Shown here one piece after another: positions 1-64,000 of a DNA stretch of 64,000 nucleotides. Both the position numbers and the translations under genes were made by a program. Each line of letters starts with the position of its first letter. The stretch's first letter is position 1. Source of the stretch: Variovorax paradoxus (GTDB lineage: Bacteria > Pseudomonadota > Gammaproteobacteria > Burkholderiales > Burkholderiaceae_C); the NCBI RefSeq assembly GCF_009755665.1, contig NZ_CP046622.1:1674001-1738000 (forward strand). The letters run 5' to 3'. The notes under the pieces are model-generated. The model was given only the letters and a program-made list of their open reading frames with translations, was not told the DNA's origin and did no database searches.

Positions 1-36
1 CGGCAACACCCAATGACACCAGCCAGGAGCACCACC

Positions 37-318
37 ATGTTCATCAAGTCGACCACTCTCGCGCTCGCGCTGCTCCTGGGCACCGGATGCTCCCACGTCA
101 CGCCCAACTACGACGCGCGCTTTGGCGATGCGGTGCGTGATGCCAGGAAAAAGATGACCCTCAATCCCGATGCGGGCAAGGACGGAAATCCGATTGCCGG
201 CATGGACGGCCGCTCGGCGAGCGAGTCGATGAAGCAGTACCACGAGTCCTACAAGGCGCCGCCGCCAGCACTGAATGTCATCAACATCGGTGGCCAGATC
301 GGTGGCACGGCGAAGTGA
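37..318 (+). CDS. Small putative lipoprotein upstream of the Flp pilins
   Basis: A 93-residue protein with a short N-terminal hydrophobic segment ending in LLLGTGC (Cys18), a plausible though non-canonical lipobox because Gly rather than Leu stands at -3. The mature part is polar, with no domain I recognise. An upstream in-frame ATG at 13 would place Arg and Thr residues ahead of the signal peptide, so the ATG at 37 is preferred. Its position just before the pilin genes suggests an accessory lipoprotein of the Tad machinery. That role is inferred from context only. Confidence 0.7.
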   Translation: MFIKSTTLALALLLGTGCSHVTPNYDARFGDAVRDARKKMTLNPDAGKDGNPIAGMDGRSASESMKQYHESYKAPPPALNVINIGGQIGGTAK

Positions 319-412
319 CTAGATCCTTCTTGCGGATTTGTTCCACAGAGTCTTAGATGGAAAGGAGAGCACCACGAATCTCAATGAACTTTCGTCCCTA
401 CCCGTTCAATTC

Positions 413-442
413 TTCAAACCTGATTTCCAACTGTTCAAACCT
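413..442. promoter_or_regulatory. Direct repeat in the flp1 leader
   Basis: TTCAAACCT occurs at 413-421 and again at 434-442, exactly 21 bp or two helical turns apart, just ahead of the flp1 ribosome binding site (GAAAGGAAAG). It could be a tandem regulator site or part of the untranslated leader. No promoter hexamers are convincing here, and the rest of 319-457 shows nothing else clear. Confidence 0.3.
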
Positions 443-457
443 TGAAAGGAAAGAAGC

Positions 458-667
458 ATGAAAAACTTTCTCCAGGCCATCGGCCAATCGACTCGCGGCT
501 TCATGCTCGATGAAGAGGGCGCACAGGTCGTCGAGTACGCGTTGATCATCGCGGTCGTCTCTATCGCGTTGGTCGTTGCATTGAGGGCGCTCACCACGGG
601 GGCCACCTTCACGAACTTCATCGCTCGCGTCAACACCTGCCTGAATGGGCCGGGACCCTGCGCATAA
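458..667 (+). CDS. flp: Flp-family type IVb pilin, first copy
   Basis: A 69-residue prepilin, predicted major subunit of the Tad/Flp pilus. It carries the Flp processing site EEG|AQVVEYAL (cleavage after Gly by a TadV-type peptidase, Glu at +5 and Tyr at +6), followed by one hydrophobic helix (IIAVVSIALVVAL). The C-terminus NTCLNGPGPC contains two Cys that may form a disulfide. The leader is about 10 residues longer than in the next two copies. GAAAGGAAAG lies 8 bp before the ATG. It is followed by a strong nested hairpin that may limit read-through to downstream genes. Confidence 0.93.
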   Translation: MKNFLQAIGQSTRGFMLDEEGAQVVEYALIIAVVSIALVVALRALTTGATFTNFIARVNTCLNGPGPCA

Positions 668-670
668 GCG

Positions 671-715
671 GTGCGAGGCAAGGGGAGTGGGGCCGGTCCT
701 CCGGCCCGCTCGCAC
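671..715 (+). terminator. Nested hairpin between flp1 and flp2
   Basis: The outer stem GTGCGAG (671-677) pairs with CTCGCAC (709-715). The inner stem GGGCCGG (690-696) pairs with CCGGCCC (701-707) around a TCCT loop. No U-tract follows, so it is better read as an mRNA-stabilising 3' structure or partial terminator after the first pilin cistron than as a full terminator. Confidence 0.55.
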
Positions 716-767
716 CCTCCTTCATCGGCTTCCAAGCACTCTCCCTCTACGAATCGAGGTCATCACC

Positions 768-947
768 ATGTTCAAGACATTCCTGAAAGACGAAAGCGGC
801 GCCCAGGTCGTGGAGTACGCGCTGATCATCGCTGTCGTCTCCATTGCACTGGTCCTGGCACTGCAGCTGCTCGGGAGCGGGGCCCCCTTCACGAACTTCA
901 TCGGTCGCCTCAATACCTGCCTGAACGGGCCGGGGCCCTGCGTGTAA
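768..947 (+). CDS. flp: Flp-family type IVb pilin, second copy
   Basis: A 59-residue prepilin with the same processing site (ESG|AQVVEYAL), one hydrophobic helix and the same C-terminal Cys pair (NTCLNGPGPC) as the first copy. The ATG at 768 is chosen because it begins the short basic leader MFKTFLKDE; the longer upstream reading frame has no prepilin character. The leader DNA (CATCACCATG plus the first codons) closely matches that of the third copy, so the two arose by tandem duplication. Another hairpin follows. Confidence 0.92.
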   Translation: MFKTFLKDESGAQVVEYALIIAVVSIALVLALQLLGSGAPFTNFIGRLNTCLNGPGPCV

Positions 948-961
948 GTGGCGACCGGAAA

Positions 962-992
962 ACGAGTGGGTCGAGGCGTCCTGCCCATTCGT
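962..992 (+). terminator. Hairpin between flp2 and flp3
   Basis: ACGAGTGGG (962-970) pairs with CCCATTCGT (984-992) with one G-U pair and a 13-nt loop. It is a second intercistronic stem-loop without a T-run, comparable in position to the one after flp1, and may tune relative pilin expression. Confidence 0.4.
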
Positions 993-1052
993 CCCGTCCT
1001 TCATCCGCTTCCACGTGAGTCTTTCTCCAATTTACGTATCAAGGCCATCACC

Positions 1053-1229
1053 ATGATCAAGACATTTCTGGAAGATGAAGACGGTGCCCAGGTGGTGGAG
1101 TACGCGCTGGTCATTGCAGTGGTATCGATCCTGCTGATGATCGCGCTGCAGCCGCTGGTGACGGAAGCCGGCTTCACTGATCTCGTTGATCTTGTACGCA
1201 CTTGCTTCGGCGGCGTGGATTGCGGCTGA
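1053..1229 (+). CDS. flp: Flp-family type IVb pilin, third, more divergent copy
   Basis: A 58-residue prepilin: leader MIKTFLEDEDG, processing site G|AQVVEYALVIA, hydrophobic helix VVSILLMIAL, and a C-terminus (RTCFGGVDCG) that keeps a Cys pair but has lost the NGPGP spacer of the other copies. The ATG at 1053 matches the leader length of copy two. It may be a variant or minor subunit. It ends 46 bp before the TadG-like gene, so it is probably co-transcribed with it. Confidence 0.9.
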   Translation: MIKTFLEDEDGAQVVEYALVIAVVSILLMIALQPLVTEAGFTDLVDLVRTCFGGVDCG

Positions 1230-1275
1230 AGCGCAGGGCTCTTTTCCAATCGTCACCATTGCACAGGAGCCGATC

Positions 1276-2535
1276 ATGCTAGCCCGCATCTCCGGCCGCC
1301 GTCAGCGCGGCGCAATGATCATCACGACTGCGATGGTCCTGCTGTTCCTCCTCGGATTCATGGGCATTGCGCTCGACTTCGGCCACCTGTTCGTCGTCAG
1401 GACCGAGCTGCAGACTGCGGTCGACAGTTGCGCGCTGGCCGCCGCGCGCGAGCTGGACAAGCAGGGCACCGCAATAACGCGGGCCCAGAGCGCAGGCCAG
1501 ACCGTCGGCAACGCCAACCGGGTCGACATGCAGTCCGGCACCTGGGGCGGGCAGGGGCAGTTAACCCTCGCCGACATCACATTTCGCGACGCTTCCTATG
1601 CGCCTACGACCAACCCCGCGGTGGCCACCTATGCGCAGTGCGTGCACACGCAGCCCAATATCGTCATCTGGCTCATGAAGGCCATGGTGGCCTTCTCCGG
1701 AAATGCGGCCGCCTATCCGTCGACCCGCAGTGTCGCGGCCAGTGCGGTGGCCACCCGTGCCAGTGCACAAACCACCTGTCCGATCCCCGTCGCGCTGAAG
1801 CCGAAGGCCGGAGGCGTTGCGCCGAACTACGGGCTCAACGTGGGCGACTGGGTGAAGCTGATCCAGGCGCAGAACGCATCGGCCGGCGGAGAGATCGGCT
1901 GGGCCAATCTCGACGGCAGCAACAGTGCTTCGGAAACCGCATCCGAACTGAACAACCACTGCGGAACGAAGGTGGGCGACAAGCTCGGCACCCCCGGGGT
2001 GCAGACCTCGGTGGTCGATGTCTGGAACCAGCGCTTCGGCATCTACAAGAACAGCGGCGATCCGAGCGTGCAGCGGCCCGACTACACGGGCTACGCCTAT
2101 ACCTCGGTGAACTGGCCTGCACAGTTCAATGCCTACGACGGCCCGGCCCCTACATCGCCGGCGAGCGCCAAGAACTTCGTGACCAAGCGGGCGGCTTTCG
2201 CGTCCTGCGGCGACACCACAAAGAAATTGAAGGACTGCGAAGACATCACCGGGCTGAAGCTCAACAGCTTCAAAGACCTGGCCGCACCGGGCAACGTTGC
2301 CGGAGGCCACAAGCAATACGGTTTCGACCGCCGCATTGTCACAGTGCCAGTGGTCGATGGCGGCGGGCGCGTGATCGACTATGCCTGCATGCTGATGCTG
2401 CAGCCGTTGACCATTCCGATGGGCGACGCATGGCTGGAGTTTCGCGGCAATGCCGGCGCGGCCGGCAGCCCCTGCACAACGAGCGGACTCGCCGGTGGCA
2501 CGGCAGGGCCCCTGGTACCTGTTCTGGTGAGGTGA
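1276..2535 (+). CDS. tadG: TadG-like pilus assembly protein
   Basis: A 419-residue protein with a short basic N-terminus (RQRGAMIITTAMVLLFLL) in which one hydrophobic segment follows an RG pair, then a long periplasmic domain. This is the TadG (TadE/G-like) arrangement. The Glu at +5 of true pseudopilins is absent, as is usual for TadG. The stretch VVRTELQTAVDSCALAAARELD is typical of the family. Several Cys occur in the periplasmic part (CAQC, SCGD, CGTKVGD). The ATG at 1276 is preferred because CAGGAG precedes it and because the upstream frame overlaps flp3. No VWA/MIDAS motif is obvious. Confidence 0.82.
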   Translation: MLARISGRRQRGAMIITTAMVLLFLLGFMGIALDFGHLFVVRTELQTAVDSCALAAARELDKQGTAITRAQSAGQTVGNANRVDMQSGTWGGQGQLTLADITFRDASYAPTTNPAVATYAQCVHTQPNIVIWLMKAMVAFSGNAAAYPSTRSVAASAVATRASAQTTCPIPVALKPKAGGVAPNYGLNVGDWVKLIQAQNASAGGEIGWANLDGSNSASETASELNNHCGTKVGDKLGTPGVQTSVVDVWNQRFGIYKNSGDPSVQRPDYTGYAYTSVNWPAQFNAYDGPAPTSPASAKNFVTKRAAFASCGDTTKKLKDCEDITGLKLNSFKDLAAPGNVAGGHKQYGFDRRIVTVPVVDGGGRVIDYACMLMLQPLTIPMGDAWLEFRGNAGAAGSPCTTSGLAGGTAGPLVPVLVR

Positions 2536-2540
2536 AGCGA

Positions 2541-3002
2541 ATGAAAAAAACTTCGAACCACAGGCAGCGCGGCGCTGCGCTGATCGAGCTGGCACTCATC
2601 ACGCCGCTCCTGCTGCTGCTCACCTTCATCACGACCGAATTCGGCCGCGCGATGTACGAATACAACCTGGTCGTCAAGTCGACACGCGACGCGGTTCGCT
2701 ACCTCTCGGTGCAGACGCCGGGCACCCGCATCACCGAGGCGCGCAACCTGATGGTGTACGGCAACACCGCCGGCACCGGCACGCCGCTTGCGCGCGGCCT
2801 GAGCCTTTCGAACGTGCCCGTGGGCACCTGCTGCACCTGGCAGGAAACGGGGGCGAACCCGCTCATCACCACGGTGACGGTGCGCATCAGCAGCTACAGC
2901 TTCCACTCGCTCTTTCCGTCGGTGATGGGCGTGGTGTTTGCCAATGCGAACGGCAACATCGTCTTCAGCGACATCACCGCCACCATGAGGGCGCCATCAT
3001 GA
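2541..3002 (+). CDS. tadE: TadE-family pseudopilin
   Basis: A 153-residue minor pilin. The start KKTSNHRQRGAALIELALIT carries a pseudopilin processing site (G|AALIELAL, Glu at +5) followed by one membrane helix (TPLLLLLTFITTEFGRAMYEY), both diagnostic of TadE. The rest is a periplasmic domain with a Cys-Cys pair (GTCCTW). It begins 5 bp after tadG and its stop overlaps the next start by 4 bp (ATGA), indicating translational coupling within the tad operon. Confidence 0.87.
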   Translation: MKKTSNHRQRGAALIELALITPLLLLLTFITTEFGRAMYEYNLVVKSTRDAVRYLSVQTPGTRITEARNLMVYGNTAGTGTPLARGLSLSNVPVGTCCTWQETGANPLITTVTVRISSYSFHSLFPSVMGVVFANANGNIVFSDITATMRAPS

Positions 3003-3427
3003 GAAATCGCACATCCGGGGCGACCACCGTGGAGTTTGCGCTCGGCCTGCTCATCTTTCTCATGCTGCTGCTGGGCATCGTGGACTTCGCGCGCATGCTG
3101 TTCACGTGGAGCATGGCCAGCGAGGCCACGCGTGCCGGCGCGCGCTACGCAGTGGTGTGCGACGACACCGCCCAGCAGGCGCTGGTGCTGGCCCGCATGC
3201 AGGCCTTGCTGCCGCAGATCACCGCGGTGAGCGTGGCCTGGACGCCGGCCAGCTGCACGGCCGCCACCTGCCAGGGTGTCACGGTGGGCATTACCGGCCT
3301 CAATTACCAATGGATCTCGCCCATCGTCGGGGCGGCCGCGCCGCTGATCCCCATGCCGAGTTTTTCTACCTTCCTGCCGCGCGAAGTGATGCGCAAGGAC
3401 CCCCACAGCCCGACCATCTGCTCGTAG
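2999..3427 (+). CDS. Second TadE/TadF-like pseudopilin
   Basis: A 142-residue minor pilin, NRTSGATTVEFALG, with processing site G|ATTVEFAL and Glu at +5. A single helix (LLIFLMLLLGIVDFARMLF) follows, and then the family element EATRAGARYAV. Two Cys in SCTAATCQG could pair. It overlaps the preceding tadE by 4 bp. It is probably the TadF equivalent, since Tad loci usually encode TadE and TadF side by side, but TadE and TadF cannot be told apart firmly by eye. Confidence 0.85.
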   Translation: MRNRTSGATTVEFALGLLIFLMLLLGIVDFARMLFTWSMASEATRAGARYAVVCDDTAQQALVLARMQALLPQITAVSVAWTPASCTAATCQGVTVGITGLNYQWISPIVGAAAPLIPMPSFSTFLPREVMRKDPHSPTICS

Positions 3428-3446
3428 AGACGAAACGGAACCCGCC

Positions 3447-4598
3447 ATGAAGATCTCCATCATCTCCCCCAATCCCGGCCACCTGCAGGACATGCGCAAG
3501 GTGCTCGAGGCCCGCTCACACGTGGTCTCGCCGTTCGAAGGCGGCAAGAGCCGCATGCAATGGGTGGTCGAGCGATCGGCGCCCGAGCTCCTGCTGGTGG
3601 ACGGCATGTGCTGCGACCCTCATGAGCTGGCGATGGTGGAGCAGCTCACCATGCGCCATCCGGCGATTTCAGTGGTGTTGATGTGCGCCATGCAGACGCC
3701 CGAGTTCCTGATTCTGGCCATGCGTTCTGGCGTCCGCGAGGTGCTGCCTTCGCCGCCCGATCCCGCGGCCCTCGAAGCGGCCGTGGAGCGCATTGCGCTC
3801 AAGATGGCCGGCACCCAGGCACGCGAGCCGGGGCAGGTCGTGGCATTCATGCCGTGCAAGGGCGGCAGCGGTGCCACCTTTCTTGCGACCAACATCGGGC
3901 ATCAGCTGTCCATGCGGCGTTCGGTGCTGCTGATCGACCTGAACCTGCAGTTCGGCGATGCCCTTTCCTACGTGTGCGACCTTCGGCCCACCTGCACTGT
4001 GGCCGACGTGGCACGCGATATCGGCCGGCTCGATGCCTCCTTGCTTGCTGCAAGTGCGGTGACGGTGGCGCCTGGCCTCAGCATTCTTGCCGCGCCCGAG
4101 GACCTTTCCCGCGCCCTGGAAGTCAAGGCCGAGCATATCGATGCCATCCTGCAGGTGGCGGTGGCGCAGTACGACTTCGTGCTGTTCGACCTGGGCCTTC
4201 GCATCGATCCGCTCGCCATTCGCGTGATGGACCGCGCGGACCGCATCTTTCCGGTGCTCCAGCCCAGCCTGCCGCACATCCGCAACGTGACGCGCCTCAT
4301 GCAGATGTTCAAGTCGCTCGGCTACCCGGCAGGCAAGGTCGAACTGCTGGTCAACCGCAGCGCCGGTGGCACGGAGATCGGCCTGTCCGACATGCGTCGT
4401 TCGCTCGGCGGGGCCACGCTGGTCAGCGTGCCCGACGGCGGCAAGGACGTGGACGCCTCGATCAACCGGGGCGTACCGATCGCGGAGATGTCGCGCGGCA
4501 GCGCACTCAGCAAGCGGCTGGTGGAAATCGCCCAGGCGCTCAGTCCGCGCCAGAAGGAAGCGCCGGGCTTCATCGGCCGGCTTTTCCGCCGTGCATGA
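3447..4598 (+). CDS. tadZ: TadZ/CpaE-type pilus localisation ATPase-like protein
   Basis: A 383-residue cytoplasmic protein with an N-terminal receiver-like domain (about 1-120, including LLVDGMCCD and VLPSPPDPAALEAA) and a C-terminal ParA/MinD-like domain. The deviant P-loop KGGSGAT (around residue 135) has Ala where ParA proteins have the catalytic Lys, as in many TadZ/CpaE proteins, so ATP hydrolysis may be weak or absent. LLIDLNLQFGD is the Walker A' region. TadZ homologues place the pilus machine at the cell pole. It lies 19 bp after the second pseudopilin and 54 bp before tadA. Confidence 0.88.
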   Translation: MKISIISPNPGHLQDMRKVLEARSHVVSPFEGGKSRMQWVVERSAPELLLVDGMCCDPHELAMVEQLTMRHPAISVVLMCAMQTPEFLILAMRSGVREVLPSPPDPAALEAAVERIALKMAGTQAREPGQVVAFMPCKGGSGATFLATNIGHQLSMRRSVLLIDLNLQFGDALSYVCDLRPTCTVADVARDIGRLDASLLAASAVTVAPGLSILAAPEDLSRALEVKAEHIDAILQVAVAQYDFVLFDLGLRIDPLAIRVMDRADRIFPVLQPSLPHIRNVTRLMQMFKSLGYPAGKVELLVNRSAGGTEIGLSDMRRSLGGATLVSVPDGGKDVDASINRGVPIAEMSRGSALSKRLVEIAQALSPRQKEAPGFIGRLFRRA

Positions 4599-4652
4599 CG
4601 TCCGCATTGCGCGCGGGCGAATCTTCTCCCTCCAACAGCAAGGCAGGTCCAC

Positions 4653-6026
<1,374 letters not shown>

Positions 6027-6035
6027 GGAGGCCCC

Positions 6036-7028
6036 ATGTTCCAGAACCTGGTTGGCGACACGCTCATTACCCTGTTCGTGCTGGTCTTCGTGACGGTGCT
6101 GCTGGTGATCGAAGGCCTGTACATGCTCTGGCGCGCGTACCGAGGCCCAGAGGCGCAGAAGATCGGTAAACGGCTGCAGGCGCTGTCGGCTGCCACCGAC
6201 CGCATTGCGCAGGCGCGGCTCGTGAAAGACCGCGTGCTCAGCGACGCGCCGTGGATGCAGCGCGTTCTGCTGAAGCTTCCGCGGGCCCACCGCCTGGACC
6301 GCTTCATTCTCCAATCCGGGCTGAAGTGGACGGTGTCCCACGTGCTGCTGGCCTGCGCACTGTCCGGCATGGTCGTTTTCATGGTGATGATGTCGTTCGC
6401 AAACCAGCCCGCATGGATTGCCATGCTGGTGGCCGTAGCCGGCGCGGCGGTGCCGCTGCTCTATCTGAATCACCGGCGCAGCCGCCGCTTGGCGCACCTC
6501 GAAAGGCAGCTGCCGGACGCGCTCGACCTGGTGACGCGCGCACTGCGCGCGGGCCATTCGTTCGCGAGCAGCGTGCAGATGATCGGCGAGGAAATGTCCG
6601 ACCCCATTGCTGGCGAGTTCCGCATGGTGTCCGACGAGGTCGGCTTCGGCGTTTCGCTGCAGCAGGCGCTCACGAACATGAGCGAGCGCGTGCCGCTCAC
6701 CGAACTGCGCTACTTCGTGGTTTCGGTGCTGATCCAGCGCGACTCCGGCGGCAACTTGACCGAGGTGCTCGGCAATTTGAGCAAGCTCATCCGCGACCGC
6801 CTCAAGCTGCTGGCGCGGGTGCGGGTGCTGTCGTCGGAAGGGCGCCTGTCGGCCTGGATTCTGGGACTGATGCCCTTTGCACTCGCGGTGCTCATGAACA
6901 CCTTCAATCCGGAGTTCATGTCGCCGCTGTGGACCGATCCGATCGGCATCACGGTCGTCAAGTACATGCTGGGCCTGATGGTGATCGGCGTGCTGATCCT
7001 GCGCAAGATCGTGAAGATCCGTGTCTGA
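6036..7028 (+). CDS. tadB: TadB inner-membrane platform protein
   Basis: A 330-residue member of the GspF/TadB family, predicted to form with TadC the inner-membrane platform on which TadA acts. Membrane segments lie near the N-terminus (TLITLFVLVFVTVLLVIEGLY), in the middle, and at the C-terminus (YMLGLMVIGVLILRKIV). The cytoplasmic signature LPDALDLVTRALRAGHSF and the later QRDSGGNLTEVLGNLS are typical of TadB. AAGGAGG precedes the ATG. Confidence 0.92.
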   Translation: MFQNLVGDTLITLFVLVFVTVLLVIEGLYMLWRAYRGPEAQKIGKRLQALSAATDRIAQARLVKDRVLSDAPWMQRVLLKLPRAHRLDRFILQSGLKWTVSHVLLACALSGMVVFMVMMSFANQPAWIAMLVAVAGAAVPLLYLNHRRSRRLAHLERQLPDALDLVTRALRAGHSFASSVQMIGEEMSDPIAGEFRMVSDEVGFGVSLQQALTNMSERVPLTELRYFVVSVLIQRDSGGNLTEVLGNLSKLIRDRLKLLARVRVLSSEGRLSAWILGLMPFALAVLMNTFNPEFMSPLWTDPIGITVVKYMLGLMVIGVLILRKIVKIRV

Positions 7029-7041
7029 AGGAGAAAATGCC

Positions 7042-7950
7042 ATGTTGCTTCCTATCCTCGTCTTTGTTGCCGTGTCCCTGGCCGTCGGCGGATTCGCCGT
7101 CTGGATGCTGCCCACGCGCACCGAACAGCGCCTTCGGGCGGTGGCTCCTTCATCGGGCAAATCGGCCTGGACCGAGACTGCCGTCAAGCTCGTCGGCCCC
7201 TTCGCCCAGCTTTCCTCGCCCACGGGCGAGGGTGAAACATCGCCCCTGCGCCTGAAGTTCTTGAAAGCGGGTATTCGCCACCCGGACGCGAGCCTCTTCT
7301 ATTTCGGCCTGAAGACGCTGCTACCGCTTGGCTTTGCGGGTCTGGCCTTTGTGGCGGTACGCGCTGCAGGCGCGGACGACGGAGTCACCACTTTGTTGTG
7401 GCTGGCGGTGGTGGCATTGCTCGGCTGCTACCTGCCAAACATCGTGCTGCGCTTGATGGTCAGGGAGCGCCAGCGCGAGATCTTCGAGAGCTTTCCCGAT
7501 GCCGCCGACCTGATGCTGGTGTGCGTCGAGGCGGGCCTGGGGCTCGATGCCGCGCTGGTCAAGGTGACCGAGGAGATCCGCGTCAAGAGCGAGGCCCTGG
7601 CGCAGGAGCTGCACTGGACCAATCTCGAGATGCGCGCAGGCGGCACGCGCGAGAAATCGCTGCACAACCTTGCGCTTCGCACCGGCGTGGAAGAAATCGG
7701 TACCTTTGCGACCATGCTGACCCAGGCCGACCGCTTCGGCACCAGCATCGGCGAGTCGCTGCGCGTGTTCTCGGACGACCTGCGCCACAAGCGGCAGGTT
7801 CGCGCGGAAGAGCTTGCCGCGAAGGTTCCGACCAAGATGCTGCTGCCGCTGGTGCTGTGCATCTTTCCGTGCATCTCAATGGTCATCCTGACGCCCGCCG
7901 CCATCCGTGTGATTCGCATCATCTCGCCGATGCTCAGCGGCGGCCTTTGA
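7042..7950 (+). CDS. tadC: TadC inner-membrane platform protein
   Basis: A 302-residue partner of TadB with the same GspF-type fold. An N-terminal membrane helix is followed by LRLKFLKAGIRHPDA, two central helices, the cytoplasmic signature FPDAADLMLVCVEAGLGLDAAL, and C-terminal helices ending in AAIRVIRIISPMLSGGL. The ATG at 7042 is preferred over the GTG at 7021 because AAGGAG precedes it by a normal distance. This is the last tad gene visible; the next genes are convergent. Confidence 0.91.
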   Translation: MLLPILVFVAVSLAVGGFAVWMLPTRTEQRLRAVAPSSGKSAWTETAVKLVGPFAQLSSPTGEGETSPLRLKFLKAGIRHPDASLFYFGLKTLLPLGFAGLAFVAVRAAGADDGVTTLLWLAVVALLGCYLPNIVLRLMVRERQREIFESFPDAADLMLVCVEAGLGLDAALVKVTEEIRVKSEALAQELHWTNLEMRAGGTREKSLHNLALRTGVEEIGTFATMLTQADRFGTSIGESLRVFSDDLRHKRQVRAEELAAKVPTKMLLPLVLCIFPCISMVILTPAAIRVIRIISPMLSGGL

Positions 7951-7966
7951 GGCCCGGCGCCCGAGC

Positions 7967-8656
7967 TCAGTGAGGCGCGGCGTCGAGCTGGTGCTTGATG
8001 GCGTAGATGTACAGCTCGAGCCGGTTTGCCACGCCCAGTTTCTGATAAATCGACGTGAGGTGATTGCGGAACGTGTGTTCGGTCACGAACAGGCGTGAAG
8101 CCAGCGTCTTGTTGGCGGCGCCGCTGCCCTGGACGACCGCCTGGATGACCTGCCGCTCCTTCTGCGTCAGGCTGGCCAGCTTGGCAGCCTCGGGGTCGGC
8201 CTTCACGGGCTTCTTCGGCGCTGTCAGTTCGGAGAAGACACGGCTCATGGCCTGCGGGTCGACGCACAGCTCGCCCTTGTGCACGCGCTCGATCGCATCG
8301 AGCACCTGCTCCGCGGAAGCGTCCTTGCGCAGCACACCCCTTGCGCCGCGCAGCACGGCAAGATCCAGCGTCTGCTGGCTGCGCTCGCCGGTAAGGATGA
8401 GCGCACGCGACACCTCGTTCGACAGCAGCATCGGGAGGATGTCCAGCGCTGACTGGCCAGCCAGGTCCAGGTCCAGCACGATCACGTCGGGCGTGAGTTG
8501 CCCGGTTCGCTCCAGCGCGTCTTCGCAGCAGTCGGCCGTGGCAACGACCTTCATGCGCGGCTGCTCGCCGTCGATCAGCCTCGACAGTCCCCAGAGCATG
8601 GTCTGGTGGTCGTCCACGAGCATGACGCCGATGGGCTGGGTGGTAGTGGGTTGCAT
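7967..8656 (-). CDS. NarL/LuxR-family response regulator
   Basis: A 229-residue two-component regulator. The receiver domain (1-125) has the acidic pair DD at 15-16, the phospho-acceptor Asp62 in VIVLDLDLAG, and the Lys of LRKDAS. A linker leads to a C-terminal LuxR helix-turn-helix (about 160-220: LTQKERQVIQAVVQG, then ASRLFVTEHTFRNHLTSIYQKLGV). It lies 22 bp downstream of its likely cognate kinase in the same operon and ends 17 bp from tadC on the opposite strand. Control of the pilus genes is plausible but not shown. Confidence 0.9.
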   Translation of the reverse strand: MQPTTTQPIGVMLVDDHQTMLWGLSRLIDGEQPRMKVVATADCCEDALERTGQLTPDVIVLDLDLAGQSALDILPMLLSNEVSRALILTGERSQQTLDLAVLRGARGVLRKDASAEQVLDAIERVHKGELCVDPQAMSRVFSELTAPKKPVKADPEAAKLASLTQKERQVIQAVVQGSGAANKTLASRLFVTEHTFRNHLTSIYQKLGVANRLELYIYAIKHQLDAAPH

Positions 8657-8678
8657 GGTTGCACCTCTTCCTTCTTCA

Positions 8679-10367
8679 TCAGATGGGTATTTCGACCAGA
8701 ACGGCCGTGGCGCCGCCCGCGCCCTGGCTGACTTGCGCGCGGCCGCCCAGGGCCGCCGCGCGTTCGCTGATGGAGCGGGGCCGGAAGTTCGCGAACTCCG
8801 TGCCGCAGCTCTCGTTTTCGATCCGGATGTGCAGCTTGCCGTTCGTGCAGCCGATGCGGATGCAGCCGCGATGGGCGTGCGTGTGCTTGCAGATGTTGTT
8901 CAGCCCCTCGCGCACCAGCTGAAGCACTTCGGCCGTCATCCGGTCGTCCAGGTGGACGTCGTTTTCGAGCAGGATTGCAATGTCGATCCCGTAGAGCGTC
9001 TTGATGCGGGCGGCCTGCCGGTGCAGGTGCGGAAGAATGAACTCGCAGTGCGCGTCGCCGCCGTGCTTGACGGCGCCGGCATAGCGCCGCAGGTCGGTCA
9101 CCACGCTCTCGGCCATGCCGGCCAGCTTTTCCAGGTCGTCGATCAGCGGGTTGTCGGCAGCCGCCTTCTTGCGCAAGGCGCTCAGCCCCAGCTTCAGGCC
9201 GATATAGGGCTGGATCGCCGTGTCGTGCAGATCCAGCGAGAGCTTCAGCCGCTCCTTCGAAGCCGCCTCCGAAGCCATCCGGTCCAGCACCTCGATCGTT
9301 TCGATCACGGGAAAGACGTGCCCCATGATGTGCGCCAGGAAGAGCGCGTCGGACTTGCGGAACTGCCCGTCGCGCGACGACACAAAGACCCGGCCCTCGC
9401 CCAGCCGCATCGGCAGCGGCGCGCTCATGAAGGAGCGGGCCTCCAGCATTGCGGCAACGGCCGAACTGCGGCGCGCTCCGTGTTCGTCCAGCGCAAGCCA
9501 GCGGTGGTTGCGCTGCTCGCAGGCATGGCCCTCGGCCCGAAGCCAGTTCAGCGGCCAGGGGCGGCGGTTGTTCAGCACGATGCGTTCGCCGGACAGCGCC
9601 ACAAGCGGTGAGTCCGTGATGCGGTTGATCGTCTCGACGCTCACGGCCTCCGCCGCATCGCCTTCCTTGAGCGCGCGCATGACCCAGACGCCGGTTTCAG
9701 AATTTCGCATCAGCAGGATGCAGTGGCTCGCCTTGAAGAAATCGAGCGTTCTTTCCATCGTGCAGGCAATCGTGCGGTTCACGCCGAACCGGGGATTCGA
9801 CAGCCGGCTTACCTGGCCCAGCAGGGAGAGGCGCCGCCGCAGTTCGACCTTCGATCCGCCCCAGTGGCCGATCATGTGCCCCAGCGCCAGCAGGAACGTG
9901 GTGCGCATGAGCAGCTGCGGCGTGTAGGTGTCGGTGCCCGTGGCCAGGCTGCAGGCGGCGAACGATGCGACGGACGCCATCGTCACCCTGGCTCCTTCTT
10001 CATAGCCCCAGCGGAACGACGAGGTGAGGATGACGAAGAAGTAGAAGAGAAAGTACAGGCTCGGAAGACCGCCTGTTACGAAAATGAGCACCGTGAACCA
10101 CAGCACGTCGAACCAGTGGATGGCCTTGCCGCGAAAGTAGCGCTGGCCTGTGCGCGTGCAGATGTAAACGCCGCCGCTATAAAGTAGGTAGCTGGCGAAT
10201 GCCAGCCAGGTGGGGCTGCTGATGTGCTCCTGGGCCTCGCCTGCGTCAACCGCAACCGCCAGCAGGGCGGAGATCGAGAGCACCAGTCTCATCCTTGCAA
10301 CCATGACCGCGTCGGCGGTAAGGTTGAAGTCGGTCCCGCAGTCCGGGTCGAAGGAGGTGACTGGCAC
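8679..10367 (-). CDS. Membrane histidine kinase with GAF-like sensor (HisKA_3 type)
   Basis: A 562-residue sensor kinase. Five or six membrane helices (about 25-175) are followed by a GAF-like region (about 200-355), the HisKA_3 dimerisation helix with phospho-acceptor His381 in LDLHDTAIQPY, and a C-terminal HATPase domain (N-box REGLNNICKH). The usual D-x-G-x-G ATP-binding box reads IENESCGTE, so its Asp is replaced. A GTG start at 10367 is assumed; ATGs at 10304 and 10292 are alternatives and none has a good ribosome binding site. It is the partner of the adjacent NarL-type regulator. Confidence 0.85.
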   Translation of the reverse strand: MPVTSFDPDCGTDFNLTADAVMVARMRLVLSISALLAVAVDAGEAQEHISSPTWLAFASYLLYSGGVYICTRTGQRYFRGKAIHWFDVLWFTVLIFVTGGLPSLYFLFYFFVILTSSFRWGYEEGARVTMASVASFAACSLATGTDTYTPQLLMRTTFLLALGHMIGHWGGSKVELRRRLSLLGQVSRLSNPRFGVNRTIACTMERTLDFFKASHCILLMRNSETGVWVMRALKEGDAAEAVSVETINRITDSPLVALSGERIVLNNRRPWPLNWLRAEGHACEQRNHRWLALDEHGARRSSAVAAMLEARSFMSAPLPMRLGEGRVFVSSRDGQFRKSDALFLAHIMGHVFPVIETIEVLDRMASEAASKERLKLSLDLHDTAIQPYIGLKLGLSALRKKAAADNPLIDDLEKLAGMAESVVTDLRRYAGAVKHGGDAHCEFILPHLHRQAARIKTLYGIDIAILLENDVHLDDRMTAEVLQLVREGLNNICKHTHAHRGCIRIGCTNGKLHIRIENESCGTEFANFRPRSISERAAALGGRAQVSQGAGGATAVLVEIPI

Positions 10368-10478
10368 GGCGTTGTTCCAGTGTGCTGAGCAATCTCATGC
10401 TCCGCCGTTGTGTCCGAAGGCCCGCCAGCATTGGCGTTCCGGAGAATCGAGTACTGGGCCCGCGCTGTTCACGTTTGA

Positions 10479-10521
10479 TACCAAAGGTGTAATGTGAAGA
10501 TTTCACCTTACTACTTTGGTA
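10479..10521. promoter_or_regulatory. 43-bp imperfect dyad in an AT-rich intergenic region
   Basis: TACCAAAGGTGTAATGTGAA and its near-complement TTCACCTTACTACTTTGGTA flank a 3-bp centre, with 17 of 20 positions matching. A third TACCAAA lies at 10567-10573. The dyad is 112 bp upstream of the kinase start, within an unusually AT-rich tract (about 10480-10600). It looks like a protein-binding operator or a cruciform-forming site. No T-run argues for a terminator. The rest of 10368-10660 shows nothing else clear. Confidence 0.55.
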
Positions 10522-10660
10522 GTCAAATGCAATACTTTGTTTCTATGGTTACGCGTGTAATATTGTTACCAAATGAAAATTTTTGCTTATTTCGTGACTT
10601 CAGCCGGTGACTGAGGCTGGAGGGCGAAGCGGCAAAAGCACGCGATCAACGCCAGGCAAG

Positions 10661-10691
10661 AAAAAAGGGCTCGAAAAAATTCGAGCCCTTT
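10661..10691 (-). terminator. Rho-independent terminator of the tRNA-Ala gene
   Basis: On the minus strand a 12-bp perfect stem, AAAGGGCTCGAA / TTCGAGCCCTTT, with a 4-nt loop is followed by a T-run (TTTTTTC). It begins 16 bp beyond the tRNA 3' end. Confidence 0.9.
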
Positions 10692-10706
10692 CTGTATGGG
10701 TGTTGT

Positions 10707-10782
<76 letters not shown>

Positions 10783-10884
10783 AACGCAGGCGGATTTTAA
10801 CCAGAACACCCCTGCAAGCGCATGCGGCAAACCCGGGATGCGCCAAGATGCGCGGTCTCCAAAAAAGAAGGAAGCAGGAACCGC

Positions 10885-11751
10885 ATGGCCTCGTACGACC
10901 CCGCCTGGCTGGAAGGCATGTACAACAATCTCGCCCGGGTGAAAGACCACCCGGCGTACTTCAAGCGATGGGCGGGCGATTCCGCTGCCGCGCGCGAAGC
11001 GCTTGCCGGCAGGATCGACGTGCCCTACGGCCAGGGCGTCAACGAAACGCTCGACATCTTTCCCGCCCCCGTGCCCGGTGCGCCGGTGCTGGTGTTCATT
11101 CACGGCGGCTACTGGCGCGCGATGGACAAGCGCGACCATTCCTTCATTGCGCCCGCATTCAACGACCGCGGCGTGTGCGTGGTCATGCCCAATTACGCGC
11201 TGTGCCCCGGAACGGCGGAGCAGCCCGTGACCGTGCCGGGCATCCTCATGCAGATGGTGCGGGCGCTCGAGTGGACATGGCGCAACGCCGCGAGCTTCGG
11301 CGCGGACCCGTCGCGCATCACCGTGGCCGGGCATTCGGCCGGCGGCCACATGGCGGCCGCGCTGCTGGCCTGCAACTGGAAGGCAGTTGCGCCCGATCTT
11401 CCGGCGCAACTGGTGCGCAACGCGTTGTCGATCTCGGGCCTCTACGACCTTCGGCCGCTGCAGCGCACGCCGTTCCTCGCGAACGTGCTCAAGCTCAGCG
11501 ATGCGGACGCGTTGCGCGCCAGCCCGGCGCTGTGGCCGGCACCGGCGCGCGGCCAGCTGCACGCGGTGGTGGGTGGCGATGAAAGCGAGGAGTTCCTGCG
11601 CCACAACGCGCTGATTCGCGAGGCATGGGGCCGCAACACCGTGCCTGTGTGCGAAACGCTGCCGGGCCTGAACCACTTCAGCGTCGTCGATGCATTGGCG
11701 GACCCGGCCCACGCGCTGCACCGCCAAGCGGTGCAACTCCTGGAGGCTTGA
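10885..11751 (+). CDS. Alpha/beta hydrolase, arylformamidase/carboxylesterase-like
   Basis: A 288-residue cytoplasmic alpha/beta hydrolase. It has the oxyanion-hole motif HGGYW (His73), the nucleophile elbow GHSAGGH (Ser151), and a late His in GLNHFSVV. HGGYW is common in kynurenine formamidases and related esterases, but no kynurenine-pathway gene is adjacent, so the substrate is unknown. AAGAAGGAAG lies upstream of the ATG at 10885; an in-frame ATG at 10822 is less likely. It is monocistronic, convergent with guaC. Confidence 0.8.
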   Translation: MASYDPAWLEGMYNNLARVKDHPAYFKRWAGDSAAAREALAGRIDVPYGQGVNETLDIFPAPVPGAPVLVFIHGGYWRAMDKRDHSFIAPAFNDRGVCVVMPNYALCPGTAEQPVTVPGILMQMVRALEWTWRNAASFGADPSRITVAGHSAGGHMAAALLACNWKAVAPDLPAQLVRNALSISGLYDLRPLQRTPFLANVLKLSDADALRASPALWPAPARGQLHAVVGGDESEEFLRHNALIREAWGRNTVPVCETLPGLNHFSVVDALADPAHALHRQAVQLLEA

Positions 11752-11772
11752 CCGCCCGGCCCGGCAGGGCGC

Positions 11773-12750
11773 CTACATCAGCAGGTGCTCGCCCGCGTTG
11801 TCGCCGCCCAGCGTGACGTAGTTGACCTTGCGGATGTCCATCAGCGCGCGGCCGCCGGCGTAGCTGATGGAGCTCTGCACGTCCTGCTCCATCTCGACCA
11901 GCGTGTCGGCCAGCTTGCCTTTGATCGGCTCGAGGATGCGCTTGCCCTCGACGTGCTTGTACTCGCCCTTGTTGAAGTCGCTGGCCGAGCCGTAGTACTC
12001 CTTGAAGAGCACGCCGTCGACCTCGACCGTCTTGCCCGGCGATTCTTCGTGGCCCGCGAACAGCGAGCCGATCATCACCATCGATGCGCCGAAGCGCACG
12101 CTCTTGGCAATGTCGCCGTGGTCGCGAATGCCGCCGTCCGCAATGATCGGCTTGGTCGCCACGCGTGCGCACCACTTGAGCGCGCTGAGCTGCCAGCCAC
12201 CCGTGCCGAACCCCGTCTTGAGCTTGGTGATGCAGACCTTGCCCGGGCCGATGCCGACCTTGGTGGCGTCGGCACCCCAGTTCTCCAGATCGATCACCGC
12301 TTCGGGCGTGCCCACATTGCCCGCGATCACGAAGGAGCCCGGCAGTTTCTGCTTCAGGTAGCCGATCATGTTCTTCACGCTGTCGGCGTGGCCGTGCGCA
12401 ATGTCGATCGTGATGTATTCGGGCACTAGGCCCTCGGCCGCCAACTGGTCGACCGTGTCGTAGTCGGGCTTCTTCACACCGAGCGAGATCGAAGCGAACA
12501 CGCCTTGGCCCTGCATTTCCTTGACGAACTTCACGTTGTCCAGGTCGAAGCGGTGCATCACGTAGAAGTAGCCGTTCTGCGCGAGCCAGAGGCAGATCGA
12601 CTCGTCGACCACCGTCTTCATGTTGGCCGGCACCACCGGCAGGCGGAAGCTGCGCGCGCCCAGCGTCACGCTGGTATCGCACTCCGATCGGCTTTCCACG
12701 CGGCATTTGCGCGGCAGCAGCAGGATGTTGTCGTAATCGAAAATTTGCAT
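11773..12750 (-). CDS. guaC: GMP reductase
   Basis: A 325-residue TIM-barrel enzyme of the IMPDH/GMPR family that converts GMP to IMP with NADPH in purine salvage. Catalytic Cys173 lies in [17 protein letters not shown]; the substrate loops [15 protein letters not shown] and [14 protein letters not shown] are present. No CBS domains occur, which separates it from IMP dehydrogenase. The start at 12750 ([11 protein letters not shown], with AGGAG upstream) matches the family; a 30-residue longer frame is rejected. It is divergent from uvrD. Confidence 0.92.
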
Positions 12751-12943
12751 GACCAGGCTCCTGAAAAGGAATCGTTGAAACGAACGAATGAGCGCTTGGT
12801 CCGGCCGGTCTCCGTGGCGTTCCGAAAAGAAAACGCCCACAAAAAACCGGACGCAAGAAACTTGGGCCCGGTGATTGATTTTACGCAGGGTGGTGAAGGG
12901 AGGTCTTCCAGTTCTTCATATAACCCGCATACGAGTTGGTTTC

Positions 12944-12949
12944 TACAAT
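12944..12949 (+). promoter_or_regulatory. Putative -10 element of uvrD (TACAAT)
   Basis: TACAAT sits only 6 bp before the uvrD ATG, so transcription would begin at or near the start codon and give a leaderless or very short-leader mRNA. No good -35 hexamer lies at the right distance and no ribosome binding site is visible. The same TACAATCG octamer occurs ahead of dctP and, on the minus strand, ahead of the Rieske gene. Confidence 0.45.
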
Positions 12950-12955
12950 CGACGG

Positions 12956-15361
<2,406 letters not shown>

Positions 15362-15374
15362 GCGCCGCCAGGTT

Positions 15375-15402
15375 TGCTATTAAACAAATAGCTGACCTTG
15401 CA
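15375..15402. repeat. Short intergenic repeat, copy A
   Basis: The core CTAT-n-AAA-n3-ATAGCTG-n-CTTGC matches, in inverted orientation, a second copy at 35147-35171. GCTATT and AATAGC within it can form a small hairpin. Such elements recur in intergenic DNA of Comamonadaceae, as I recall. It lies between uvrD and the DUF2339 gene. Confidence 0.6.
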
Positions 15403-15482
15403 ATAGCCACGGGCGTTTGCGGCGGTTTCTAGCGAAGCAATCGCCGTACACTCCATGCTCGCCAAAACAAGGGGAGCTGAGG

Positions 15483-18400
15483 ATGTGGTTCATTGGCATG
15501 ATTGCCGGCCTTTTCATAGGGGCCTTGGCCGAGTCGGTTCCAGCTGCGCTGATATTGGCGGTTGTCGGCGCGTTCGCATTGCCGAAAATCGTCGGCAAGA
15601 AGAGCACCGCCGAGCCTGAGCGCACTGAGGCCGAGCGCGCGCAGCCTGCCGGCATTGCCTCGGCGTCCGGCACCGCCGCATCGACTGCCCCCGCAGGCGG
15701 CATGCTGAAGCTGCAGCAGCGCGTGACCGAGCTCGAACAGCGCGTGAGCATGCTCGAGCGGCGGCTCACGCAGGGCGCTGGCGAGGCGGCGCCTGCCGAT
15801 GAACAACCCATAGCGGAAGCAGTTGCTCCCGCGACGCTGGTGGCGCAGCCGGCTTCCCAAGCCGCGCCGGCCGAGCCGATCACGCCTGCCACGCCGAACC
15901 CGATCGCGCGGCCTGCCCAGGCGGCCGCAGCCGCAGCCGCCGCAGCGCGTGCCTCGATGCCGGCCACGTCGCCCGCGGCCGCCGAGCCAATCCCTGCACC
16001 GGCACCAGTCAAGCCGCCGGTTGCCGTGCCAGCGCCGCGGCGCCTGCCACCACCACCGCCTCCGCCCGCAATTCCGCTGCGCGACCGCTTGCCCGCACCC
16101 ATCGCCAACCTGATCTTCGGCGGCAACATGCTGGTGAAGCTCGGCGTGCTCATCCTGTTTCTGGGGCTCGCCTTCTTGCTGCGCTACACGGCCGAGCGCG
16201 TGACGGTGCCTGTCGAACTGCGCTATGCGGCCGTCGCGCTGGTGGGCGCGGGCCTGCTCGCCCTGGGCTGGTTCCTGCGCCGCAAGCGCGCCAGCTATGC
16301 GTTGATCCTGCAAGGCGCGGGCATCGGCGTCTTCTATCTCACCACGCTCGCGGCCATGAAGGTGCACGAGCTGCTGCCACCGACCGCCGGCTTCGCCTTC
16401 CTGTTCGGCGTGGCGGCGCTCAGCGCGGTGCTGGCGGTGCTGCAGAACGCACCGGTGCTGGCCATTGTTGCGGCGCTCGAGGGCTTTGCGGCGCCGGTGC
16501 TTGCCTCCACGGGGCAGAACCGGCCCGTGGGGCTCTTCACCTACCTGCTGGTGCTCGACGTCGGCATCGTGCTGATCGCCTGGTTCAAGGCCTGGCGGGT
16601 GCTGAACCTGATCGGTTTTGTCGGCACCTTCACGCTGGCCGCGGGCTGGGCGCACAAATACTACACAGACGACCAGTACGGCATCGTGCAGCCCTTCCTG
16701 CTGGTGTTCTTCCTGATGTTCGTCGCGGTGGGCCTGCTGTTCGCGCGCCGTACGCTGTTCGACGCACCCGTGCAGCCCGCACAGCCCCTGGCCACCCGCG
16801 CGCTCGACACGCTGCGCCGCGCGGGGCGCGTCGACAGCTCGCTGGTGTTCGGCACGCCGATGGTCGCGTTCGGCATGCAGTACCTGCTCATGCAGCCGTG
16901 GGAATACGGCGCCGCCTTCTCGGCCATGGCGATCTCGGCCTTCTACCTGGTGCTGGGCCGGCTGGTGTTTGCCACGCAGCCCAAGGGCCTGGCGCTGCTT
17001 GCGGAGGCCTACGCCATCGTGGGCGTGATCTTCGGCACGCTGGCCATTCCGCTCGGCCTCGAGGGCCGGTGGACGGGCGCAGCCTGGGCCGTCGAAGCGG
17101 CCGGCATGTACTGGCTGGGCGCGCGGCAGGGGCGCGTGTATGCGCGGGCGTTCTCGTTCCTGGTGTTCGCCGGTGCGGTGTGGAAGCTGCTCGAAGCCAC
17201 GCAACTCGATGCGGCGCCGGGGCATCCGCTGCTGCAGGGCTCGGTGATCGGGCCGATGCTGGTGGCAGTGAGTGCGTTCGCGATGTGGGCCATTCATCGG
17301 CGTGCCAAGCTCGACGAGGGCAACGGCTGGGAAGCGCTGGTGGGCACCGCCTTGCCGTGGCTCGGCATGGGCGCGCTCACCCTGCTGCTGTGGCAGTGGT
17401 TCACGCCGCCATGGGCTGCTGCTGCAACGGCCTTGCTCGCTTCCGCCGCCTTTGCGGTGGCGGTGCGCTTCAAGCTGCGGCCGCTGTCTTTCGTGACCTA
17501 CGGCATGCAGGCGCTGGCGGTGGCCGGCTTCATCGCCACCCTGCATCGCGCGGCCGACGTGCGCGGCAGCGCCGACCAGGTGCTCGCAAGCGGCTGGCAA
17601 GGCGCGGTGGCGGCAAGCCTCATTGCGCTCAGCCTGCTCGGCAGCGCCGCATGGTCGATGCTGCAGGCGCACCGCGCCGCATTGGCACGCGGCATCCAGC
17701 CGGTGTGGTCGATCGGCAATGCCGTCGCGGTGATCGCCGGCGTAGGCCTGCTGCATCTTGCGATGCTGTTCCAGGTGAGCCTGGCGCAGGCCGCTCTGCT
17801 GTGGCCGCTCACGGCCACGGTCGTCCTTTGGGTGGCGCTACGCATTGCGCACAAGCCGCTCGCCGCGTTGGCCGGTGTGCTGCAGGTCGTCTCGGCGCTG
17901 CTGTACGTCTTCGGGCAGATCTGGACCTTCCACGGCAATACCCCGCTCGCGGCCTTCGCGCACCTGGGCTTCTGGACACCGGTGGTGCTGGGGCTCGCGG
18001 CCTTGCTGGCCGGCGCGTGGATGAGCGACGAGGCATGGCGGCGCGCCACCGAAGGCACCACCACCGCCAAGCGCACGCGCTGGATCAACGACTGGTGCGC
18101 CAACCCGGCCGCGCTGTGGGCACCGGTGATCTGGGGGCTGGGCTGGTGGCTTTTCGGCTGGTTTGCCGAAACCGCCGCGGTGCTGCAGCGCAACGCCATG
18201 GCCGGCCATGTGGCCGCGGCTGCTCTCGCCATCGTGCTCGTCACCTCGGCCCTGTCGGCCGTGGTGGCGCACCGGCGCGGCTGGCCGCAACTGGGCCGCG
18301 CGACGCTGGCCACGTTGCCGGGCTTCGCGCTGATTGCCGCCTACGGTGTTGCCTTGGCTGCGCCGCTGGTCTACGTGCCTTCGAGCGCGCTGGGCTGGGT

Positions 18401-19286
18401 GGCCTGGCCGCTGGCGCTGCTGTGGCACCTGCGGCTGCTGCATGCGCAAAAACGCTGGCTTGCTCCGGCGGCGCTTGCGCCTTTCCACGTGGCGGGTTTC
18501 TGGTTCTTCCTGCTGCTGGCGGCGCGCGAGTGCCAATGGCAGCTGGGGCGCATCGGCGCGGAGTGGTCTAGCTGGCAGCTGCTGGGCTGGGCCGTGGTGC
18601 CCGCGGTTGCGTTGTGGCTGCTGCGCTCCCGCGCGCTGCTGCAACGCTGGCCGCTGGCCGATTACCGCGCCGCATACCTCGAGGTTGCGGCAATGCCGGT
18701 GGCGGCTTACCTGCTCGCATGGGTGTGGGTGACCAACGGCACGAGCCCGGGCAATGCCGCGCCTCTGCCCTATGTGCCGCTGCTGAATCCGCTGGAACTG
18801 GCGCAGTGGCTGGTGCTGTTTGCGCTGGTGCTCTGGTGGCGCGCCTTGCCGCAAGGGTCGTTCGCGCGCGTGCAGCCGATGGTGGCCAAGGGCGTGCTCG
18901 GCGTTACCGGCCTGGCGCTGCTGACCGGCGCGGTGCTTCGCAGTTGTCATCACTATGCGGGCGTCGAATGGCGCTTCGATGCGCTCTATGCATCGTGGCT
19001 CACGCAGGCGGCGCTTTCGATCACCTGGGCGATCTGCGGCGTGATCGCGATGGTGCTCGGCCACTCGCGCGGCGTGCGCACGCTGTGGGTCGGCGGCGCC
19101 GCGCTGCTGGGCGTTGTGGTGCTGAAATTGTTCTTTGTCGAGCTGGCGGACAGGGGCGGCTTGTTCCGCATCGTGTCATTCATCGCGGTGGGTGCATTGC
19201 TGCTGCTTGTAGGTTATTTCGCCCCGGTGCCGCCGAAGAAAAACGAAATGGAGAAAGATGTGTTGGCCGAAGGAGGTGCAGCATGA
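15483..19286 (+). CDS. Large polytopic DUF2339 membrane protein
   Basis: A 1267-residue protein. Two N-terminal membrane segments are followed by a coiled coil (about 75-100, LQQRVTELEQRVSMLERRL), a long Ala/Pro-rich linker (about 105-205) and then dozens of hydrophobic helices to the end. Composition and order match DUF2339, a widespread family without an established function. Motifs include the opening NLIFGGNMLVKLGVLILFLG and LQGAGIGVFYLTTLAA. The start at 15483 follows GAGCTGAGG; an upstream ATG adds a non-hydrophobic tail. Its stop overlaps the next gene by 4 bp, which suggests a functional pair. Confidence 0.88.
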   Translation: MWFIGMIAGLFIGALAESVPAALILAVVGAFALPKIVGKKSTAEPERTEAERAQPAGIASASGTAASTAPAGGMLKLQQRVTELEQRVSMLERRLTQGAGEAAPADEQPIAEAVAPATLVAQPASQAAPAEPITPATPNPIARPAQAAAAAAAAARASMPATSPAAAEPIPAPAPVKPPVAVPAPRRLPPPPPPPAIPLRDRLPAPIANLIFGGNMLVKLGVLILFLGLAFLLRYTAERVTVPVELRYAAVALVGAGLLALGWFLRRKRASYALILQGAGIGVFYLTTLAAMKVHELLPPTAGFAFLFGVAALSAVLAVLQNAPVLAIVAALEGFAAPVLASTGQNRPVGLFTYLLVLDVGIVLIAWFKAWRVLNLIGFVGTFTLAAGWAHKYYTDDQYGIVQPFLLVFFLMFVAVGLLFARRTLFDAPVQPAQPLATRALDTLRRAGRVDSSLVFGTPMVAFGMQYLLMQPWEYGAAFSAMAISAFYLVLGRLVFATQPKGLALLAEAYAIVGVIFGTLAIPLGLEGRWTGAAWAVEAAGMYWLGARQGRVYARAFSFLVFAGAVWKLLEATQLDAAPGHPLLQGSVIGPMLVAVSAFAMWAIHRRAKLDEGNGWEALVGTALPWLGMGALTLLLWQWFTPPWAAAATALLASAAFAVAVRFKLRPLSFVTYGMQALAVAGFIATLHRAADVRGSADQVLASGWQGAVAASLIALSLLGSAAWSMLQAHRAALARGIQPVWSIGNAVAVIAGVGLLHLAMLFQVSLAQAALLWPLTATVVLWVALRIAHKPLAALAGVLQVVSALLYVFGQIWTFHGNTPLAAFAHLGFWTPVVLGLAALLAGAWMSDEAWRRATEGTTTAKRTRWINDWCANPAALWAPVIWGLGWWLFGWFAETAAVLQRNAMAGHVAAAALAIVLVTSALSAVVAHRRGWPQLGRATLATLPGFALIAAYGVALAAPLVYVPSSALGWVAWPLALLWHLRLLHAQKRWLAPAALAPFHVAGFWFFLLLAARECQWQLGRIGAEWSSWQLLGWAVVPAVALWLLRSRALLQRWPLADYRAAYLEVAAMPVAAYLLAWVWVTNGTSPGNAAPLPYVPLLNPLELAQWLVLFALVLWWRALPQGSFARVQPMVAKGVLGVTGLALLTGAVLRSCHHYAGVEWRFDALYASWLTQAALSITWAICGVIAMVLGHSRGVRTLWVGGAALLGVVVLKLFFVELADRGGLFRIVSFIAVGALLLLVGYFAPVPPKKNEMEKDVLAEGGAA

Positions 19287-20806
19287 AGACAAGTGCGAAG
19301 CCCTCGCGCCATGTGGTGCGAATTGGTCTGGCCGTGGCGTTGGCAATGGCCGGGTTCGGTGCTGCCTGGGCGCAGCCTCCCGCCACAGCGCCCATTGCCT
19401 TGCAAGGCAGCGGGCCGTACTACCGGCTCGCGCTGCCGCTCGGCATTCATGCCCACGCCGCATACGGCGATCTGCGCGACCTGCGGGTGCGCAATGCAGC
19501 CGGCAACGCGGTGCCCTACGCATGGCTGCGCAACGAGGCGGCGGAGCCTCGGCTGGCATCCAAAGAGGTGCCTATCTTCGCGCTGCCCGCAAGCGCCGCC
19601 GATGCGTCTGAAGACGCGTCGTTGAGCTTCAAGGTGCGTCCCGACGGCTCCCTGGCGCTCGCCCGCAAGCCGGCGCGCAAGCAAGACGACGCCGCGCAAT
19701 GGCTCATCGATGCGAGCCAACTCAAGGGCAGCCTGCTGCAGGCGCGCTTCGAAATGGCGCCCGAGGCGCGCGGCCTGTTCGCATTCAGGCTCGAGGCCAG
19801 CGACGACCTGCGGAACTGGCGGCCGCTCGGTAGCGAAGAGCAGCTGGTGCGGCTGGCCCACGGCGGCCAGACCATCGAGCGACTGGCGGTCGACCTGGAC
19901 AACGTGCAGGCGCGTTTCCTGCGGCTGCGCTGGAGCGACCCGAAGAACGGCGCGCCGCTGACCAGCGTGGCGATCGACAGCGTGCAAGAGGTCGAACCCG
20001 TCGCGCCGCTCGAATGGTCGGGCGCGCTGAGGCCGGAGCGCTGCGGCGCCGACCATTGCGACTACCCGCTGCCGCGCGGCGTTCCGGTCGAAAGCGTGCG
20101 CATCGACCTGGCCGACGTCAACACGCTGGCGCAGGTCGGGATTTCAGGCTTGCCTGCTGCCGTTCCGTCGGTTGCCTCCGAGCCGCCGCGCGTGCCGCGC
20201 AACCCGCTGTACGCCTTGCGGCACCAGCAGCGCCGGCCGCCTTCGTCTTCTTCGGGCACGCAGGGCGAAGTGCCGCTGCTCGACACCGTGGTGTATCGCC
20301 TCGCGCAAGCGGGCGGCGAAGCGCGCTCGCCGCTGCTGGCGCTCGACGGCACGAGCTATTCGCACCTGCGGCTTCGCACCTCGGGCCCGGTGAGCCTGCT
20401 GGGCGCAACGCCCCCGACGATTTCGGTGGCCGGCACGCCGCGTACGCTGGTGTTCCTGGCGCAAGGCGCCGCGCCGTTCTCGCTCACGTGGAGTACGGCG
20501 CCCGAAAAGAACGCGGTGCAGGGCAGCGCGCCGGGCGCGGCCCTGGCGCTGGCCACGCTCGTGCCGGGCTACAACCCGAACAAGCCCGTGTCGGCAGACC
20601 AGGCCACCGTCGCATTGCCGCCTCCGCTGGTGGCGGCTGTCGATGCCGTGGTGGCAGCAACGGCGCAGTTGCCGGTGCCCACGCAGCCGGATCCCTCGCG
20701 CAAGTGGTGGCTGTGGGGAGCGCTAGGCGTCGGCTTCCTGCTGCTGGCCGGCATGGCGTGGTCGCTTTTCGCCAGCCTGCGCAAGGACCGGACCCCGGCC
20801 GGTTGA
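19283..20806 (+). CDS. DUF3999 envelope protein, partner of DUF2339
   Basis: A 507-residue protein with a cleavable signal peptide (VALAMAGFGAAWAQP, cut near residue 31), a large beta-rich periplasmic domain and one C-terminal membrane anchor (WLWGALGVGFLLLAGMAWSLF) with a short basic tail. It therefore faces the periplasm. The opening YYRLALPLGIHAHAAYGDLRDLRVRN resembles DUF3999. AAGGAGG precedes the ATG, which overlaps the stop of the DUF2339 gene (ATGA), so the two are translationally coupled. The role is unknown; an envelope or surface-polysaccharide function is a guess. Confidence 0.82.
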   Translation: MKTSAKPSRHVVRIGLAVALAMAGFGAAWAQPPATAPIALQGSGPYYRLALPLGIHAHAAYGDLRDLRVRNAAGNAVPYAWLRNEAAEPRLASKEVPIFALPASAADASEDASLSFKVRPDGSLALARKPARKQDDAAQWLIDASQLKGSLLQARFEMAPEARGLFAFRLEASDDLRNWRPLGSEEQLVRLAHGGQTIERLAVDLDNVQARFLRLRWSDPKNGAPLTSVAIDSVQEVEPVAPLEWSGALRPERCGADHCDYPLPRGVPVESVRIDLADVNTLAQVGISGLPAAVPSVASEPPRVPRNPLYALRHQQRRPPSSSSGTQGEVPLLDTVVYRLAQAGGEARSPLLALDGTSYSHLRLRTSGPVSLLGATPPTISVAGTPRTLVFLAQGAAPFSLTWSTAPEKNAVQGSAPGAALALATLVPGYNPNKPVSADQATVALPPPLVAAVDAVVAATAQLPVPTQPDPSRKWWLWGALGVGFLLLAGMAWSLFASLRKDRTPAG

Positions 20807-20812
20807 TGAAGA

Positions 20813-20833
20813 CTCCGGCCCGCGGGCCGGGAG
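20813..20833. terminator. GC-rich palindrome between convergent genes
   Basis: CTCCGGCCCGCGGGCCGGGAG forms a near-perfect stem between the DUF3999 and BPSS1780 stop codons. Without a T-run on either strand it is at best a bidirectional pause or termination structure. Confidence 0.45.
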
Positions 20834-20839
20834 CTCGCT

Positions 20840-21670
20840 TCAGTTCGGGTCGAAGCTGTCGCGGAAGGTGAACCAGGTCGAGCTCATCGACATGGCTGCG
20901 AGCACCAGGGCCGAGCCCACGATCAGCACATTGCCGATGGCCGCGGCGGCGCCGCCTCCGCCCACCGAACCGACACCGATCAGCACCGTGGCAACCAGGC
21001 CCATGCCGATGCCCGCCAGCAGGAACACGCCGAGCCATGCAAGGCCGAACAGCGCATAGGCGCCAAAGTTGCGAAACACCGCCACCACGCTGAAGAAGAT
21101 GCTCTTCACCGGCTCCACGCGATGCCAGTGCACGAGCGCGGGCGCATGCCACATGGCCAGCGACAGCGGCAGGTTCAGGCACATCAGGAACATGCGCGCC
21201 ACCTGGAAGTCGCTGCTCGCCATGATCTCGGGCGTCAGCGCTTCGTCGAGCAGGTAGGCCTTGGCCAGCTGGCCGCCGTCGATGAACGACGTCAGCAGCA
21301 CCGCGAACACGAAGTACACCGCGGAGATCACGCCCAGCTTGACCAGCGAGCGCCACTCGGTGCGCATGGCGGCAATCACCGCAACGAACATGGCGGAGCC
21401 GGTAGGGCGCTGCGCGTGGCCGGCGGTGCCGATGCCCTCGGCGTTGTCGGTGTAGGCGATCGACGTGGCGACCATCAGCCCCAGCGTCATGAAGGGCAGC
21501 AGCACCGGCGCCAGCACGCTGCCGAGCAGCGGCAGCAGCGACACCGTCGAGATCAGCGCCATCAGCAGGAAGAACAGCGAAATGAAGGCGAGCGGCTGCC
21601 GCCAGAAGGTCTTGAGTCCGAGGCGGACCCACGTAGCGCCGGTTCGCGCCGGCACGAGGTTGAGTTTCAT
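20840..21670 (-). CDS. BPSS1780-family inner-membrane protein
   Basis: A 276-residue protein with about six hydrophobic helices. The N-terminal stretch LVPARTGATWVRLGLKTFWRQP is characteristic of the betaproteobacterial BPSS1780 family, named after a Burkholderia pseudomallei locus; its function is unknown. It lies 9 bp downstream of homoserine kinase in the same direction and is probably co-transcribed with it. Gly-rich and Ala-rich stretches in the C-terminal third (GSVGGGGAAAAIGN) separate the last helices. Confidence 0.8.
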   Translation of the reverse strand: MKLNLVPARTGATWVRLGLKTFWRQPLAFISLFFLLMALISTVSLLPLLGSVLAPVLLPFMTLGLMVATSIAYTDNAEGIGTAGHAQRPTGSAMFVAVIAAMRTEWRSLVKLGVISAVYFVFAVLLTSFIDGGQLAKAYLLDEALTPEIMASSDFQVARMFLMCLNLPLSLAMWHAPALVHWHRVEPVKSIFFSVVAVFRNFGAYALFGLAWLGVFLLAGIGMGLVATVLIGVGSVGGGGAAAAIGNVLIVGSALVLAAMSMSSTWFTFRDSFDPN

Positions 21671-21679
21671 TTTTAAGAG

Positions 21680-22726
21680 TCAGGCGGCCAGCGGCTCGAG
21701 CGACTGCGCCATGGCATGCGGATGGGAGGCGCGCCCGCGCAGCACGCGCTCGAAGTGCGCCGGATCGTGCGGCTTCAGCATGCTGGCCTCGCGCGGAAGA
21801 TGAAAGTCCCAGAGCCGAGAAATCCAGAAGCGCAGCGCCGCGGCGCGCAGCATGGCCGGCAGCAGGGCGCGCTCGGAGGCATTCAGCGGGCGCACGGTTT
21901 CGTAGGCGGACAGCAGCGAGTCCGCGCGTTCGGCGTCGTGTTCGCCGGTAGGCAGGTCGATGGCCCAGTCGTTCAGGCACACGGCCAGGTCGAACAGCCA
22001 GGTGTCGGTGCCCGCAAAGTAGAAGTCGAACACGCCGGTCAGGCGCGGCGCCGCGGCGGCGTCTTCGCCGGTTGCGAACATCACGTTGTCGCGGAACATG
22101 TCGGCATGCACCGGTCCGCGCGGCAGTGCGGCATAGGCCGATGTTTCGGCCACATGGTTCTGGTAGGCCAGTTCGGCGCGCAGCAGCGCGGCTTGCGACT
22201 CGTCGATGTAGGGCAGCACCACCGGAACGGTCTCGTTCCACCACGCCAGGCCGCGCAGGTTCGGCTGGATGCGCGGAAAGTCGCGCGCGGCCAGGTGCAT
22301 GCGCGCCAGCATTTCGCCCAGCTGGGCGCAATGCGCGGTGCCCGGCGCCAGTTCGCTGCGGCCCGAGAGCCGTTGCACCAGCGCGGCCGGCTTGCCCGTC
22401 ACCTTGAGCAGCAGTTCGCAAGGGGCATTCGCCGCAATCGTCAGCGCATGGCCCGACGGCGGCGCGATGGCCGGGTCGGCCACGGGCTCCGGCACCGGCA
22501 GGCCGCGGCCCGCCAGGTGCTTCATGAGACACAGGTAGTAGGGGAGCTGCTCGGCGCTGAGGCGCTCGAACAGCGTGAGCACGAACTCGCCGGTTTCGGT
22601 GGTGGCGAAGTAGTTGGTGTTCTCGATGCCGCCCTCGATGCCGCGCAGCTCGCGCAGCGGGCCCAGGCCCAGGCGTTGCACGAGCGCGTCTGCCTCGCCG
22701 AATTCGACTTCGGTAAAAACTGCCAT
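21680..22726 (-). CDS. thrB: Homoserine kinase (aminoglycoside-phosphotransferase fold)
   Basis: A 348-residue kinase of the ThrB type found in many proteobacteria, related to choline and aminoglycoside kinases rather than to GHMP kinases. It phosphorylates homoserine in threonine synthesis. Features are the N-terminal GIENTNYF with VLTLFERL, the Brenner-type catalytic loop GPVHADMFRDNVMF, and the metal-binding FDFYFAGTDTWLFDLAV. It begins near the DUF2782 gene and precedes the BPSS1780 gene by 9 bp. Confidence 0.9.
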   Translation of the reverse strand: MAVFTEVEFGEADALVQRLGLGPLRELRGIEGGIENTNYFATTETGEFVLTLFERLSAEQLPYYLCLMKHLAGRGLPVPEPVADPAIAPPSGHALTIAANAPCELLLKVTGKPAALVQRLSGRSELAPGTAHCAQLGEMLARMHLAARDFPRIQPNLRGLAWWNETVPVVLPYIDESQAALLRAELAYQNHVAETSAYAALPRGPVHADMFRDNVMFATGEDAAAAPRLTGVFDFYFAGTDTWLFDLAVCLNDWAIDLPTGEHDAERADSLLSAYETVRPLNASERALLPAMLRAAALRFWISRLWDFHLPREASMLKPHDPAHFERVLRGRASHPHAMAQSLEPLAA

Positions 22727-22769
22727 GGCGGTGCTCAGCGTCGCGCTGACGATTGAACGCGCAGCACGG

Positions 22770-23132
22770 TCAGAACTTCATCACGTTCCAGACGCGCGGG
22801 CCGTTGCCGTTCGAGTCGGCCGAGCCCGGGCGTGCGCTGCCTGCGTCGTTGGGCAGCACTTCATAGCCGGGCACGTTGGCCTTGGGCTTCACGTTGATGC
22901 TCTGCGTGCGGCCGCCATAGCGGACTTCGTCGACCGAAGCGCCACTGTCTTCGGTGTGGATGTGCTCGACCTTCTGGTTGCGTCGGCCGTCGGGTTGCTC
23001 CTGATTTTGTAGCGGCTCGGCCGGTGCAGGCGCCCGGCCGGGTGCGGACTGCGCCTGAGCGGCGGCAAAAGGAGCGGCGAAGGCCAGCGCCAGCAGAATG
23101 CGGCGGGCGACCAGGAGTGTGGGGCTAGGCAT
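22770..23132 (-). CDS. DUF2782 small secreted protein
   Basis: A 120-residue protein with a signal peptide (ILLALAFAAPFAAAQAQ) and a short mature domain containing VEHIHTEDSGASVDEVRYGG. DUF2782 proteins of this sort typically lie next to polA in betaproteobacteria. Their role is unknown; a periplasmic location is predicted. The ATG at 23132 is chosen because it starts directly before the signal peptide; a longer frame adds 36 basic residues that destroy it. It is divergent from polA. Confidence 0.8.
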   Translation of the reverse strand: MPSPTLLVARRILLALAFAAPFAAAQAQSAPGRAPAPAEPLQNQEQPDGRRNQKVEHIHTEDSGASVDEVRYGGRTQSINVKPKANVPGYEVLPNDAGSARPGSADSNGNGPRVWNVMKF

Positions 23133-23229
23133 GCAAGGATTGTAGGCTTGGCGCCGCTTTCGAGGTGTCGGTCGGCGGCGTACGCCGCCGTGGTTCAGGG
23201 CGCCGCGCCGGGCACGGCAAAATGGCCTG

Positions 23230-26052
23230 ATGACCGACAAGAAAACGCTGCTGCTCGTCGATGGCTCGAGCTATCTCTACCGCGCCTTCCACGCCATGCC
23301 CGATCTGCGGGCCGTGCCCGGCGACCCGAAGAGCCCGGCCACCGGCGCCATCCGCGGAATGATCAACATGATGACGGCGCTGCGCCGCGAGGTTCGCGCC
23401 GACTACGCGGCCTGCATCTTCGACGCGCCCGGCAAGACGTTTCGCGACGACCTGTATCCCGAATACAAGGCCAACCGCTCGCCGATGCCCGACGACCTGC
23501 GCAGCCAGATCGACCCCATCCACCAAGTGGTGAAGCTCATGGGATGGCCCGTGCTCTGCGTGCCCGATATCGAGGCCGACGACGTGATCGGCACGCTCGC
23601 CAAGACGGCCGCGGCGCAGGGCGTGGAAGTGATCGTGTCCAGCGGCGACAAGGACCTGAGCCAACTGGTGGACGAGCACATCACCATCATCGATACGATG
23701 AACGGCAAGAAGCGCGACGTGGCCGGCGTCACGGCCGAGTTCGGCGTGCCGCCCAATTTGATGATCGACTACCAGACGCTGGTGGGCGATGCGGTCGACA
23801 ACGTTCCAGGCGTCGAGAAGGTCGGCCCGAAGACGGCTGCCAAATGGCTGCTGGAATACGGCTCGCTCGATGCGTTGATCCAGCGCGCCGCCGAGGTGAA
23901 GGGCCAGGCCGGCGAGAACCTCCGCAAGGCCTTGGACAAGCTGCCGCTGAGCCGACAGCTGGTCACCATTCGTACCGATTGCGACCTGGCCGGGCATGTG
24001 ACCGGCCTGCCTTCGCTCGAAGGGCTGCCCGTGGGTGCGCCGCAAACGGCCGAGCTCAAGCCCTTCTACGAAAAGTTCGGCTTCAAGAGCCTGGTCAAGT
24101 CGCTCGAAGCGATGGAAGTGCCGCCGGAGCTGATCGAGGAAAATATCAAGAAGCAGCAGGCCCGCGGCGGCGCTGCGAGTGCCGACCAGGGCGGTTTGTT
24201 CGATGAATCGTCCAACCTGGGCGCCATAGAAGCCGCATCGCCCGCGAGCAACCTGAAGTACGAAACCATCACGACCTGGGAGCAGTTCGACAGCTGGCTC
24301 GCAAGGCTGGAGGCCGCCGACCTGGCCGCGATCGACACCGAGACCACGTCGCTCGACGAAATGGTTGCGCAGATCGTGGGCGTGAGCTTCAGCGTGGAGC
24401 CCGGCGAGGCGGCCTACGTGCCGCTGGCGCACAACTACGGCGATGCGCCCGCGCAGCTGCCAATCGACGAAGTGCTCGCCAGGCTCAAGCCGTGGCTCGA
24501 AAACCCCGAGAAGAAAAAGCTCGGCCAGCACATCAAGTACGACCGCCACGTGTTCGCCAACCACGGCATCGAGGTGCAGGGCTATGCGCACGACACCATG
24601 CTGCAAAGCTATGTGCTCGAGGCGCACCGGCCGCACGGGCTTGCAAGCCTGGCCGAGCGCCACCTGGGGCGCAGCGGCATTTCGTACGAAGACCTGTGCG
24701 GCAAGGGCGCGCACCAGATTCCGTTCAGCCAGGTCGAGATTGCCAAGGCCGCCGAATATTCGTGCGAGGACAGCGACCAGACACTCGACGTTCACCTGGC
24801 GCTGTGGCCCCAGATCGAGCGCGACGAAAAACTGCGCTTCATCTACCAGCTCGAAATGGATTCGAGCGAGGCGCTCTACCGCGTCGAGCGCAACGGCGTG
24901 CTGATCGATGCGCCCACGCTCGCCGCGCAAAGCCATGAGCTCGGCACGCGCATCATGGCGCTGGAGCAAGAGGCCTACGAGATCGCCGGGCAGCCCTTCA
25001 ACTTGGGCTCGCCCAAGCAGATCGGCGAGATCTTCTTCACCAAGCTGGGTCTGCCGGTGGTCAAGAAGACGCCGAGCGGCGCGCCGAGCACGGATGAGGA
25101 AGTGCTCGAGAAGCTGGCCGAGGACTATCCGCTGCCGGCCAAGATCCTGGAGCACCGCGGCCTGTCCAAGCTCAAGGGCACGTACACCGACAAGCTCGGC
25201 CAGCTGGCCAACCCGCGCACCGGACGCGTTCACACGCACTATGCGCAGGCGGTGGCCGTCACCGGGCGGCTGTCGAGCAACGATCCCAACCTGCAGAACA
25301 TTCCGATCCGCACGCCCGAAGGCCGCCGCGTGCGCGAAGCCTTCATTGCGCCGGCCGGCAGCGTGATTGCGAGCGCCGACTACTCGCAGATCGAGCTGCG
25401 CATCATGGCGCACATCAGCGGCGACGAGTCGCTGCTGCGCGCGTTCCGCGAAGGCATCGACGTGCACCGCGCCACCGCGGCGGAGGTGTTCGGCTCCACG
25501 CCCGACCAGGTGTCGAGCGAGCAGCGCCGCTATGCCAAGGTGATCAACTTCGGTCTCATCTACGGCATGAGCAGCTTTGGGCTGGCGCGCAACCTGGGCA
25601 TCGAGACCAAGGCCGCGGCCTCCTACATCGAGCGCTACTTCGCGCGCTATCCGGGCGTGAAGGCGTACATGGACGAGACCAAGGCGCTCGCGAAGGAGAA
25701 AGGCTATGTCGAGACCGTGTTCGGCCGGCGCCTGTACCTGCCCGAGATCAATTCGCCCAACGGCCCGCGCCGCGGCGGCGCCGAGCGCGCGGCCATCAAC
25801 GCGCCCATGCAGGGCACGGCGGCCGACCTGATCAAGCTCAGCATGATCAAGGTGCAGGATGTGCTCGACGCCGAGAAGCGCGCCACCCGGATGATCATGC
25901 AGGTGCACGACGAACTGGTGTTCGAGGTGCCCGAGGCCGAGGTCGAATGGGTGCGCACCGAAATCCCGCGCCTGATGGCCAGCGTGGCCGAGCTGAAGGT
26001 GCCGCTGCTAGCCGAGATCGGCATCGGCCCGAACTGGGACAAGGCCCACTGA
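23230..26052 (+). CDS. polA: DNA polymerase I
   Basis: A 940-residue enzyme with all three activities. The N-terminal 5'-3' exonuclease (about 1-300) contains LLLVDGSSYLYRAFHAMP, EADDVIGT and SSGDKDLSQLV. The 3'-5' proofreading domain (about 340-540) keeps IDTETTS, QHIKYDRHV and the later YSCEDSDQT, so it appears active. The polymerase domain has motif A IASADYSQIELRIMAH, the O-helix RRYAKVINFGLIYG and motif C QVHDELVFEVP. The length is typical. It is needed for Okazaki fragment processing and repair. The end overlaps the convergent MFS gene by 45 bp. Confidence 0.97.
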   Translation: MTDKKTLLLVDGSSYLYRAFHAMPDLRAVPGDPKSPATGAIRGMINMMTALRREVRADYAACIFDAPGKTFRDDLYPEYKANRSPMPDDLRSQIDPIHQVVKLMGWPVLCVPDIEADDVIGTLAKTAAAQGVEVIVSSGDKDLSQLVDEHITIIDTMNGKKRDVAGVTAEFGVPPNLMIDYQTLVGDAVDNVPGVEKVGPKTAAKWLLEYGSLDALIQRAAEVKGQAGENLRKALDKLPLSRQLVTIRTDCDLAGHVTGLPSLEGLPVGAPQTAELKPFYEKFGFKSLVKSLEAMEVPPELIEENIKKQQARGGAASADQGGLFDESSNLGAIEAASPASNLKYETITTWEQFDSWLARLEAADLAAIDTETTSLDEMVAQIVGVSFSVEPGEAAYVPLAHNYGDAPAQLPIDEVLARLKPWLENPEKKKLGQHIKYDRHVFANHGIEVQGYAHDTMLQSYVLEAHRPHGLASLAERHLGRSGISYEDLCGKGAHQIPFSQVEIAKAAEYSCEDSDQTLDVHLALWPQIERDEKLRFIYQLEMDSSEALYRVERNGVLIDAPTLAAQSHELGTRIMALEQEAYEIAGQPFNLGSPKQIGEIFFTKLGLPVVKKTPSGAPSTDEEVLEKLAEDYPLPAKILEHRGLSKLKGTYTDKLGQLANPRTGRVHTHYAQAVAVTGRLSSNDPNLQNIPIRTPEGRRVREAFIAPAGSVIASADYSQIELRIMAHISGDESLLRAFREGIDVHRATAAEVFGSTPDQVSSEQRRYAKVINFGLIYGMSSFGLARNLGIETKAAASYIERYFARYPGVKAYMDETKALAKEKGYVETVFGRRLYLPEINSPNGPRRGGAERAAINAPMQGTAADLIKLSMIKVQDVLDAEKRATRMIMQVHDELVFEVPEAEVEWVRTEIPRLMASVAELKVPLLAEIGIGPNWDKAH

Positions 26053-27555
26053 GCGCCGGCCGCGCCTGAAGAAGGCGTGGCTCGCGAGTGCCAGCAATCC
26101 CACGCCGATGCCGGCATAGAGCATCACATCGCCAAACCCCTGGCGCAGGGCGGCCTGCGCGAGCGCGGAGCCCGCGGCGCCAGGCAGGGCGTCCAGCTTG
26201 CCCGCTGCCACGCTCTGCGCCAGTTGCAGCAGTTCGCTGGCGTCGGCGTGCAGGCCGGCTTCGCCCAGGTGTCGCGCAATGCCGCTCACCAGCACGAAGC
26301 CCATCAGCGCAATGTTCAAGGCGAGCGTGATCAGCCGCGCGCTGAAGTCGATGCCCGAGGCCATGCCCGCGCGCGCCGCCGACACCGCGCCGGTGCTCGT
26401 GTTGGTGACCGGCGAGTTCGTGAGGCCGAGCCCGATGCCCGCCGCAAGGCAGGCGGCAATCACCGCAGCATCGCTGCCGCGTGCATTGCCCGTGGCCATG
26501 AGCAGGAAGGCCGCGGCCATCAGGCCGAGGCCGCCGGGAATCACACGCTCGGCGCCGTGGCGCAGCGCCAGTCGCTCGGCCAGCGGCGGCACCAGCAGCG
26601 TGGGCAGCGTGTAGGCGAGCAGGGCCCAACCGGCGTGCATCAGGTCATGGCCGAGTGCCGACTGGAAGTAGATCGGCAGGTAGATCATGAAAGGCCAGAA
26701 GCTGAAGTTCATGCCCACCGAACCCATCATCGCGCCGTTGAAGCGGTGGATGCGAAAAACCGAAAAGTCGAACATGGGGTGTGCGCTGCGCCGCTCGACC
26801 GCGACGAACAGCGCGAGGCACGCCAGCGCACCGGCCAGCAGCGCCAGCCCCACTCGGTTGCCGAAGCCCTGCACCGTGCCCAGCGTGATGAAGTACACCA
26901 GCGCGAACACCGCAAGCGTGAGCGTGAGCATGCCCGCCACGTCGAGGCGGTGCGCGTCGGGGTCGCGCGACTCCTGCACGCTGGCGCGCACCAGGCCCAG
27001 CGTGAGCAGCGCCAGCGGCGCGTGCGCCAGGAAGACCCAGCGCCAGTCGGCCAACGCCACGATGGCGGCGCCCACCAGCGGACCAAAGCCCAGCCCGATG
27101 CCTGCAACCACGCCCCAGACCGCGAACGCGCGCGAGCGTGCCGCGGGTTCACGGAACTGCTGCGACAGGATCGCGAACTGGCAGATCATCATGGTGCCGG
27201 CGCTCACGCCCTGCACGAAACGCGCGGCAATCAGGAGCGGCGCGCTCGTCGCCCAGCCGCATGCCAGCGATGCCAGCCCGAACAGCCAGAGGCTCGCCAC
27301 CAGCACGCGGCGTCGGCCGTACCGGTCGGCCAGTGTGCCGGCGGCCATCAGCACCGAGGTGCAGGCCAGCGTGTAGGCATTCATGATCCATTGCGCGTCC
27401 TGAAAGTCGGCGTGCAGCACGCGCTCGAGTTCCGGCAGGATCACCGGCACGCTGGAGATCTCGAGGCCGAACATGAGCGCGACGAGGCAGACGGCAGTGA
27501 GCGCGGCCGTATCGCGGCGCGGGTTGGTAGTTGAAGGAGTTGAAGGCGGTGTCAT
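26008..27555 (-). CDS. MFS drug-efflux transporter, DHA2/EmrB type
   Basis: A 515-residue, roughly 14-helix major facilitator. Motif A is LADRYGRRRVLV after helix 2; the family sequence WIMNAYTLACTSVLMAAGTLADR and motif C-like GIGLGFGPLVGAAI point to H+ antiport of drugs or organic compounds. The start at 27555 is preferred; a longer frame adds a polar tail. Its last 45 bp run into the 3' end of polA on the other strand. It is divergently transcribed from a LysR gene 83 bp away, the likely regulator. Confidence 0.87.
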   Translation of the reverse strand: MTPPSTPSTTNPRRDTAALTAVCLVALMFGLEISSVPVILPELERVLHADFQDAQWIMNAYTLACTSVLMAAGTLADRYGRRRVLVASLWLFGLASLACGWATSAPLLIAARFVQGVSAGTMMICQFAILSQQFREPAARSRAFAVWGVVAGIGLGFGPLVGAAIVALADWRWVFLAHAPLALLTLGLVRASVQESRDPDAHRLDVAGMLTLTLAVFALVYFITLGTVQGFGNRVGLALLAGALACLALFVAVERRSAHPMFDFSVFRIHRFNGAMMGSVGMNFSFWPFMIYLPIYFQSALGHDLMHAGWALLAYTLPTLLVPPLAERLALRHGAERVIPGGLGLMAAAFLLMATGNARGSDAAVIAACLAAGIGLGLTNSPVTNTSTGAVSAARAGMASGIDFSARLITLALNIALMGFVLVSGIARHLGEAGLHADASELLQLAQSVAAGKLDALPGAAGSALAQAALRQGFGDVMLYAGIGVGLLALASHAFFRRGRRSVGLVPVRADADLG

Positions 27556-27638
27556 GCCGTCATCTTGTCGGGAAACAGGTTCTTCATTGAGGACATCGGT
27601 GCAGCAGATTCGGGAAGCAAAAGGCACAATCCCAAGCC

Positions 27639-28601
27639 ATGACCGATCGTTTCGATGGCATCCAGACCTTTCTCGAGGTGGTCGAAAGCGGCAGCCTCAC
27701 GCTCGCGGCCGAGCGGCTGAATCTCACGCGTTCGGCCGTGGGCAAGGCGCTCGCTCGGCTGGAGGCGCGGCTCGGCGTGCGCCTGCTCCAGCGCACCACT
27801 CGCAGCCAGAGCCTGACCGAGGAAGGGCAGGCCTACTACGAGCACTGCCTGCGTGCGCAAGCCGAACTCGAGGCCGCGGAGTCGGGGCTCGAAAGCGGCC
27901 GGAATGAGCCGCGCGGCCGCCTGCGCGCCAGCCTGCCACTGGCCTTCGGACACCACCACGCGGCACCGGCGCTGCTGGGCCTCATCGAGCGCTATCCGCA
28001 GCTGCAGGTGGACATTGCCATCAGCGACCGCGTGGTGGACCTGGTGCAGGAGGGCTACGACCTGGCGGTGCGCATTGGCGAGCTACCCGACACCGACCGG
28101 CTGGTGGCCCGCCGGCTCGGTGAGCAGACCATGAGGCTGGCGGCCGCGCCGGCCTACCTGGCGCGCTTCGGGCGGCCCGCTGACGTGACCGCGCTGGCGC
28201 AGCACCGGGGCATCGACTATTGCGGTCCCGGCCAGTCGCAGCGCTGGGAACTGAGCGATACGCAGGGCCGCGCGCACACGGTGCATCTGCCCTGGCATGC
28301 GCGGCTGAACGACCTTCAGGCCGTGGCCGATGCGGCCATTGCAGGGGCAGGACTCGCCTGGTTGCCGAACTGGCTGCTGGCACGCTACGTGCAATCTGGA
28401 CAGCTCGAGCCCGTGCTGACCGACCACCGCGCCGCGGCCATGCCCATCCATGTGCTGTGGCCGCGCGCGCGGCACATGCCCGCGAAGACGCGCTGCGCAG
28501 TCGACGCGCTGGTCGCCGCGATGCCGGCCTGCATGGAAGAATGCCGAACCCGCCCGGTGTCCACCGTGCGGACCAGAAAAACACAAGGAAGCCGTTCATG
28601 A
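27639..28601 (+). CDS. LysR-family transcriptional regulator (divergent from MFS)
   Basis: A 320-residue LysR regulator of the CrgA/AaeR-like branch. The N-terminal winged helix-turn-helix (FDGIQTFLEVVESGSLTLAAERLNLTRSAVGKALARLEARLG) is followed by a co-inducer-binding domain (about 90-300) with the typical GRLRASLPLAFG opening. It may control the divergent efflux gene and also the M20 peptidase, whose ATG overlaps its stop (ATGA). Confidence 0.9.
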   Translation: MTDRFDGIQTFLEVVESGSLTLAAERLNLTRSAVGKALARLEARLGVRLLQRTTRSQSLTEEGQAYYEHCLRAQAELEAAESGLESGRNEPRGRLRASLPLAFGHHHAAPALLGLIERYPQLQVDIAISDRVVDLVQEGYDLAVRIGELPDTDRLVARRLGEQTMRLAAAPAYLARFGRPADVTALAQHRGIDYCGPGQSQRWELSDTQGRAHTVHLPWHARLNDLQAVADAAIAGAGLAWLPNWLLARYVQSGQLEPVLTDHRAAAMPIHVLWPRARHMPAKTRCAVDALVAAMPACMEECRTRPVSTVRTRKTQGSRS

Positions 28602-29893
28602 CCCTGTTCCCCGTTCGTTCCTGGTGCCGCGCAGGTGGCGCACTCCTGATTGCCGCAGCCTGCCAGGCCGCGCTGGCCGCACCCGATGCGCGCATCGCCT
28701 CGCTGGCGGCCGAGCAGAAGCAGCCGCTGCTCGATTCGCTGTCGCAGCTCGTGGGCATCGAGTCCGGCAGCCGCGATCTCGAGGGCTTGGAGAAGATCTC
28801 CGATCTCATCGCCGGCAAGCTCAAGGCGCTGGGCGGCGAGGTCGAGCTCATCGACACCAGCGCCGAGGCCTACCGCATGGAGGACACGCCCGAGAAGATG
28901 GGCCGCGCCGTGCGGGCCACCTTCAAGGGCACGGGCAAGAAGAAGATCATGCTCATTGCGCACATGGACACGGTCTACACCGTGGGCATGCTCGGCAAGC
29001 AGCCCTTCCGCGTCGAAGGCGACAAGGCCTACGGCCTTGGCATTGCCGACGACAAACAGGGCGTGGCGGTCATCATCCACACGGTGGCGATGCTGCAGGC
29101 GCTCAAGTTCAAGGAATATGGCACGCTCACCGTGCTGATCAACGGCGACGAGGAAATCAGTTCGCCCGGTTCACGCGCGCTCATCACGCGGCTCGGCGGC
29201 GAGCACGACGCGGTGCTGTCGTTCGAAGGCGCCTCGGTCAAGGAAGACAAGCTCTCGCTTGCCACTGCGGGCATCGCATCGGTCACGCTCAACGTCACCG
29301 GCAAGGCATCGCATGCGGGCTCTGCGCCCGAGCTGGGCGTGAACGCGCTCTACGAACTCTCGCACCAGGTGCTGCAGATGCGCGACCTGTCAGACCCGGC
29401 AACGGGCCTGAAGATGAACTGGACCATCTCGAAGTCGGGCAGCAACCGCAACGTGATTCCGGCGAGTGCCACCGCCAGCGCCGATGTGCGCGTGCTGAAG
29501 GTGAGCGACTACGACCGCATCGAGCAGCAGGTGCAGGAGCGCGTGAAGAAGCAGCTGATTCCCGAGGCCAAGGTCGAGCTGAAGTTCGAGCGCCGCCGTC
29601 CGCCGCTCGAAGCCACCGACGCCTCGCGCTCGCTTGCCGCGCACGCGCAGCGCATCTACAAGGACGAGATCGGCAAGCCGCTGGGCGCTGACGACAAGGC
29701 CGCCGGCGGCGGTACCGACGCGGCGTTTGCCGCCCTCAAGACCAAGGCGCCGGTGGTCGAGCGCTTCGGCCTGCAGGGCTTTGGCGCGCACTCGGCAGAT
29801 GCCGAATACGTGCTGGTCGATTCCATCGAGCCGCGGCTCTATCTTGCGACCCGCATGGTGATGGACCTTTCGCGCAACAAGGTGGGCAACTGA
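28598..29893 (+). CDS. Periplasmic M20 metallopeptidase (carboxypeptidase G2-like)
   Basis: A 431-residue zinc exopeptidase with a signal peptide (cut near residue 27 after AALAA). Di-zinc ligands and catalytic residues are visible: HMDTVY (His and Asp), GLGIADDKQG (bridging Asp), INGDEEISSPGS (general-base and ligand Glu), and the late GFGAHSADAEYV. The central dimerisation domain follows LNVTGKASHAGSAPE. The family removes C-terminal glutamate from folates or peptides; the exact substrate is open. It overlaps the upstream LysR gene by 4 bp and ends 3 bp before a second LysR gene. Confidence 0.9.
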   Translation: MTLFPVRSWCRAGGALLIAAACQAALAAPDARIASLAAEQKQPLLDSLSQLVGIESGSRDLEGLEKISDLIAGKLKALGGEVELIDTSAEAYRMEDTPEKMGRAVRATFKGTGKKKIMLIAHMDTVYTVGMLGKQPFRVEGDKAYGLGIADDKQGVAVIIHTVAMLQALKFKEYGTLTVLINGDEEISSPGSRALITRLGGEHDAVLSFEGASVKEDKLSLATAGIASVTLNVTGKASHAGSAPELGVNALYELSHQVLQMRDLSDPATGLKMNWTISKSGSNRNVIPASATASADVRVLKVSDYDRIEQQVQERVKKQLIPEAKVELKFERRRPPLEATDASRSLAAHAQRIYKDEIGKPLGADDKAAGGGTDAAFAALKTKAPVVERFGLQGFGAHSADAEYVLVDSIEPRLYLATRMVMDLSRNKVGN

Positions 29894-29896
29894 CCG

Positions 29897-30799
29897 ATGC
29901 GGCTGCGCCACATCGAGGTCTTCAACGCCATCATGCTCACGGGCAGCGTGAGCGCGGCGGCGCGGCTCATCAACATCACGCAGCCGGCGGTGAGCCGCAC
30001 GCTGCAGCATGCCGAGCTGCAACTGGGCTTTCCGCTGTTCCAGCGCGCCAAGGGGCGGTTGACACCGACTACCGAGGCGCTCACGCTGTATCCGCACATC
30101 GAGCGGCTGTTCGCGCAACTTGACGAGGTGCAGCGCCTGGCCGCCAACCTGCGCGCGGGCAGCGACACCGGCGAGCTGCGCATCCTCAGCGTGCTCGCAC
30201 TGAGCTACGAGGTGCTGCCGCGCGCGCTCAAGGCGTTTCGCGAAAAGCATCCGGGCTATTCGATCACCGTCGAATCGCTGCATTCGCCGCAGATCATGTC
30301 GGCGCTGCTGCTGCAAGAAGCCGACGTGGGCTTTGTCTTCAGCCCCGCGGTGCATCCCTCACTCACCCAGGAAACGCTCGCCGACACCCGGATGGTGTGC
30401 ATCGCGCCGAAGGGCATGCTTCCGCGTGCGCTGGTGCGCAATGGGTCGGTCGCGCTGCACGACCTGGTGGACCGGCCCGTCATCGGGCTCGACAGCCGCG
30501 ACCCGGTGGGCACCAGCCTGAGCCAAGCCTGCCGACAGGCCGGCGTCGGCTTTCAGCAGGCGGTGGTCACCGTGCAGACTTATCACGCCGCACTGTCGAT
30601 GGCCCACCACGGGCTGGGCGTGGCGCTGGTCGATGCCTGCACGGCACGCTCGGCCGACAGCAGCAAGGTCGAGGTGCTGGCGCTGGAGCCGCACATCCCG
30701 GTACCGGTGCGCGCGCTGCGCTTTGCGGGACGGCCCGATTCAGTGGCGGTCCGCGGAATTACGCGCTGCATGCGCGAGGCGATAGAGCAGGCGGCCTGA
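29897..30799 (+). CDS. LysR-family transcriptional regulator
   Basis: A 300-residue regulator starting directly in the helix-turn-helix (MRLRHIEVFNAIMLTGSVSAAARLINITQPAVSRTLQHAE), with an effector-binding domain from about residue 90. It follows the M20 peptidase by only 3 bp, so it is almost certainly co-transcribed with it. It resembles regulators of amino-acid catabolism and also faces the D-amino-acid dehydrogenase gene 23 bp downstream on the opposite strand. Confidence 0.88.
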   Translation: MRLRHIEVFNAIMLTGSVSAAARLINITQPAVSRTLQHAELQLGFPLFQRAKGRLTPTTEALTLYPHIERLFAQLDEVQRLAANLRAGSDTGELRILSVLALSYEVLPRALKAFREKHPGYSITVESLHSPQIMSALLLQEADVGFVFSPAVHPSLTQETLADTRMVCIAPKGMLPRALVRNGSVALHDLVDRPVIGLDSRDPVGTSLSQACRQAGVGFQQAVVTVQTYHAALSMAHHGLGVALVDACTARSADSSKVEVLALEPHIPVPVRALRFAGRPDSVAVRGITRCMREAIEQAA

Positions 30800-30822
30800 G
30801 GGCGGCCTGCCGCCCGTGAAGC

Positions 30823-32049
30823 TCAGGCCAATGACTCCGCGGGCTCCAGCGCATCGGCAATCCGCCGTGCGGAGCCGAAAGCCAGTGTGAAGCCCAACGC
30901 GCCGTGCCCGGTGTTGAACAGCATGTTCGGTGGGGCGCTCGCAAGTCGGCCGATGATCGGCAGGCCCTTCGGCGTGGCGGGCCGCATGCCGGTCCACGGG
31001 TGCAGTTCTTCGAGCCGGCTCGCATGCGGGAACACCGCGCGCGTTGCGGCTGCCAGGGTTTCGATGCGCGTGGCCGGAATGCTCGCGTCGTGCCCCACGA
31101 GTTCCGCCATGCCCGCCACCCGCAGCCGCGACCCGATGCGCGCGAACACCACTTTGCGTGCGCTGTCGGTCACGTTCACGCTGGGCGCGGCGCCGGGCGC
31201 AGGATCGACCTCGACGGTGATGCTGTAGCCCTTGAGCGGGTACACCGGCAGGTAGGCGCCGAGCGCACGCCCGAGCTTGTGCGAGGCCGAGCCGAGCGCC
31301 ATCACGAAGGCGTCGGACTCCACGTCGCCATCACTCGTTTTCACGGCGGCCACGCGGCCTTCGCTGCGCGCGAAGCCGTGCACGTCGGCACCGAGCAGAA
31401 AGCGCACGCCGCGCCCGCTGAGCACCCGCATCAGTTCGCCGCAAACCTTCAGGCAATCGGCCGCGCACTCGCTGGGCGTGTAGACAGCGCCGGCCATCTG
31501 GTCGCGATAGCCGGCGAGCGCGGGCTCGATGGCGGCGCATTCGTCGGGCGAAACAATGCGCTGGTCGCTGCCCATGGCGCGCTGCAGTTCGAGTTGCGCG
31601 CGCGCACCTTCAAGCGAGGCCGCGCTGGCGTAGAGCACCAGCTTGCCGGTGGCGGAAAAATCGCAGTCGGGGGCGACGTCGGCCTGCATGGCCTCGAAGC
31701 CGCTGCGGCTCAGCGCCGCCAGCGCCAACAGCTGCGCCGTGGTGTCGCGCGAGGTCTGCGCATTGCAGGCCGCAAGAAAGGCCAGGCCCCAGCGCCACTG
31801 CAGCGGGTCGAGCTGCGGCCGCAGCTTGAGCGGCGAAGAAGGCGAGAGCAGCAGCTTGGGCAGCTGTTTCCATATCGACGGATCGGCCAGCGGCTGCACA
31901 TACGAGTAGCTGAGCTGCGCGCCGTTTCCGCCGCTGGCGCCCGCACCGGGGGCCGCGCGGTCGATCACCGTGACTTGATGGCCCAGGCGTTCGAGTTGCC
32001 AGGCGGTGGCCAGGCCCACGATGCCGGCGCCGAGCACACACACATGCAT
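30823..32049 (-). CDS. dadA: D-amino-acid dehydrogenase (DadA-like, FAD)
   Basis: A 408-residue FAD enzyme that oxidatively deaminates D-amino acids and passes electrons to the respiratory chain at the inner membrane. The N-terminal dinucleotide fold (VCVLGAGIVGLATAWQL), the acidic end of beta-2 (VTVIDR), GNGAQLSYSYVQPLADPS and the C-terminal FAD motif WTGMRPATPKGLPIIG are diagnostic. The start at 32049 places the Rossmann motif at residues 3-19; an upstream frame is rejected. No alanine racemase is adjacent; a solute-binding protein is divergent. Confidence 0.88.
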   Translation of the reverse strand: MHVCVLGAGIVGLATAWQLERLGHQVTVIDRAAPGAGASGGNGAQLSYSYVQPLADPSIWKQLPKLLLSPSSPLKLRPQLDPLQWRWGLAFLAACNAQTSRDTTAQLLALAALSRSGFEAMQADVAPDCDFSATGKLVLYASAASLEGARAQLELQRAMGSDQRIVSPDECAAIEPALAGYRDQMAGAVYTPSECAADCLKVCGELMRVLSGRGVRFLLGADVHGFARSEGRVAAVKTSDGDVESDAFVMALGSASHKLGRALGAYLPVYPLKGYSITVEVDPAPGAAPSVNVTDSARKVVFARIGSRLRVAGMAELVGHDASIPATRIETLAAATRAVFPHASRLEELHPWTGMRPATPKGLPIIGRLASAPPNMLFNTGHGALGFTLAFGSARRIADALEPAESLA

Positions 32050-32181
32050 GGGGCAACTTTCCAAAGGAGGGGGCAAAGAGAGGGGAGTGCTGAATGTAGG
32101 CGCGCGCACGCCTGCCCGGAAATGCCAAAAGCGCGGTGGCCCATAGCCAAAGCGCATGCCTTGATGCTCGCTCTTCCTAAC

Positions 32182-32200
32182 CCATAACCTTTGGGTATGG
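32182..32200. promoter_or_regulatory. Candidate LysR-type operator between dadA and the binding-protein gene
   Basis: The perfect half-sites CCATA (32182-32186) and TATGG (32196-32200) flank nine bases, and within them ATA-N9-TAT meets the loose T-N11-A LysR rule. It lies in the 233-bp divergent region. The nearest LysR gene is the one ending at 30799. Support is by pattern only. Confidence 0.35.
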
Positions 32201-32282
32201 CCTAGGGTTCATTTGGAATTGTCGCCATGTGTCACTCCTTCTTACACTGGCCGCTCTGTTCAACCAACTGAAGAAGGCTCGC

Positions 32283-33170
32283 ATGAAACTCTCCGCATTG
32301 ATGGCCGCTGCTGCCGTGGTGCTGCTTACCGCCACCGGCGTCCAGGCCGCCGACACGCTGGCCAAGATCGCCGAGTCCGGCAAGATCACGCTCGCCTACC
32401 GCGAGTCGTCGGTGCCCTTCAGCTACCTGGACGGGCCCAACAAGCCGATCGGGTTCTCGGTCGAACTTTCCAACGCCGTGGTCGAGGCGGTGAAGAAAAA
32501 GCTCAACAAGCCCAACCTGCAGGTGCAGCTGATGCCTGTGACCTCGCAGAACCGCATTCCGCTGATCACCAACGGCACGGTCGACCTGGAGTGCGGCTCC
32601 ACCACCAACAACAGCGCGCGCGGCAAGGACGTGGCCTTTGCCATCAACCATTTCTACACCGGCACGCGCCTGCTGACCAAGAAGTCTTCCAAGATCAAGG
32701 ACTACGCCGACCTGGCGAAGAAGACGGTGGCCAGCACCACCGGCACCACCAACGCGCTGGTCATGCGCAAGTACAACACCGAGAAGAACCTGGACATGGA
32801 CATCGTGCTCGGCAAGGACCACGCCGACGCCTTCCTGCTGGTGGAAAGCGACCGCGCCGTGGCGTTTGCCATGGACGACATCCTGCTGTTCGGTCTGATT
32901 GCCAACGCCAAGAACCCGGCCGACTACGAAGTGGTGGGCGAGGCGCTGCAGGTCGAGCCCTATGCCTGCATGCTGCCCAAGGACGACCCGGCCTTCAAGA
33001 AGCTGGTGGACGACACCTTCATCGGCCTGATGAAGAGCGGCGAGTTCGAGAAGCTCTACACCAAGTGGTTCATGTCGCCGATTCCGCCGAAGAACGTGCC
33101 GCTGAACTTGCCCATGAGCCAGCAGCTCAAGGACAACATCAAGACGCCTTCCGACAAACCGGCCACTTGA
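32283..33170 (+). CDS. Amino-acid ABC transporter solute-binding protein (GltI-like)
   Basis: A 295-residue periplasmic protein with a signal peptide cut after VQAA (about residue 23), then the SBP_bac_3 fold: KITLAYRESSVPFSYLD, PIGFSVELSNAVVEAV, VDLECGSTTNN. It resembles the glutamate/aspartate-binding protein GltI. No permease or ATPase gene is adjacent, so it must work with components encoded elsewhere. Its neighbours (D-amino-acid dehydrogenase and Asp/Glu racemase) point to a D-amino-acid or acidic amino-acid ligand. Confidence 0.87.
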   Translation: MKLSALMAAAAVVLLTATGVQAADTLAKIAESGKITLAYRESSVPFSYLDGPNKPIGFSVELSNAVVEAVKKKLNKPNLQVQLMPVTSQNRIPLITNGTVDLECGSTTNNSARGKDVAFAINHFYTGTRLLTKKSSKIKDYADLAKKTVASTTGTTNALVMRKYNTEKNLDMDIVLGKDHADAFLLVESDRAVAFAMDDILLFGLIANAKNPADYEVVGEALQVEPYACMLPKDDPAFKKLVDDTFIGLMKSGEFEKLYTKWFMSPIPPKNVPLNLPMSQQLKDNIKTPSDKPAT

Positions 33171-33268
33171 GCTCGCCCCCAGGGCTGCGCGCACTTCGTG
33201 TCGCTTCGCCCACCCCCCTTCCGGGGGCAATACCAGCGGCCCGGCAAAGCCGGTTCCGCGGTATTCCT
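33171..33268. repeat. Intergenic repeat with hairpins; shares a 20-mer with 53465-53484
   Basis: The spacer contains a 20-nt word (33188-33207, CGCGCACTTCGTGTCGCTTC) repeated exactly at 53465-53484, a hairpin CCCCC-TT-CCGGGGG near 33214-33227, and CCGGCAAAGCCGG near 33241-33253. This is a composite dispersed repeat typical of these genomes as far as I recall. It may attenuate transcription into the racemase gene. Confidence 0.6.
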
Positions 33269-33284
33269 GAAACAGAGAAAGACC

Positions 33285-34022
33285 ATGGCTTCGACGAACG
33301 TAGTTGGCATTCTGGGCGGCATGGGCCCTGCGGCGGGGGCGGACTTCGTCCGGCTCTTCGTGCAGGCCTGCGCCCAGCAGATGCGCGCGCGCGGCGAGCC
33401 GGTGCGGGACCAGTCTTTTCCCGAGCACTGGCTGGCGCAGGTTCCGGTGCCCGATCGAACCGACGCGCTGGGCTCGGCAGAGACCGGCGCGCACCAGCCG
33501 CTCGAGCCGATGCTGCAGGCATTGGGGCGCCTGGCCGCACTGGGCAGCCAGGCCGTGGCCATTGCCTGCAACACCGCGCACGCCTGGCATTCCCGGCTGC
33601 AGGAACGTTTTCCGCAGGTGGAGCTGCTGCACATGGCACGCGAGGTGGCACAGCATCTTGCCGCGCAAGGCGCGGGCAACGTGGCGCTGATGGCCACCGA
33701 AGGCACTTATCGCGTGCGCCTCTACGAACATGCGCTAGCCGAAGCGGGGTTCGACTGCCTGGTGCCGCTGCAGGAAGAACGCCGCATCATCACGCGCGGC
33801 ATCTTCGACGGCGTGAAGGCAGGCAACATGCGGCTTGCCGAAGAATGTTTTTCGCAGGTGGCGCTACGGCTCGCGGAAAGGCACGGGCCGGTCACCATCA
33901 TCATGGGCTGCACCGAGGTGCCGCTCGGTCTGCAGGGTTCGGCCGCGGTTGCCGGGCTGAGCCTTGTCGATCCGGCGCAGGTGCTGGCGGCTGCATTGGC
34001 GCGTCGTGCCTATCGCGACTGA
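33285..34022 (+). CDS. Aspartate/glutamate racemase family protein
   Basis: A 245-residue PLP-independent racemase of the Asp/Glu/hydantoin family. Both catalytic Cys are present: Cys95 in AIACNTAHAW and Cys209 in IMGCTEVPL. The N-terminal VVGILGGMGPAAGADF is typical of the aspartate racemase/YgeA branch. It interconverts L- and D-aspartate or glutamate, or a related acid, in the cytoplasm. Together with the nearby FAD D-amino-acid dehydrogenase and binding protein it suggests D-amino-acid use. The ATG at 33285 follows AGAGAAAG. Confidence 0.87.
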   Translation: MASTNVVGILGGMGPAAGADFVRLFVQACAQQMRARGEPVRDQSFPEHWLAQVPVPDRTDALGSAETGAHQPLEPMLQALGRLAALGSQAVAIACNTAHAWHSRLQERFPQVELLHMAREVAQHLAAQGAGNVALMATEGTYRVRLYEHALAEAGFDCLVPLQEERRIITRGIFDGVKAGNMRLAEECFSQVALRLAERHGPVTIIMGCTEVPLGLQGSAAVAGLSLVDPAQVLAAALARRAYRD

Positions 34023-34153
34023 AGACTCTAGGCTGCACTGCAACCCTGTCGACATACAAGCCCTTGAGATACGGGCCGCTCTGAATTCGCCTACATTGCG
34101 GCGTGCGTTTTCACGCATGCCCCTTGTCCGACGATTCAACTGGAGCCCTTCCC

Positions 34154-35053
34154 ATGTCCCTTCGCGACGACAGCCGTTCCGATTTCGATTCGCTTCGCCC
34201 CGGCGAGAGCACAGAGCAGGGCGCCACGCGCCGCACCGCACTCAAGGCCGCCATTGGCGTGGGCTATGCGGCCGCCGTGATGCCGGTCATGGCGCAGACC
34301 ACCATCAGCACCTCGGCCGAGGGCCTGAAGGCCGGGCCGATCAAGTACACCGTCAACGGCTTCGAGGTGCCCGCCTATGCGGCCGCGCCGGCCGGCAAGA
34401 CGGGGCTGCCCGTGATCCTGGTGATCCAGGAGATATTCGGCGTGCACGAATACATTGCCGACACCTGCCGCCGTTTTGCCCAGCTCGGATACCTGGCCAT
34501 TGCCCCCGAGCTCTATGCGCGCCAGGGCGACCCGCGCGGCTACACCGACATTCCCAAGCTGCAGGCCGACATCGTGAGCAAGGTGCCCGATGCGCAGGTC
34601 ATGGCCGACCTGGACGGCGCGCTCGCGTATGCCGCGGCCAACGGCGGCAACGTTGCCAAGGCCGGCATCACCGGCTTTTGCTGGGGTGGCCGCATCGTGT
34701 GGCTCTATGCCGCCACCGGCAAGGTGAAGGCCGGCGTGGCCTGGTACGGCCGCCTGGTCGGGCAGCCGAGCGAACTGGCGCCCAGGCACCCCGTCGACGT
34801 CGCGGCCAGTCTGCAGGCGCCGGTGCTCGGTTTGTACGGCGGAAAAGACCAGGGCATCCCGCTTGACACGGTTGATAAGATGAAAGCAGCGTTGGCAAAT
34901 GGAACCCCGGCTGCCAAGGCTTCGAGCTTCGTCGTGTATCCCGAAGCAGGCCACGCGTTCCATGCCGACTACCGCCCCAGCTACGTAAAGAGCGCGGCCG
35001 ATGACGGATGGCAGCGCGCCACGGCCTGGTTCAAAGCCAATGGCGTCGTCTGA
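34154..35053 (+). CDS. Dienelactone hydrolase-family protein with Tat-like signal
   Basis: A 299-residue alpha/beta hydrolase. An N-terminal twin-arginine-like signal (ATRRTALKAAIGVGYAAAVMPVMAQ, Arg26-Arg27) suggests folded export. The catalytic triad is Cys176 in GFCWGG, Asp232 in GGKDQGIP and His267 in EAGHAFHADY, the dienelactone-hydrolase arrangement. Exported DLH-family proteins are common, but their substrates are mostly unknown, so a chlorocatechol role should not be assumed. A strong terminator follows. Confidence 0.88.
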   Translation: MSLRDDSRSDFDSLRPGESTEQGATRRTALKAAIGVGYAAAVMPVMAQTTISTSAEGLKAGPIKYTVNGFEVPAYAAAPAGKTGLPVILVIQEIFGVHEYIADTCRRFAQLGYLAIAPELYARQGDPRGYTDIPKLQADIVSKVPDAQVMADLDGALAYAAANGGNVAKAGITGFCWGGRIVWLYAATGKVKAGVAWYGRLVGQPSELAPRHPVDVAASLQAPVLGLYGGKDQGIPLDTVDKMKAALANGTPAAKASSFVVYPEAGHAFHADYRPSYVKSAADDGWQRATAWFKANGVV

Positions 35054-35079
35054 CGACGGCCTGTAGCCACTCACCGCCG

Positions 35080-35111
35080 AAGGCCGTCCCTGTGACGGCC
35101 TTTCTCTTTTT
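35080..35111 (+). terminator. Rho-independent terminator after the dienelactone hydrolase gene
   Basis: AAGGCCGTC (35080-35088) and GACGGCCTT (35094-35102) form a 9-bp perfect stem with loop CCTGT, followed by TCTCTTTTT. Confidence 0.9.
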
Positions 35112-35146
35112 ATGAACGTTGTCGGGCATCGGTGCCCATCGAAATT

Positions 35147-35171
35147 GCGCAAGCAGCTATGAATTTGATAG
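35147..35171. repeat. Short intergenic repeat, copy B, overlapping the ZIP start codon
   Basis: The reverse complement matches copy A at 15375-15402 (core CTAT-n-AAA-n3-ATAGCTG-n-CTTGC). The ATG at 35159 used by the ZIP gene lies inside this repeat, so the repeat supplies the translation start of the gene. Confidence 0.6.
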
Positions 35172-36148
35172 TGATCATCGCGGCGACCCTGGTTGCCGGC
35201 ATCGGAAGCGTGTGGCTCGCGGCCTTGCTCTTGCGCGTGGGCGTGCGCAGCGGCTCGGGCGGGGTGAATTCGCAGCACCTGCTGAGCTTGGCCGCAGGGG
35301 CGCTGCTTGCCACAGCGTTCATGCACCTGTTGCCCGAGGCTTTCGAAAGCCGCATCCAGCCCACGCTGCTGTTCGGCGTGCTGCTGTTCGGCCTGGTGTT
35401 CTTCTTTCTGCTGGACAAGGCCGAGCTCTGGCACCACGGGCACGAGCATCACCACGGCAGCCCCGCGCAGGGGCCGGTCGGCGCAGGGCACAAGGCGGAT
35501 CACGCCGCGCACGATCATGCGCACGGCCACGCCCACGGCCATGATCACGCCGACCACGGCCATTCGCACAGCCATGCGCCTCGCGCGGGCGGCGGCTGGG
35601 CCGTGCTCACCGGCGACAGCGTGCACTGCTTCGGCGACGGCATCCTGATTGCGTCGGCCTTCATCGCGGACATCCGCCTTGGCCTGGTGGCGGCCATTGC
35701 CGTGCTCGCGCACGAGGTGCCGCACCACATCGGCGACCTGGTCGTGCTGCGCGAGAGCTCGGCCAACCAGCGCGCGGCGTTGATCAAGGTGTCGCTCGCC
35801 GGCACGATGACCATGCTCGGCGGCATCGTCGGATGGTGGCTGGTCGACCAGCTGCACGGCTGGCTGCCTTACTTCCTGGTGCTGGCCAGCAGCAGTTTCG
35901 TCTACGTGGCGCTGGCCGACCTGATTCCACAGCTGCAAAAGCGCCTGCCCGCGCGGCAGACCGCGGCGCAGATCGTGTGGCTGGTGGTGGGCATTGCACT
36001 GGTCACGCTCGTGAGCCGGCTTGCGCACGGCGAGCACGATCATGGCCACTCGGAACACGGCCACGCCGAGCACAGTCACGCGGAGCATGACCACGCCGAG
36101 CACGGCCATGCGCACGAACGCGAAGGAGCCCCGGCGCACAAGGACTGA
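35159..36148 (+). CDS. ZIP-family divalent metal transporter
   Basis: A 329-residue inner-membrane protein with about eight helices. Metal-site helices carry ALLATAFMHLLPEAFES, HCFGDGILIASAF and AVLAHEVPHHIGD, the HxxD/HExxHH pattern of ZIP proteins that import zinc, iron or manganese. A His-rich loop (about residues 90-140) and a His/Glu-rich C-terminal tail (about 290-325) probably bind metal. The ATG at 35159 is favoured; an in-frame GTG at 35132 is an alternative, and neither has a clear ribosome binding site. It stands alone behind a terminator. Confidence 0.88.
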   Translation: MNLIVIIAATLVAGIGSVWLAALLLRVGVRSGSGGVNSQHLLSLAAGALLATAFMHLLPEAFESRIQPTLLFGVLLFGLVFFFLLDKAELWHHGHEHHHGSPAQGPVGAGHKADHAAHDHAHGHAHGHDHADHGHSHSHAPRAGGGWAVLTGDSVHCFGDGILIASAFIADIRLGLVAAIAVLAHEVPHHIGDLVVLRESSANQRAALIKVSLAGTMTMLGGIVGWWLVDQLHGWLPYFLVLASSSFVYVALADLIPQLQKRLPARQTAAQIVWLVVGIALVTLVSRLAHGEHDHGHSEHGHAEHSHAEHDHAEHGHAHEREGAPAHKD

Positions 36149-36281
36149 CCCACAGCACGGGTTGGATGGATACGTTCCGAAACCGACGCTGTTCCGGGGA
36201 ATTGACGCACGGCACCTGAAAGAGGTGCAACATTGGGGGTCTGACGAATGTCTCGCTCATCCCATCGCCGAGGAACCGATC

Positions 36282-36497
36282 ATGAACAACGTCGACGCCA
36301 AGAAGCGCCCCGCTCCGCCATCGCCCGAAGATGACGACGACGATTCGCCTGTCGACGACTTCGAGGAATCGGAATCGGAAGCTGCCGACGATCTGTCGGA
36401 TGCAACCGGCATCGACCTGACGGACGCCAGCGAACTCGACGCCGATAACGTGCCCGCGGACGAAGAGTTTGCCCGCGTGATGAACGCGCCCGACTAA
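36282..36497 (+). CDS. Small acidic hypothetical protein
   Basis: A 71-residue, strongly acidic protein with a run of five Asp near residue 19 and repeated DD/EE pairs; it is predicted disordered and soluble with no signal peptide. GAGGAACC precedes the ATG at 36282. A small hairpin (GCACCT-GAAAG-AGGTGC, 36212-36228) lies upstream next to a TTGACG box. It does not match a family I can name. Its stop codon overlaps that of the convergent dauA-like gene. Confidence 0.6.
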   Translation: MNNVDAKKRPAPPSPEDDDDDSPVDDFEESESEAADDLSDATGIDLTDASELDADNVPADEEFARVMNAPD

Positions 36498-37678
36498 GCC
36501 GCTTTCGACGACCCCTCGCCACTTGCAGCCGCCGCACGCAAGCGCTGCGGGCCGAGCATTTCGGCCGTCAACCCGAAGCCCGCAATCCGCTGCGGCACCG
36601 GCAGGCCGCGTGCGAGCGCCGCGCACGCCTCGCCCATGGCCGCCGAAGTCTGGATGCCATAGCCACCCTGCGCCGCAAGCCAGAAGAAGCCGGGCGCCTC
36701 GGGCTCGAAGCCGCCCACCAGGTCGCCGTCGGCCACGAAGGAACGCAGGCCGGCCCAGGTGCGGGTAGGGCGGCGAATGGTGAGTGTGGTTGCTTCCTCG
36801 ATGCGGTGAATGGCGAAGGCGACGTCCAGTTCTTCGGGTTGCACGTCCTGCGGCTCGACCGGATCGGCGTTGGCCGGCGAACCGAGCAGCATGCCGGCGT
36901 CGGGCTTGATGTACCAGCCTTCGTCGGCGCTGAACACCATGGGCCAGTGCGCCACGCTGCTGCCTTCCGGCGGCGCGAAGATGAAGGCCGAGCGGCGTCG
37001 CGGTTCGATGCCGATGGGCCGCACGCCAGCCAGTTGCGCAATGGTGTCGACCCACGCGCCCGCCGCGTTGATGACCACCGGCGCTTCGTAGACAGCGCCG
37101 CCGGCCGTCACGCGCCAGCGGTCGCCCACGCGTTCGAGCGCCGTCACGCCGGCATCGCACACCAGCTTGCCGCCGGCCTGCCGCATGCCGCGCAGGTAGC
37201 CCTGGTGGATGGCATGCACGTCCATGTCGGAGGCATCGGGTTCATAAACGCCGCCCGCCACTTGTTCGGGCCGCAGCGCAGGCACCATCTCGATCGCCTC
37301 TTCGCTGCTGAGCCGCTGTGCGCCGGTGTTCATGGCGCGCAGCACTTTCCAGTGCGCTTCGAGCTCGGCCACATGGTCGGCATCGGCCACCATCAACGCG
37401 CCGCGCGGTGTGAGCAGCGGGTGCTCGGCAAAGCCTTCTGGCGGATGTTCGAGAAACGCGCGGCTTGCCATGGTGAGCGCGCGCACCTGCGCCGTGCCGT
37501 AGCTTTCCATGAAGAGCGCGGCCGAGCGGCCCGTGGAGTGGTAGCCGGGTTGGGCTTCGCGTTCGAGCAGGATCACGCGTGCATGCGGCGCGAGCCAGTA
37601 GGCCACCGAGGCACCGGCAATGCCGCCGCCAATCACGAGGTAGTCGGCTGCAACGGGCGTAGGTGTGTTGGAGGTCAT
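36494..37678 (-). CDS. dauA: D-arginine dehydrogenase-like FAD enzyme
   Basis: A 394-residue FAD-dependent D-amino-acid dehydrogenase. It closely resembles Pseudomonas aeruginosa DauA: YLVIGGGIAGASVAYWL, LEREAQPGYHSTGRSAA, PRRRSAFIFAPP, AGMLLGSPANADPVEPQDV, TLTIRRPTRTWAGLRSF and FFWLAAQGGYGIQTSAAMGE are all in place. DauA oxidises D-arginine and other basic D-amino acids to the 2-oxo acid plus ammonia. The ATG at 37678 matches that family start; a longer frame is rejected. A perfect 20-bp palindrome ends 19 bp upstream, and a divergent XRE-cupin regulator is adjacent. Confidence 0.88.
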   Translation of the reverse strand: MTSNTPTPVAADYLVIGGGIAGASVAYWLAPHARVILLEREAQPGYHSTGRSAALFMESYGTAQVRALTMASRAFLEHPPEGFAEHPLLTPRGALMVADADHVAELEAHWKVLRAMNTGAQRLSSEEAIEMVPALRPEQVAGGVYEPDASDMDVHAIHQGYLRGMRQAGGKLVCDAGVTALERVGDRWRVTAGGAVYEAPVVINAAGAWVDTIAQLAGVRPIGIEPRRRSAFIFAPPEGSSVAHWPMVFSADEGWYIKPDAGMLLGSPANADPVEPQDVQPEELDVAFAIHRIEEATTLTIRRPTRTWAGLRSFVADGDLVGGFEPEAPGFFWLAAQGGYGIQTSAAMGEACAALARGLPVPQRIAGFGLTAEMLGPQRLRAAAASGEGSSKAA

Positions 37679-37696
37679 TGGCGGAGTGTATGTAGA

Positions 37697-37716
37697 AATT
37701 TGCGTATACGCAAATT
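37697..37716. promoter_or_regulatory. Perfect 20-bp palindromic operator, dauA-proximal
   Basis: AATTTGCGTATACGCAAATT is its own reverse complement. Its core TTTGCG-N4-CGCAAA recurs twice more in the same 204-bp divergent region. It lies directly ahead of the dauA-like start. The likely binder is the XRE-cupin protein encoded at 37883-38584. Confidence 0.75.
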
Positions 37717-37761
37717 CAACCGCGATCAACCTAGAGGAGGCGGGCCGCACCATGGTGGTGA

Positions 37762-37796
37762 AATTTGCGTTCGCGCAATTTGCACATACGCAATTT
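37762..37796. promoter_or_regulatory. Two overlapping operators proximal to the XRE-cupin gene
   Basis: TTTGCG-TTCG-CGCAAT (37764-37779) and TTTGCA-CATA-CGCAAT (37779-37794) are spaced 15 bp centre to centre. Both fit the pattern TTTGCR-N4-CGCAAW seen in the palindrome at 37697-37716, whose centre is 65 bp from the first of these. Confidence 0.7.
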
Positions 37797-37882
37797 CCAT
37801 GCGTCAGCAGCGGGTGTCGTGGCACGGATTCGGGCGCTGAACTGGCAGAATTGCGCTGCACTACTACAAGAGAGAGCCAAGC

Positions 37883-38584
37883 GTGAACCCACACACGGGC
37901 AACAAGCCGCGAGCCAAGCCGGGGACAAAGCCGAAGGACGAGCAGCCGGCGCTGGACCGCACCACCTTCGGCAACCGCCTGCGCACCGCGCGCAAGCGTT
38001 TCGGCTGGACGCTGGCGCAGCTGGCAGAGCGCTCGGGCGTGTCGATCACCACCATCTCGCGCGCGGAACGCGGGCAGCTCGCGCTCGGGTACGAGAACTT
38101 CACCGCGCTGGGCCGCGCGCTCGAGATGGACATGAACGCGATGTTCGCGGGTGCCGGCGTCAAGCCCGCGCAGCTCGATGGGCCGGTCGTCACCCGCGCG
38201 GGCAAGGGCGTGGTGTACCGCGGTCTTTCAATCGCCTACGAGTTCCTGGGCACCACGGCCGCGGGCAAGCAGATGAGCCCGATCGTCGGTACCGTGCACG
38301 CGCGGCGTATCCATGGCCCGGAAGACTTCGTGAGGCATGCGGGAGAAGAGTTCGCCTATGTGCTTTCGGGCGAGATCGAAGTGCATTTCGACAACGGCAA
38401 GGTGGTGCGCCTTGCGCGCGGCGACTCGCTGTATTTCGACAGCCGCATCGGCCACGCCTACGTGAGTGTCAGCAGGCAGCTTGCAAAGATCGTGGGCATG
38501 ACCACGGCGGAAAGCGGGCACATGAAGTCGGCGCGCGAAGCGCCTGCGGCGCCCGCCCTAAAACCGGCGCGCAAGGCCCGGTGA
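37883..38584 (+). CDS. XRE-family regulator with C-terminal cupin sensor
   Basis: A 233-residue regulator. After a basic N-terminal tail (1-25), the XRE helix-turn-helix (about 28-85: FGNRLRTARKRFGWTLAQLAERSGVSITTISRAERG) is followed by a cupin_2 domain (about 130-205: HAGEEFAYVLSGEIEVHF, then GDSLYFDSRIGHAY) that would bind a small effector. The start is GTG at 37883. Proteins of this architecture often control amine or amino-acid catabolism. It is divergent from the dauA-like gene, with three matching operator sites between them, consistent with local and self-regulation. Confidence 0.9.
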   Translation: MNPHTGNKPRAKPGTKPKDEQPALDRTTFGNRLRTARKRFGWTLAQLAERSGVSITTISRAERGQLALGYENFTALGRALEMDMNAMFAGAGVKPAQLDGPVVTRAGKGVVYRGLSIAYEFLGTTAAGKQMSPIVGTVHARRIHGPEDFVRHAGEEFAYVLSGEIEVHFDNGKVVRLARGDSLYFDSRIGHAYVSVSRQLAKIVGMTTAESGHMKSAREAPAAPALKPARKAR

Positions 38585-38605
38585 GGCGTTGCGCCCTCGG
38601 CTGGC

Positions 38606-39253
38606 CTATTTGGCGCCGCCCGAGTATTTGGTGACGCTCGTCGCGTTCACGTGATAGCCGCTCACGCCCATCATCGAGTCGTTGCGCATCGTCTGCAGCT
38701 TGCCCGTGACCCACACGGTGTCCATGGCGCGGAACTTGGCGCCCTTTGACACCACCACATGCAGGATCTGGTTGGCCGGCGGCGGCGGGGTATGAATGCA
38801 GGCGCCGAAGTAGGGCACGAGCAGGAACTCGGTCACTTCGCCCTTGGCTTCTTCGAGCGGCACGATGAAGCCCGGGATCTTGATCTCGGCGCCGTTCATC
38901 GCGGGATTGGTCGGCGCGTTGTTCGACACTTCCTGCATCTTCATGAGCAGTTCGTTGGCGCGAGGGTCGCCGTCATTGAGCGAGCTCAGGTCCATGCCCT
39001 TGAACTCCTTGGCCGGGTCCCAGTCTTTCGGCACCAGTTCTTCCCAGGTGATCTGGCGCGGCTGGCCCGGCGTGCCCTTGGCTGCAGCAGCAGGTGCAGC
39101 CTGCGCGGCCTTGCCGCCGAGCGGGTTCGATGCGGTGGTGTCCTTGGGCGCAGGGTCGGCGGCCCATGCGGCGGCTGCAAGACCGGCACCGGCGAGCAGC
39201 ATCGAAAGCCGGGTGAAAGCCCGGAACGTGGAGGTCTTCTTTGCGGTGCGCAT
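38606..39253 (-). CDS. DUF3299 periplasmic protein of a zinc-type module
   Basis: A 215-residue protein with a signal peptide (LLAGAGLAAAAWAAD) and the DUF3299 signature GFIVPLEEAKGEVTEFLLVPYFGACIHTPPPPANQ with one conserved Cys and His. An Ala-rich linker precedes the domain. DUF3299 genes are often found with DUF2796 and an ABC permease/ATPase pair, and that is the case here. In Vibrio cholerae, from memory, such a set (Zrg) takes part in zinc uptake. It is last in a leftward directon, 4 bp after the permease. Confidence 0.82.
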   Translation of the reverse strand: MRTAKKTSTFRAFTRLSMLLAGAGLAAAAWAADPAPKDTTASNPLGGKAAQAAPAAAAKGTPGQPRQITWEELVPKDWDPAKEFKGMDLSSLNDGDPRANELLMKMQEVSNNAPTNPAMNGAEIKIPGFIVPLEEAKGEVTEFLLVPYFGACIHTPPPPANQILHVVVSKGAKFRAMDTVWVTGKLQTMRNDSMMGVSGYHVNATSVTKYSGGAK

Positions 39254-39257
39254 GGTT

Positions 39258-40520
39258 TCAAATCCTGGGTGAGAGGCCGTCGGCCAGCGAGAGCCGGTAG
39301 GCCCGGATGCCGGGCAGCAGGCTTGCGAGCCAGCCTGCTACCAGCAGGCTCGCCATCAGCAGCCATTCGTTCAGTGTAGGTTCTGAAAGGCTCAGTGTCA
39401 GCCCGAACTGCGCCTGCAGCCATGGCGCGAGCAGGGCAATGCCCAGCACCGCCATGACCACGCCCAGCGCCACGCCCAGCACGGTGACCATGGCGCCCTC
39501 GAGCGCGAGCAGCGCCAGCACCTGGCGCAGGCCGGCGCCCACGGCGCGCAGCACGGCGAGTTCGCGCCGCCGCTCGTTCAGGCTCGCCATCACCACCGAG
39601 ACAAGGCCCGCAAGGCTCACCAGCGCAACCAGTGCGGACATCAGCAGCAGTGCGTTTTCGCCGATCCCGATCACGCTCCACAGCTCGTCGAGCGCCACGC
39701 CGGGCAGGATGGCCATCAGCGGTTCGCCCGTATAGGTGGAAATCCAGCGCTGCACGCCGAACACGGCGGAGCGGTTCTTCAAACCCACGAGCGCGGCCGT
39801 CACGTTCTTGGGCGTGAGGTCGAACTTGCGCACCTGCTCGGCCGGAATCTTGACGCCGGGCATCGGAGCGCCGCCCACCCATTCAAGATGAATGGCTTCC
39901 ATGGCCTCCAGCCCGATGTGCACGGTGCGGTCGACCGGCGTGCCGGTGCGCGCGAGCACGCCGACCACGGTAAAGGGCTTGTCGGCATGCTCGGCCGCAT
40001 TGAGCTCGCCGCTGCCGTGGGCAAGGGTGATCTTCTGGCCGACGTGGTAGCCGAGCTTGTCGGCCACTTCCGCGCCCACCACCGCATCGAACAGCGCGCT
40101 GAAAGGCTTGCCCTCGCGCAGCTGCAGCGACTGGCGGTTGCCGTAGCGAAAGCGGGTGAAGTATTCGGGCGAGGTGGCCAGCACCGCGAAGCCGCGGTGC
40201 GAATCGCCCAGCGAAAGCGGCACCACCCAGTCGACGCCCTGGTGTGCGGCCAGGGCCTGCACGCTTTTCCAGGAGATGTTGTTGGTGGCCGCGCCGATGC
40301 GGAACACCGAATACAGCAGCAGCTGCGTGGAGCCCGTGCGCGCACCGACGATCAGGTCGGTGCCCGAGACGGACGACGCGAAGTTCTCGCGCAGCTCGGT
40401 GCGGATGCGCTCCACGCCCAGCAGCAGAAAAGTCGACAGCGCGATCGAGAACACTGTGAGCGCAAGCGTGAAGCGCCGGTTCCAGGCGCTGCGCCAGGCA
40501 ATGGAAAAAAGGGCGCTCAT
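39258..40520 (-). CDS. FtsX/MacB-type ABC permease
   Basis: A 420-residue permease with one N-terminal helix (FTLALTVFSIALSTFLLLGV), a large periplasmic domain (about 45-280) and three C-terminal helices flanking ASLNERRRELAVLRAVGAG, the coupling segment of FtsX-like permeases. Such proteins move no substrate through a channel but transmit ATP-driven motion, as in LolCDE and MacB. The ATG at 40520 is preferred; an upstream frame is soluble and basic. It is paired with the ATPase 10 bp upstream. Confidence 0.87.
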   Translation of the reverse strand: MSALFSIAWRSAWNRRFTLALTVFSIALSTFLLLGVERIRTELRENFASSVSGTDLIVGARTGSTQLLLYSVFRIGAATNNISWKSVQALAAHQGVDWVVPLSLGDSHRGFAVLATSPEYFTRFRYGNRQSLQLREGKPFSALFDAVVGAEVADKLGYHVGQKITLAHGSGELNAAEHADKPFTVVGVLARTGTPVDRTVHIGLEAMEAIHLEWVGGAPMPGVKIPAEQVRKFDLTPKNVTAALVGLKNRSAVFGVQRWISTYTGEPLMAILPGVALDELWSVIGIGENALLLMSALVALVSLAGLVSVVMASLNERRRELAVLRAVGAGLRQVLALLALEGAMVTVLGVALGVVMAVLGIALLAPWLQAQFGLTLSLSEPTLNEWLLMASLLVAGWLASLLPGIRAYRLSLADGLSPRI

Positions 40521-40530
40521 CGGCGTGCTT

Positions 40531-41277
40531 TCATGCGTCCGCCGCCATTGCTGCTGTCGCGGCGCGATTGATGTCGGGCAGCAGCACATGGCGGGCAAAG
40601 CGCTGTGCAATGCGCTGGTCGTGGCTTACGAACACCAACGCGCTCTGGTTGGTTGCGCAGGCCGTCAGCAGCACGTCGAGAAAGGCCTCGCGCCGATCTT
40701 CGTCGAGCGCGGAGGTGGGCTCGTCGGCAATCACCACCTCGGGCTGGCCGATGAGCGCGCGTGCCGCCGCCACGCGCTGCTGCTGGCCGACCGATAACTG
40801 CATGGCCTGGCGCTTCCACAGGTTGTGGTCCAGGCCCATCTGGTCGAGCAGGTGCTCGGCTTCTTGACGCGAGCTGCCGCCGCGGGCCGCCTGCGCTTCG
40901 CGCCGCTGCGAGAAGCGGCAGGGCAGCAGCACGTTGTCGAGCACGCTCAGGTACGGCAGCAGGTTGAACTGCTGAAAGATATAGCCCACGTGGGCCACGC
41001 GGCAGCGGTCGCGCGCGGCGCCGGAGAGCTGCGACCAGTCGTGCCCCAGCAGCGTGACGCGGCCTTCGTCCGCCACCAGCACACCGGCCAAGAGCGACAG
41101 CAGCGTGCTCTTGCCGCAGCCGCTCGGCCCATGCAAAAACACCAGCTCTCCGGCCGTGATGCGCAAGGCCTCGATGTCGATGCAGGGCGTCTTCATGCCG
41201 GGCCACGCAAAGCGCAGCGCTTCGGCGGCGAGCACAACGCGCAGCGGCGCCGACTCGGCCTCGGGGGCGATGCTCAC
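40531..41277 (-). CDS. ABC transporter ATPase (LolD/MacB-like)
   Basis: A 248-residue ATPase with Walker A GPSGCGKST, Q-loop FQQFNLLPYLS, signature MQLSVGQQQRVAAARAL, Walker B VVIADEPTSALD and the switch His in VFVSHDQ. The GTG at 41277 is the favoured start because it lies 4 bp after the stop of the DUF2796 gene; longer frames run antiparallel into it. It is the partner of the FtsX-type permease that follows. Confidence 0.88.
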   Translation of the reverse strand: MSIAPEAESAPLRVVLAAEALRFAWPGMKTPCIDIEALRITAGELVFLHGPSGCGKSTLLSLLAGVLVADEGRVTLLGHDWSQLSGAARDRCRVAHVGYIFQQFNLLPYLSVLDNVLLPCRFSQRREAQAARGGSSRQEAEHLLDQMGLDHNLWKRQAMQLSVGQQQRVAAARALIGQPEVVIADEPTSALDEDRREAFLDVLLTACATNQSALVFVSHDQRIAQRFARHVLLPDINRAATAAMAADA

Positions 41278-41281
41278 GGTG

Positions 41282-41866
41282 TCACTTGCCCCAGCCAAGG
41301 CGCACGGGCTGGCTCGCCTGCGCACCGGCCGGGCGCTTGAGCTGGCGTTTGAACTGCCCTTGCGCCGAAGCAATCTGCGAATCGATCTGGCGCGTGCCCT
41401 TGAAGGCGGCAAACAGATTTACGTCGATGAACTTTGCCGCGGCCGCATTGGTGCAGTTGAACGAAAAGGTGGCGTCCAGGTCCGCGTGGCCGGGCGGCTC
41501 GCTCGGGTCGGGGTTGCCCAGGCCAAGTGCGCTGGAGCGCAGGTCGACCGGGCCGAGCTTGCAGTTGGCGGCGGGATCGATGGCAAAGAGCTTGTCCGCC
41601 GCGCGCAGCTGGGCAATGGCGTCTTCGGCGGTTTTCTTCTCGGCGGCGGTCTTCGGCGCGCGCTCGAAGCCGACGATGTTGTCGAGCGGCGACTCCATGT
41701 CGATCACCACCGTGGGGCCGTCGATGGCGACGTCGAGCTTGATCTGGCCGTGCACATGCGCGTGTTGCTGCTGGGCCTGCGCGGAAAGCGAAAGAAAGGG
41801 CGCTGCGAAGAGTGCCGCGGTGAATGCGAAGCCGGATGAAATGCGTCGAAGTCGGGTGTGTTTCAT
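41282..41866 (-). CDS. DUF2796 periplasmic protein, ZrgA-like
   Basis: A 194-residue protein with a signal peptide (cut near AQAQ, residue 32), then a His-containing start (QQQHAHVHGQIKLDVAIDG) and the DUF2796 body including ESPLDNIVGFERAPKT. The His cluster suggests metal binding in the periplasm. DUF2796 proteins such as V. cholerae ZrgA belong to a zinc-acquisition system, as I recall. The ATG overlaps the stop of the sulfurtransferase gene by 4 bp. Confidence 0.8.
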   Translation of the reverse strand: MKHTRLRRISSGFAFTAALFAAPFLSLSAQAQQQHAHVHGQIKLDVAIDGPTVVIDMESPLDNIVGFERAPKTAAEKKTAEDAIAQLRAADKLFAIDPAANCKLGPVDLRSSALGLGNPDPSEPPGHADLDATFSFNCTNAAAAKFIDVNLFAAFKGTRQIDSQIASAQGQFKRQLKRPAGAQASQPVRLGWGK

Positions 41867-42771
41867 GGTTCTGCGCCTTGCCGGGTCGGCAGCCCCGGCG
41901 TGTTGCTCCATTCGCTCCAGCTGCCGGCATAGAGCGCGGTCGTCCCAAGCCCCGCGATCTGCATCGCAAGCAGGTTGGGCACAGCGCTCACGCCGCTGCC
42001 GCATTGGTGGACAACCGTCGCCGGATCGCGTCCCGCGAGCAGCGCTTCGAACTCGGCACGCAATTGCGATGCCGGCTTGAACTTGCCGTCGGGGCCGAGG
42101 TTTTCGGCGAAGGGCCGGTTCAGAGCCCCGGGGATGTGACCCGCAATCGGGTCCAGAGGTTCCACCTCTCCGCGATAACGTGCGGCGGCCCGCGCGTCGA
42201 TCAGCTGCTGGTCAGGCTGGCCGAGCCGGCGGGCTACCGTGTCGGTCGTCACGAGCTGTGCGAGCGGCTCGCCCGGCACGAAGTTCGACTGGAAGTGCGC
42301 AGGCTCCTCGCGGCTCGTCACTTCGGCGCCCGCGGCTTGCCAGGCCTGCAGGCCGCCGTCGAGCACGGCCACAGCGTCGTGCCCCATCCACTTGAGCATC
42401 CACCAGAGGCGGCCGCAGTAGTTGGCGCCGTTGCGGTCGTACACCACGGCCTGCATCTCGTTCGAAAAGCCGATGCCCGACAGCCAGGCCGCGAACTTCT
42501 CGCGGCTCGGCAGCGGGTGGCGTCCGCCCGAGGCCGGCACTCCGTCTTCCTGGGCCACCACCACGTCGCCGTGCGCACCGGGCATGCCGTGCTTTGCGCT
42601 GAGATCGGTGTCGAGATTCACAAACACGGCGCCCGGAATGTGGGCGGCGGCATATTGCTGCGCGCCGGCCTCGGGCTTCATGAGATCGAAGCTGCAGTCG
42701 AAAACCATGAGCGGCGTGCCGCCGGCTTGCAGTTGCTGGAGTTGTTCGACGCTGATGAGGGTGGTGTACAT
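41863..42771 (-). CDS. sseA: 3-mercaptopyruvate/thiosulfate sulfurtransferase
   Basis: A 302-residue tandem-rhodanese protein. The C-terminal domain carries the active-site loop HQCGSGVSA with catalytic Cys257; the Cys-Gly-Ser-Gly-Val pattern is that of 3-mercaptopyruvate sulfurtransferase rather than of rhodanese (CRKGVT). The N-terminal domain is non-catalytic (YDRNGANYCGRLWWML). It transfers sulfane sulfur to cyanide or thiols in the cytoplasm. It overlaps the DUF2796 gene and follows the EamA gene by 37 bp. Confidence 0.88.
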   Translation of the reverse strand: MYTTLISVEQLQQLQAGGTPLMVFDCSFDLMKPEAGAQQYAAAHIPGAVFVNLDTDLSAKHGMPGAHGDVVVAQEDGVPASGGRHPLPSREKFAAWLSGIGFSNEMQAVVYDRNGANYCGRLWWMLKWMGHDAVAVLDGGLQAWQAAGAEVTSREEPAHFQSNFVPGEPLAQLVTTDTVARRLGQPDQQLIDARAAARYRGEVEPLDPIAGHIPGALNRPFAENLGPDGKFKPASQLRAEFEALLAGRDPATVVHQCGSGVSAVPNLLAMQIAGLGTTALYAGSWSEWSNTPGLPTRQGAEP

Positions 42772-42808
42772 GGCGGGCTCCTTCGTTGTCGATGGGGTTC
42801 GATGCGGT

Positions 42809-43741
42809 TCAGTGTTCTTCGGCCGGCGCCTTGGGCACCGCCCGCTGGCGCAGCACGGTGGCCGCGATGCCGCTCACGATGATGAGCGCCATGCCAGCCC
42901 AGCCGGCGGCGTCGATGCGGTCGTCGAACAGCACCACGCTGTAGAACGCCGCGAAGACGATGCCGGAGTACTGCAGGTTGGCCACCACCAGCGTGCCGGC
43001 CTGGGTTTTGGCCGTGGCATAGGCGCGCGTCATGCAAAGCTGCCCGAGGGCGGCCAGGAGGCCGATCGGCAGCAGCCACAGCGCATGCAGCCACGTCCAC
43101 GAATCGCCACCCGAAAAACCGGTCGCGGCCGTGGCAAAGACGCCGGCCACGGCAGAGCCGACCGCGAAATAGAACACCGTGCGCAGTTCGGGCTCGCCGA
43201 TGCGCGAGAGCGCCACCACCTGCATGTAGGCGAATGCGGCCGTGAGGCCCGACAGCAGGCCGAGAAGTCCTGCGAAGCCCTGGCTCGCATCCACGCTGGG
43301 CTTGAGCATGAGCACCACGCCCACAAAGCCGGCGAGCACCGTCAGCGCGAGCGTGCCCTGCAGCGGCGGCCGATCGACACGGCCATCGCGCCCGGGCACC
43401 GGCACCCAGGCCAGCAGCGTGCCGCCGACCAGGAAGGCCGCGATCCACACGCTGCTCATGTAGTTGAGCGTGACGGCCGTGGCCAGCGGCATGTGGGCAA
43501 TGGCATAGAACCAGGCGCCGAGCGACACCACGCCGATGATGCTGCGCCACGCATGCATGCCGGGATAGCGGGTGCCGAGGGAAACGCCGCGGTTTCGCGC
43601 CAGCAGCCACAAAAAGACGATGCCGATCAGGCCGCGGCCGAGCACCATCTCCCCGCTGTTGAACCAGGCCGACGCCACCTTGACCACCACGCTCATGGTG
43701 GCGAACAAGAAGGCGCCAAGCACCATCCAGAGTGCTTGCAC
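42809..43741 (-). CDS. EamA/DMT-family transporter
   Basis: A 310-residue inner-membrane protein with ten predicted helices in two EamA repeats, starting MQALWMVLGAFLFATMSVVVKVA, a common opening in this family. The start codon is GTG at 43741, 7 bp after the Rieske gene; an internal ATG at 43726 is less likely. DMT exporters of this kind move amino acids or metabolites. The substrate cannot be told from the sequence. Confidence 0.85.
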   Translation of the reverse strand: MQALWMVLGAFLFATMSVVVKVASAWFNSGEMVLGRGLIGIVFLWLLARNRGVSLGTRYPGMHAWRSIIGVVSLGAWFYAIAHMPLATAVTLNYMSSVWIAAFLVGGTLLAWVPVPGRDGRVDRPPLQGTLALTVLAGFVGVVLMLKPSVDASQGFAGLLGLLSGLTAAFAYMQVVALSRIGEPELRTVFYFAVGSAVAGVFATAATGFSGGDSWTWLHALWLLPIGLLAALGQLCMTRAYATAKTQAGTLVVANLQYSGIVFAAFYSVVLFDDRIDAAGWAGMALIIVSGIAATVLRQRAVPKAPAEEH

Positions 43742-43748
43742 TGTTCGC

Positions 43749-44891
43749 TCAGGCGTTCTGCTGCATCGCGCTGCGGTACCACTCGTGGAACTGCTGCATG
43801 CCGTCTTCCATCGGGCTCTGGTAGGGGCCGCTCTCGTCGTCGCCGCGCAGCATCAGCGCGCGGCGGCCGGCGTCCATGCGCTCGGCAATCTCGTCGTCTT
43901 CCACGCAGGTTTCCATGTAAGCGGCCTGCTGCGCTTCGACGAATTCGCGCTCGAAGGCGACGATTTCCTCGGGGTAGAAAAACTCCACCATGTTGAGCGT
44001 CTTGGTGGGGCTCACCGGGTGCAGCGTCGACACCGTGAGCACGTGCGGATACCACTCGACCATCACGTGCGGGTAGTAGGTGAGCCAGATCGCTCCGTAC
44101 TTCGGCGGCTTGCCCTCGCGGTACTTGAGCAGCTGCTCTTGCCACTTTTGATAGATGGGGCTGCCCGCGCGGCCGAGCCGGTTGGCCACGCCCACGGTCT
44201 GCACCGAAAAGTTGCGGTTGAACTCCCAGCGCAGGTCGTCGCAGGTCACGAAGCTGCCGAGGCCCGGGTGGAACGGACCGACGTGGTAGTCCTCCAGGTA
44301 GACCTCGATGAAGGTCTTCCAGTTGTAGTTGCACTCGTGCAGCTCGACGCGGTCGAGCGCATAGCCCGTGAAGTCCAGGTCGGCGCGCGGGCCGAGATCG
44401 GCCATGTCGGCCGCCACGTCGCGCCCCACACCGCTTGCGCCGCGCTCGAACAAAAGGCCGTTCCACTCCGTGAGCGGATAGTTGTGCAGGTTGAGGCAGG
44501 GGTCGTGGTCGAAATGCGGCGCGCCGATCAGCGTGCCCGTGGTGCGCGGGTCGCTTGCGGCGTAGGTCCAGCGGTGCAGCGGGCAGACGATGTTGCCGCC
44601 GGTCTGATTGTCGAGCTGGCCGCGGCCTTGCAGGATGAGCGCCTGCCGGTGGCGGCACACGTTGGAAATGAGCTCCACGCCCTTGGGCGTGTGCACCAGC
44701 GCGCGGCCCTGGTGCTCTTGCGGCAGCGTGTGGAAGTCGCCGAGCTCTGGCACCGCCAGGCGGTGGCCCACGTAGCGCGGGCCCTGCGCGAACAGCGTTT
44801 GCATTTCGCGCGCGTAAAGCGACTCGTCGAAGTACGCGGAAACTGGAAGTTGGCTCGTGGCCTGCTGCAGTTGAAGACTTAAATCAGACAT
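43749..44891 (-). CDS. Rieske non-heme iron oxygenase, alpha-subunit type
   Basis: A 380-residue oxygenase. The Rieske [2Fe-2S] ligands are Cys79-x-His81 (CRHRQ) and Cys103-x2-His106 (CPLHRW). The mononuclear iron site is EDYHVGPFHPG with His203 and His208. This is the catalytic-subunit layout of aromatic-ring or quaternary-amine oxygenases; the reductase partner is not encoded nearby. The start at 44891 gives a normal family N-terminus, and the 90-residue upstream extension is rejected. It is first in a leftward run of seven tightly spaced genes. Confidence 0.86.
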   Translation of the reverse strand: MSDLSLQLQQATSQLPVSAYFDESLYAREMQTLFAQGPRYVGHRLAVPELGDFHTLPQEHQGRALVHTPKGVELISNVCRHRQALILQGRGQLDNQTGGNIVCPLHRWTYAASDPRTTGTLIGAPHFDHDPCLNLHNYPLTEWNGLLFERGASGVGRDVAADMADLGPRADLDFTGYALDRVELHECNYNWKTFIEVYLEDYHVGPFHPGLGSFVTCDDLRWEFNRNFSVQTVGVANRLGRAGSPIYQKWQEQLLKYREGKPPKYGAIWLTYYPHVMVEWYPHVLTVSTLHPVSPTKTLNMVEFFYPEEIVAFEREFVEAQQAAYMETCVEDDEIAERMDAGRRALMLRGDDESGPYQSPMEDGMQQFHEWYRSAMQQNA

Positions 44892-45002
44892 GGAGGACCT
44901 GACCAAGCTCCCCACAGGGAGAAAAAGAGAAAAACGGAAGGCGCCGTCTGGGAAGGCAACGGCCCGAGAGTTGTGCCGGCGCGGCCGGCAGGGGAACACG
45001 CG

Positions 45003-45008
45003 ATTGTA
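45003..45008 (-). promoter_or_regulatory. Putative -10 (TACAAT) for the Rieske gene directon
   Basis: On the minus strand, GGGTACAATCG lies about 112 bp before the Rieske ATG. It is preceded by a perfect 16-bp palindrome, GGGCACCGCGGTGCCC (45016-45031), that overlaps where a -35 element would be and could serve as an operator. No good -35 hexamer is seen. Confidence 0.4.
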
Positions 45009-45150
45009 CCCAAGGGGGCACCGCGGTGCCCGCAGCCTTTCGTATGCCATTGCGGGGAATCCGGAACCGCGCCGTCCGCTCATCGGTGCGCCCTTTGCCG
45101 GGCGCTCCGGGGGCACCCGCGGCCATTCGGTTCCCCGCCCTAAAATGCCC

Positions 45151-45156
45151 GATTTC
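45151..45156 (+). promoter_or_regulatory. Putative -10 element (TAAAAT) of the xseB-ispA-dxs operon
   Basis: TAAAAT lies 17 bp before the xseB ATG, which would give a leader of about 10 nt. The -35 region is weak. The rest of the 281-bp divergent region to the Rieske gene shows only the minus-strand TACAAT box and palindrome. Confidence 0.4.
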
Positions 45157-45172
45157 ATACTTGTCCTCTCGC

Positions 45173-45439
45173 ATGCCCAAGGTCCCTTCTTCCGCCGCCT
45201 CCAGCCCGGCGCCCACGCCCGACACCGGGCCGCTGCCGGCCAGCTACGAAGCCGGGCTCCAGGAGTTGGAACAATTGGTTGCAGAGCTCGAGTCGGGCCA
45301 ACTGCCGCTCGACCAGTTGCTTGGCAGCTACCAGCGCGGTGCCGCGCTGCTCGCCTTCTGTCGCGAGAAGCTCCAGGCGGTCGAAGACCAGATCAAGGTG
45401 CTGGACGCGGGCAGCCTCAAGCCCTGGACCGCCGAATGA
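45173..45439 (+). CDS. xseB: Exodeoxyribonuclease VII small subunit
   Basis: An 88-residue helical protein with a low-complexity Ser/Pro/Ala N-terminal tail (1-25) and the XseB core: [43 protein letters not shown]. It binds XseA to form the nuclease that degrades single-stranded DNA. The ATG at 45173 is the first that does not extend into non-family sequence. It overlaps ispA by 4 bp (ATGA), the usual order in proteobacteria. Confidence 0.92.
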
Positions 45440-46350
45440 GCGCCGCTGTGGCCGATTGGGACGCCGCCCGGCTGGCAGGCTGGAGCGAGCCGCATCTGGC
45501 GCGTGTCGAAGCCGCGCTGTCGCGCTGGGTCGGCGTCGATGCACCGGTGCTGCTCGGCGATGCCATGCGCTATGCCGTGCTCGACGGCGGCAAGCGGCTG
45601 CGGCCTTTGCTGGTGCTGGCCGCGAGCGAGGCAGTGGGCGGCAATGCGGCTGCGGCGCTGCGCGCGGCCTGCGCCACCGAACTCATCCATGCCTACTCGC
45701 TGGTGCACGACGACCTGCCGAGCATGGACAACGACGTGCTGCGGCGGGGCAAGCCGACGGTGCACGTGAAATTCGGTGAGGCCGATGCACTCCTGGCCGG
45801 CGACGCCCTGCAGGCACTGGCCTTCGAACTGCTCACGCCCGAAGGCGATGAGATTCCCGCAGTCACACAGGCCACGCTGTGCCGCCTGCTTGCGCGTGCC
45901 GCGGGCAGCCAGGGCATGGCCGGCGGGCAGGCGATCGACCTTGCCAGCGTGGGCTTGGCCCTGAACGAAGCGCAGTTGCGTGAAATGCACCGCCTGAAGA
46001 CCGGCGCGCTGCTGCAGGGCAGCGTCGAAATGGGTGCGGCCTGCGCTGCCAGCGTGGCGCCCGCCGCACTGGCCGCCCTGCGCGACTACGGCGCGGCCAT
46101 CGGCCTGGCGTTCCAGGTGGTGGACGACATTCTCGACGTGACCGCCGATTCGGAAACTCTCGGCAAGACGGCCGGCAAGGACGCGGCCGCGGACAAGCCC
46201 ACTTATGTCTCGCTGTGGGGCCTCGACGGCGCGCGTGCGCAGGCAAAACAGCTGCTTGCCGAATCGCTCGCTGCGCTCGAGCGCAGCGGCCTGGCCGAGA
46301 CCGCGGCACTGCGCGCGCTGGCCCACATGGTCGTCGACCGCGACCGATGA
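45436..46350 (+). CDS. ispA: Farnesyl (polyprenyl) diphosphate synthase
   Basis: A 304-residue prenyltransferase that condenses DMAPP and IPP to geranyl and farnesyl diphosphate in the cytoplasm. The first Asp-rich motif is [10 protein letters not shown] and the second is [18 protein letters not shown], which binds IPP, and the FARM region [12 protein letters not shown] are intact. It lies between xseB (4-bp overlap) and dxs (12-bp gap), a conserved isoprenoid operon. Confidence 0.95.
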
Positions 46351-46362
46351 ACTGCTGAACAG

Positions 46363-48246
46363 ATGGACAAGAAGAACCACGACGCTCCCATGGCCCCGCT
46401 GCTTCCCACGCTCCACGATCCCTCGCCCATCCGCCAGTTCGACCGGGCCCAGCTCAAGCAGCTGTCCGACGAAGTGCGCGCCTGCGTGCTCGACAACGTT
46501 TCGCGCACCGGCGGGCACCTGAGTTCCAATCTGGGAACGGTGGAGCTCACGGTCGCGCTGCACCATGTGTTCAACACGCCGCACGACCGGCTGGTGTGGG
46601 ACGTGGGCCACCAGACCTATCCGCACAAGATCCTCACGGGCCGGCGCGAGCGCATGCCCACGCTGCGGCAGATCGGCGGCATCTCGGGCTTTCCGCAGCG
46701 AAGCGAGAGCGAGTACGACACCTTCGGCACCGCGCACTCGTCCACCAGCATCTCGGCCGCGCTGGGCATGGCCATGGCCGCCAAGCAAAAGGGCGAAGAC
46801 CGCCATGCGGTGGCCATCATCGGCGACGGCGCGCTCACCGCGGGCATGGCCTTCGAGGCGCTCAACAACGCCGGCGTGTGCGACTGCAAGCTGCTGGTGA
46901 TCCTGAACGACAACGACATGTCGATCAGCCCGCCGGTCGGCGCGCTCAACCGCTACCTTGCGCAGCTGATGAGTGGCAACTTCTACGCCGCAGCCAAGAA
47001 CGTGGGCAAGAGCGTGCTGCGCGCCGCGCCGCCGCTGTTCGAGCTGGCCAAGCGCTTCGAGCAGCATGCCAAGGGCATGGTGGTTCCGGCCACGCTGTTC
47101 GAGCAGTTCGGCTTCAACTACGTGGGCCCCATCGACGGGCACGACATCGATTCGCTGGTGCCCACGCTCGAGAACCTCAAGCACCTGGACGGCCCGCAGT
47201 TCCTGCACGTGGTCACCAAGAAGGGGCAGGGCTACAAGCTGGCCGAAGCCGACCCGGTGGCCTATCACGGCCCCGGCAAGTTCGATCCTCAGGTGGGGCT
47301 GGTCAAGCCCGCCGCCGTGGCCAAGCAGACATTCACGCAGGTCTTCGGCCAGTGGCTGTGCGACATGGCGGCGCATGACGGCCGCCTGGTGGGCATCACG
47401 CCCGCCATGCGCGAAGGCTCGGGGCTGGTCGAGTTCGAGCAGCGCTTTCCCGACCGCTACTATGACGTCGGCATTGCCGAGCAGCATGCCGTGACCTTTG
47501 CGGCCGGCCTTGCATGCGAAGGCCTGAAGCCGGTGGTCGCCATCTATTCGACCTTTCTGCAGCGCGCCTACGACCAGCTGATTCATGACGTGGCAATCCA
47601 GAACCTGCCCGTGGTGTTTGCGCTCGACCGCGCGGGCCTGGTGGGTGCCGATGGCGCCACGCATGCGGGCGCGTACGACATCCCGTTCCTGCGCTGCATT
47701 CCCAACATGAGCATTGCGTGCCCGGCCGACGAACGCGAATGCCGGCAGCTGCTGTCGAGCGCCTACGAACAGAACCATCCGGTAGCGGTGCGCTATCCGC
47801 GCGGAGCGGGCGCCGGCGTCACGCCGCACCTGGCGCTCGATGCGCTGCCGTTCGGCAAGGGCGAAGTGCGCCGCGAAGGCAAGCGCATTGCCATCCTCGC
47901 GTTCGGCACCTTGCTGTACCCCGCGCTCACGGCAGCCGAATCGCTCGACGCCACGGTGGTCAACATGCGCTGGGCCAAGCCGCTCGACGTCGAGCTGCTG
48001 CTGCAGGTGGCGGGCACGCACGACGCCATCGTCACGCTCGAAGAGGGCGCCCTCATGGGCGGCGCAGGCAGTGCGGTGCTCGAGGCGTTGCAGGCGGCCA
48101 ACGTGCAGAAGCCGGTGCTGCAGCTGGGCTTGCCCGACCGCTTCATCGAGCACGGCGATCCGGCCAAGCTGCTCGCGTCCATCGGCCTCGACGCGGCCGG
48201 CATCGAAGCCTCCATCGCTCGGCGCTTCGGCTCCGTCGCAGGGTAA
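46363..48246 (+). CDS. dxs: 1-deoxy-D-xylulose-5-phosphate synthase
   Basis: A 627-residue thiamine diphosphate enzyme making DXP from pyruvate and glyceraldehyde 3-phosphate, the first step of the MEP pathway. It shows [17 protein letters not shown], the TPP motif [18 protein letters not shown] through LNDNDMSI, the transketolase-like active region [10 protein letters not shown] and [18 protein letters not shown], and the C-terminal domain. The length is typical. Supplying dxs and ispA from one operon links precursor and prenyl-chain formation. Confidence 0.96.
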
Positions 48247-48276
48247 ACCCCGGCGAGCAGCCTGTAAGCAGGTTTT

Positions 48277-48282
48277 TACAAT
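48277..48282 (+). promoter_or_regulatory. Putative -10 (TACAAT) upstream of dctP
   Basis: TACAATCG lies 31 bp after the dxs stop and 78 bp before the dctP ATG, and the terminator-like hairpin at 48306-48336 lies between this box and dctP. If this is the dctP promoter, the hairpin falls inside its leader and could attenuate expression. Confidence 0.35.
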
Positions 48283-48305
48283 CGCGGCGACTCACGAAAG
48301 TCGTC

Positions 48306-48336
48306 AACGCGGCCACAAGCCGCGTTTCGTTTTTTC
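48306..48336 (+). terminator. Rho-independent terminator after dxs, or dctP leader attenuator
   Basis: AACGCGGC (48306-48313) pairs with GCCGCGTT (48319-48326) around CACAA and is followed by TCGTTTTTT. It most simply ends the xseB-ispA-dxs transcript. Because a TACAAT box precedes it, it could also act as an attenuator for dctP. Confidence 0.8.
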
Positions 48337-48359
48337 CAATGCACTCGGAGTGAATTTCA

Positions 48360-49442
48360 ATGGATCGTCGTTCCCTCATTAAAAACGCCGGCATTGCCGG
48401 CGTTCTGGCCGCCGGCATTGCGCCCGCAGTTCATGCGCAAGCCGCCGTCCGCTGGCGCCTGGCCTCCAGCTTTCCCAAGTCGCTGGACACCATCTATGGC
48501 GGCGCGGAAGTGTTTGCCAAGGCGGTCAAGGCCATGTCGGGCGGCAAGTTCGAGATCTCGGTTCATGCCGGCGGCGAGCTGATGCCTCCCTTCGGCGTGG
48601 TGGACGGCGTTCAAAACGGTTCGGTCGAGATGTGCCACACCGTGCCTTACTACTTCTACGGCAAGAACCCCGCATTCGCGCTGGGCTCGGCCATTCCGTT
48701 CGGCCTGAACTCGCGCCAGATGAACGCGTGGATGATGCACGGCAACGGCCGCAAGCTCATGAACGAGTTCTACGCCAAGTACAACATGCTGAGCCTTGCC
48801 GGCGGCAACACGGGCTGCCAGATGGGCGGCTGGTATCGCAAGGAAATCAAGTCGCCTGCCGACTTCAAGGGCATGAAGATGCGCCTGGGCGGCGGCCTCA
48901 TCGGCGACGTGATGACCAAGCTCGGCGCGGTGCCGCAAAGCATCCCCGGCGGCGAGATCTACCAGTCGCTCGAAAAGGGCACGCTGGATGCCGCCGAGTG
49001 GGTCGGTCCTTACGACGACCAGAAGCTCGGCTTCAACAAGGTTGCGCCGTTCTACTACTACCCCGGCTGGTGGGAAGGCGGTCCTGAAGTGGACTTCTTC
49101 ATCAACCAGAAGGCGTTCGACGGCCTCTCGGCAGAGAACAAGGCCATCGTGGAAGCCGCTGCGGCCGTTGCTTCGTCCGACATGCTCGCCAAGTACGACG
49201 CGCTGAACCCCACCGCGCTGAAGCAGCTGGTGGCGTCCAAGACCAAGGTGCTGCCGTTCTCGCAGGCCGTGCTCGACGCCTCCTTCAAGGCCTCGATGGA
49301 AGTGTTCGCAGAGAACGACGCCAAGAGCCCCGAGTGGAAGAAGATCTACGCCGACCTGCGCACTTTCCAGCGCGACCAGGTGCTGTGGTTCCGCTTCGCC
49401 GAATCGGCTTTCGACAACTTCATGTCCAAGCAGAAGCTCTGA
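48360..49442 (+). CDS. dctP: TRAP transporter substrate-binding protein (DctP/TakP-like)
   Basis: A 360-residue periplasmic protein. The signal DRRSLIKNAGIAGVLAAGIAPAVHAQ carries a double Arg and may be Tat-type. The DctP fold is evident: GGAEVFAKAVKAMSGGKFEI, the GGNTGCQMGGWYRKEI segment around the conserved Arg, and WVGPYDDQKLGFNKVAPFYY. The last two stretches closely resemble TakP, which binds 2-oxo acids with a sodium ion, so an alpha-keto acid ligand is likely. The permeases lie convergently downstream. A strong terminator follows. Confidence 0.9.
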   Translation: MDRRSLIKNAGIAGVLAAGIAPAVHAQAAVRWRLASSFPKSLDTIYGGAEVFAKAVKAMSGGKFEISVHAGGELMPPFGVVDGVQNGSVEMCHTVPYYFYGKNPAFALGSAIPFGLNSRQMNAWMMHGNGRKLMNEFYAKYNMLSLAGGNTGCQMGGWYRKEIKSPADFKGMKMRLGGGLIGDVMTKLGAVPQSIPGGEIYQSLEKGTLDAAEWVGPYDDQKLGFNKVAPFYYYPGWWEGGPEVDFFINQKAFDGLSAENKAIVEAAAAVASSDMLAKYDALNPTALKQLVASKTKVLPFSQAVLDASFKASMEVFAENDAKSPEWKKIYADLRTFQRDQVLWFRFAESAFDNFMSKQKL

Positions 49443-49465
49443 TCCGCGGCTTCGGCCCGGCAAAG

Positions 49466-49494
49466 AAAAAGCCCGCATCGCGCGGGCTTTTTTT
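49466..49494. terminator. Bidirectional terminator between dctP and dctM
   Basis: AAAGCCCGC (49468-49476) and GCGGGCTTT (49482-49490) form a perfect stem with loop ATCGC. It has a T-run on the plus side and an A-run on the other side, so it can act on both converging transcripts. Confidence 0.9.
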
Positions 49495-49542
49495 CGTCTG
49501 GGGCCTGCGCGGTGCGCAGGCCCTGGGGCACGGGTAAGGGCC

Positions 49543-51357
<1,815 letters not shown>

Positions 51358-51368
51358 GATGTTCCGGT

Positions 51369-51968
51369 TCAGCTGGACTTGGTTTGCGCTTCGGCCAACC
51401 GGCGGATCGACTCGGCAAGCTCTTCTTCAGCGGTTTTTTCGCCTCGCTTGGCCGTCGGGTCTTCGATGCGGCCTTGCAGGAAGGCAATGCGCTTGATCAG
51501 CTCGGACCATCCCTGCAGCATCAGCAAGCCGAAACCGAGCGGAATCATTGCGTAGACCGGCCAGCGGATCAGGCCGCCCGCGTTGTTCGACATTTCGCCC
51601 GAGCGGTAGCCCTGCATGAAGAACGGAATGCCGTACCAGAGCACGGCCAGGCAGAACGGGGTGAGAAAGAAGACAAATCCGATGATGTCGATCCAGATCT
51701 GCCCGCGCTTGGACAGCTTTCCGGCGAGTACGTCGACCTTCACGTGCTCCTGGTTCAGCAGCGTGTAGCCCGCCGCAATCAGGAACGATGCCGCGAACAG
51801 GTACCACTGGACCTCGAGATACGCGTTGGAACTGACGTTGAAGGCCTTGCGGACCACCGCGTTGATGGCGCTGATGACCGTGGACGCCAGGATGAGCCAG
51901 ATCACGTACTTGCCGATCTGGCCGTTCAGCCAATCGACCGCGCGCGAAAATCTGAGCAGGAAATTCAT
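51369..51968 (-). CDS. dctQ: TRAP transporter small permease (DctQ)
   Basis: A 199-residue four-helix subunit of the TRAP permease. The family stretches are SSNAYLEVQWYLFAASFLIAAGYTLL and HVKVDVL, followed by RGQIWIDIIGFVFFLTPFCLAVL and PLGFGLLMLQGWSELIKRIA. The soluble C-terminal tail (about 165-199) is charged. With dctM it forms a leftward pair whose promoter should lie in 51969-52160, where no clear hexamers are seen. Confidence 0.9.
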   Translation of the reverse strand: MNFLLRFSRAVDWLNGQIGKYVIWLILASTVISAINAVVRKAFNVSSNAYLEVQWYLFAASFLIAAGYTLLNQEHVKVDVLAGKLSKRGQIWIDIIGFVFFLTPFCLAVLWYGIPFFMQGYRSGEMSNNAGGLIRWPVYAMIPLGFGLLMLQGWSELIKRIAFLQGRIEDPTAKRGEKTAEEELAESIRRLAEAQTKSS

Positions 51969-52160
51969 GCTCTTCTCCAGAAGAATGGATGCTTGGATGC
52001 AGAAGCGGTCCGGACTCGGCCGGCAGGCGGCGGTCGGGGCTTTTGCGGACGCGCGATTTTATCGGCGCGGGGAGCCGTTTTCAGGCGGGGCCGGGCGGTG
52101 TATTCCCGTAGACGCGCTCGCCGTGCGCCGCACTGGTGCCGCGGCTCGCCATAATGAAAC

Positions 52161-53450
52161 ATGCCATCGTCGCCGCCCCTGCTGCCCACGGGCCTGCCGC
52201 ACTCCATCGATTCGCCCGACATGCGGCGAGCCGGCCGCGAGCTGCTGTCGCTGGCCCTCATGGACGCGCGCAACCACACGCTTCACCTGCTGTCGCTTTA
52301 TGAAGAGGCGCTGGGTTCGTCCAGCCTTGCGGTGCCGCGCACCGAAGACGCGGGCGTGGTGCCGCCGGTCTGGCTGGCAGGGCACATCGGCTGGTTCGCC
52401 GAATGGTGGATCGGCCGCAACACGCAGCGTGCTTTCGGCGCCGATTGCCCGGTGCGCCCGACGCGGCTGGCCGCCATCGATCCCCACGCCGACGACTGGT
52501 GGGATCCCGCCCAGGCCACGCGGGAGCGGATCTGGTCGCCCGACCTGCCGGACCTTGGCCAGACCAAGGCCTACCTGCTCGAAACGCTCGAAAGCACGCT
52601 CGAGCTGCTCGAGCATGCGGCCGAGACCGACCCGGGCCTGTACTTCTATCGCCTCGCGCTTTTCCACGAAGACCTGCGCGGCGAGCAGCTCATCGTCATG
52701 GCGCAGACGCTGGGGCTGTCCCTCGGCATCGAGCCGCTGCCGGTCTCGGTCACGCGCGAGCCGCTGGTGCTGCCTTCCACGCAGTGGGAACTCGGCCTGC
52801 CCGCCGACTGCGGATTCGCCTTTGCGCAGGAGCAGGGCGCGCATCTCGTCGACGTGCCCGAATTCGAAATCGACGCCCAGCCCGTCACCTGGAACCAGTA
52901 CATCGAGTTTGTCGACGAAGGCGGCTACGACCGCGAGGAGCTCTGGCATCCGGAAGGTTGGCGCTGGCTTTCCGCGCAGATCGAGGGGCGTCGCGGGCCG
53001 CGGCACGTCGAGCAGATCGGCGCTGCCCGCAACGGCACCGGTGGCTCGGTGCTGCAGCACCGTTTCGGTGCAACCGTGCGTGCGGCCGGCCACCACGGCG
53101 CGGTGCACCTGAGCTGGTGGGAGGCCGATGCCTGGGCGCGCTGGGCCGGCCGGCGCATCGCGACCGAGGTCGAATGGGAGATTGCGGCGCACACGGCCGC
53201 ACGGCGCGGCTTTCGTTGGTCCGACGTGCATGAATGGACCGCGGGCACGCTGCGGCCATGGCCCGGCTTCAGGGCCGACCCGTGGAGCGGCGGCGGAGAG
53301 TTCGACCCGACCGCGGCATTCGGCCGGGCCCGTGTGCTGCGCGGCGCCTCGTTCGCGACCCGCGCCCGCTTGCGCTCGCCGCGACGCCGCGGATTTGCGC
53401 TGCCGGGCCGCGATGACGGTTTCTTCGGGTTCAGAACCTGTAGCCTGTGA
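52161..53450 (+). CDS. EgtB/SenA-like non-heme iron enzyme (DinB_2 + FGE-sulfatase fold)
   Basis: A 429-residue protein with an N-terminal DinB-like helical domain (about 20-190) and a C-terminal formylglycine-generating-enzyme fold (about 200-425: VTWNQYIEFVDEGGY, VHLSWWEADAWARWAGRRI, EWTAGTLRPWPGF, VLRGASFATRARL). This is the layout of EgtB/SenA, which join histidine betaine to sulfur or selenium donors. Of the three expected iron ligands, His75 (LAGHIGW) and His169 (HEDLR) are present, but the second His of HxxxH is Arg173. No SenB, SenC or EgtD gene is adjacent, so the activity is uncertain. Confidence 0.75.
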   Translation: MPSSPPLLPTGLPHSIDSPDMRRAGRELLSLALMDARNHTLHLLSLYEEALGSSSLAVPRTEDAGVVPPVWLAGHIGWFAEWWIGRNTQRAFGADCPVRPTRLAAIDPHADDWWDPAQATRERIWSPDLPDLGQTKAYLLETLESTLELLEHAAETDPGLYFYRLALFHEDLRGEQLIVMAQTLGLSLGIEPLPVSVTREPLVLPSTQWELGLPADCGFAFAQEQGAHLVDVPEFEIDAQPVTWNQYIEFVDEGGYDREELWHPEGWRWLSAQIEGRRGPRHVEQIGAARNGTGGSVLQHRFGATVRAAGHHGAVHLSWWEADAWARWAGRRIATEVEWEIAAHTAARRGFRWSDVHEWTAGTLRPWPGFRADPWSGGGEFDPTAAFGRARVLRGASFATRARLRSPRRRGFALPGRDDGFFGFRTCSL

Positions 53451-53464
53451 CTCATCCCAGTCTT

Positions 53465-53484
53465 CGCGCACTTCGTGTCGCTTC
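53465..53484. repeat. Second copy of a 20-nt dispersed repeat
   Basis: It is identical to 33188-33207 (CGCGCACTTCGTGTCGCTTC). It lies just beyond the EgtB/SenA-like gene and overlaps the end of the convergent MFS gene by 2 bp. Outside the 20 bases the two sites differ. Confidence 0.6.
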
Positions 53485-54919
53485 AACAGCCGCCGTCATC
53501 TGACGACAGCGGCGGCGCCACTTCCTCCAGCGGCTTGCGCTCCGCATCGGCCGCATAGCGCAGCGCCAGCAGGCCCGCGACGATGACCAGCGCGGCGCCG
53601 ATGAGATAGCCCACCATCACGGCGCCCCGGCTCCCGGTTTCGATGAGCGCGCCGAACAGCACCGGCGCCACGAAACCGCCCGCACCCATGCCGATGGCGT
53701 AGAAGATGGCGATGGCCATCGCGCGCATCTCGAGCGGGAACACTTCGCTGACCGTGAGATAGGCGGAGCTGGCCGCTGCCGAGGCCAGGAAGAACACCGC
53801 CGACCAGCACAGAGCCTGGCTGCGCGCGTCGAGCCAGCCCATCATGAAGGCCCAGCCTGTGAGCGCGAGCCCGACGCCGGCCAGCACATAGGTCAGCGCG
53901 ATCATCTTGCGCCGGCCCACGCTGTCGAACAGCGGTCCCAGCAGCAGCGGCCCCAGCACGTTGCCGAGCGCGAACGGAAAGATATACAGCGCCACGTTGT
54001 CTTCAGCCACGCCGTAAAAGCGCGTGAGCACCAGCGCATAGGTGAAGAAGATCGCGTTGTAGAAGAAGGCCTGCGACACCATGAGCGCCACCGCGACCAC
54101 GCTGCGCTCGCGGTAGCGGCGCAACAGCACGTGCGCCACTTCGCGCATTGTTGGACTCCGACGATTCCCAACGTAGGCGACGCGGCCCTGCGCGGCAGGC
54201 AGCCGCCCATGCTGCGCCTGCACCTCGGCCTCGATGGCCTCGACGATACGCAGCGCCTCGTCGGCGCGGCCGTGCGCCATCAGCCATCGCGGGCTCTCGG
54301 GCACGTTGCGCCGCACCAGCAAGATGGCCACTGCCAGCACCGCGCCCAACGCAAAGCCCGCGCGCCAGCCCCACACTGGCCCGATCACTCGCGCATCGAG
54401 CAGCACCAGGCTGAGCGCGGCCCCGAGCCCTGCGCCAATCCAGAAGCTGCCGTTGATGGCAAGGTTCACGCGGCCGCGCACGCGTGCCGGAATGAGCTCG
54501 TCGATGGCCGAGTTGATGGCCGCGTATTCGCCGCCGATGCCCAGCCCCGTGATGAAGCGGCAGAGCACAAAGAAGGCAAAGTCCGGCGAGAACGCGGTGG
54601 CCAGCGTGCCCAGCGTATAGACCACGAGCGTGACGAGAAACAGTTTCTTGCGCCCGAGCCGGTCGGTCAGCCGGCCGAAGAGCAGGGCGCCGACGACCGC
54701 GCCGGCAATGTAGATCGAACCCGACCAGCCGATCTGGGCGGCGCTGAGGCCCAGCGTGTCGGGCCGCTCGAGCACGGCGCCTATGGAGCCCACCAGCGTG
54801 ACCTCGAGGCCGTCGAGCACCCAGGCCACGCCGAGGGCAATCACCACGCGCCAGTGCCAGCGCGACCATGGGAGGCGGTCGAGCCGGGCCGGAATGTCGC
54901 TGTGCACAGCATCCGTCAT
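53483..54919 (-). CDS. MFS transporter, sugar/metabolite-porter type
   Basis: A 478-residue 12-helix permease. Motif A after helix 2 is GRLTDRLGRKKLFLV, repeated in the second half as GPLFDSVGRRKMIAL. CRFITGLGIGGEYAAINSAIDEL and NVPESPRWLMAHGRADEA are typical of the sugar-porter and organic-acid MHS branches. The start is taken as ATG at 54919; GTG at 54925 is possible. The substrate is unknown. It is convergent with the EgtB/SenA-like gene and 50 bp downstream of the ModE-type regulator. Confidence 0.86.
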   Translation of the reverse strand: MTDAVHSDIPARLDRLPWSRWHWRVVIALGVAWVLDGLEVTLVGSIGAVLERPDTLGLSAAQIGWSGSIYIAGAVVGALLFGRLTDRLGRKKLFLVTLVVYTLGTLATAFSPDFAFFVLCRFITGLGIGGEYAAINSAIDELIPARVRGRVNLAINGSFWIGAGLGAALSLVLLDARVIGPVWGWRAGFALGAVLAVAILLVRRNVPESPRWLMAHGRADEALRIVEAIEAEVQAQHGRLPAAQGRVAYVGNRRSPTMREVAHVLLRRYRERSVVAVALMVSQAFFYNAIFFTYALVLTRFYGVAEDNVALYIFPFALGNVLGPLLLGPLFDSVGRRKMIALTYVLAGVGLALTGWAFMMGWLDARSQALCWSAVFFLASAAASSAYLTVSEVFPLEMRAMAIAIFYAIGMGAGGFVAPVLFGALIETGSRGAVMVGYLIGAALVIVAGLLALRYAADAERKPLEEVAPPLSSDDGGC

Positions 54920-54969
54920 GGGCACAACCTTAACTTATTGGCCCGCCGGCGTGGCCTTCGACTGCAATT

Positions 54970-56076
54970 TCAGTGCTTGTGTGCCTTCTCGCGCTGGAAG
55001 GTCCACCACGGGAGCAACTCGCGCAACGACTGCACTTCGCCGCTGCCTGCGGCTTGGTAGCCGGGCAAGGTGCCAAGCAGGTGCTGCCAGCTTGCACTCT
55101 GCAGCACCGCGACCAGCGCCTGCATTGCAGGCTGTTCGAGTGCCGACTTCAGGCAGGCCAGGTGATAGCGCTCATGCACCAGCGGCACGAATCCGAGGCC
55201 CTCGGCGTGGGCGGCCGATTCAACCCCGAGTCCGGCATCGGCTTGGCCCGAAGCCACAGCGTGCGCCACGGCGGCATGCGAGGTTTCGCAGCGTTCGTAG
55301 CCCATGAGCGCAGCGGCATCGAGGCCCGTTTGCGACAGCAGTTCATCGAGCAGCACGCGCGTGCCGGTGCCGATGGCGCGGTTCACATAGCGTGTGCGCA
55401 GCCGCGCCACATCCGCCAGCGAGCGCAGTCGCAACGGATTGCCGGGCGCCACGAGCAGGCCCTGCGTGCGCCGCGCAAAGCCGATGAGCTTGTGCTGCCC
55501 GGGCTTGAGCAGCGGCTGGTAGGTGCGTTGCGCCAATGAGCCCTGCGGCGGATGCTCCAGTGTGTGAAAGCCCGCCATCACGCAGCGGCCCTGGTTCAGC
55601 GCGCGTATCGCATCGACACTGCCCGTGAAGTGAATGTCCAGGTGCAGTTGCGCAGTGCCCGCCGCATGCGTGCGCAGCAGGGCCAGCGCATCGTCGTGGC
55701 TTGCCTGCAGGCTCAGCACATGGGTGCGGTCGTCGAAGGCGAGGGCGAAGGCACGCTCGAGTTCGGCATGCAGCGCTTCGATCTGCGGCGCCAGCCGCGC
55801 CTGCGCCTGGCGCTCGGCCCACAGCAGCTTGTCGCCGAATTCGGAAAGCTGCGCACGTTGGCCCTGCTCGCTCTGTACCAGTGCGTGCCCGAGCGTCTGT
55901 TCCCAATGCTTGAGCTCACCCCACACATGGCGGTAAGACAAGCCGAGCGCGCGCGCCGCGGCCGAGATGGAGCCATGCTCGCGCACCGCCTGCAGCAGTT
56001 GCATCAGTGGATTGCGAATCTGCCGCGAACCGCTGCGGCGGGGACGGATCGCGTAGGAAAGGTCGATCTGTTGCAC
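54970..56076 (-). CDS. ModE-type HTH regulator with periplasmic-binding-like domain
   Basis: A 368-residue protein. The N-terminal winged helix (about 20-80: MQLLQAVREHGSISAAARALGLSYRHVWGELK) is of the ModE/LysR kind. The C-terminal half (about 120-350) matches a PBP-like sensor with GFHTLEHPPQG and RYVNRAIGTGTRVLLDELL. Members of this group often sense molybdate or related ligands, but no mod genes are nearby. GTG at 56076 is chosen from the conserved IDLSYAIRP start; ATG at 56004 is the alternative. It may control the adjacent MFS or transaminase gene. Confidence 0.78.
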   Translation of the reverse strand: MQQIDLSYAIRPRRSGSRQIRNPLMQLLQAVREHGSISAAARALGLSYRHVWGELKHWEQTLGHALVQSEQGQRAQLSEFGDKLLWAERQAQARLAPQIEALHAELERAFALAFDDRTHVLSLQASHDDALALLRTHAAGTAQLHLDIHFTGSVDAIRALNQGRCVMAGFHTLEHPPQGSLAQRTYQPLLKPGQHKLIGFARRTQGLLVAPGNPLRLRSLADVARLRTRYVNRAIGTGTRVLLDELLSQTGLDAAALMGYERCETSHAAVAHAVASGQADAGLGVESAAHAEGLGFVPLVHERYHLACLKSALEQPAMQALVAVLQSASWQHLLGTLPGYQAAGSGEVQSLRELLPWWTFQREKAHKH

Positions 56077-56150
56077 GGGGGCTGGCGGGAGGGAAATGAA
56101 GGCGGGCTCATTATGCAGAGCCGCCCATCGCCAACCGCCGCCGCCGTGCG

Positions 56151-57506
56151 CTAGTTCGTTTCGGCCAGTGCGTCGGCCAATGCGTTGACCAGGCGGTCGA
56201 TCTCGGCTTTCTCGGCAATGAAGGGCGGCGCGAGCTGGATCGTGTCGCCGCCGTAGCGCACGTAGAAGCCCTTCTTCCAGCAGTTCATCGCAATCTCGTA
56301 CGGACGGCGCGCCGGCTCGCCCGGCAAGGCAGCGATGGTGATGCCCGCAGCCAGGCCGTAGTTGCGGATGTCGGTGACGTGCTTGCTGCCCTTGAGGCTG
56401 TGCACCGCATTCTCGAAATGCGGCGCAAGCGTTTTCACGCGGTCGATCATGTCTTCCTTCTGCAGCACGTCGAGCGCGGCAATGCCGGCAGCGCACGCCA
56501 CCGGGTGCGCGCCGTAGGTGTAGCCGTGCGGAAATTCGAGCATGTAGTCCGGCCCGCCGGCTGCCATGAAGGTGTCGTAGATGTCCTTGCTGGCAACCAC
56601 CGCGCCCATCGGCTGCGCGCCGTTGGTCACCTGCTTGGCAATGTTCATGATGTCGGGCGTCACGCCGAAGGCCTCGGCGCCCGTGAGCGCGCCGCAGCGG
56701 CCGAAACCGGTGATCACTTCATCGAAGATCAGCAGGATGTTGTTCGCGGTGCAGATGTCGCGCAGCCGCTTCAGGTAGCCCTTGGGCGGAATCACCACGC
56801 CGGCCGAACCCGCAAACGGCTCGACGATCACCGCCGCGATGTTCGATGCATCGTGCAATGCAATCAGGTCGAGCAGGCGGTCGGCCAGCTCGGCGCCATT
56901 CTCGGCCATGCCGCGCGTGAAGGCGTTAGCCGCAATCTGCGTGTGGGGCAGGTGGTCGGCTTCCACGCCCTGGCCGAAAAGCTTGCGGTTGGCTGCAATG
57001 CCGCCCACCGAAATGCCACCGAAGTTGACGCCGTGGTAGCCCTTTTCGCGGCCGATCAGGCGCGTCTTGCTGGCAAGGCCCTTGGTGCGCCAGTAGGCGC
57101 GCGCCATCTTCAGCGAGGTGTCGGCGGCTTCGGAGCCCGAACCGGTGAAGAACACGTAGTCCAGGCCCGCGGGCGTCAGTTCCTTGATCTTGTTGGCCAG
57201 CTCGAAAGAGAGCGGGTGGCCGAACTGGAAGGCGGGCGAATAGTCGAGCTTGGCGATCTGGCGGCTCACGGCCTCGGTGATCTCCGGCCGGCCATGGCCA
57301 AGGCCCGAGCACCACAAGCCCGAAAGGCCGTCGAAGATCTTGCGACCGTCGCCATCGGTGAAGTAGGCGCCCTTGGCTTCCACGATCATGCGCGGATCGG
57401 CCTTGAAGTTGCGGTTGCCGGTGTAGGGCATCCAGTGCGCGTCGAGCCATGCGGCGTCGGTACGCAGGGCGGGCATCGGTTCGATGGCGGGTGTTGCAAG
57501 GGTCAT
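56151..57506 (-). CDS. Omega-amino acid:pyruvate aminotransferase (BauA-like)
   Basis: A 451-residue class III PLP aminotransferase closely resembling Pseudomonas BauA, which moves the amino group of beta-alanine to pyruvate. HWMPYTGNRNFKADPRMIVEA, DGLSGLWCSGLGHGRPEI, FFTGSGSEAADTSLKMARAY, IGREKGYHGVNFGGISVGG, IFDEVITGFGRCG and the PLP-lysine motif NIAKQVTNGAQPMG are all present. The enzyme may also accept other omega-amino acids or amines. It lies 74 bp upstream of the ModE-type gene and is divergent from a LysR gene. Confidence 0.9.
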   Translation of the reverse strand: MTLATPAIEPMPALRTDAAWLDAHWMPYTGNRNFKADPRMIVEAKGAYFTDGDGRKIFDGLSGLWCSGLGHGRPEITEAVSRQIAKLDYSPAFQFGHPLSFELANKIKELTPAGLDYVFFTGSGSEAADTSLKMARAYWRTKGLASKTRLIGREKGYHGVNFGGISVGGIAANRKLFGQGVEADHLPHTQIAANAFTRGMAENGAELADRLLDLIALHDASNIAAVIVEPFAGSAGVVIPPKGYLKRLRDICTANNILLIFDEVITGFGRCGALTGAEAFGVTPDIMNIAKQVTNGAQPMGAVVASKDIYDTFMAAGGPDYMLEFPHGYTYGAHPVACAAGIAALDVLQKEDMIDRVKTLAPHFENAVHSLKGSKHVTDIRNYGLAAGITIAALPGEPARRPYEIAMNCWKKGFYVRYGGDTIQLAPPFIAEKAEIDRLVNALADALAETN

Positions 57507-57614
57507 GGCGCTTCCCGCGCAACGCGGGCTCCAGAAGGGTGATGAGGTGTGCCGATTGTTGGCAAGGGCTTCAGTGTGGAGAATGGCGCAATATCAATGT
57601 TCACTTGACGTTTC

Positions 57615-58571
57615 ATGCAAGTAAAAGCCAAAGCCCAAAACAGTGCGCAGGGCACGCGCAACCGGGCCGTTCTGGGGCAGCTCAGCGACATGGACCTGCG
57701 CCTGCTCAAGGTGTTCAAGAGCGTGGTCGATTGCGGCGGCATGGCGGCAGCGGAGCTGGAGTTGAACATCGGCACCTCCACCGTGAGCCGGCATGTGAAA
57801 GACCTGGAGACGCGGCTCGGCCTGGTGCTGTGCCGGCGCGGACGGGCCGGCTTTGCCCTCACAGCCGAGGGGCAGCGGGTGTACGACGAAACGCTGCGAC
57901 TGCTGGCCTCGGTGGATGCCTTTCGCGGCAGCATCGACGACATTCACAACCGCATGGGCGGGCAGTTGGAGGTGGCGCTGTTCGACAAGACTGCCACCAA
58001 CCCGAAGACGCGCATCGGCGAGGCCATTGCCCGCTTCACCGAGATCGCGCCCGAAGTGAACCTGGCGGTGCATGTAGGTTCGATCAACGCCATTGAGCAG
58101 GGCGTGCTGGAGGGCAATTTCCAGATCGGCATCATCCCGGCGCACCGTGCGTCGAAGAGCCTGGTGTACGCGGATTTGTTCGATGAGACGATGCTGCTTT
58201 ACTGCGGCAAGGGGCACCCACTCTTCGACAGCGACAACGCAAAGCTCACATGGGCCAAGCTGCGGGAGCACCACTTCGCGGGACTGGGCTATCACTCGCC
58301 CAATATGGAACTGAGCCACCGGGCCAAGCTCTCGCGCAAGGCGACGGGCTTCGACCAGGAGGCGATTGCGACGCTGATTCTTTCGGGGCGATTCCTGGGT
58401 TTTCTGCCCGACCACTATGCGCAGGTGTTCGAGGAGCGGGGGCTCATGAAGCCTGTACTGCCGGCACGGTTCAACTACGCGTGCCGGTTCGTGAGTTTGC
58501 TGCGGCGGTCGCCCAAGCCGTCGCGGGCTGTGTTGGCGTTTCAAGCGTGTCTGGAGAAGGCGCACGCCTGA
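57615..58571 (+). CDS. LysR-family regulator divergent from the transaminase
   Basis: A 318-residue LysR protein. The winged helix begins at MDLRLLKVFKSVVDCGGMAAAELELNIGTSTVSRHVKDLE (about residue 26), after a polar 25-residue tail; the ATG at 57690 is therefore a possible alternative start. The effector domain follows. From its position 108 bp from the transaminase gene on the opposite strand it probably controls that gene. The spacer shows no clear hexamers. A large inverted repeat follows its stop. Confidence 0.88.
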   Translation: MQVKAKAQNSAQGTRNRAVLGQLSDMDLRLLKVFKSVVDCGGMAAAELELNIGTSTVSRHVKDLETRLGLVLCRRGRAGFALTAEGQRVYDETLRLLASVDAFRGSIDDIHNRMGGQLEVALFDKTATNPKTRIGEAIARFTEIAPEVNLAVHVGSINAIEQGVLEGNFQIGIIPAHRASKSLVYADLFDETMLLYCGKGHPLFDSDNAKLTWAKLREHHFAGLGYHSPNMELSHRAKLSRKATGFDQEAIATLILSGRFLGFLPDHYAQVFEERGLMKPVLPARFNYACRFVSLLRRSPKPSRAVLAFQACLEKAHA

Positions 58572-58833
58572 ATTCGGGGCGGCGCACCCGCCGACGGGGT
58601 ACCTTTCTCCGCGAATGTCCCCCGGCCTGCGGCCTCCTCCTTTATTTCGCTGCGCAAGGCACCCCGCCAGCGGGTGCGTTATGCGGAGCGGTCGTTGATC
58701 AGCGGAACACCAGCAGCGTGCCCAGGTGCAAAGGGCATCGGGTGCTCCGCGCAGCGAAATAAAGGAGGAGGGGCGCAGCCCCGGGGGACATTCGCGGAGG
58801 GGAGTACCCGGTGGCCTTTGCACGCGCCCGGAA
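58572..58833. repeat. Large imperfect inverted-repeat element
   Basis: Left arm 58595-58664 and right arm 58741-58810 are reverse complements over about 70 bp with two perfect blocks: CTCCGCGAATGTCCCCCGG (19 bp) and CTCCTCCTTTATTTCGCTGCGC (22 bp). The arms can be extended outward weakly to about 58570 and 58833 (ATTCnGGGCG ends). The 76-bp centre holds no gene. It is probably a dispersed non-coding element that fills the space between two convergent genes. Confidence 0.8.
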
Positions 58834-59619
58834 TCAACGCTGCCCACTAGGCAGCAACAGATGCTTCGCCCCGATATGCGCCTCCATCTCATGCATGTGC
58901 GCCTCGGCATCGACCATGTGCTCGGCCATCAGCCGGCGCACCTCATCCGCATCTTCCCGGCGGTAGGCCGACAGCAACTGCGTGTGGTAGTCGACATTGG
59001 CCTCGCCAAAGTGGTGATGGTCGAGCGCCTTCTTGTAGACCACTAGGTCGCGCAGCAAGTCATTCAGGAAGCGGCACATGAATGACAGCACCGGATTGGG
59101 GCAGGCCTCCGCCAGCATTGTGTGAAACGCGAGCTCGGCCTCGCGCTGCGTGCGCAGTTCGTCTTCGTTCGTGGGCTCCAGCGTGCAAAGGCGCACATTC
59201 GCTTCCAGCCGTTCGAAATGTTCGGGCGTGAGTTTGCCGATCACGCTCACCGCCAACTCGGGCTCCAGCACCTTGCGCAGTTGGTAGATGTGGTGGCCGT
59301 CCAGGTGATGAAAGTGCAGAAAGTTGCGTAGCGGCTCCGACGCATGGTCGACCGACACCTGCTGCAGATAGGCCCCGCCACCCGGCCCCGTGCGGATGGA
59401 AATCAGCCCGCGAACTTCCAGCGCCTTCAAAGCTTCGCGCACCGTGCTCTTCGAGTAGCCGAAGAGCTCGATCAGCTCCTTCTCATTCGGCAGCCGATCG
59501 CCCGGCTGCTTGCGCTCGGCAACGATCCAGCGCTTGACGTCCTCGACGATGACGTCGGAGAGCTTCTGCCGCTTGGGGCGGTTCTGCCCGAATGCCATGG
59601 CGTCCTGCGTCGATTTCAT
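58834..59619 (-). CDS. GntR/FadR-family regulator
   Basis: A 261-residue regulator with an N-terminal GntR winged helix (about 20-90: KLSDVIVEDVKRWIVAERKQPGDRLPNEKELIELFGYSKSTVREALKALEVRGLI) and a C-terminal FCD all-helical effector domain (about 105-250) with candidate metal-binding His (AELAFHTMLAEA and the late EHMVDAEAHMHEMEAH). FadR-type regulators sense acids. It is divergent from the liv operon and is its likely controller, sharing a 192-bp intergenic region. Confidence 0.9.
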   Translation of the reverse strand: MKSTQDAMAFGQNRPKRQKLSDVIVEDVKRWIVAERKQPGDRLPNEKELIELFGYSKSTVREALKALEVRGLISIRTGPGGGAYLQQVSVDHASEPLRNFLHFHHLDGHHIYQLRKVLEPELAVSVIGKLTPEHFERLEANVRLCTLEPTNEDELRTQREAELAFHTMLAEACPNPVLSFMCRFLNDLLRDLVVYKKALDHHHFGEANVDYHTQLLSAYRREDADEVRRLMAEHMVDAEAHMHEMEAHIGAKHLLLPSGQR

Positions 59620-59690
59620 GCGTAGCGAGTCATTTTCGAGAGTGATGAGGCATCTGGAGCAGGTATCGGGCCCGGACCTTCTCCGAATTT

Positions 59691-59706
59691 TGGCACGACC
59701 ATTGCT
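59691..59706 (+). promoter_or_regulatory. Sigma-54 (-24/-12) promoter of the liv operon
   Basis: TGGCACGACCATTGCT matches the sigma-54 consensus TGGCAC-N5-TTGCT, with GG (59692-59693) and GC (59704-59705) exactly 12 bp apart. The start of transcription would be near 59717, about 95 bp ahead of livK. It implies activation by an NtrC-type protein; no clear enhancer pair was found upstream. Confidence 0.8.
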
Positions 59707-59811
59707 AGCGGGTTTTTACCAGCATATTAATCCTATTTATCCGCTTAAATTTGCAGCCGACCTGAGGCCGCACCTTTCTCTTACCTCCCCAAACCACGTC
59801 CGGAGAATTCC

Positions 59812-61017
59812 ATGCAACGCAGACACCTTCTTCAGCTCGCAGCCCTGTCGGCTGCTCCCGCCTCGCTCCTGGCCGGCCGCGCCGCCTTTGCGCAATCGGC
59901 CGAGGCCATCCGCTTCGGCTGCCCGGTTCCCATGTCGGGCGCCTTTGCGGCCAACGGCAAGTTCGCCGACCTCGGCATGAAGCTGGCCATCGAGCAATAC
60001 GGCAGCGTGCTCAAGCGCCCGCTGGCCTACACCGTGCTCGACACCGAAGGCAAGCCGGCCACCGCCGTTCGCAAGGTGCAGGAAGCCTCGCAGCAGCAAG
60101 GCGCCAAGTTCTTCGCAGGCGGCATCCTGTCGTCCGAAGCGCTGGCCATGGGCAAGGAGGCCGAGAAGGCCGGTGGCGTCTTCATCACCACCGCGGGCGC
60201 CGACGAGATCACGGGCAAGGACTGCAACCCCGCCACCTTCCGCTGGTCGGTGCCCACCTTCGGCGCCATCGAGCAGACCGTGCGCCCGCTGATCGCATCC
60301 ATGCCCAAGGCCAAGCGCTGGTACACCATCACGCCGCAGTACGTGTTCGGCGAAGGCCTCTTGGGCGCGGCCAAGAACATCTTCCAGGAGAAGGGCATCG
60401 AGCACGTGGGCAACAGCTACCACTCGCTCAACGAGAAGGAGTTCAGCGGCTACCTCACCAACGCCATGGCGGCCAAGCCCGATGTGCTGCTGCTGCTGAA
60501 CTTCGGTGCGCAATCGTCGGCCGCGCTGCGCCAGGCGGTGAGCTTTGGCATGCACAAGAACATGACCATCCTCATGGCCTGGGCCTCGGGCCTGGAGCAG
60601 TTCGACGAACTCGGCGCCGATCTGTGCGACGGCGTCTACTTTGGCGCGCAGTACTGGCACACCGCGGAGACGACGCTCAACAAGGAGCTGGTGAAGCTCA
60701 CGTCCGACAAGCTCAAGATCGTGCCCAACTACAGCCTCGCGGGCTCGTATGTCTGCACCAAGATCCTCATCGACGGCATCGTGAAAGCCGGCACCGTGGA
60801 CCAGAAGGCCGTGATCGCCGCGCTCGAAGGCATGAAGTACGAAGGGCTCACGGGTACGGAAGAAATCCGCAAGACCGACCACCAGGTCGTCAAGGACTAC
60901 TACCTGCTCAAGGGCAAGGCCAAGTCGAAGATGAAGAACGCGGCCGACTATGTGGACGTGGTGAGTTCGGGCAAGTCGTTCCTCCCCATCGACAAGACCG
61001 GCTGCAAGCTGGCCTGA
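59812..61017 (+). CDS. livK: Branched-chain amino acid/amide ABC transporter substrate-binding protein
   Basis: A 401-residue periplasmic protein with a signal peptide (HLLQLAALSAAPASLLAGRAAFAQ) and a type I binding fold: RFGCPVPMSGAFAANGK, VLDTEGKPATAVRKVQEA, RWSVPTFGAIEQTV and the Tyr/Trp-lined pocket. The ligand is likely an amino acid, amide or aromatic acid; which one is uncertain. TCCGGAGAAT lies before the ATG. It is first in the five-gene liv operon controlled by the sigma-54 promoter and probably by the divergent GntR protein. Confidence 0.88.
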   Translation: MQRRHLLQLAALSAAPASLLAGRAAFAQSAEAIRFGCPVPMSGAFAANGKFADLGMKLAIEQYGSVLKRPLAYTVLDTEGKPATAVRKVQEASQQQGAKFFAGGILSSEALAMGKEAEKAGGVFITTAGADEITGKDCNPATFRWSVPTFGAIEQTVRPLIASMPKAKRWYTITPQYVFGEGLLGAAKNIFQEKGIEHVGNSYHSLNEKEFSGYLTNAMAAKPDVLLLLNFGAQSSAALRQAVSFGMHKNMTILMAWASGLEQFDELGADLCDGVYFGAQYWHTAETTLNKELVKLTSDKLKIVPNYSLAGSYVCTKILIDGIVKAGTVDQKAVIAALEGMKYEGLTGTEEIRKTDHQVVKDYYLLKGKAKSKMKNAADYVDVVSSGKSFLPIDKTGCKLA

Positions 61018-61043
61018 GGTCGCAAGAGGACACCGGCGCGCCC

Positions 61044-61904
61044 ATGACCGTCTACCTGCTCCAGACCATCAACGGAATCGGCATCGGCATGCTGTATTTC
61101 CTGCTGGCCGTTGGCTTGTCCATCGTGTTCGGCCTGTTGCGCTTCGTGAACTTTGCGCACGGGGCCTTCTATCTGCTGGGCGCCTACCTGTGCTTCCAGG
61201 CCATGCAGTGGGGCCTCGACTTCTGGGCTGCGCTGGTGCTGGTGCCGCTGTTCGTGGGCGCGCTCGGCTGGCTGGCCGAGAAGCTGCTGCTTCGCCGCGT
61301 CTATGCCAAGGCGCACGAGTTCCACATTCTCGTGACCGTGGGGCTTGCGCTCGCGGTGCAGGAGATCGTCATCGTGTTCTGGGGGCCGCTCGGCAACAGC
61401 GTGGCCACGCCCGACCTGCTGCAGGGCGTGGTGATGTGGGGCAGCTTCATCTATCCCAAGTACCGGCTGTTCGTGATCGGCTTCACCGCCGTACTCGCGG
61501 TGCTGCTGTGGTGGGTGCTCGAAGGCACGCGGCTGGGCAGCGCGGTGCGCGCGGGCAGCGAATCGACCGAGATGGTGTCCCTGCTCGGCATCAACGTGTT
61601 CCGCGTGTTCAGCCTGGTGTTTGCATTGGGCGCAGCTACCGCGGCGCTGGCGGGCGTGCTGGCCGCGCCGATCCGCGGCGCGGAGCCGTTCATGGGCGTG
61701 GAGGCGCTCAGCGTCGCGTTCGTGGTGGTGGTAATCGGCGGGCTCGGCAGCTTCGGCGGCGCGCTGGTGGGCGGCCTCTTGATCGGCATCGTGCAGAGCC
61801 TCATGAGCACCATCTGGCCGCCGGGTGCGAGCCTGATGATCTACGTTGCAATGGGCGCCGTGCTGCTCTTGCGTCCGCATGGCTTGCTCGGCCGCAGAGG
61901 ATGA
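61044..61904 (+). CDS. livH: ABC permease LivH
   Basis: A 286-residue membrane protein with eight helices and the family sequences LSIVFGLLRFVNFAHGAFY and VVVIGGLGSFGGALVGGLLIGI. It forms the translocation pore with LivM. The ATG at 61044 begins the family N-terminus; a long upstream frame is rejected. Its stop overlaps the livM start (ATGA). Confidence 0.93.
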   Translation: MTVYLLQTINGIGIGMLYFLLAVGLSIVFGLLRFVNFAHGAFYLLGAYLCFQAMQWGLDFWAALVLVPLFVGALGWLAEKLLLRRVYAKAHEFHILVTVGLALAVQEIVIVFWGPLGNSVATPDLLQGVVMWGSFIYPKYRLFVIGFTAVLAVLLWWVLEGTRLGSAVRAGSESTEMVSLLGINVFRVFSLVFALGAATAALAGVLAAPIRGAEPFMGVEALSVAFVVVVIGGLGSFGGALVGGLLIGIVQSLMSTIWPPGASLMIYVAMGAVLLLRPHGLLGRRG

Positions 61905-62881
61905 ACATCGCCATGCCAAGAAAAATCACTTTCCTCCTGGCGCTGATTGTTGCGCTGGGCCTTCCGCTGGTGCTGCGCTCGGGCTCGCTCGCGAGCGAGG
62001 TGCTTATCTATGCGCTTGCCGCACTGGGCTGCAACCTGCTGCTGGGCTACACGGGCCTGCTCTCTTTCGGGCAGGGCATCTTCTTCGGGCTGGGCAGCTA
62101 CACCATCGCCATCCTGCTCACGCGGCTTCAGCTGCCAATGCCGCTCGCGCTGCTGGCGGCCATCGCCATGGGGGCGCTCGGCGCGGCGCTGGTCGGCTGG
62201 GTGGCCATCCGCCAGCGCGGCACCTACTTCGTGATGCTGACGCTGGCCTTTGCGCAGATGTTCTACTTTGTGGCGTACACCGCTTCGGGGCTCACGGGCG
62301 GCGACAACGGCCTGCTCGACGTGCCGCGCCCCGCCTTCATGGACACGCCCTGGAAGTACTACGCCTTTGTGGCCGTGGTGTTCCTCATCGCCTTCGGCCT
62401 GCTGCTGCGCGTGACCGATTCGGTGTTCGGCCGCACGCTGCTCGCCATTCGCGACAACGAGGACCGCGCCGCCGCGGTGGGCTACGACCTCAAGCGCTTC
62501 AAGCTGCTGGCCTTCGTGATTTCAGGCGCCGTCACGGGCTTGGCAGGCGGCCTGCACGCGATGATGACCGGCATTGCGCCGCTGTCCAATGCCGAGTACC
62601 ACACGAGCGAAATGATCCTGGTCATTACCGTGATCGGCGGTACCGGAAACCTCTTTGCCTCGGTGCTGGGCTCGGCCTTCTATGTGCTGCTGGCCGACTG
62701 GCTTTCCACGCTGTGGCCGCGATGGCTGCTGTTGCTGGGGCTCTTGCTGATCGGCGTGAGCATTGGCATGCAGCGCGGGCTGTGGGGGCTGGGCGAGAGC
62801 GTATGGCGCCGCGTGTTCCGCAAGGATCCGGCCGCCAAGAACGCACCGCAGGCGACAGCCGCGCAGGGAGAAAAGGCATGA
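61901..62881 (+). CDS. livM: ABC permease LivM
   Basis: A 326-residue permease with about nine helices. The family sequences are CNLLLGYTGLLSFGQGIFFG, VGYDLKRFKLLAFVISGAVTGLAGGL and VIGGTGNLFASVLGSAFYV. An internal ATG at 61913 (MPRKIT) is an alternative start; the overlap with livH favours 61901. Its stop overlaps livG by 4 bp. Confidence 0.92.
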   Translation: MNIAMPRKITFLLALIVALGLPLVLRSGSLASEVLIYALAALGCNLLLGYTGLLSFGQGIFFGLGSYTIAILLTRLQLPMPLALLAAIAMGALGAALVGWVAIRQRGTYFVMLTLAFAQMFYFVAYTASGLTGGDNGLLDVPRPAFMDTPWKYYAFVAVVFLIAFGLLLRVTDSVFGRTLLAIRDNEDRAAAVGYDLKRFKLLAFVISGAVTGLAGGLHAMMTGIAPLSNAEYHTSEMILVITVIGGTGNLFASVLGSAFYVLLADWLSTLWPRWLLLLGLLLIGVSIGMQRGLWGLGESVWRRVFRKDPAAKNAPQATAAQGEKA

Positions 62882-63651
62882 GCGAAGAACCGGTACTCAT
62901 CGAAGCCATTGGCGTTACCAAGCACTACGGCAAGTTTGCCGCGCTCGGCGGGGTCGACCTGAAGATCAGGCGCAACACGGTGCACTCGGTCATCGGCCCG
63001 AACGGCGCCGGCAAGACGACGTTGTTCCACATGCTCACGGGCACCGGCACCACCACCGGCGGCCGCATTTTGTTCGACGGGCACGACGTGACGCGCGAGC
63101 CCGATCACAAGCGCGTGCAGCGTGGCATGGCGCGCTCTTTTCAGGTGACCAGCCTGTTCGCGAGCTTGCCGGTTCGCGAGAACCTGCGCGTGGCGGCGCA
63201 GGGCATTGCGCCGCGACAGGCCATGAACTGCTGGCGCGCGCCGGTCGGCGAACGCGCCTGCGCGGAAACCGTGGCCGAGGTGCTGGCACGCGTGGGCCTG
63301 GAGCGGCTGGCCGATGTGCCCGCCAGCGAGTTGTCGCATGGCCAGCAGCGCCGCCTCGAAGTAGGCATGGCGCTGGCTGCCAAACCCAAGGCCATCTTCC
63401 TGGACGAGCCGACTTCGGGCATGGGCATCGACGACCTCGACGACATGAAGCGGCTGATCCGCGGCCTGCGCGATGCGCACACCGTGGTGCTGATCGAGCA
63501 CAACATGAACATCGTGATGGACATTTCCGACACCGTGACCGTGATGCAACTGGGCCGCGTGCTGGCCGAAGGGCTGCCGGGCGACATCCGCGCCGATGCG
63601 CGCGTGCGCACGGCCTACCTGGGGAACATGATCACCGGGGGCAAGGCATGA
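62878..63651 (+). CDS. livG: ABC ATPase LivG
   Basis: A 257-residue ATPase with Walker A GPNGAGKTT, Q-loop FQVTSLFASLPVRENL, signature ELSHGQQRRLEVGMAL, Walker B IFLDEPTSGMG and the switch His in VLIEHNMNIV. The BCA_ABC_TP_C tail RVRTAYLG is present. It overlaps livM and livF by 4 bp each. Confidence 0.94.
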   Translation: MSEEPVLIEAIGVTKHYGKFAALGGVDLKIRRNTVHSVIGPNGAGKTTLFHMLTGTGTTTGGRILFDGHDVTREPDHKRVQRGMARSFQVTSLFASLPVRENLRVAAQGIAPRQAMNCWRAPVGERACAETVAEVLARVGLERLADVPASELSHGQQRRLEVGMALAAKPKAIFLDEPTSGMGIDDLDDMKRLIRGLRDAHTVVLIEHNMNIVMDISDTVTVMQLGRVLAEGLPGDIRADARVRTAYLGNMITGGKA

Positions 63652-64000
63652 GCGGGAAGAACATTCTCGAAGTCGAGGCGCTGCACGCGCACTACGGCAA
63701 GAGCCACGTGCTGCAGGGCGTGTCGATGACGGTGGGCGAAGCCGAACTCGTCACGCTGCTCGGCCGCAACGGCGCGGGCAAGTCGACCACGCTCAAGAGC
63801 ATTGCCGGTGCGGTCACGCCAACCAGCGGCCGCGTGCGCTTTCAAGGGGCGGACATCGCAGGCATGCCGCCGCACCGCATTGCCACGCGCGGCGTGTGCC
63901 TGGTGCCCGAGCACCGCGGCGTCTTCAAGCTGCTGACGGTCGAAGAAAACCTGCTGCTCGGTCAGCGGCGTGATTCGCCCTGGCAGCTGGACGACATCTA
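63648..64000 (+). CDS. livF: ABC ATPase LivF (partial, cut by window end)
   Basis: The first 117 residues of the second Liv ATPase: LEVEALHAHYGKSHVLQGVSM, Walker A GRNGAGKST and the LivF Q-loop VPEHRGVFKLLTVEENL. The signature and Walker B lie beyond the window. It overlaps livG by 4 bp and completes the livKHMGF set. Confidence 0.92.
   Translation, partial: MSGKNILEVEALHAHYGKSHVLQGVSMTVGEAELVTLLGRNGAGKSTTLKSIAGAVTPTSGRVRFQGADIAGMPPHRIATRGVCLVPEHRGVFKLLTVEENLLLGQRRDSPWQLDDI

Follow-up and report, generated by a model that had tools for sequence, protein, structure and literature searches.

The 204-bp intergenic region between a DauA-type FAD amino-acid dehydrogenase gene (hereafter dauA; 36497–37678, minus strand, PF01266, ATG at 37678–37676) and an XRE-cupin transcriptional regulator gene (37883–38584, plus strand, GTG start at 37883) holds three 20-bp sites that are very probably operators of the adjacent regulator. 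Judged from comparative sequence evidence, this conserved array suggests that the dehydrogenase is switched on and off locally. All coordinates refer to the window, i.e. the whole stretch of 64,000 nucleotides that was analysed. Site S1 (37697–37716, AATTTGCGTATACGCAAATT) is a perfect 20-bp palindrome; S2 (37762–37781, AATTTGCGTTCGCGCAATTT) lies 65 bp from it, centre to centre; and S3 (37777–37796, AATTTGCACATACGCAATTT) lies 15 bp from S2, centre to centre, and overlaps it by 5 bp, so that S2 and S3 together span 35 bp. None of the three is assigned a strand. Their 16-bp cores (37699–37714, 37764–37779 and 37779–37794) fit TTTGCR-N4-CGCAAW with no deviation. The original prediction had named this pattern, a perfect palindrome beside dauA and an overlapping pair at 15-bp spacing lying 65 bp away, and all of these hold exactly.

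With zero mismatches, the 20-bp pattern AATTTGCRNNNNYGCAAWTT occurs at three places in the 5,574,400-base single-contig genome; the genome scan that the original prediction had proposed thus finds the exact pattern confined to S1, S2 and S3. A shorter pattern (TTTGCRNNNNYGCAAW) has ten further genome places besides the array, and the 16-bp pattern with two mismatches allowed shows no enrichment there, with 22 window matches versus 25.7 in shuffles (s.d. 5.6). A weight matrix built on 53 distinct sites from relatives, the window's own included, gives S1, S2 and S3 as the sole window matches at a cut-off of at least 12 bits (in 1000 random 200-bp sequences it matched nine times at 10 bits and never at 12 bits). 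This matrix depends on the array itself; the genome count of the 20-bp pattern is independent. A wider regulon was considered and rejected because the exact 20-bp pattern is limited to the array and the nearest other site has one mismatch. A one-mismatch match at G000:C1:3585325 (L007, approximately 1499–1650) is accompanied by TTGCGAA repeats, lies next to a different HTH gene and is probably unrelated to the array.

Absence of the motif from the same region in relatives would have spoken against the original prediction, and the opposite is found. The nearest named relatives of the window's regulator are from Variovorax, and regulator matches are present in 92 of 100 same-genus genomes (the window's own, G000, included), many of them distant paralogues only. 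In a first set of 70 loci (L014–L083), a DauA-type gene is divergent beside the regulator in 66 (L066, L081, L082 and L083 were left out, with no DauA-type gene seen adjoining the regulator); three sites are present in 60 of these pairs, two in one pair and a single site in five. A named set, which overlaps the first and consists of the best 80 of 88 loci, spans Variovorax, Xenophilus, Ramlibacter, Cupriavidus, Hydrogenophaga, Curvibacter, Caenimonas, Acidovorax, Rhodoferax and others; L138, L147, L177 and L183 were left out of its pairs. Once identical regions were merged, 142 loci gave 99 distinct regulator/DauA-type intergenic regions: 69 with three sites, 12 with two and 18 with one. At least one site of at least 10 bits is present in all 80 named loci and in all 99 distinct regions, with that of L168 being weak (11.9 bits). 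L157 and L161, both counted among the 18 single-site regions, each carry a further site 66 bp away, which overlaps the presumed start of the regulator. Four Cupriavidus loci (L144, L145, L147 and L151) contain the abutting pair only and another (L177) a single site, and L057 shows an apparent deletion between S1 and S3 (flanks judged by eye).

The regulator has 233 aa and combines an N-terminal XRE helix–turn–helix with a C-terminal cupin_2 domain (PF13560, PF01381 and PF07883, all above cut-off); at the sequence level it shows the XRE-cupin family trait of an intergenic palindrome next to its own gene. Across 515,550 bases around the 80 named regulator genes, sites of at least 16 bits fall within 500 bp upstream of the regulator match or 60 bp into it, with a sole exception in L183. 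The site also stays where the neighbouring gene has been swapped for an M81 peptidase (L138 and L147), other D-amino-acid oxidase (DAO) type proteins (L177 and L183) or an amidohydrolase (L066). By contrast, seven of the 15 DauA-type matches that lack an orthologous regulator are dauA orthologues (71–82% identity), and the strict pattern is absent from the 330 bp upstream of each of them (252 bp in L089). These matches come from 33 same-genus genomes without an orthologous regulator; 14 of these yield a DauA-type match at E ≤1e-60, and among the seven genomes concerned G088 is only 69% complete. It is this conservation and co-occurrence with the regulator that lead us to assign the sites to it, as originally predicted. 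Binding by some other, unlinked transcription factor could be argued from the one-mismatch match elsewhere in the genome, which adjoins another HTH gene, but appears very improbable because the sites adjoin this regulator, persist when the target gene changes and are not found beside dauA without it.

Several further observations concern these variant loci. In L066, strong operator copies flank the regulator at 1619–1638 and 3770–3789, one before the amidohydrolase-type gene and the other before a separate DAO-type gene. XRE-cupin paralogues located away from dauA have no sites (L082 and L083, 41–43% identity) or a weak one of 15.7 bits (L081, 57% identity). An AGTNTAG block is retained in six of the seven regulator-less dauA orthologues (by eye); in L084–L086 an AGTGTAG block is combined with another palindrome-like element (CGTGTGGATACACG, last letters differing in L086), as if a different regulator had taken over dauA.

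The spacing of the sites is nearly constant. In the 69 three-site regions, measured with no preset range, the S1–S2 spacing is 65 bp in 47, 64 bp in 13, 66 bp in six, and 62, 63 and 109 bp in one each, and the S2–S3 spacing is 15 bp in 66, 16 bp in two and 14 bp in one. An initial count of the 99 regions had sought S1–S2 at 60–68 or 109 bp and S2–S3 at 14–16 bp, and was repeated range-free. Spacings in the 60 three-site loci of the first set are similar (in all but one locus each, S1–S2 is 62–66 bp and S2–S3 is 15 bp; the exceptions are 109 and 16 bp, respectively). Spacings in the 12 two-site regions are 64–65 bp (four), 15 bp (four), 79 bp (two, i.e. the S1–S3 distance), 23 bp (one) and 86 bp (one). 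The standard deviation of the S1–S2 spacing is 0.66 bp (109-bp case excluded), the corresponding values being 20.9 bp for the distance between dauA start and S1 and 12.4 bp for that between S3 and regulator start, and the DNA separating the sites is far less conserved than the spacing. A distance of 65 bp is ∼6.2 helical turns, and 109 bp is about four turns more. The array occurs in several separate lineages of a quick 71-regulator tree, in which 19 of the 68 inner branches are starred, and therefore looks old.

S1 overlaps a conserved promoter-like block of dauA. On the minus strand, a −35-like hexamer (TTGCGT, 37708–37713) lies inside S1, and a −10-like hexamer (TACACT, 37685–37690) follows after a 17-bp spacer within a conserved block, 6 nt before the ATG. 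The first site stands at a variable distance from the dauA start but at a locked distance from the AGTNTAK block: the block ends 5 nt from the site in 76 of 99 regions and 4 nt from it in six, and was not found at the expected place in 17. Our case for this putative promoter is made from conservation; a scan with the sigma-70 consensus calls no promoter at dauA. With the −35-like hexamer within S1, repression by occlusion would follow. At 37676–37690 the six nucleotides between TACACT and the ATG provide no space for a Shine–Dalgarno sequence, so the dauA mRNA may be leaderless or nearly so in the main clade, although not in relatives with longer leaders.

On the other side, a putative extended −10-like element of the regulator gene (TGGCAGAAT, 37843–37851, plus strand) is part of a block conserved in 66 aligned intergenic regions. 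This TGGCASAAT element lies ∼46 bp after S3 in most species and 24–26, 33–37 or 58 bp after it in others. Because S3 ends ∼46 bp before the element in most three-site species, autorepression by occlusion is not obvious. The S3–TGGCASAAT distances fall near helical steps, which is suggestive only (p ∼0.003 on 12 distinct distances, uncorrected for kinship and with 19 hand-picked lineages). In L064 and L065, which have a single site and were outside this test, the element is 19–20 bp after S1 and off the helical register. These data bear on another arrangement, in which S2 and S3 serve the regulator's promoter, as in restriction-modification controllers, and S1 alone controls dauA without contact between the two parts. 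Such separate action is possible but rather unlikely, because it leaves the fixed S1–S2 spacing unexplained and the helical-step result carries the kinship and register limits given above.

We favour a model, probable as a whole, in which the XRE-cupin protein is a local metabolic repressor acting through the three palindromes: (i) a dimer on S1 would sit across the −35 region and spacer of the putative dauA promoter, blocking RNA polymerase; (ii) dimers on the abutting S2 and S3, 65 bp (∼6.2 turns) away, would raise S1 occupancy via protein contact across a short loop; (iii) the S2/S3 dimers would probably control the regulator's own expression as well; (iv) the cupin domain would bind a small molecule, likely via a metal, that is the substrate or product of the dehydrogenase; and (v) the effector-bound regulator would leave the DNA and the enzyme would be made. 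Repression of dauA from S1 can be put forward with good confidence. That S2 and S3 act together with S1 is somewhat favoured, and a loop joining them has a little under an even chance. As originally predicted, the layout does suit cooperative binding; cooperation and looping alike are read here from the conserved spacing. Loops of 6–8 turns (70–85 bp) repress in Escherichia coli, according to the data presented in PMC5081198. The 18 single-site regions among 99 indicate that S2 and S3 can be dispensed with in some cases.

A comparison of S1 strength, made to see whether a lone S1 is the stronger one, had a mixed outcome: S1 of single-site regions (without L168, L157 and L161) is stronger than that of the 27 multi-site regions that lie outside the main clade (p 2e-4), but not stronger than that of the main clade's 46 (p 0.17) or of all multi-site regions (p 0.26).

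Alternatively, with effector the regulator could activate dauA from S2 and S3, whose centres lie near −93 and −108 of the inferred dauA start (by hand), with S1 being an off-site. The fixed distance between S2 and the dauA promoter is compatible with this, and NceR of Neisseria, named among XRE-cupins, is described as an activator (PMC10470515), which lowers our confidence in repression and raises that in activation. However, DbuR and the XRE-cupins of Pseudomonas aeruginosa considered here are reported to act as repressors (PMC12724383 and PMC7901475), and single-site relatives mostly retain the promoter-overlapping S1. Activation therefore appears improbable, and repression through S1 remains our preferred reading.

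His152, Glu156 and His191 of the regulator are invariant in 50 aligned proteins. Of two structure models, the first is poor (pLDDT 40.6) and the second (78.5) matches HppE, XRE and cupin folds. HppE residues 138, 142 and 180 (author's own numbering), which we take to be its iron ligands, align with these three residues, and a metal-bound effector is therefore plausible.

The nearest studied system is DbuR/dbuABC of Pseudomonas putida, described in 2025, which likewise has an XRE-cupin gene divergent from a D-amino-acid oxidase (DAO-type) gene; DbuR represses this gene from a 20-bp palindrome over its promoter (PMC12724383). The DbuR operator (AATTCTCATATATTAGAATT) is a palindrome with AATT ends that lies over a −10 element within a 44-bp footprint. 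S1 shares its AATT-N12-AATT frame and 13 of 20 letters, but is not of the AATTCTC...AGAATT type. Moreover, dbu has Rid2 and transporter genes after the oxidase gene, whereas the window's dauA has neither, and one protected stretch is described for DbuR, in contrast to three sites at fixed spacing here (PMC12724383). The same account reports that part of the D-BCAA effect in P. putida was independent of DbuR, which counts against our model.

Some same-genus relatives also contain pairs of the Dbu type. L091 and L093 have a second DauA-type gene (57–60% identity) divergent from an XRE-cupin gene (37% identity), the enzyme gene being preceded by AATTCTCATTTACGAGAATT; L094 also has AATTCTCATTTACGAGAATT just upstream of a DauA-type gene, whose assigned start cuts into the operator. 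This element equals the DbuR footprint palindrome in 17 of 20 letters. Together with the window's pair, these give two paralogous pairs with a common 20-bp AATT-N12-AATT frame and different inner letters, and their recognition-helix regions (placed by eye) also differ (SITTISRAE versus ALSTLSKME). A protein search with the Dbu-type regulator returned no protein named DbuR among the best 120 of 457 matches (a further search covered the best 120 of 594), so the Dbu link rests on operator and gene order. A more far-reaching view is that of a phase-locked nucleoprotein switch: the XRE-cupin would bridge S1 and S2/S3 over a 65-bp loop in register with both divergent promoters, one signal would set enzyme and sensor with a sharp threshold, and this and the Dbu-type paralogous pairs would have drifted in the inner operator letters within AATT-N12-AATT. 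We consider this speculative, and doubtful in its entirety.

Other known systems share parts of the arrangement. The P. aeruginosa XRE-cupins PsdR, PauR, ErfA and PA0535, reported as mostly local repressors, resemble the window's regulator in domain make-up, palindromic sites and targets mostly beside their own genes, and PA0535 controls an FAD oxidoreductase gene, resembling the pairing here; the parts of PMC7901475 covered do not mention a 65 + 15-bp array. NceR of Neisseria gonorrhoeae, of the XRE family and listed with XRE-cupins in PMC12724383, protects three regions at one promoter, but differs in its iron-dependent activation of another target (ompA) and in binding primarily one site (PMC10470515). 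The restriction-modification controller C.Esp1396I is a small HTH dimer with three operators, a 35-bp cooperative pair and a separate site; the likeness is in layout only, as it has no cupin sensor and differs in biology and motif (PMC3758141). Titles and abstract openings in the open-licence PMC literature gave no account of this array, and neither Variovorax nor TTTGCG occurs in the main text, as far as covered, of PMC12565409 on XRE palindromes.

In sum, the kind of system is already known from Pseudomonas XRE-cupin work, and the fixed 65 + 15-bp geometry is its new part. To our knowledge, few XRE-cupin regulators have a known site. For a large group in the Comamonadaceae and some relatives, our analysis adds a predicted site, places it over the putative promoter and describes a multi-site layout that is conserved. 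Natural variants (i.e. one, two or three sites, the 109-bp spacing and swapped targets) make cooperation and looping directly testable, and the two operator types of the paralogous pairs provide a case for mapping HTH residues to inner letters.

The nature of the signal can be approached through the enzyme. Its best PDB match is DauA (3nyc, 487 bits), it is 60% identical to P. aeruginosa DauA (PaDADH; 222 of 373 aligned residues), and it probably oxidizes D-amino acids. Residues Tyr53, Arg222, Glu246, Tyr249 and Arg305 of PaDADH are kept, but His48, Thr50 and Glu87 are replaced by Leu, Met and Ala. In the Dbu-type enzymes of L091, L093 and L094 these three positions are Met, Met and Ala, and among the 142 loci (duplicates included) position 87 is Ala in 135 of 138 readable cases and Val in three, with a gap in four more. 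Glu87 of PaDADH, with Glu246, is described as binding the guanidinium group of D-Arg (PMC11193025). PaDADH is broad, accepting all D-amino acids except D-Asp and D-Glu (PMC11193025), so the substrate cannot be read off these residues. Accommodation of neutral D-amino acids in a hydrophobic pocket is more likely than a preference for D-Arg.

The gene neighbourhood differs too. Likeness to the dauBAR system of P. aeruginosa lies in the DauA homology, whereas regulator family, gene neighbours and substrate-binding residues differ. The original prediction was right that DauR belongs to another family (PF08348, from one table entry), which has no match in the whole genome. No dauB (PF02423) lies beside dauA, the two PF02423 genes of the genome being both more than 2 Mb away. 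Control of D-arginine catabolism, which had also been proposed, is accordingly not supported, given the Ala at position 87, the Leu at position 48 and neighbours without dauB and dauR. The effector is most likely not specifically D-arginine; a D-amino acid or the corresponding 2-oxo acid is moderately probable in this role.

By eye, the ORF list gives no plausible gene downstream of dauA on the minus strand, and the next plausible ORFs past it (35132–36148 and 36021–36497) have the opposite orientation. Some 2.5–5.7 kb past the dauA end, the region 30823–34022 is a D-amino-acid neighbourhood by its predicted products: a DadA-type D-amino-acid dehydrogenase (NF001933) and an amino-acid racemase (TIGR00035), both scoring above cut-off, are encoded there together with a glutamate/aspartate-type ABC binding protein. 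Between S1 and S2 (37717–37761), the window has a degenerate form of a GGGTAAACAC-like element seen in distant relatives (e.g. L071, L074 and L078), which has eight genome matches compared with three for a reversed control.
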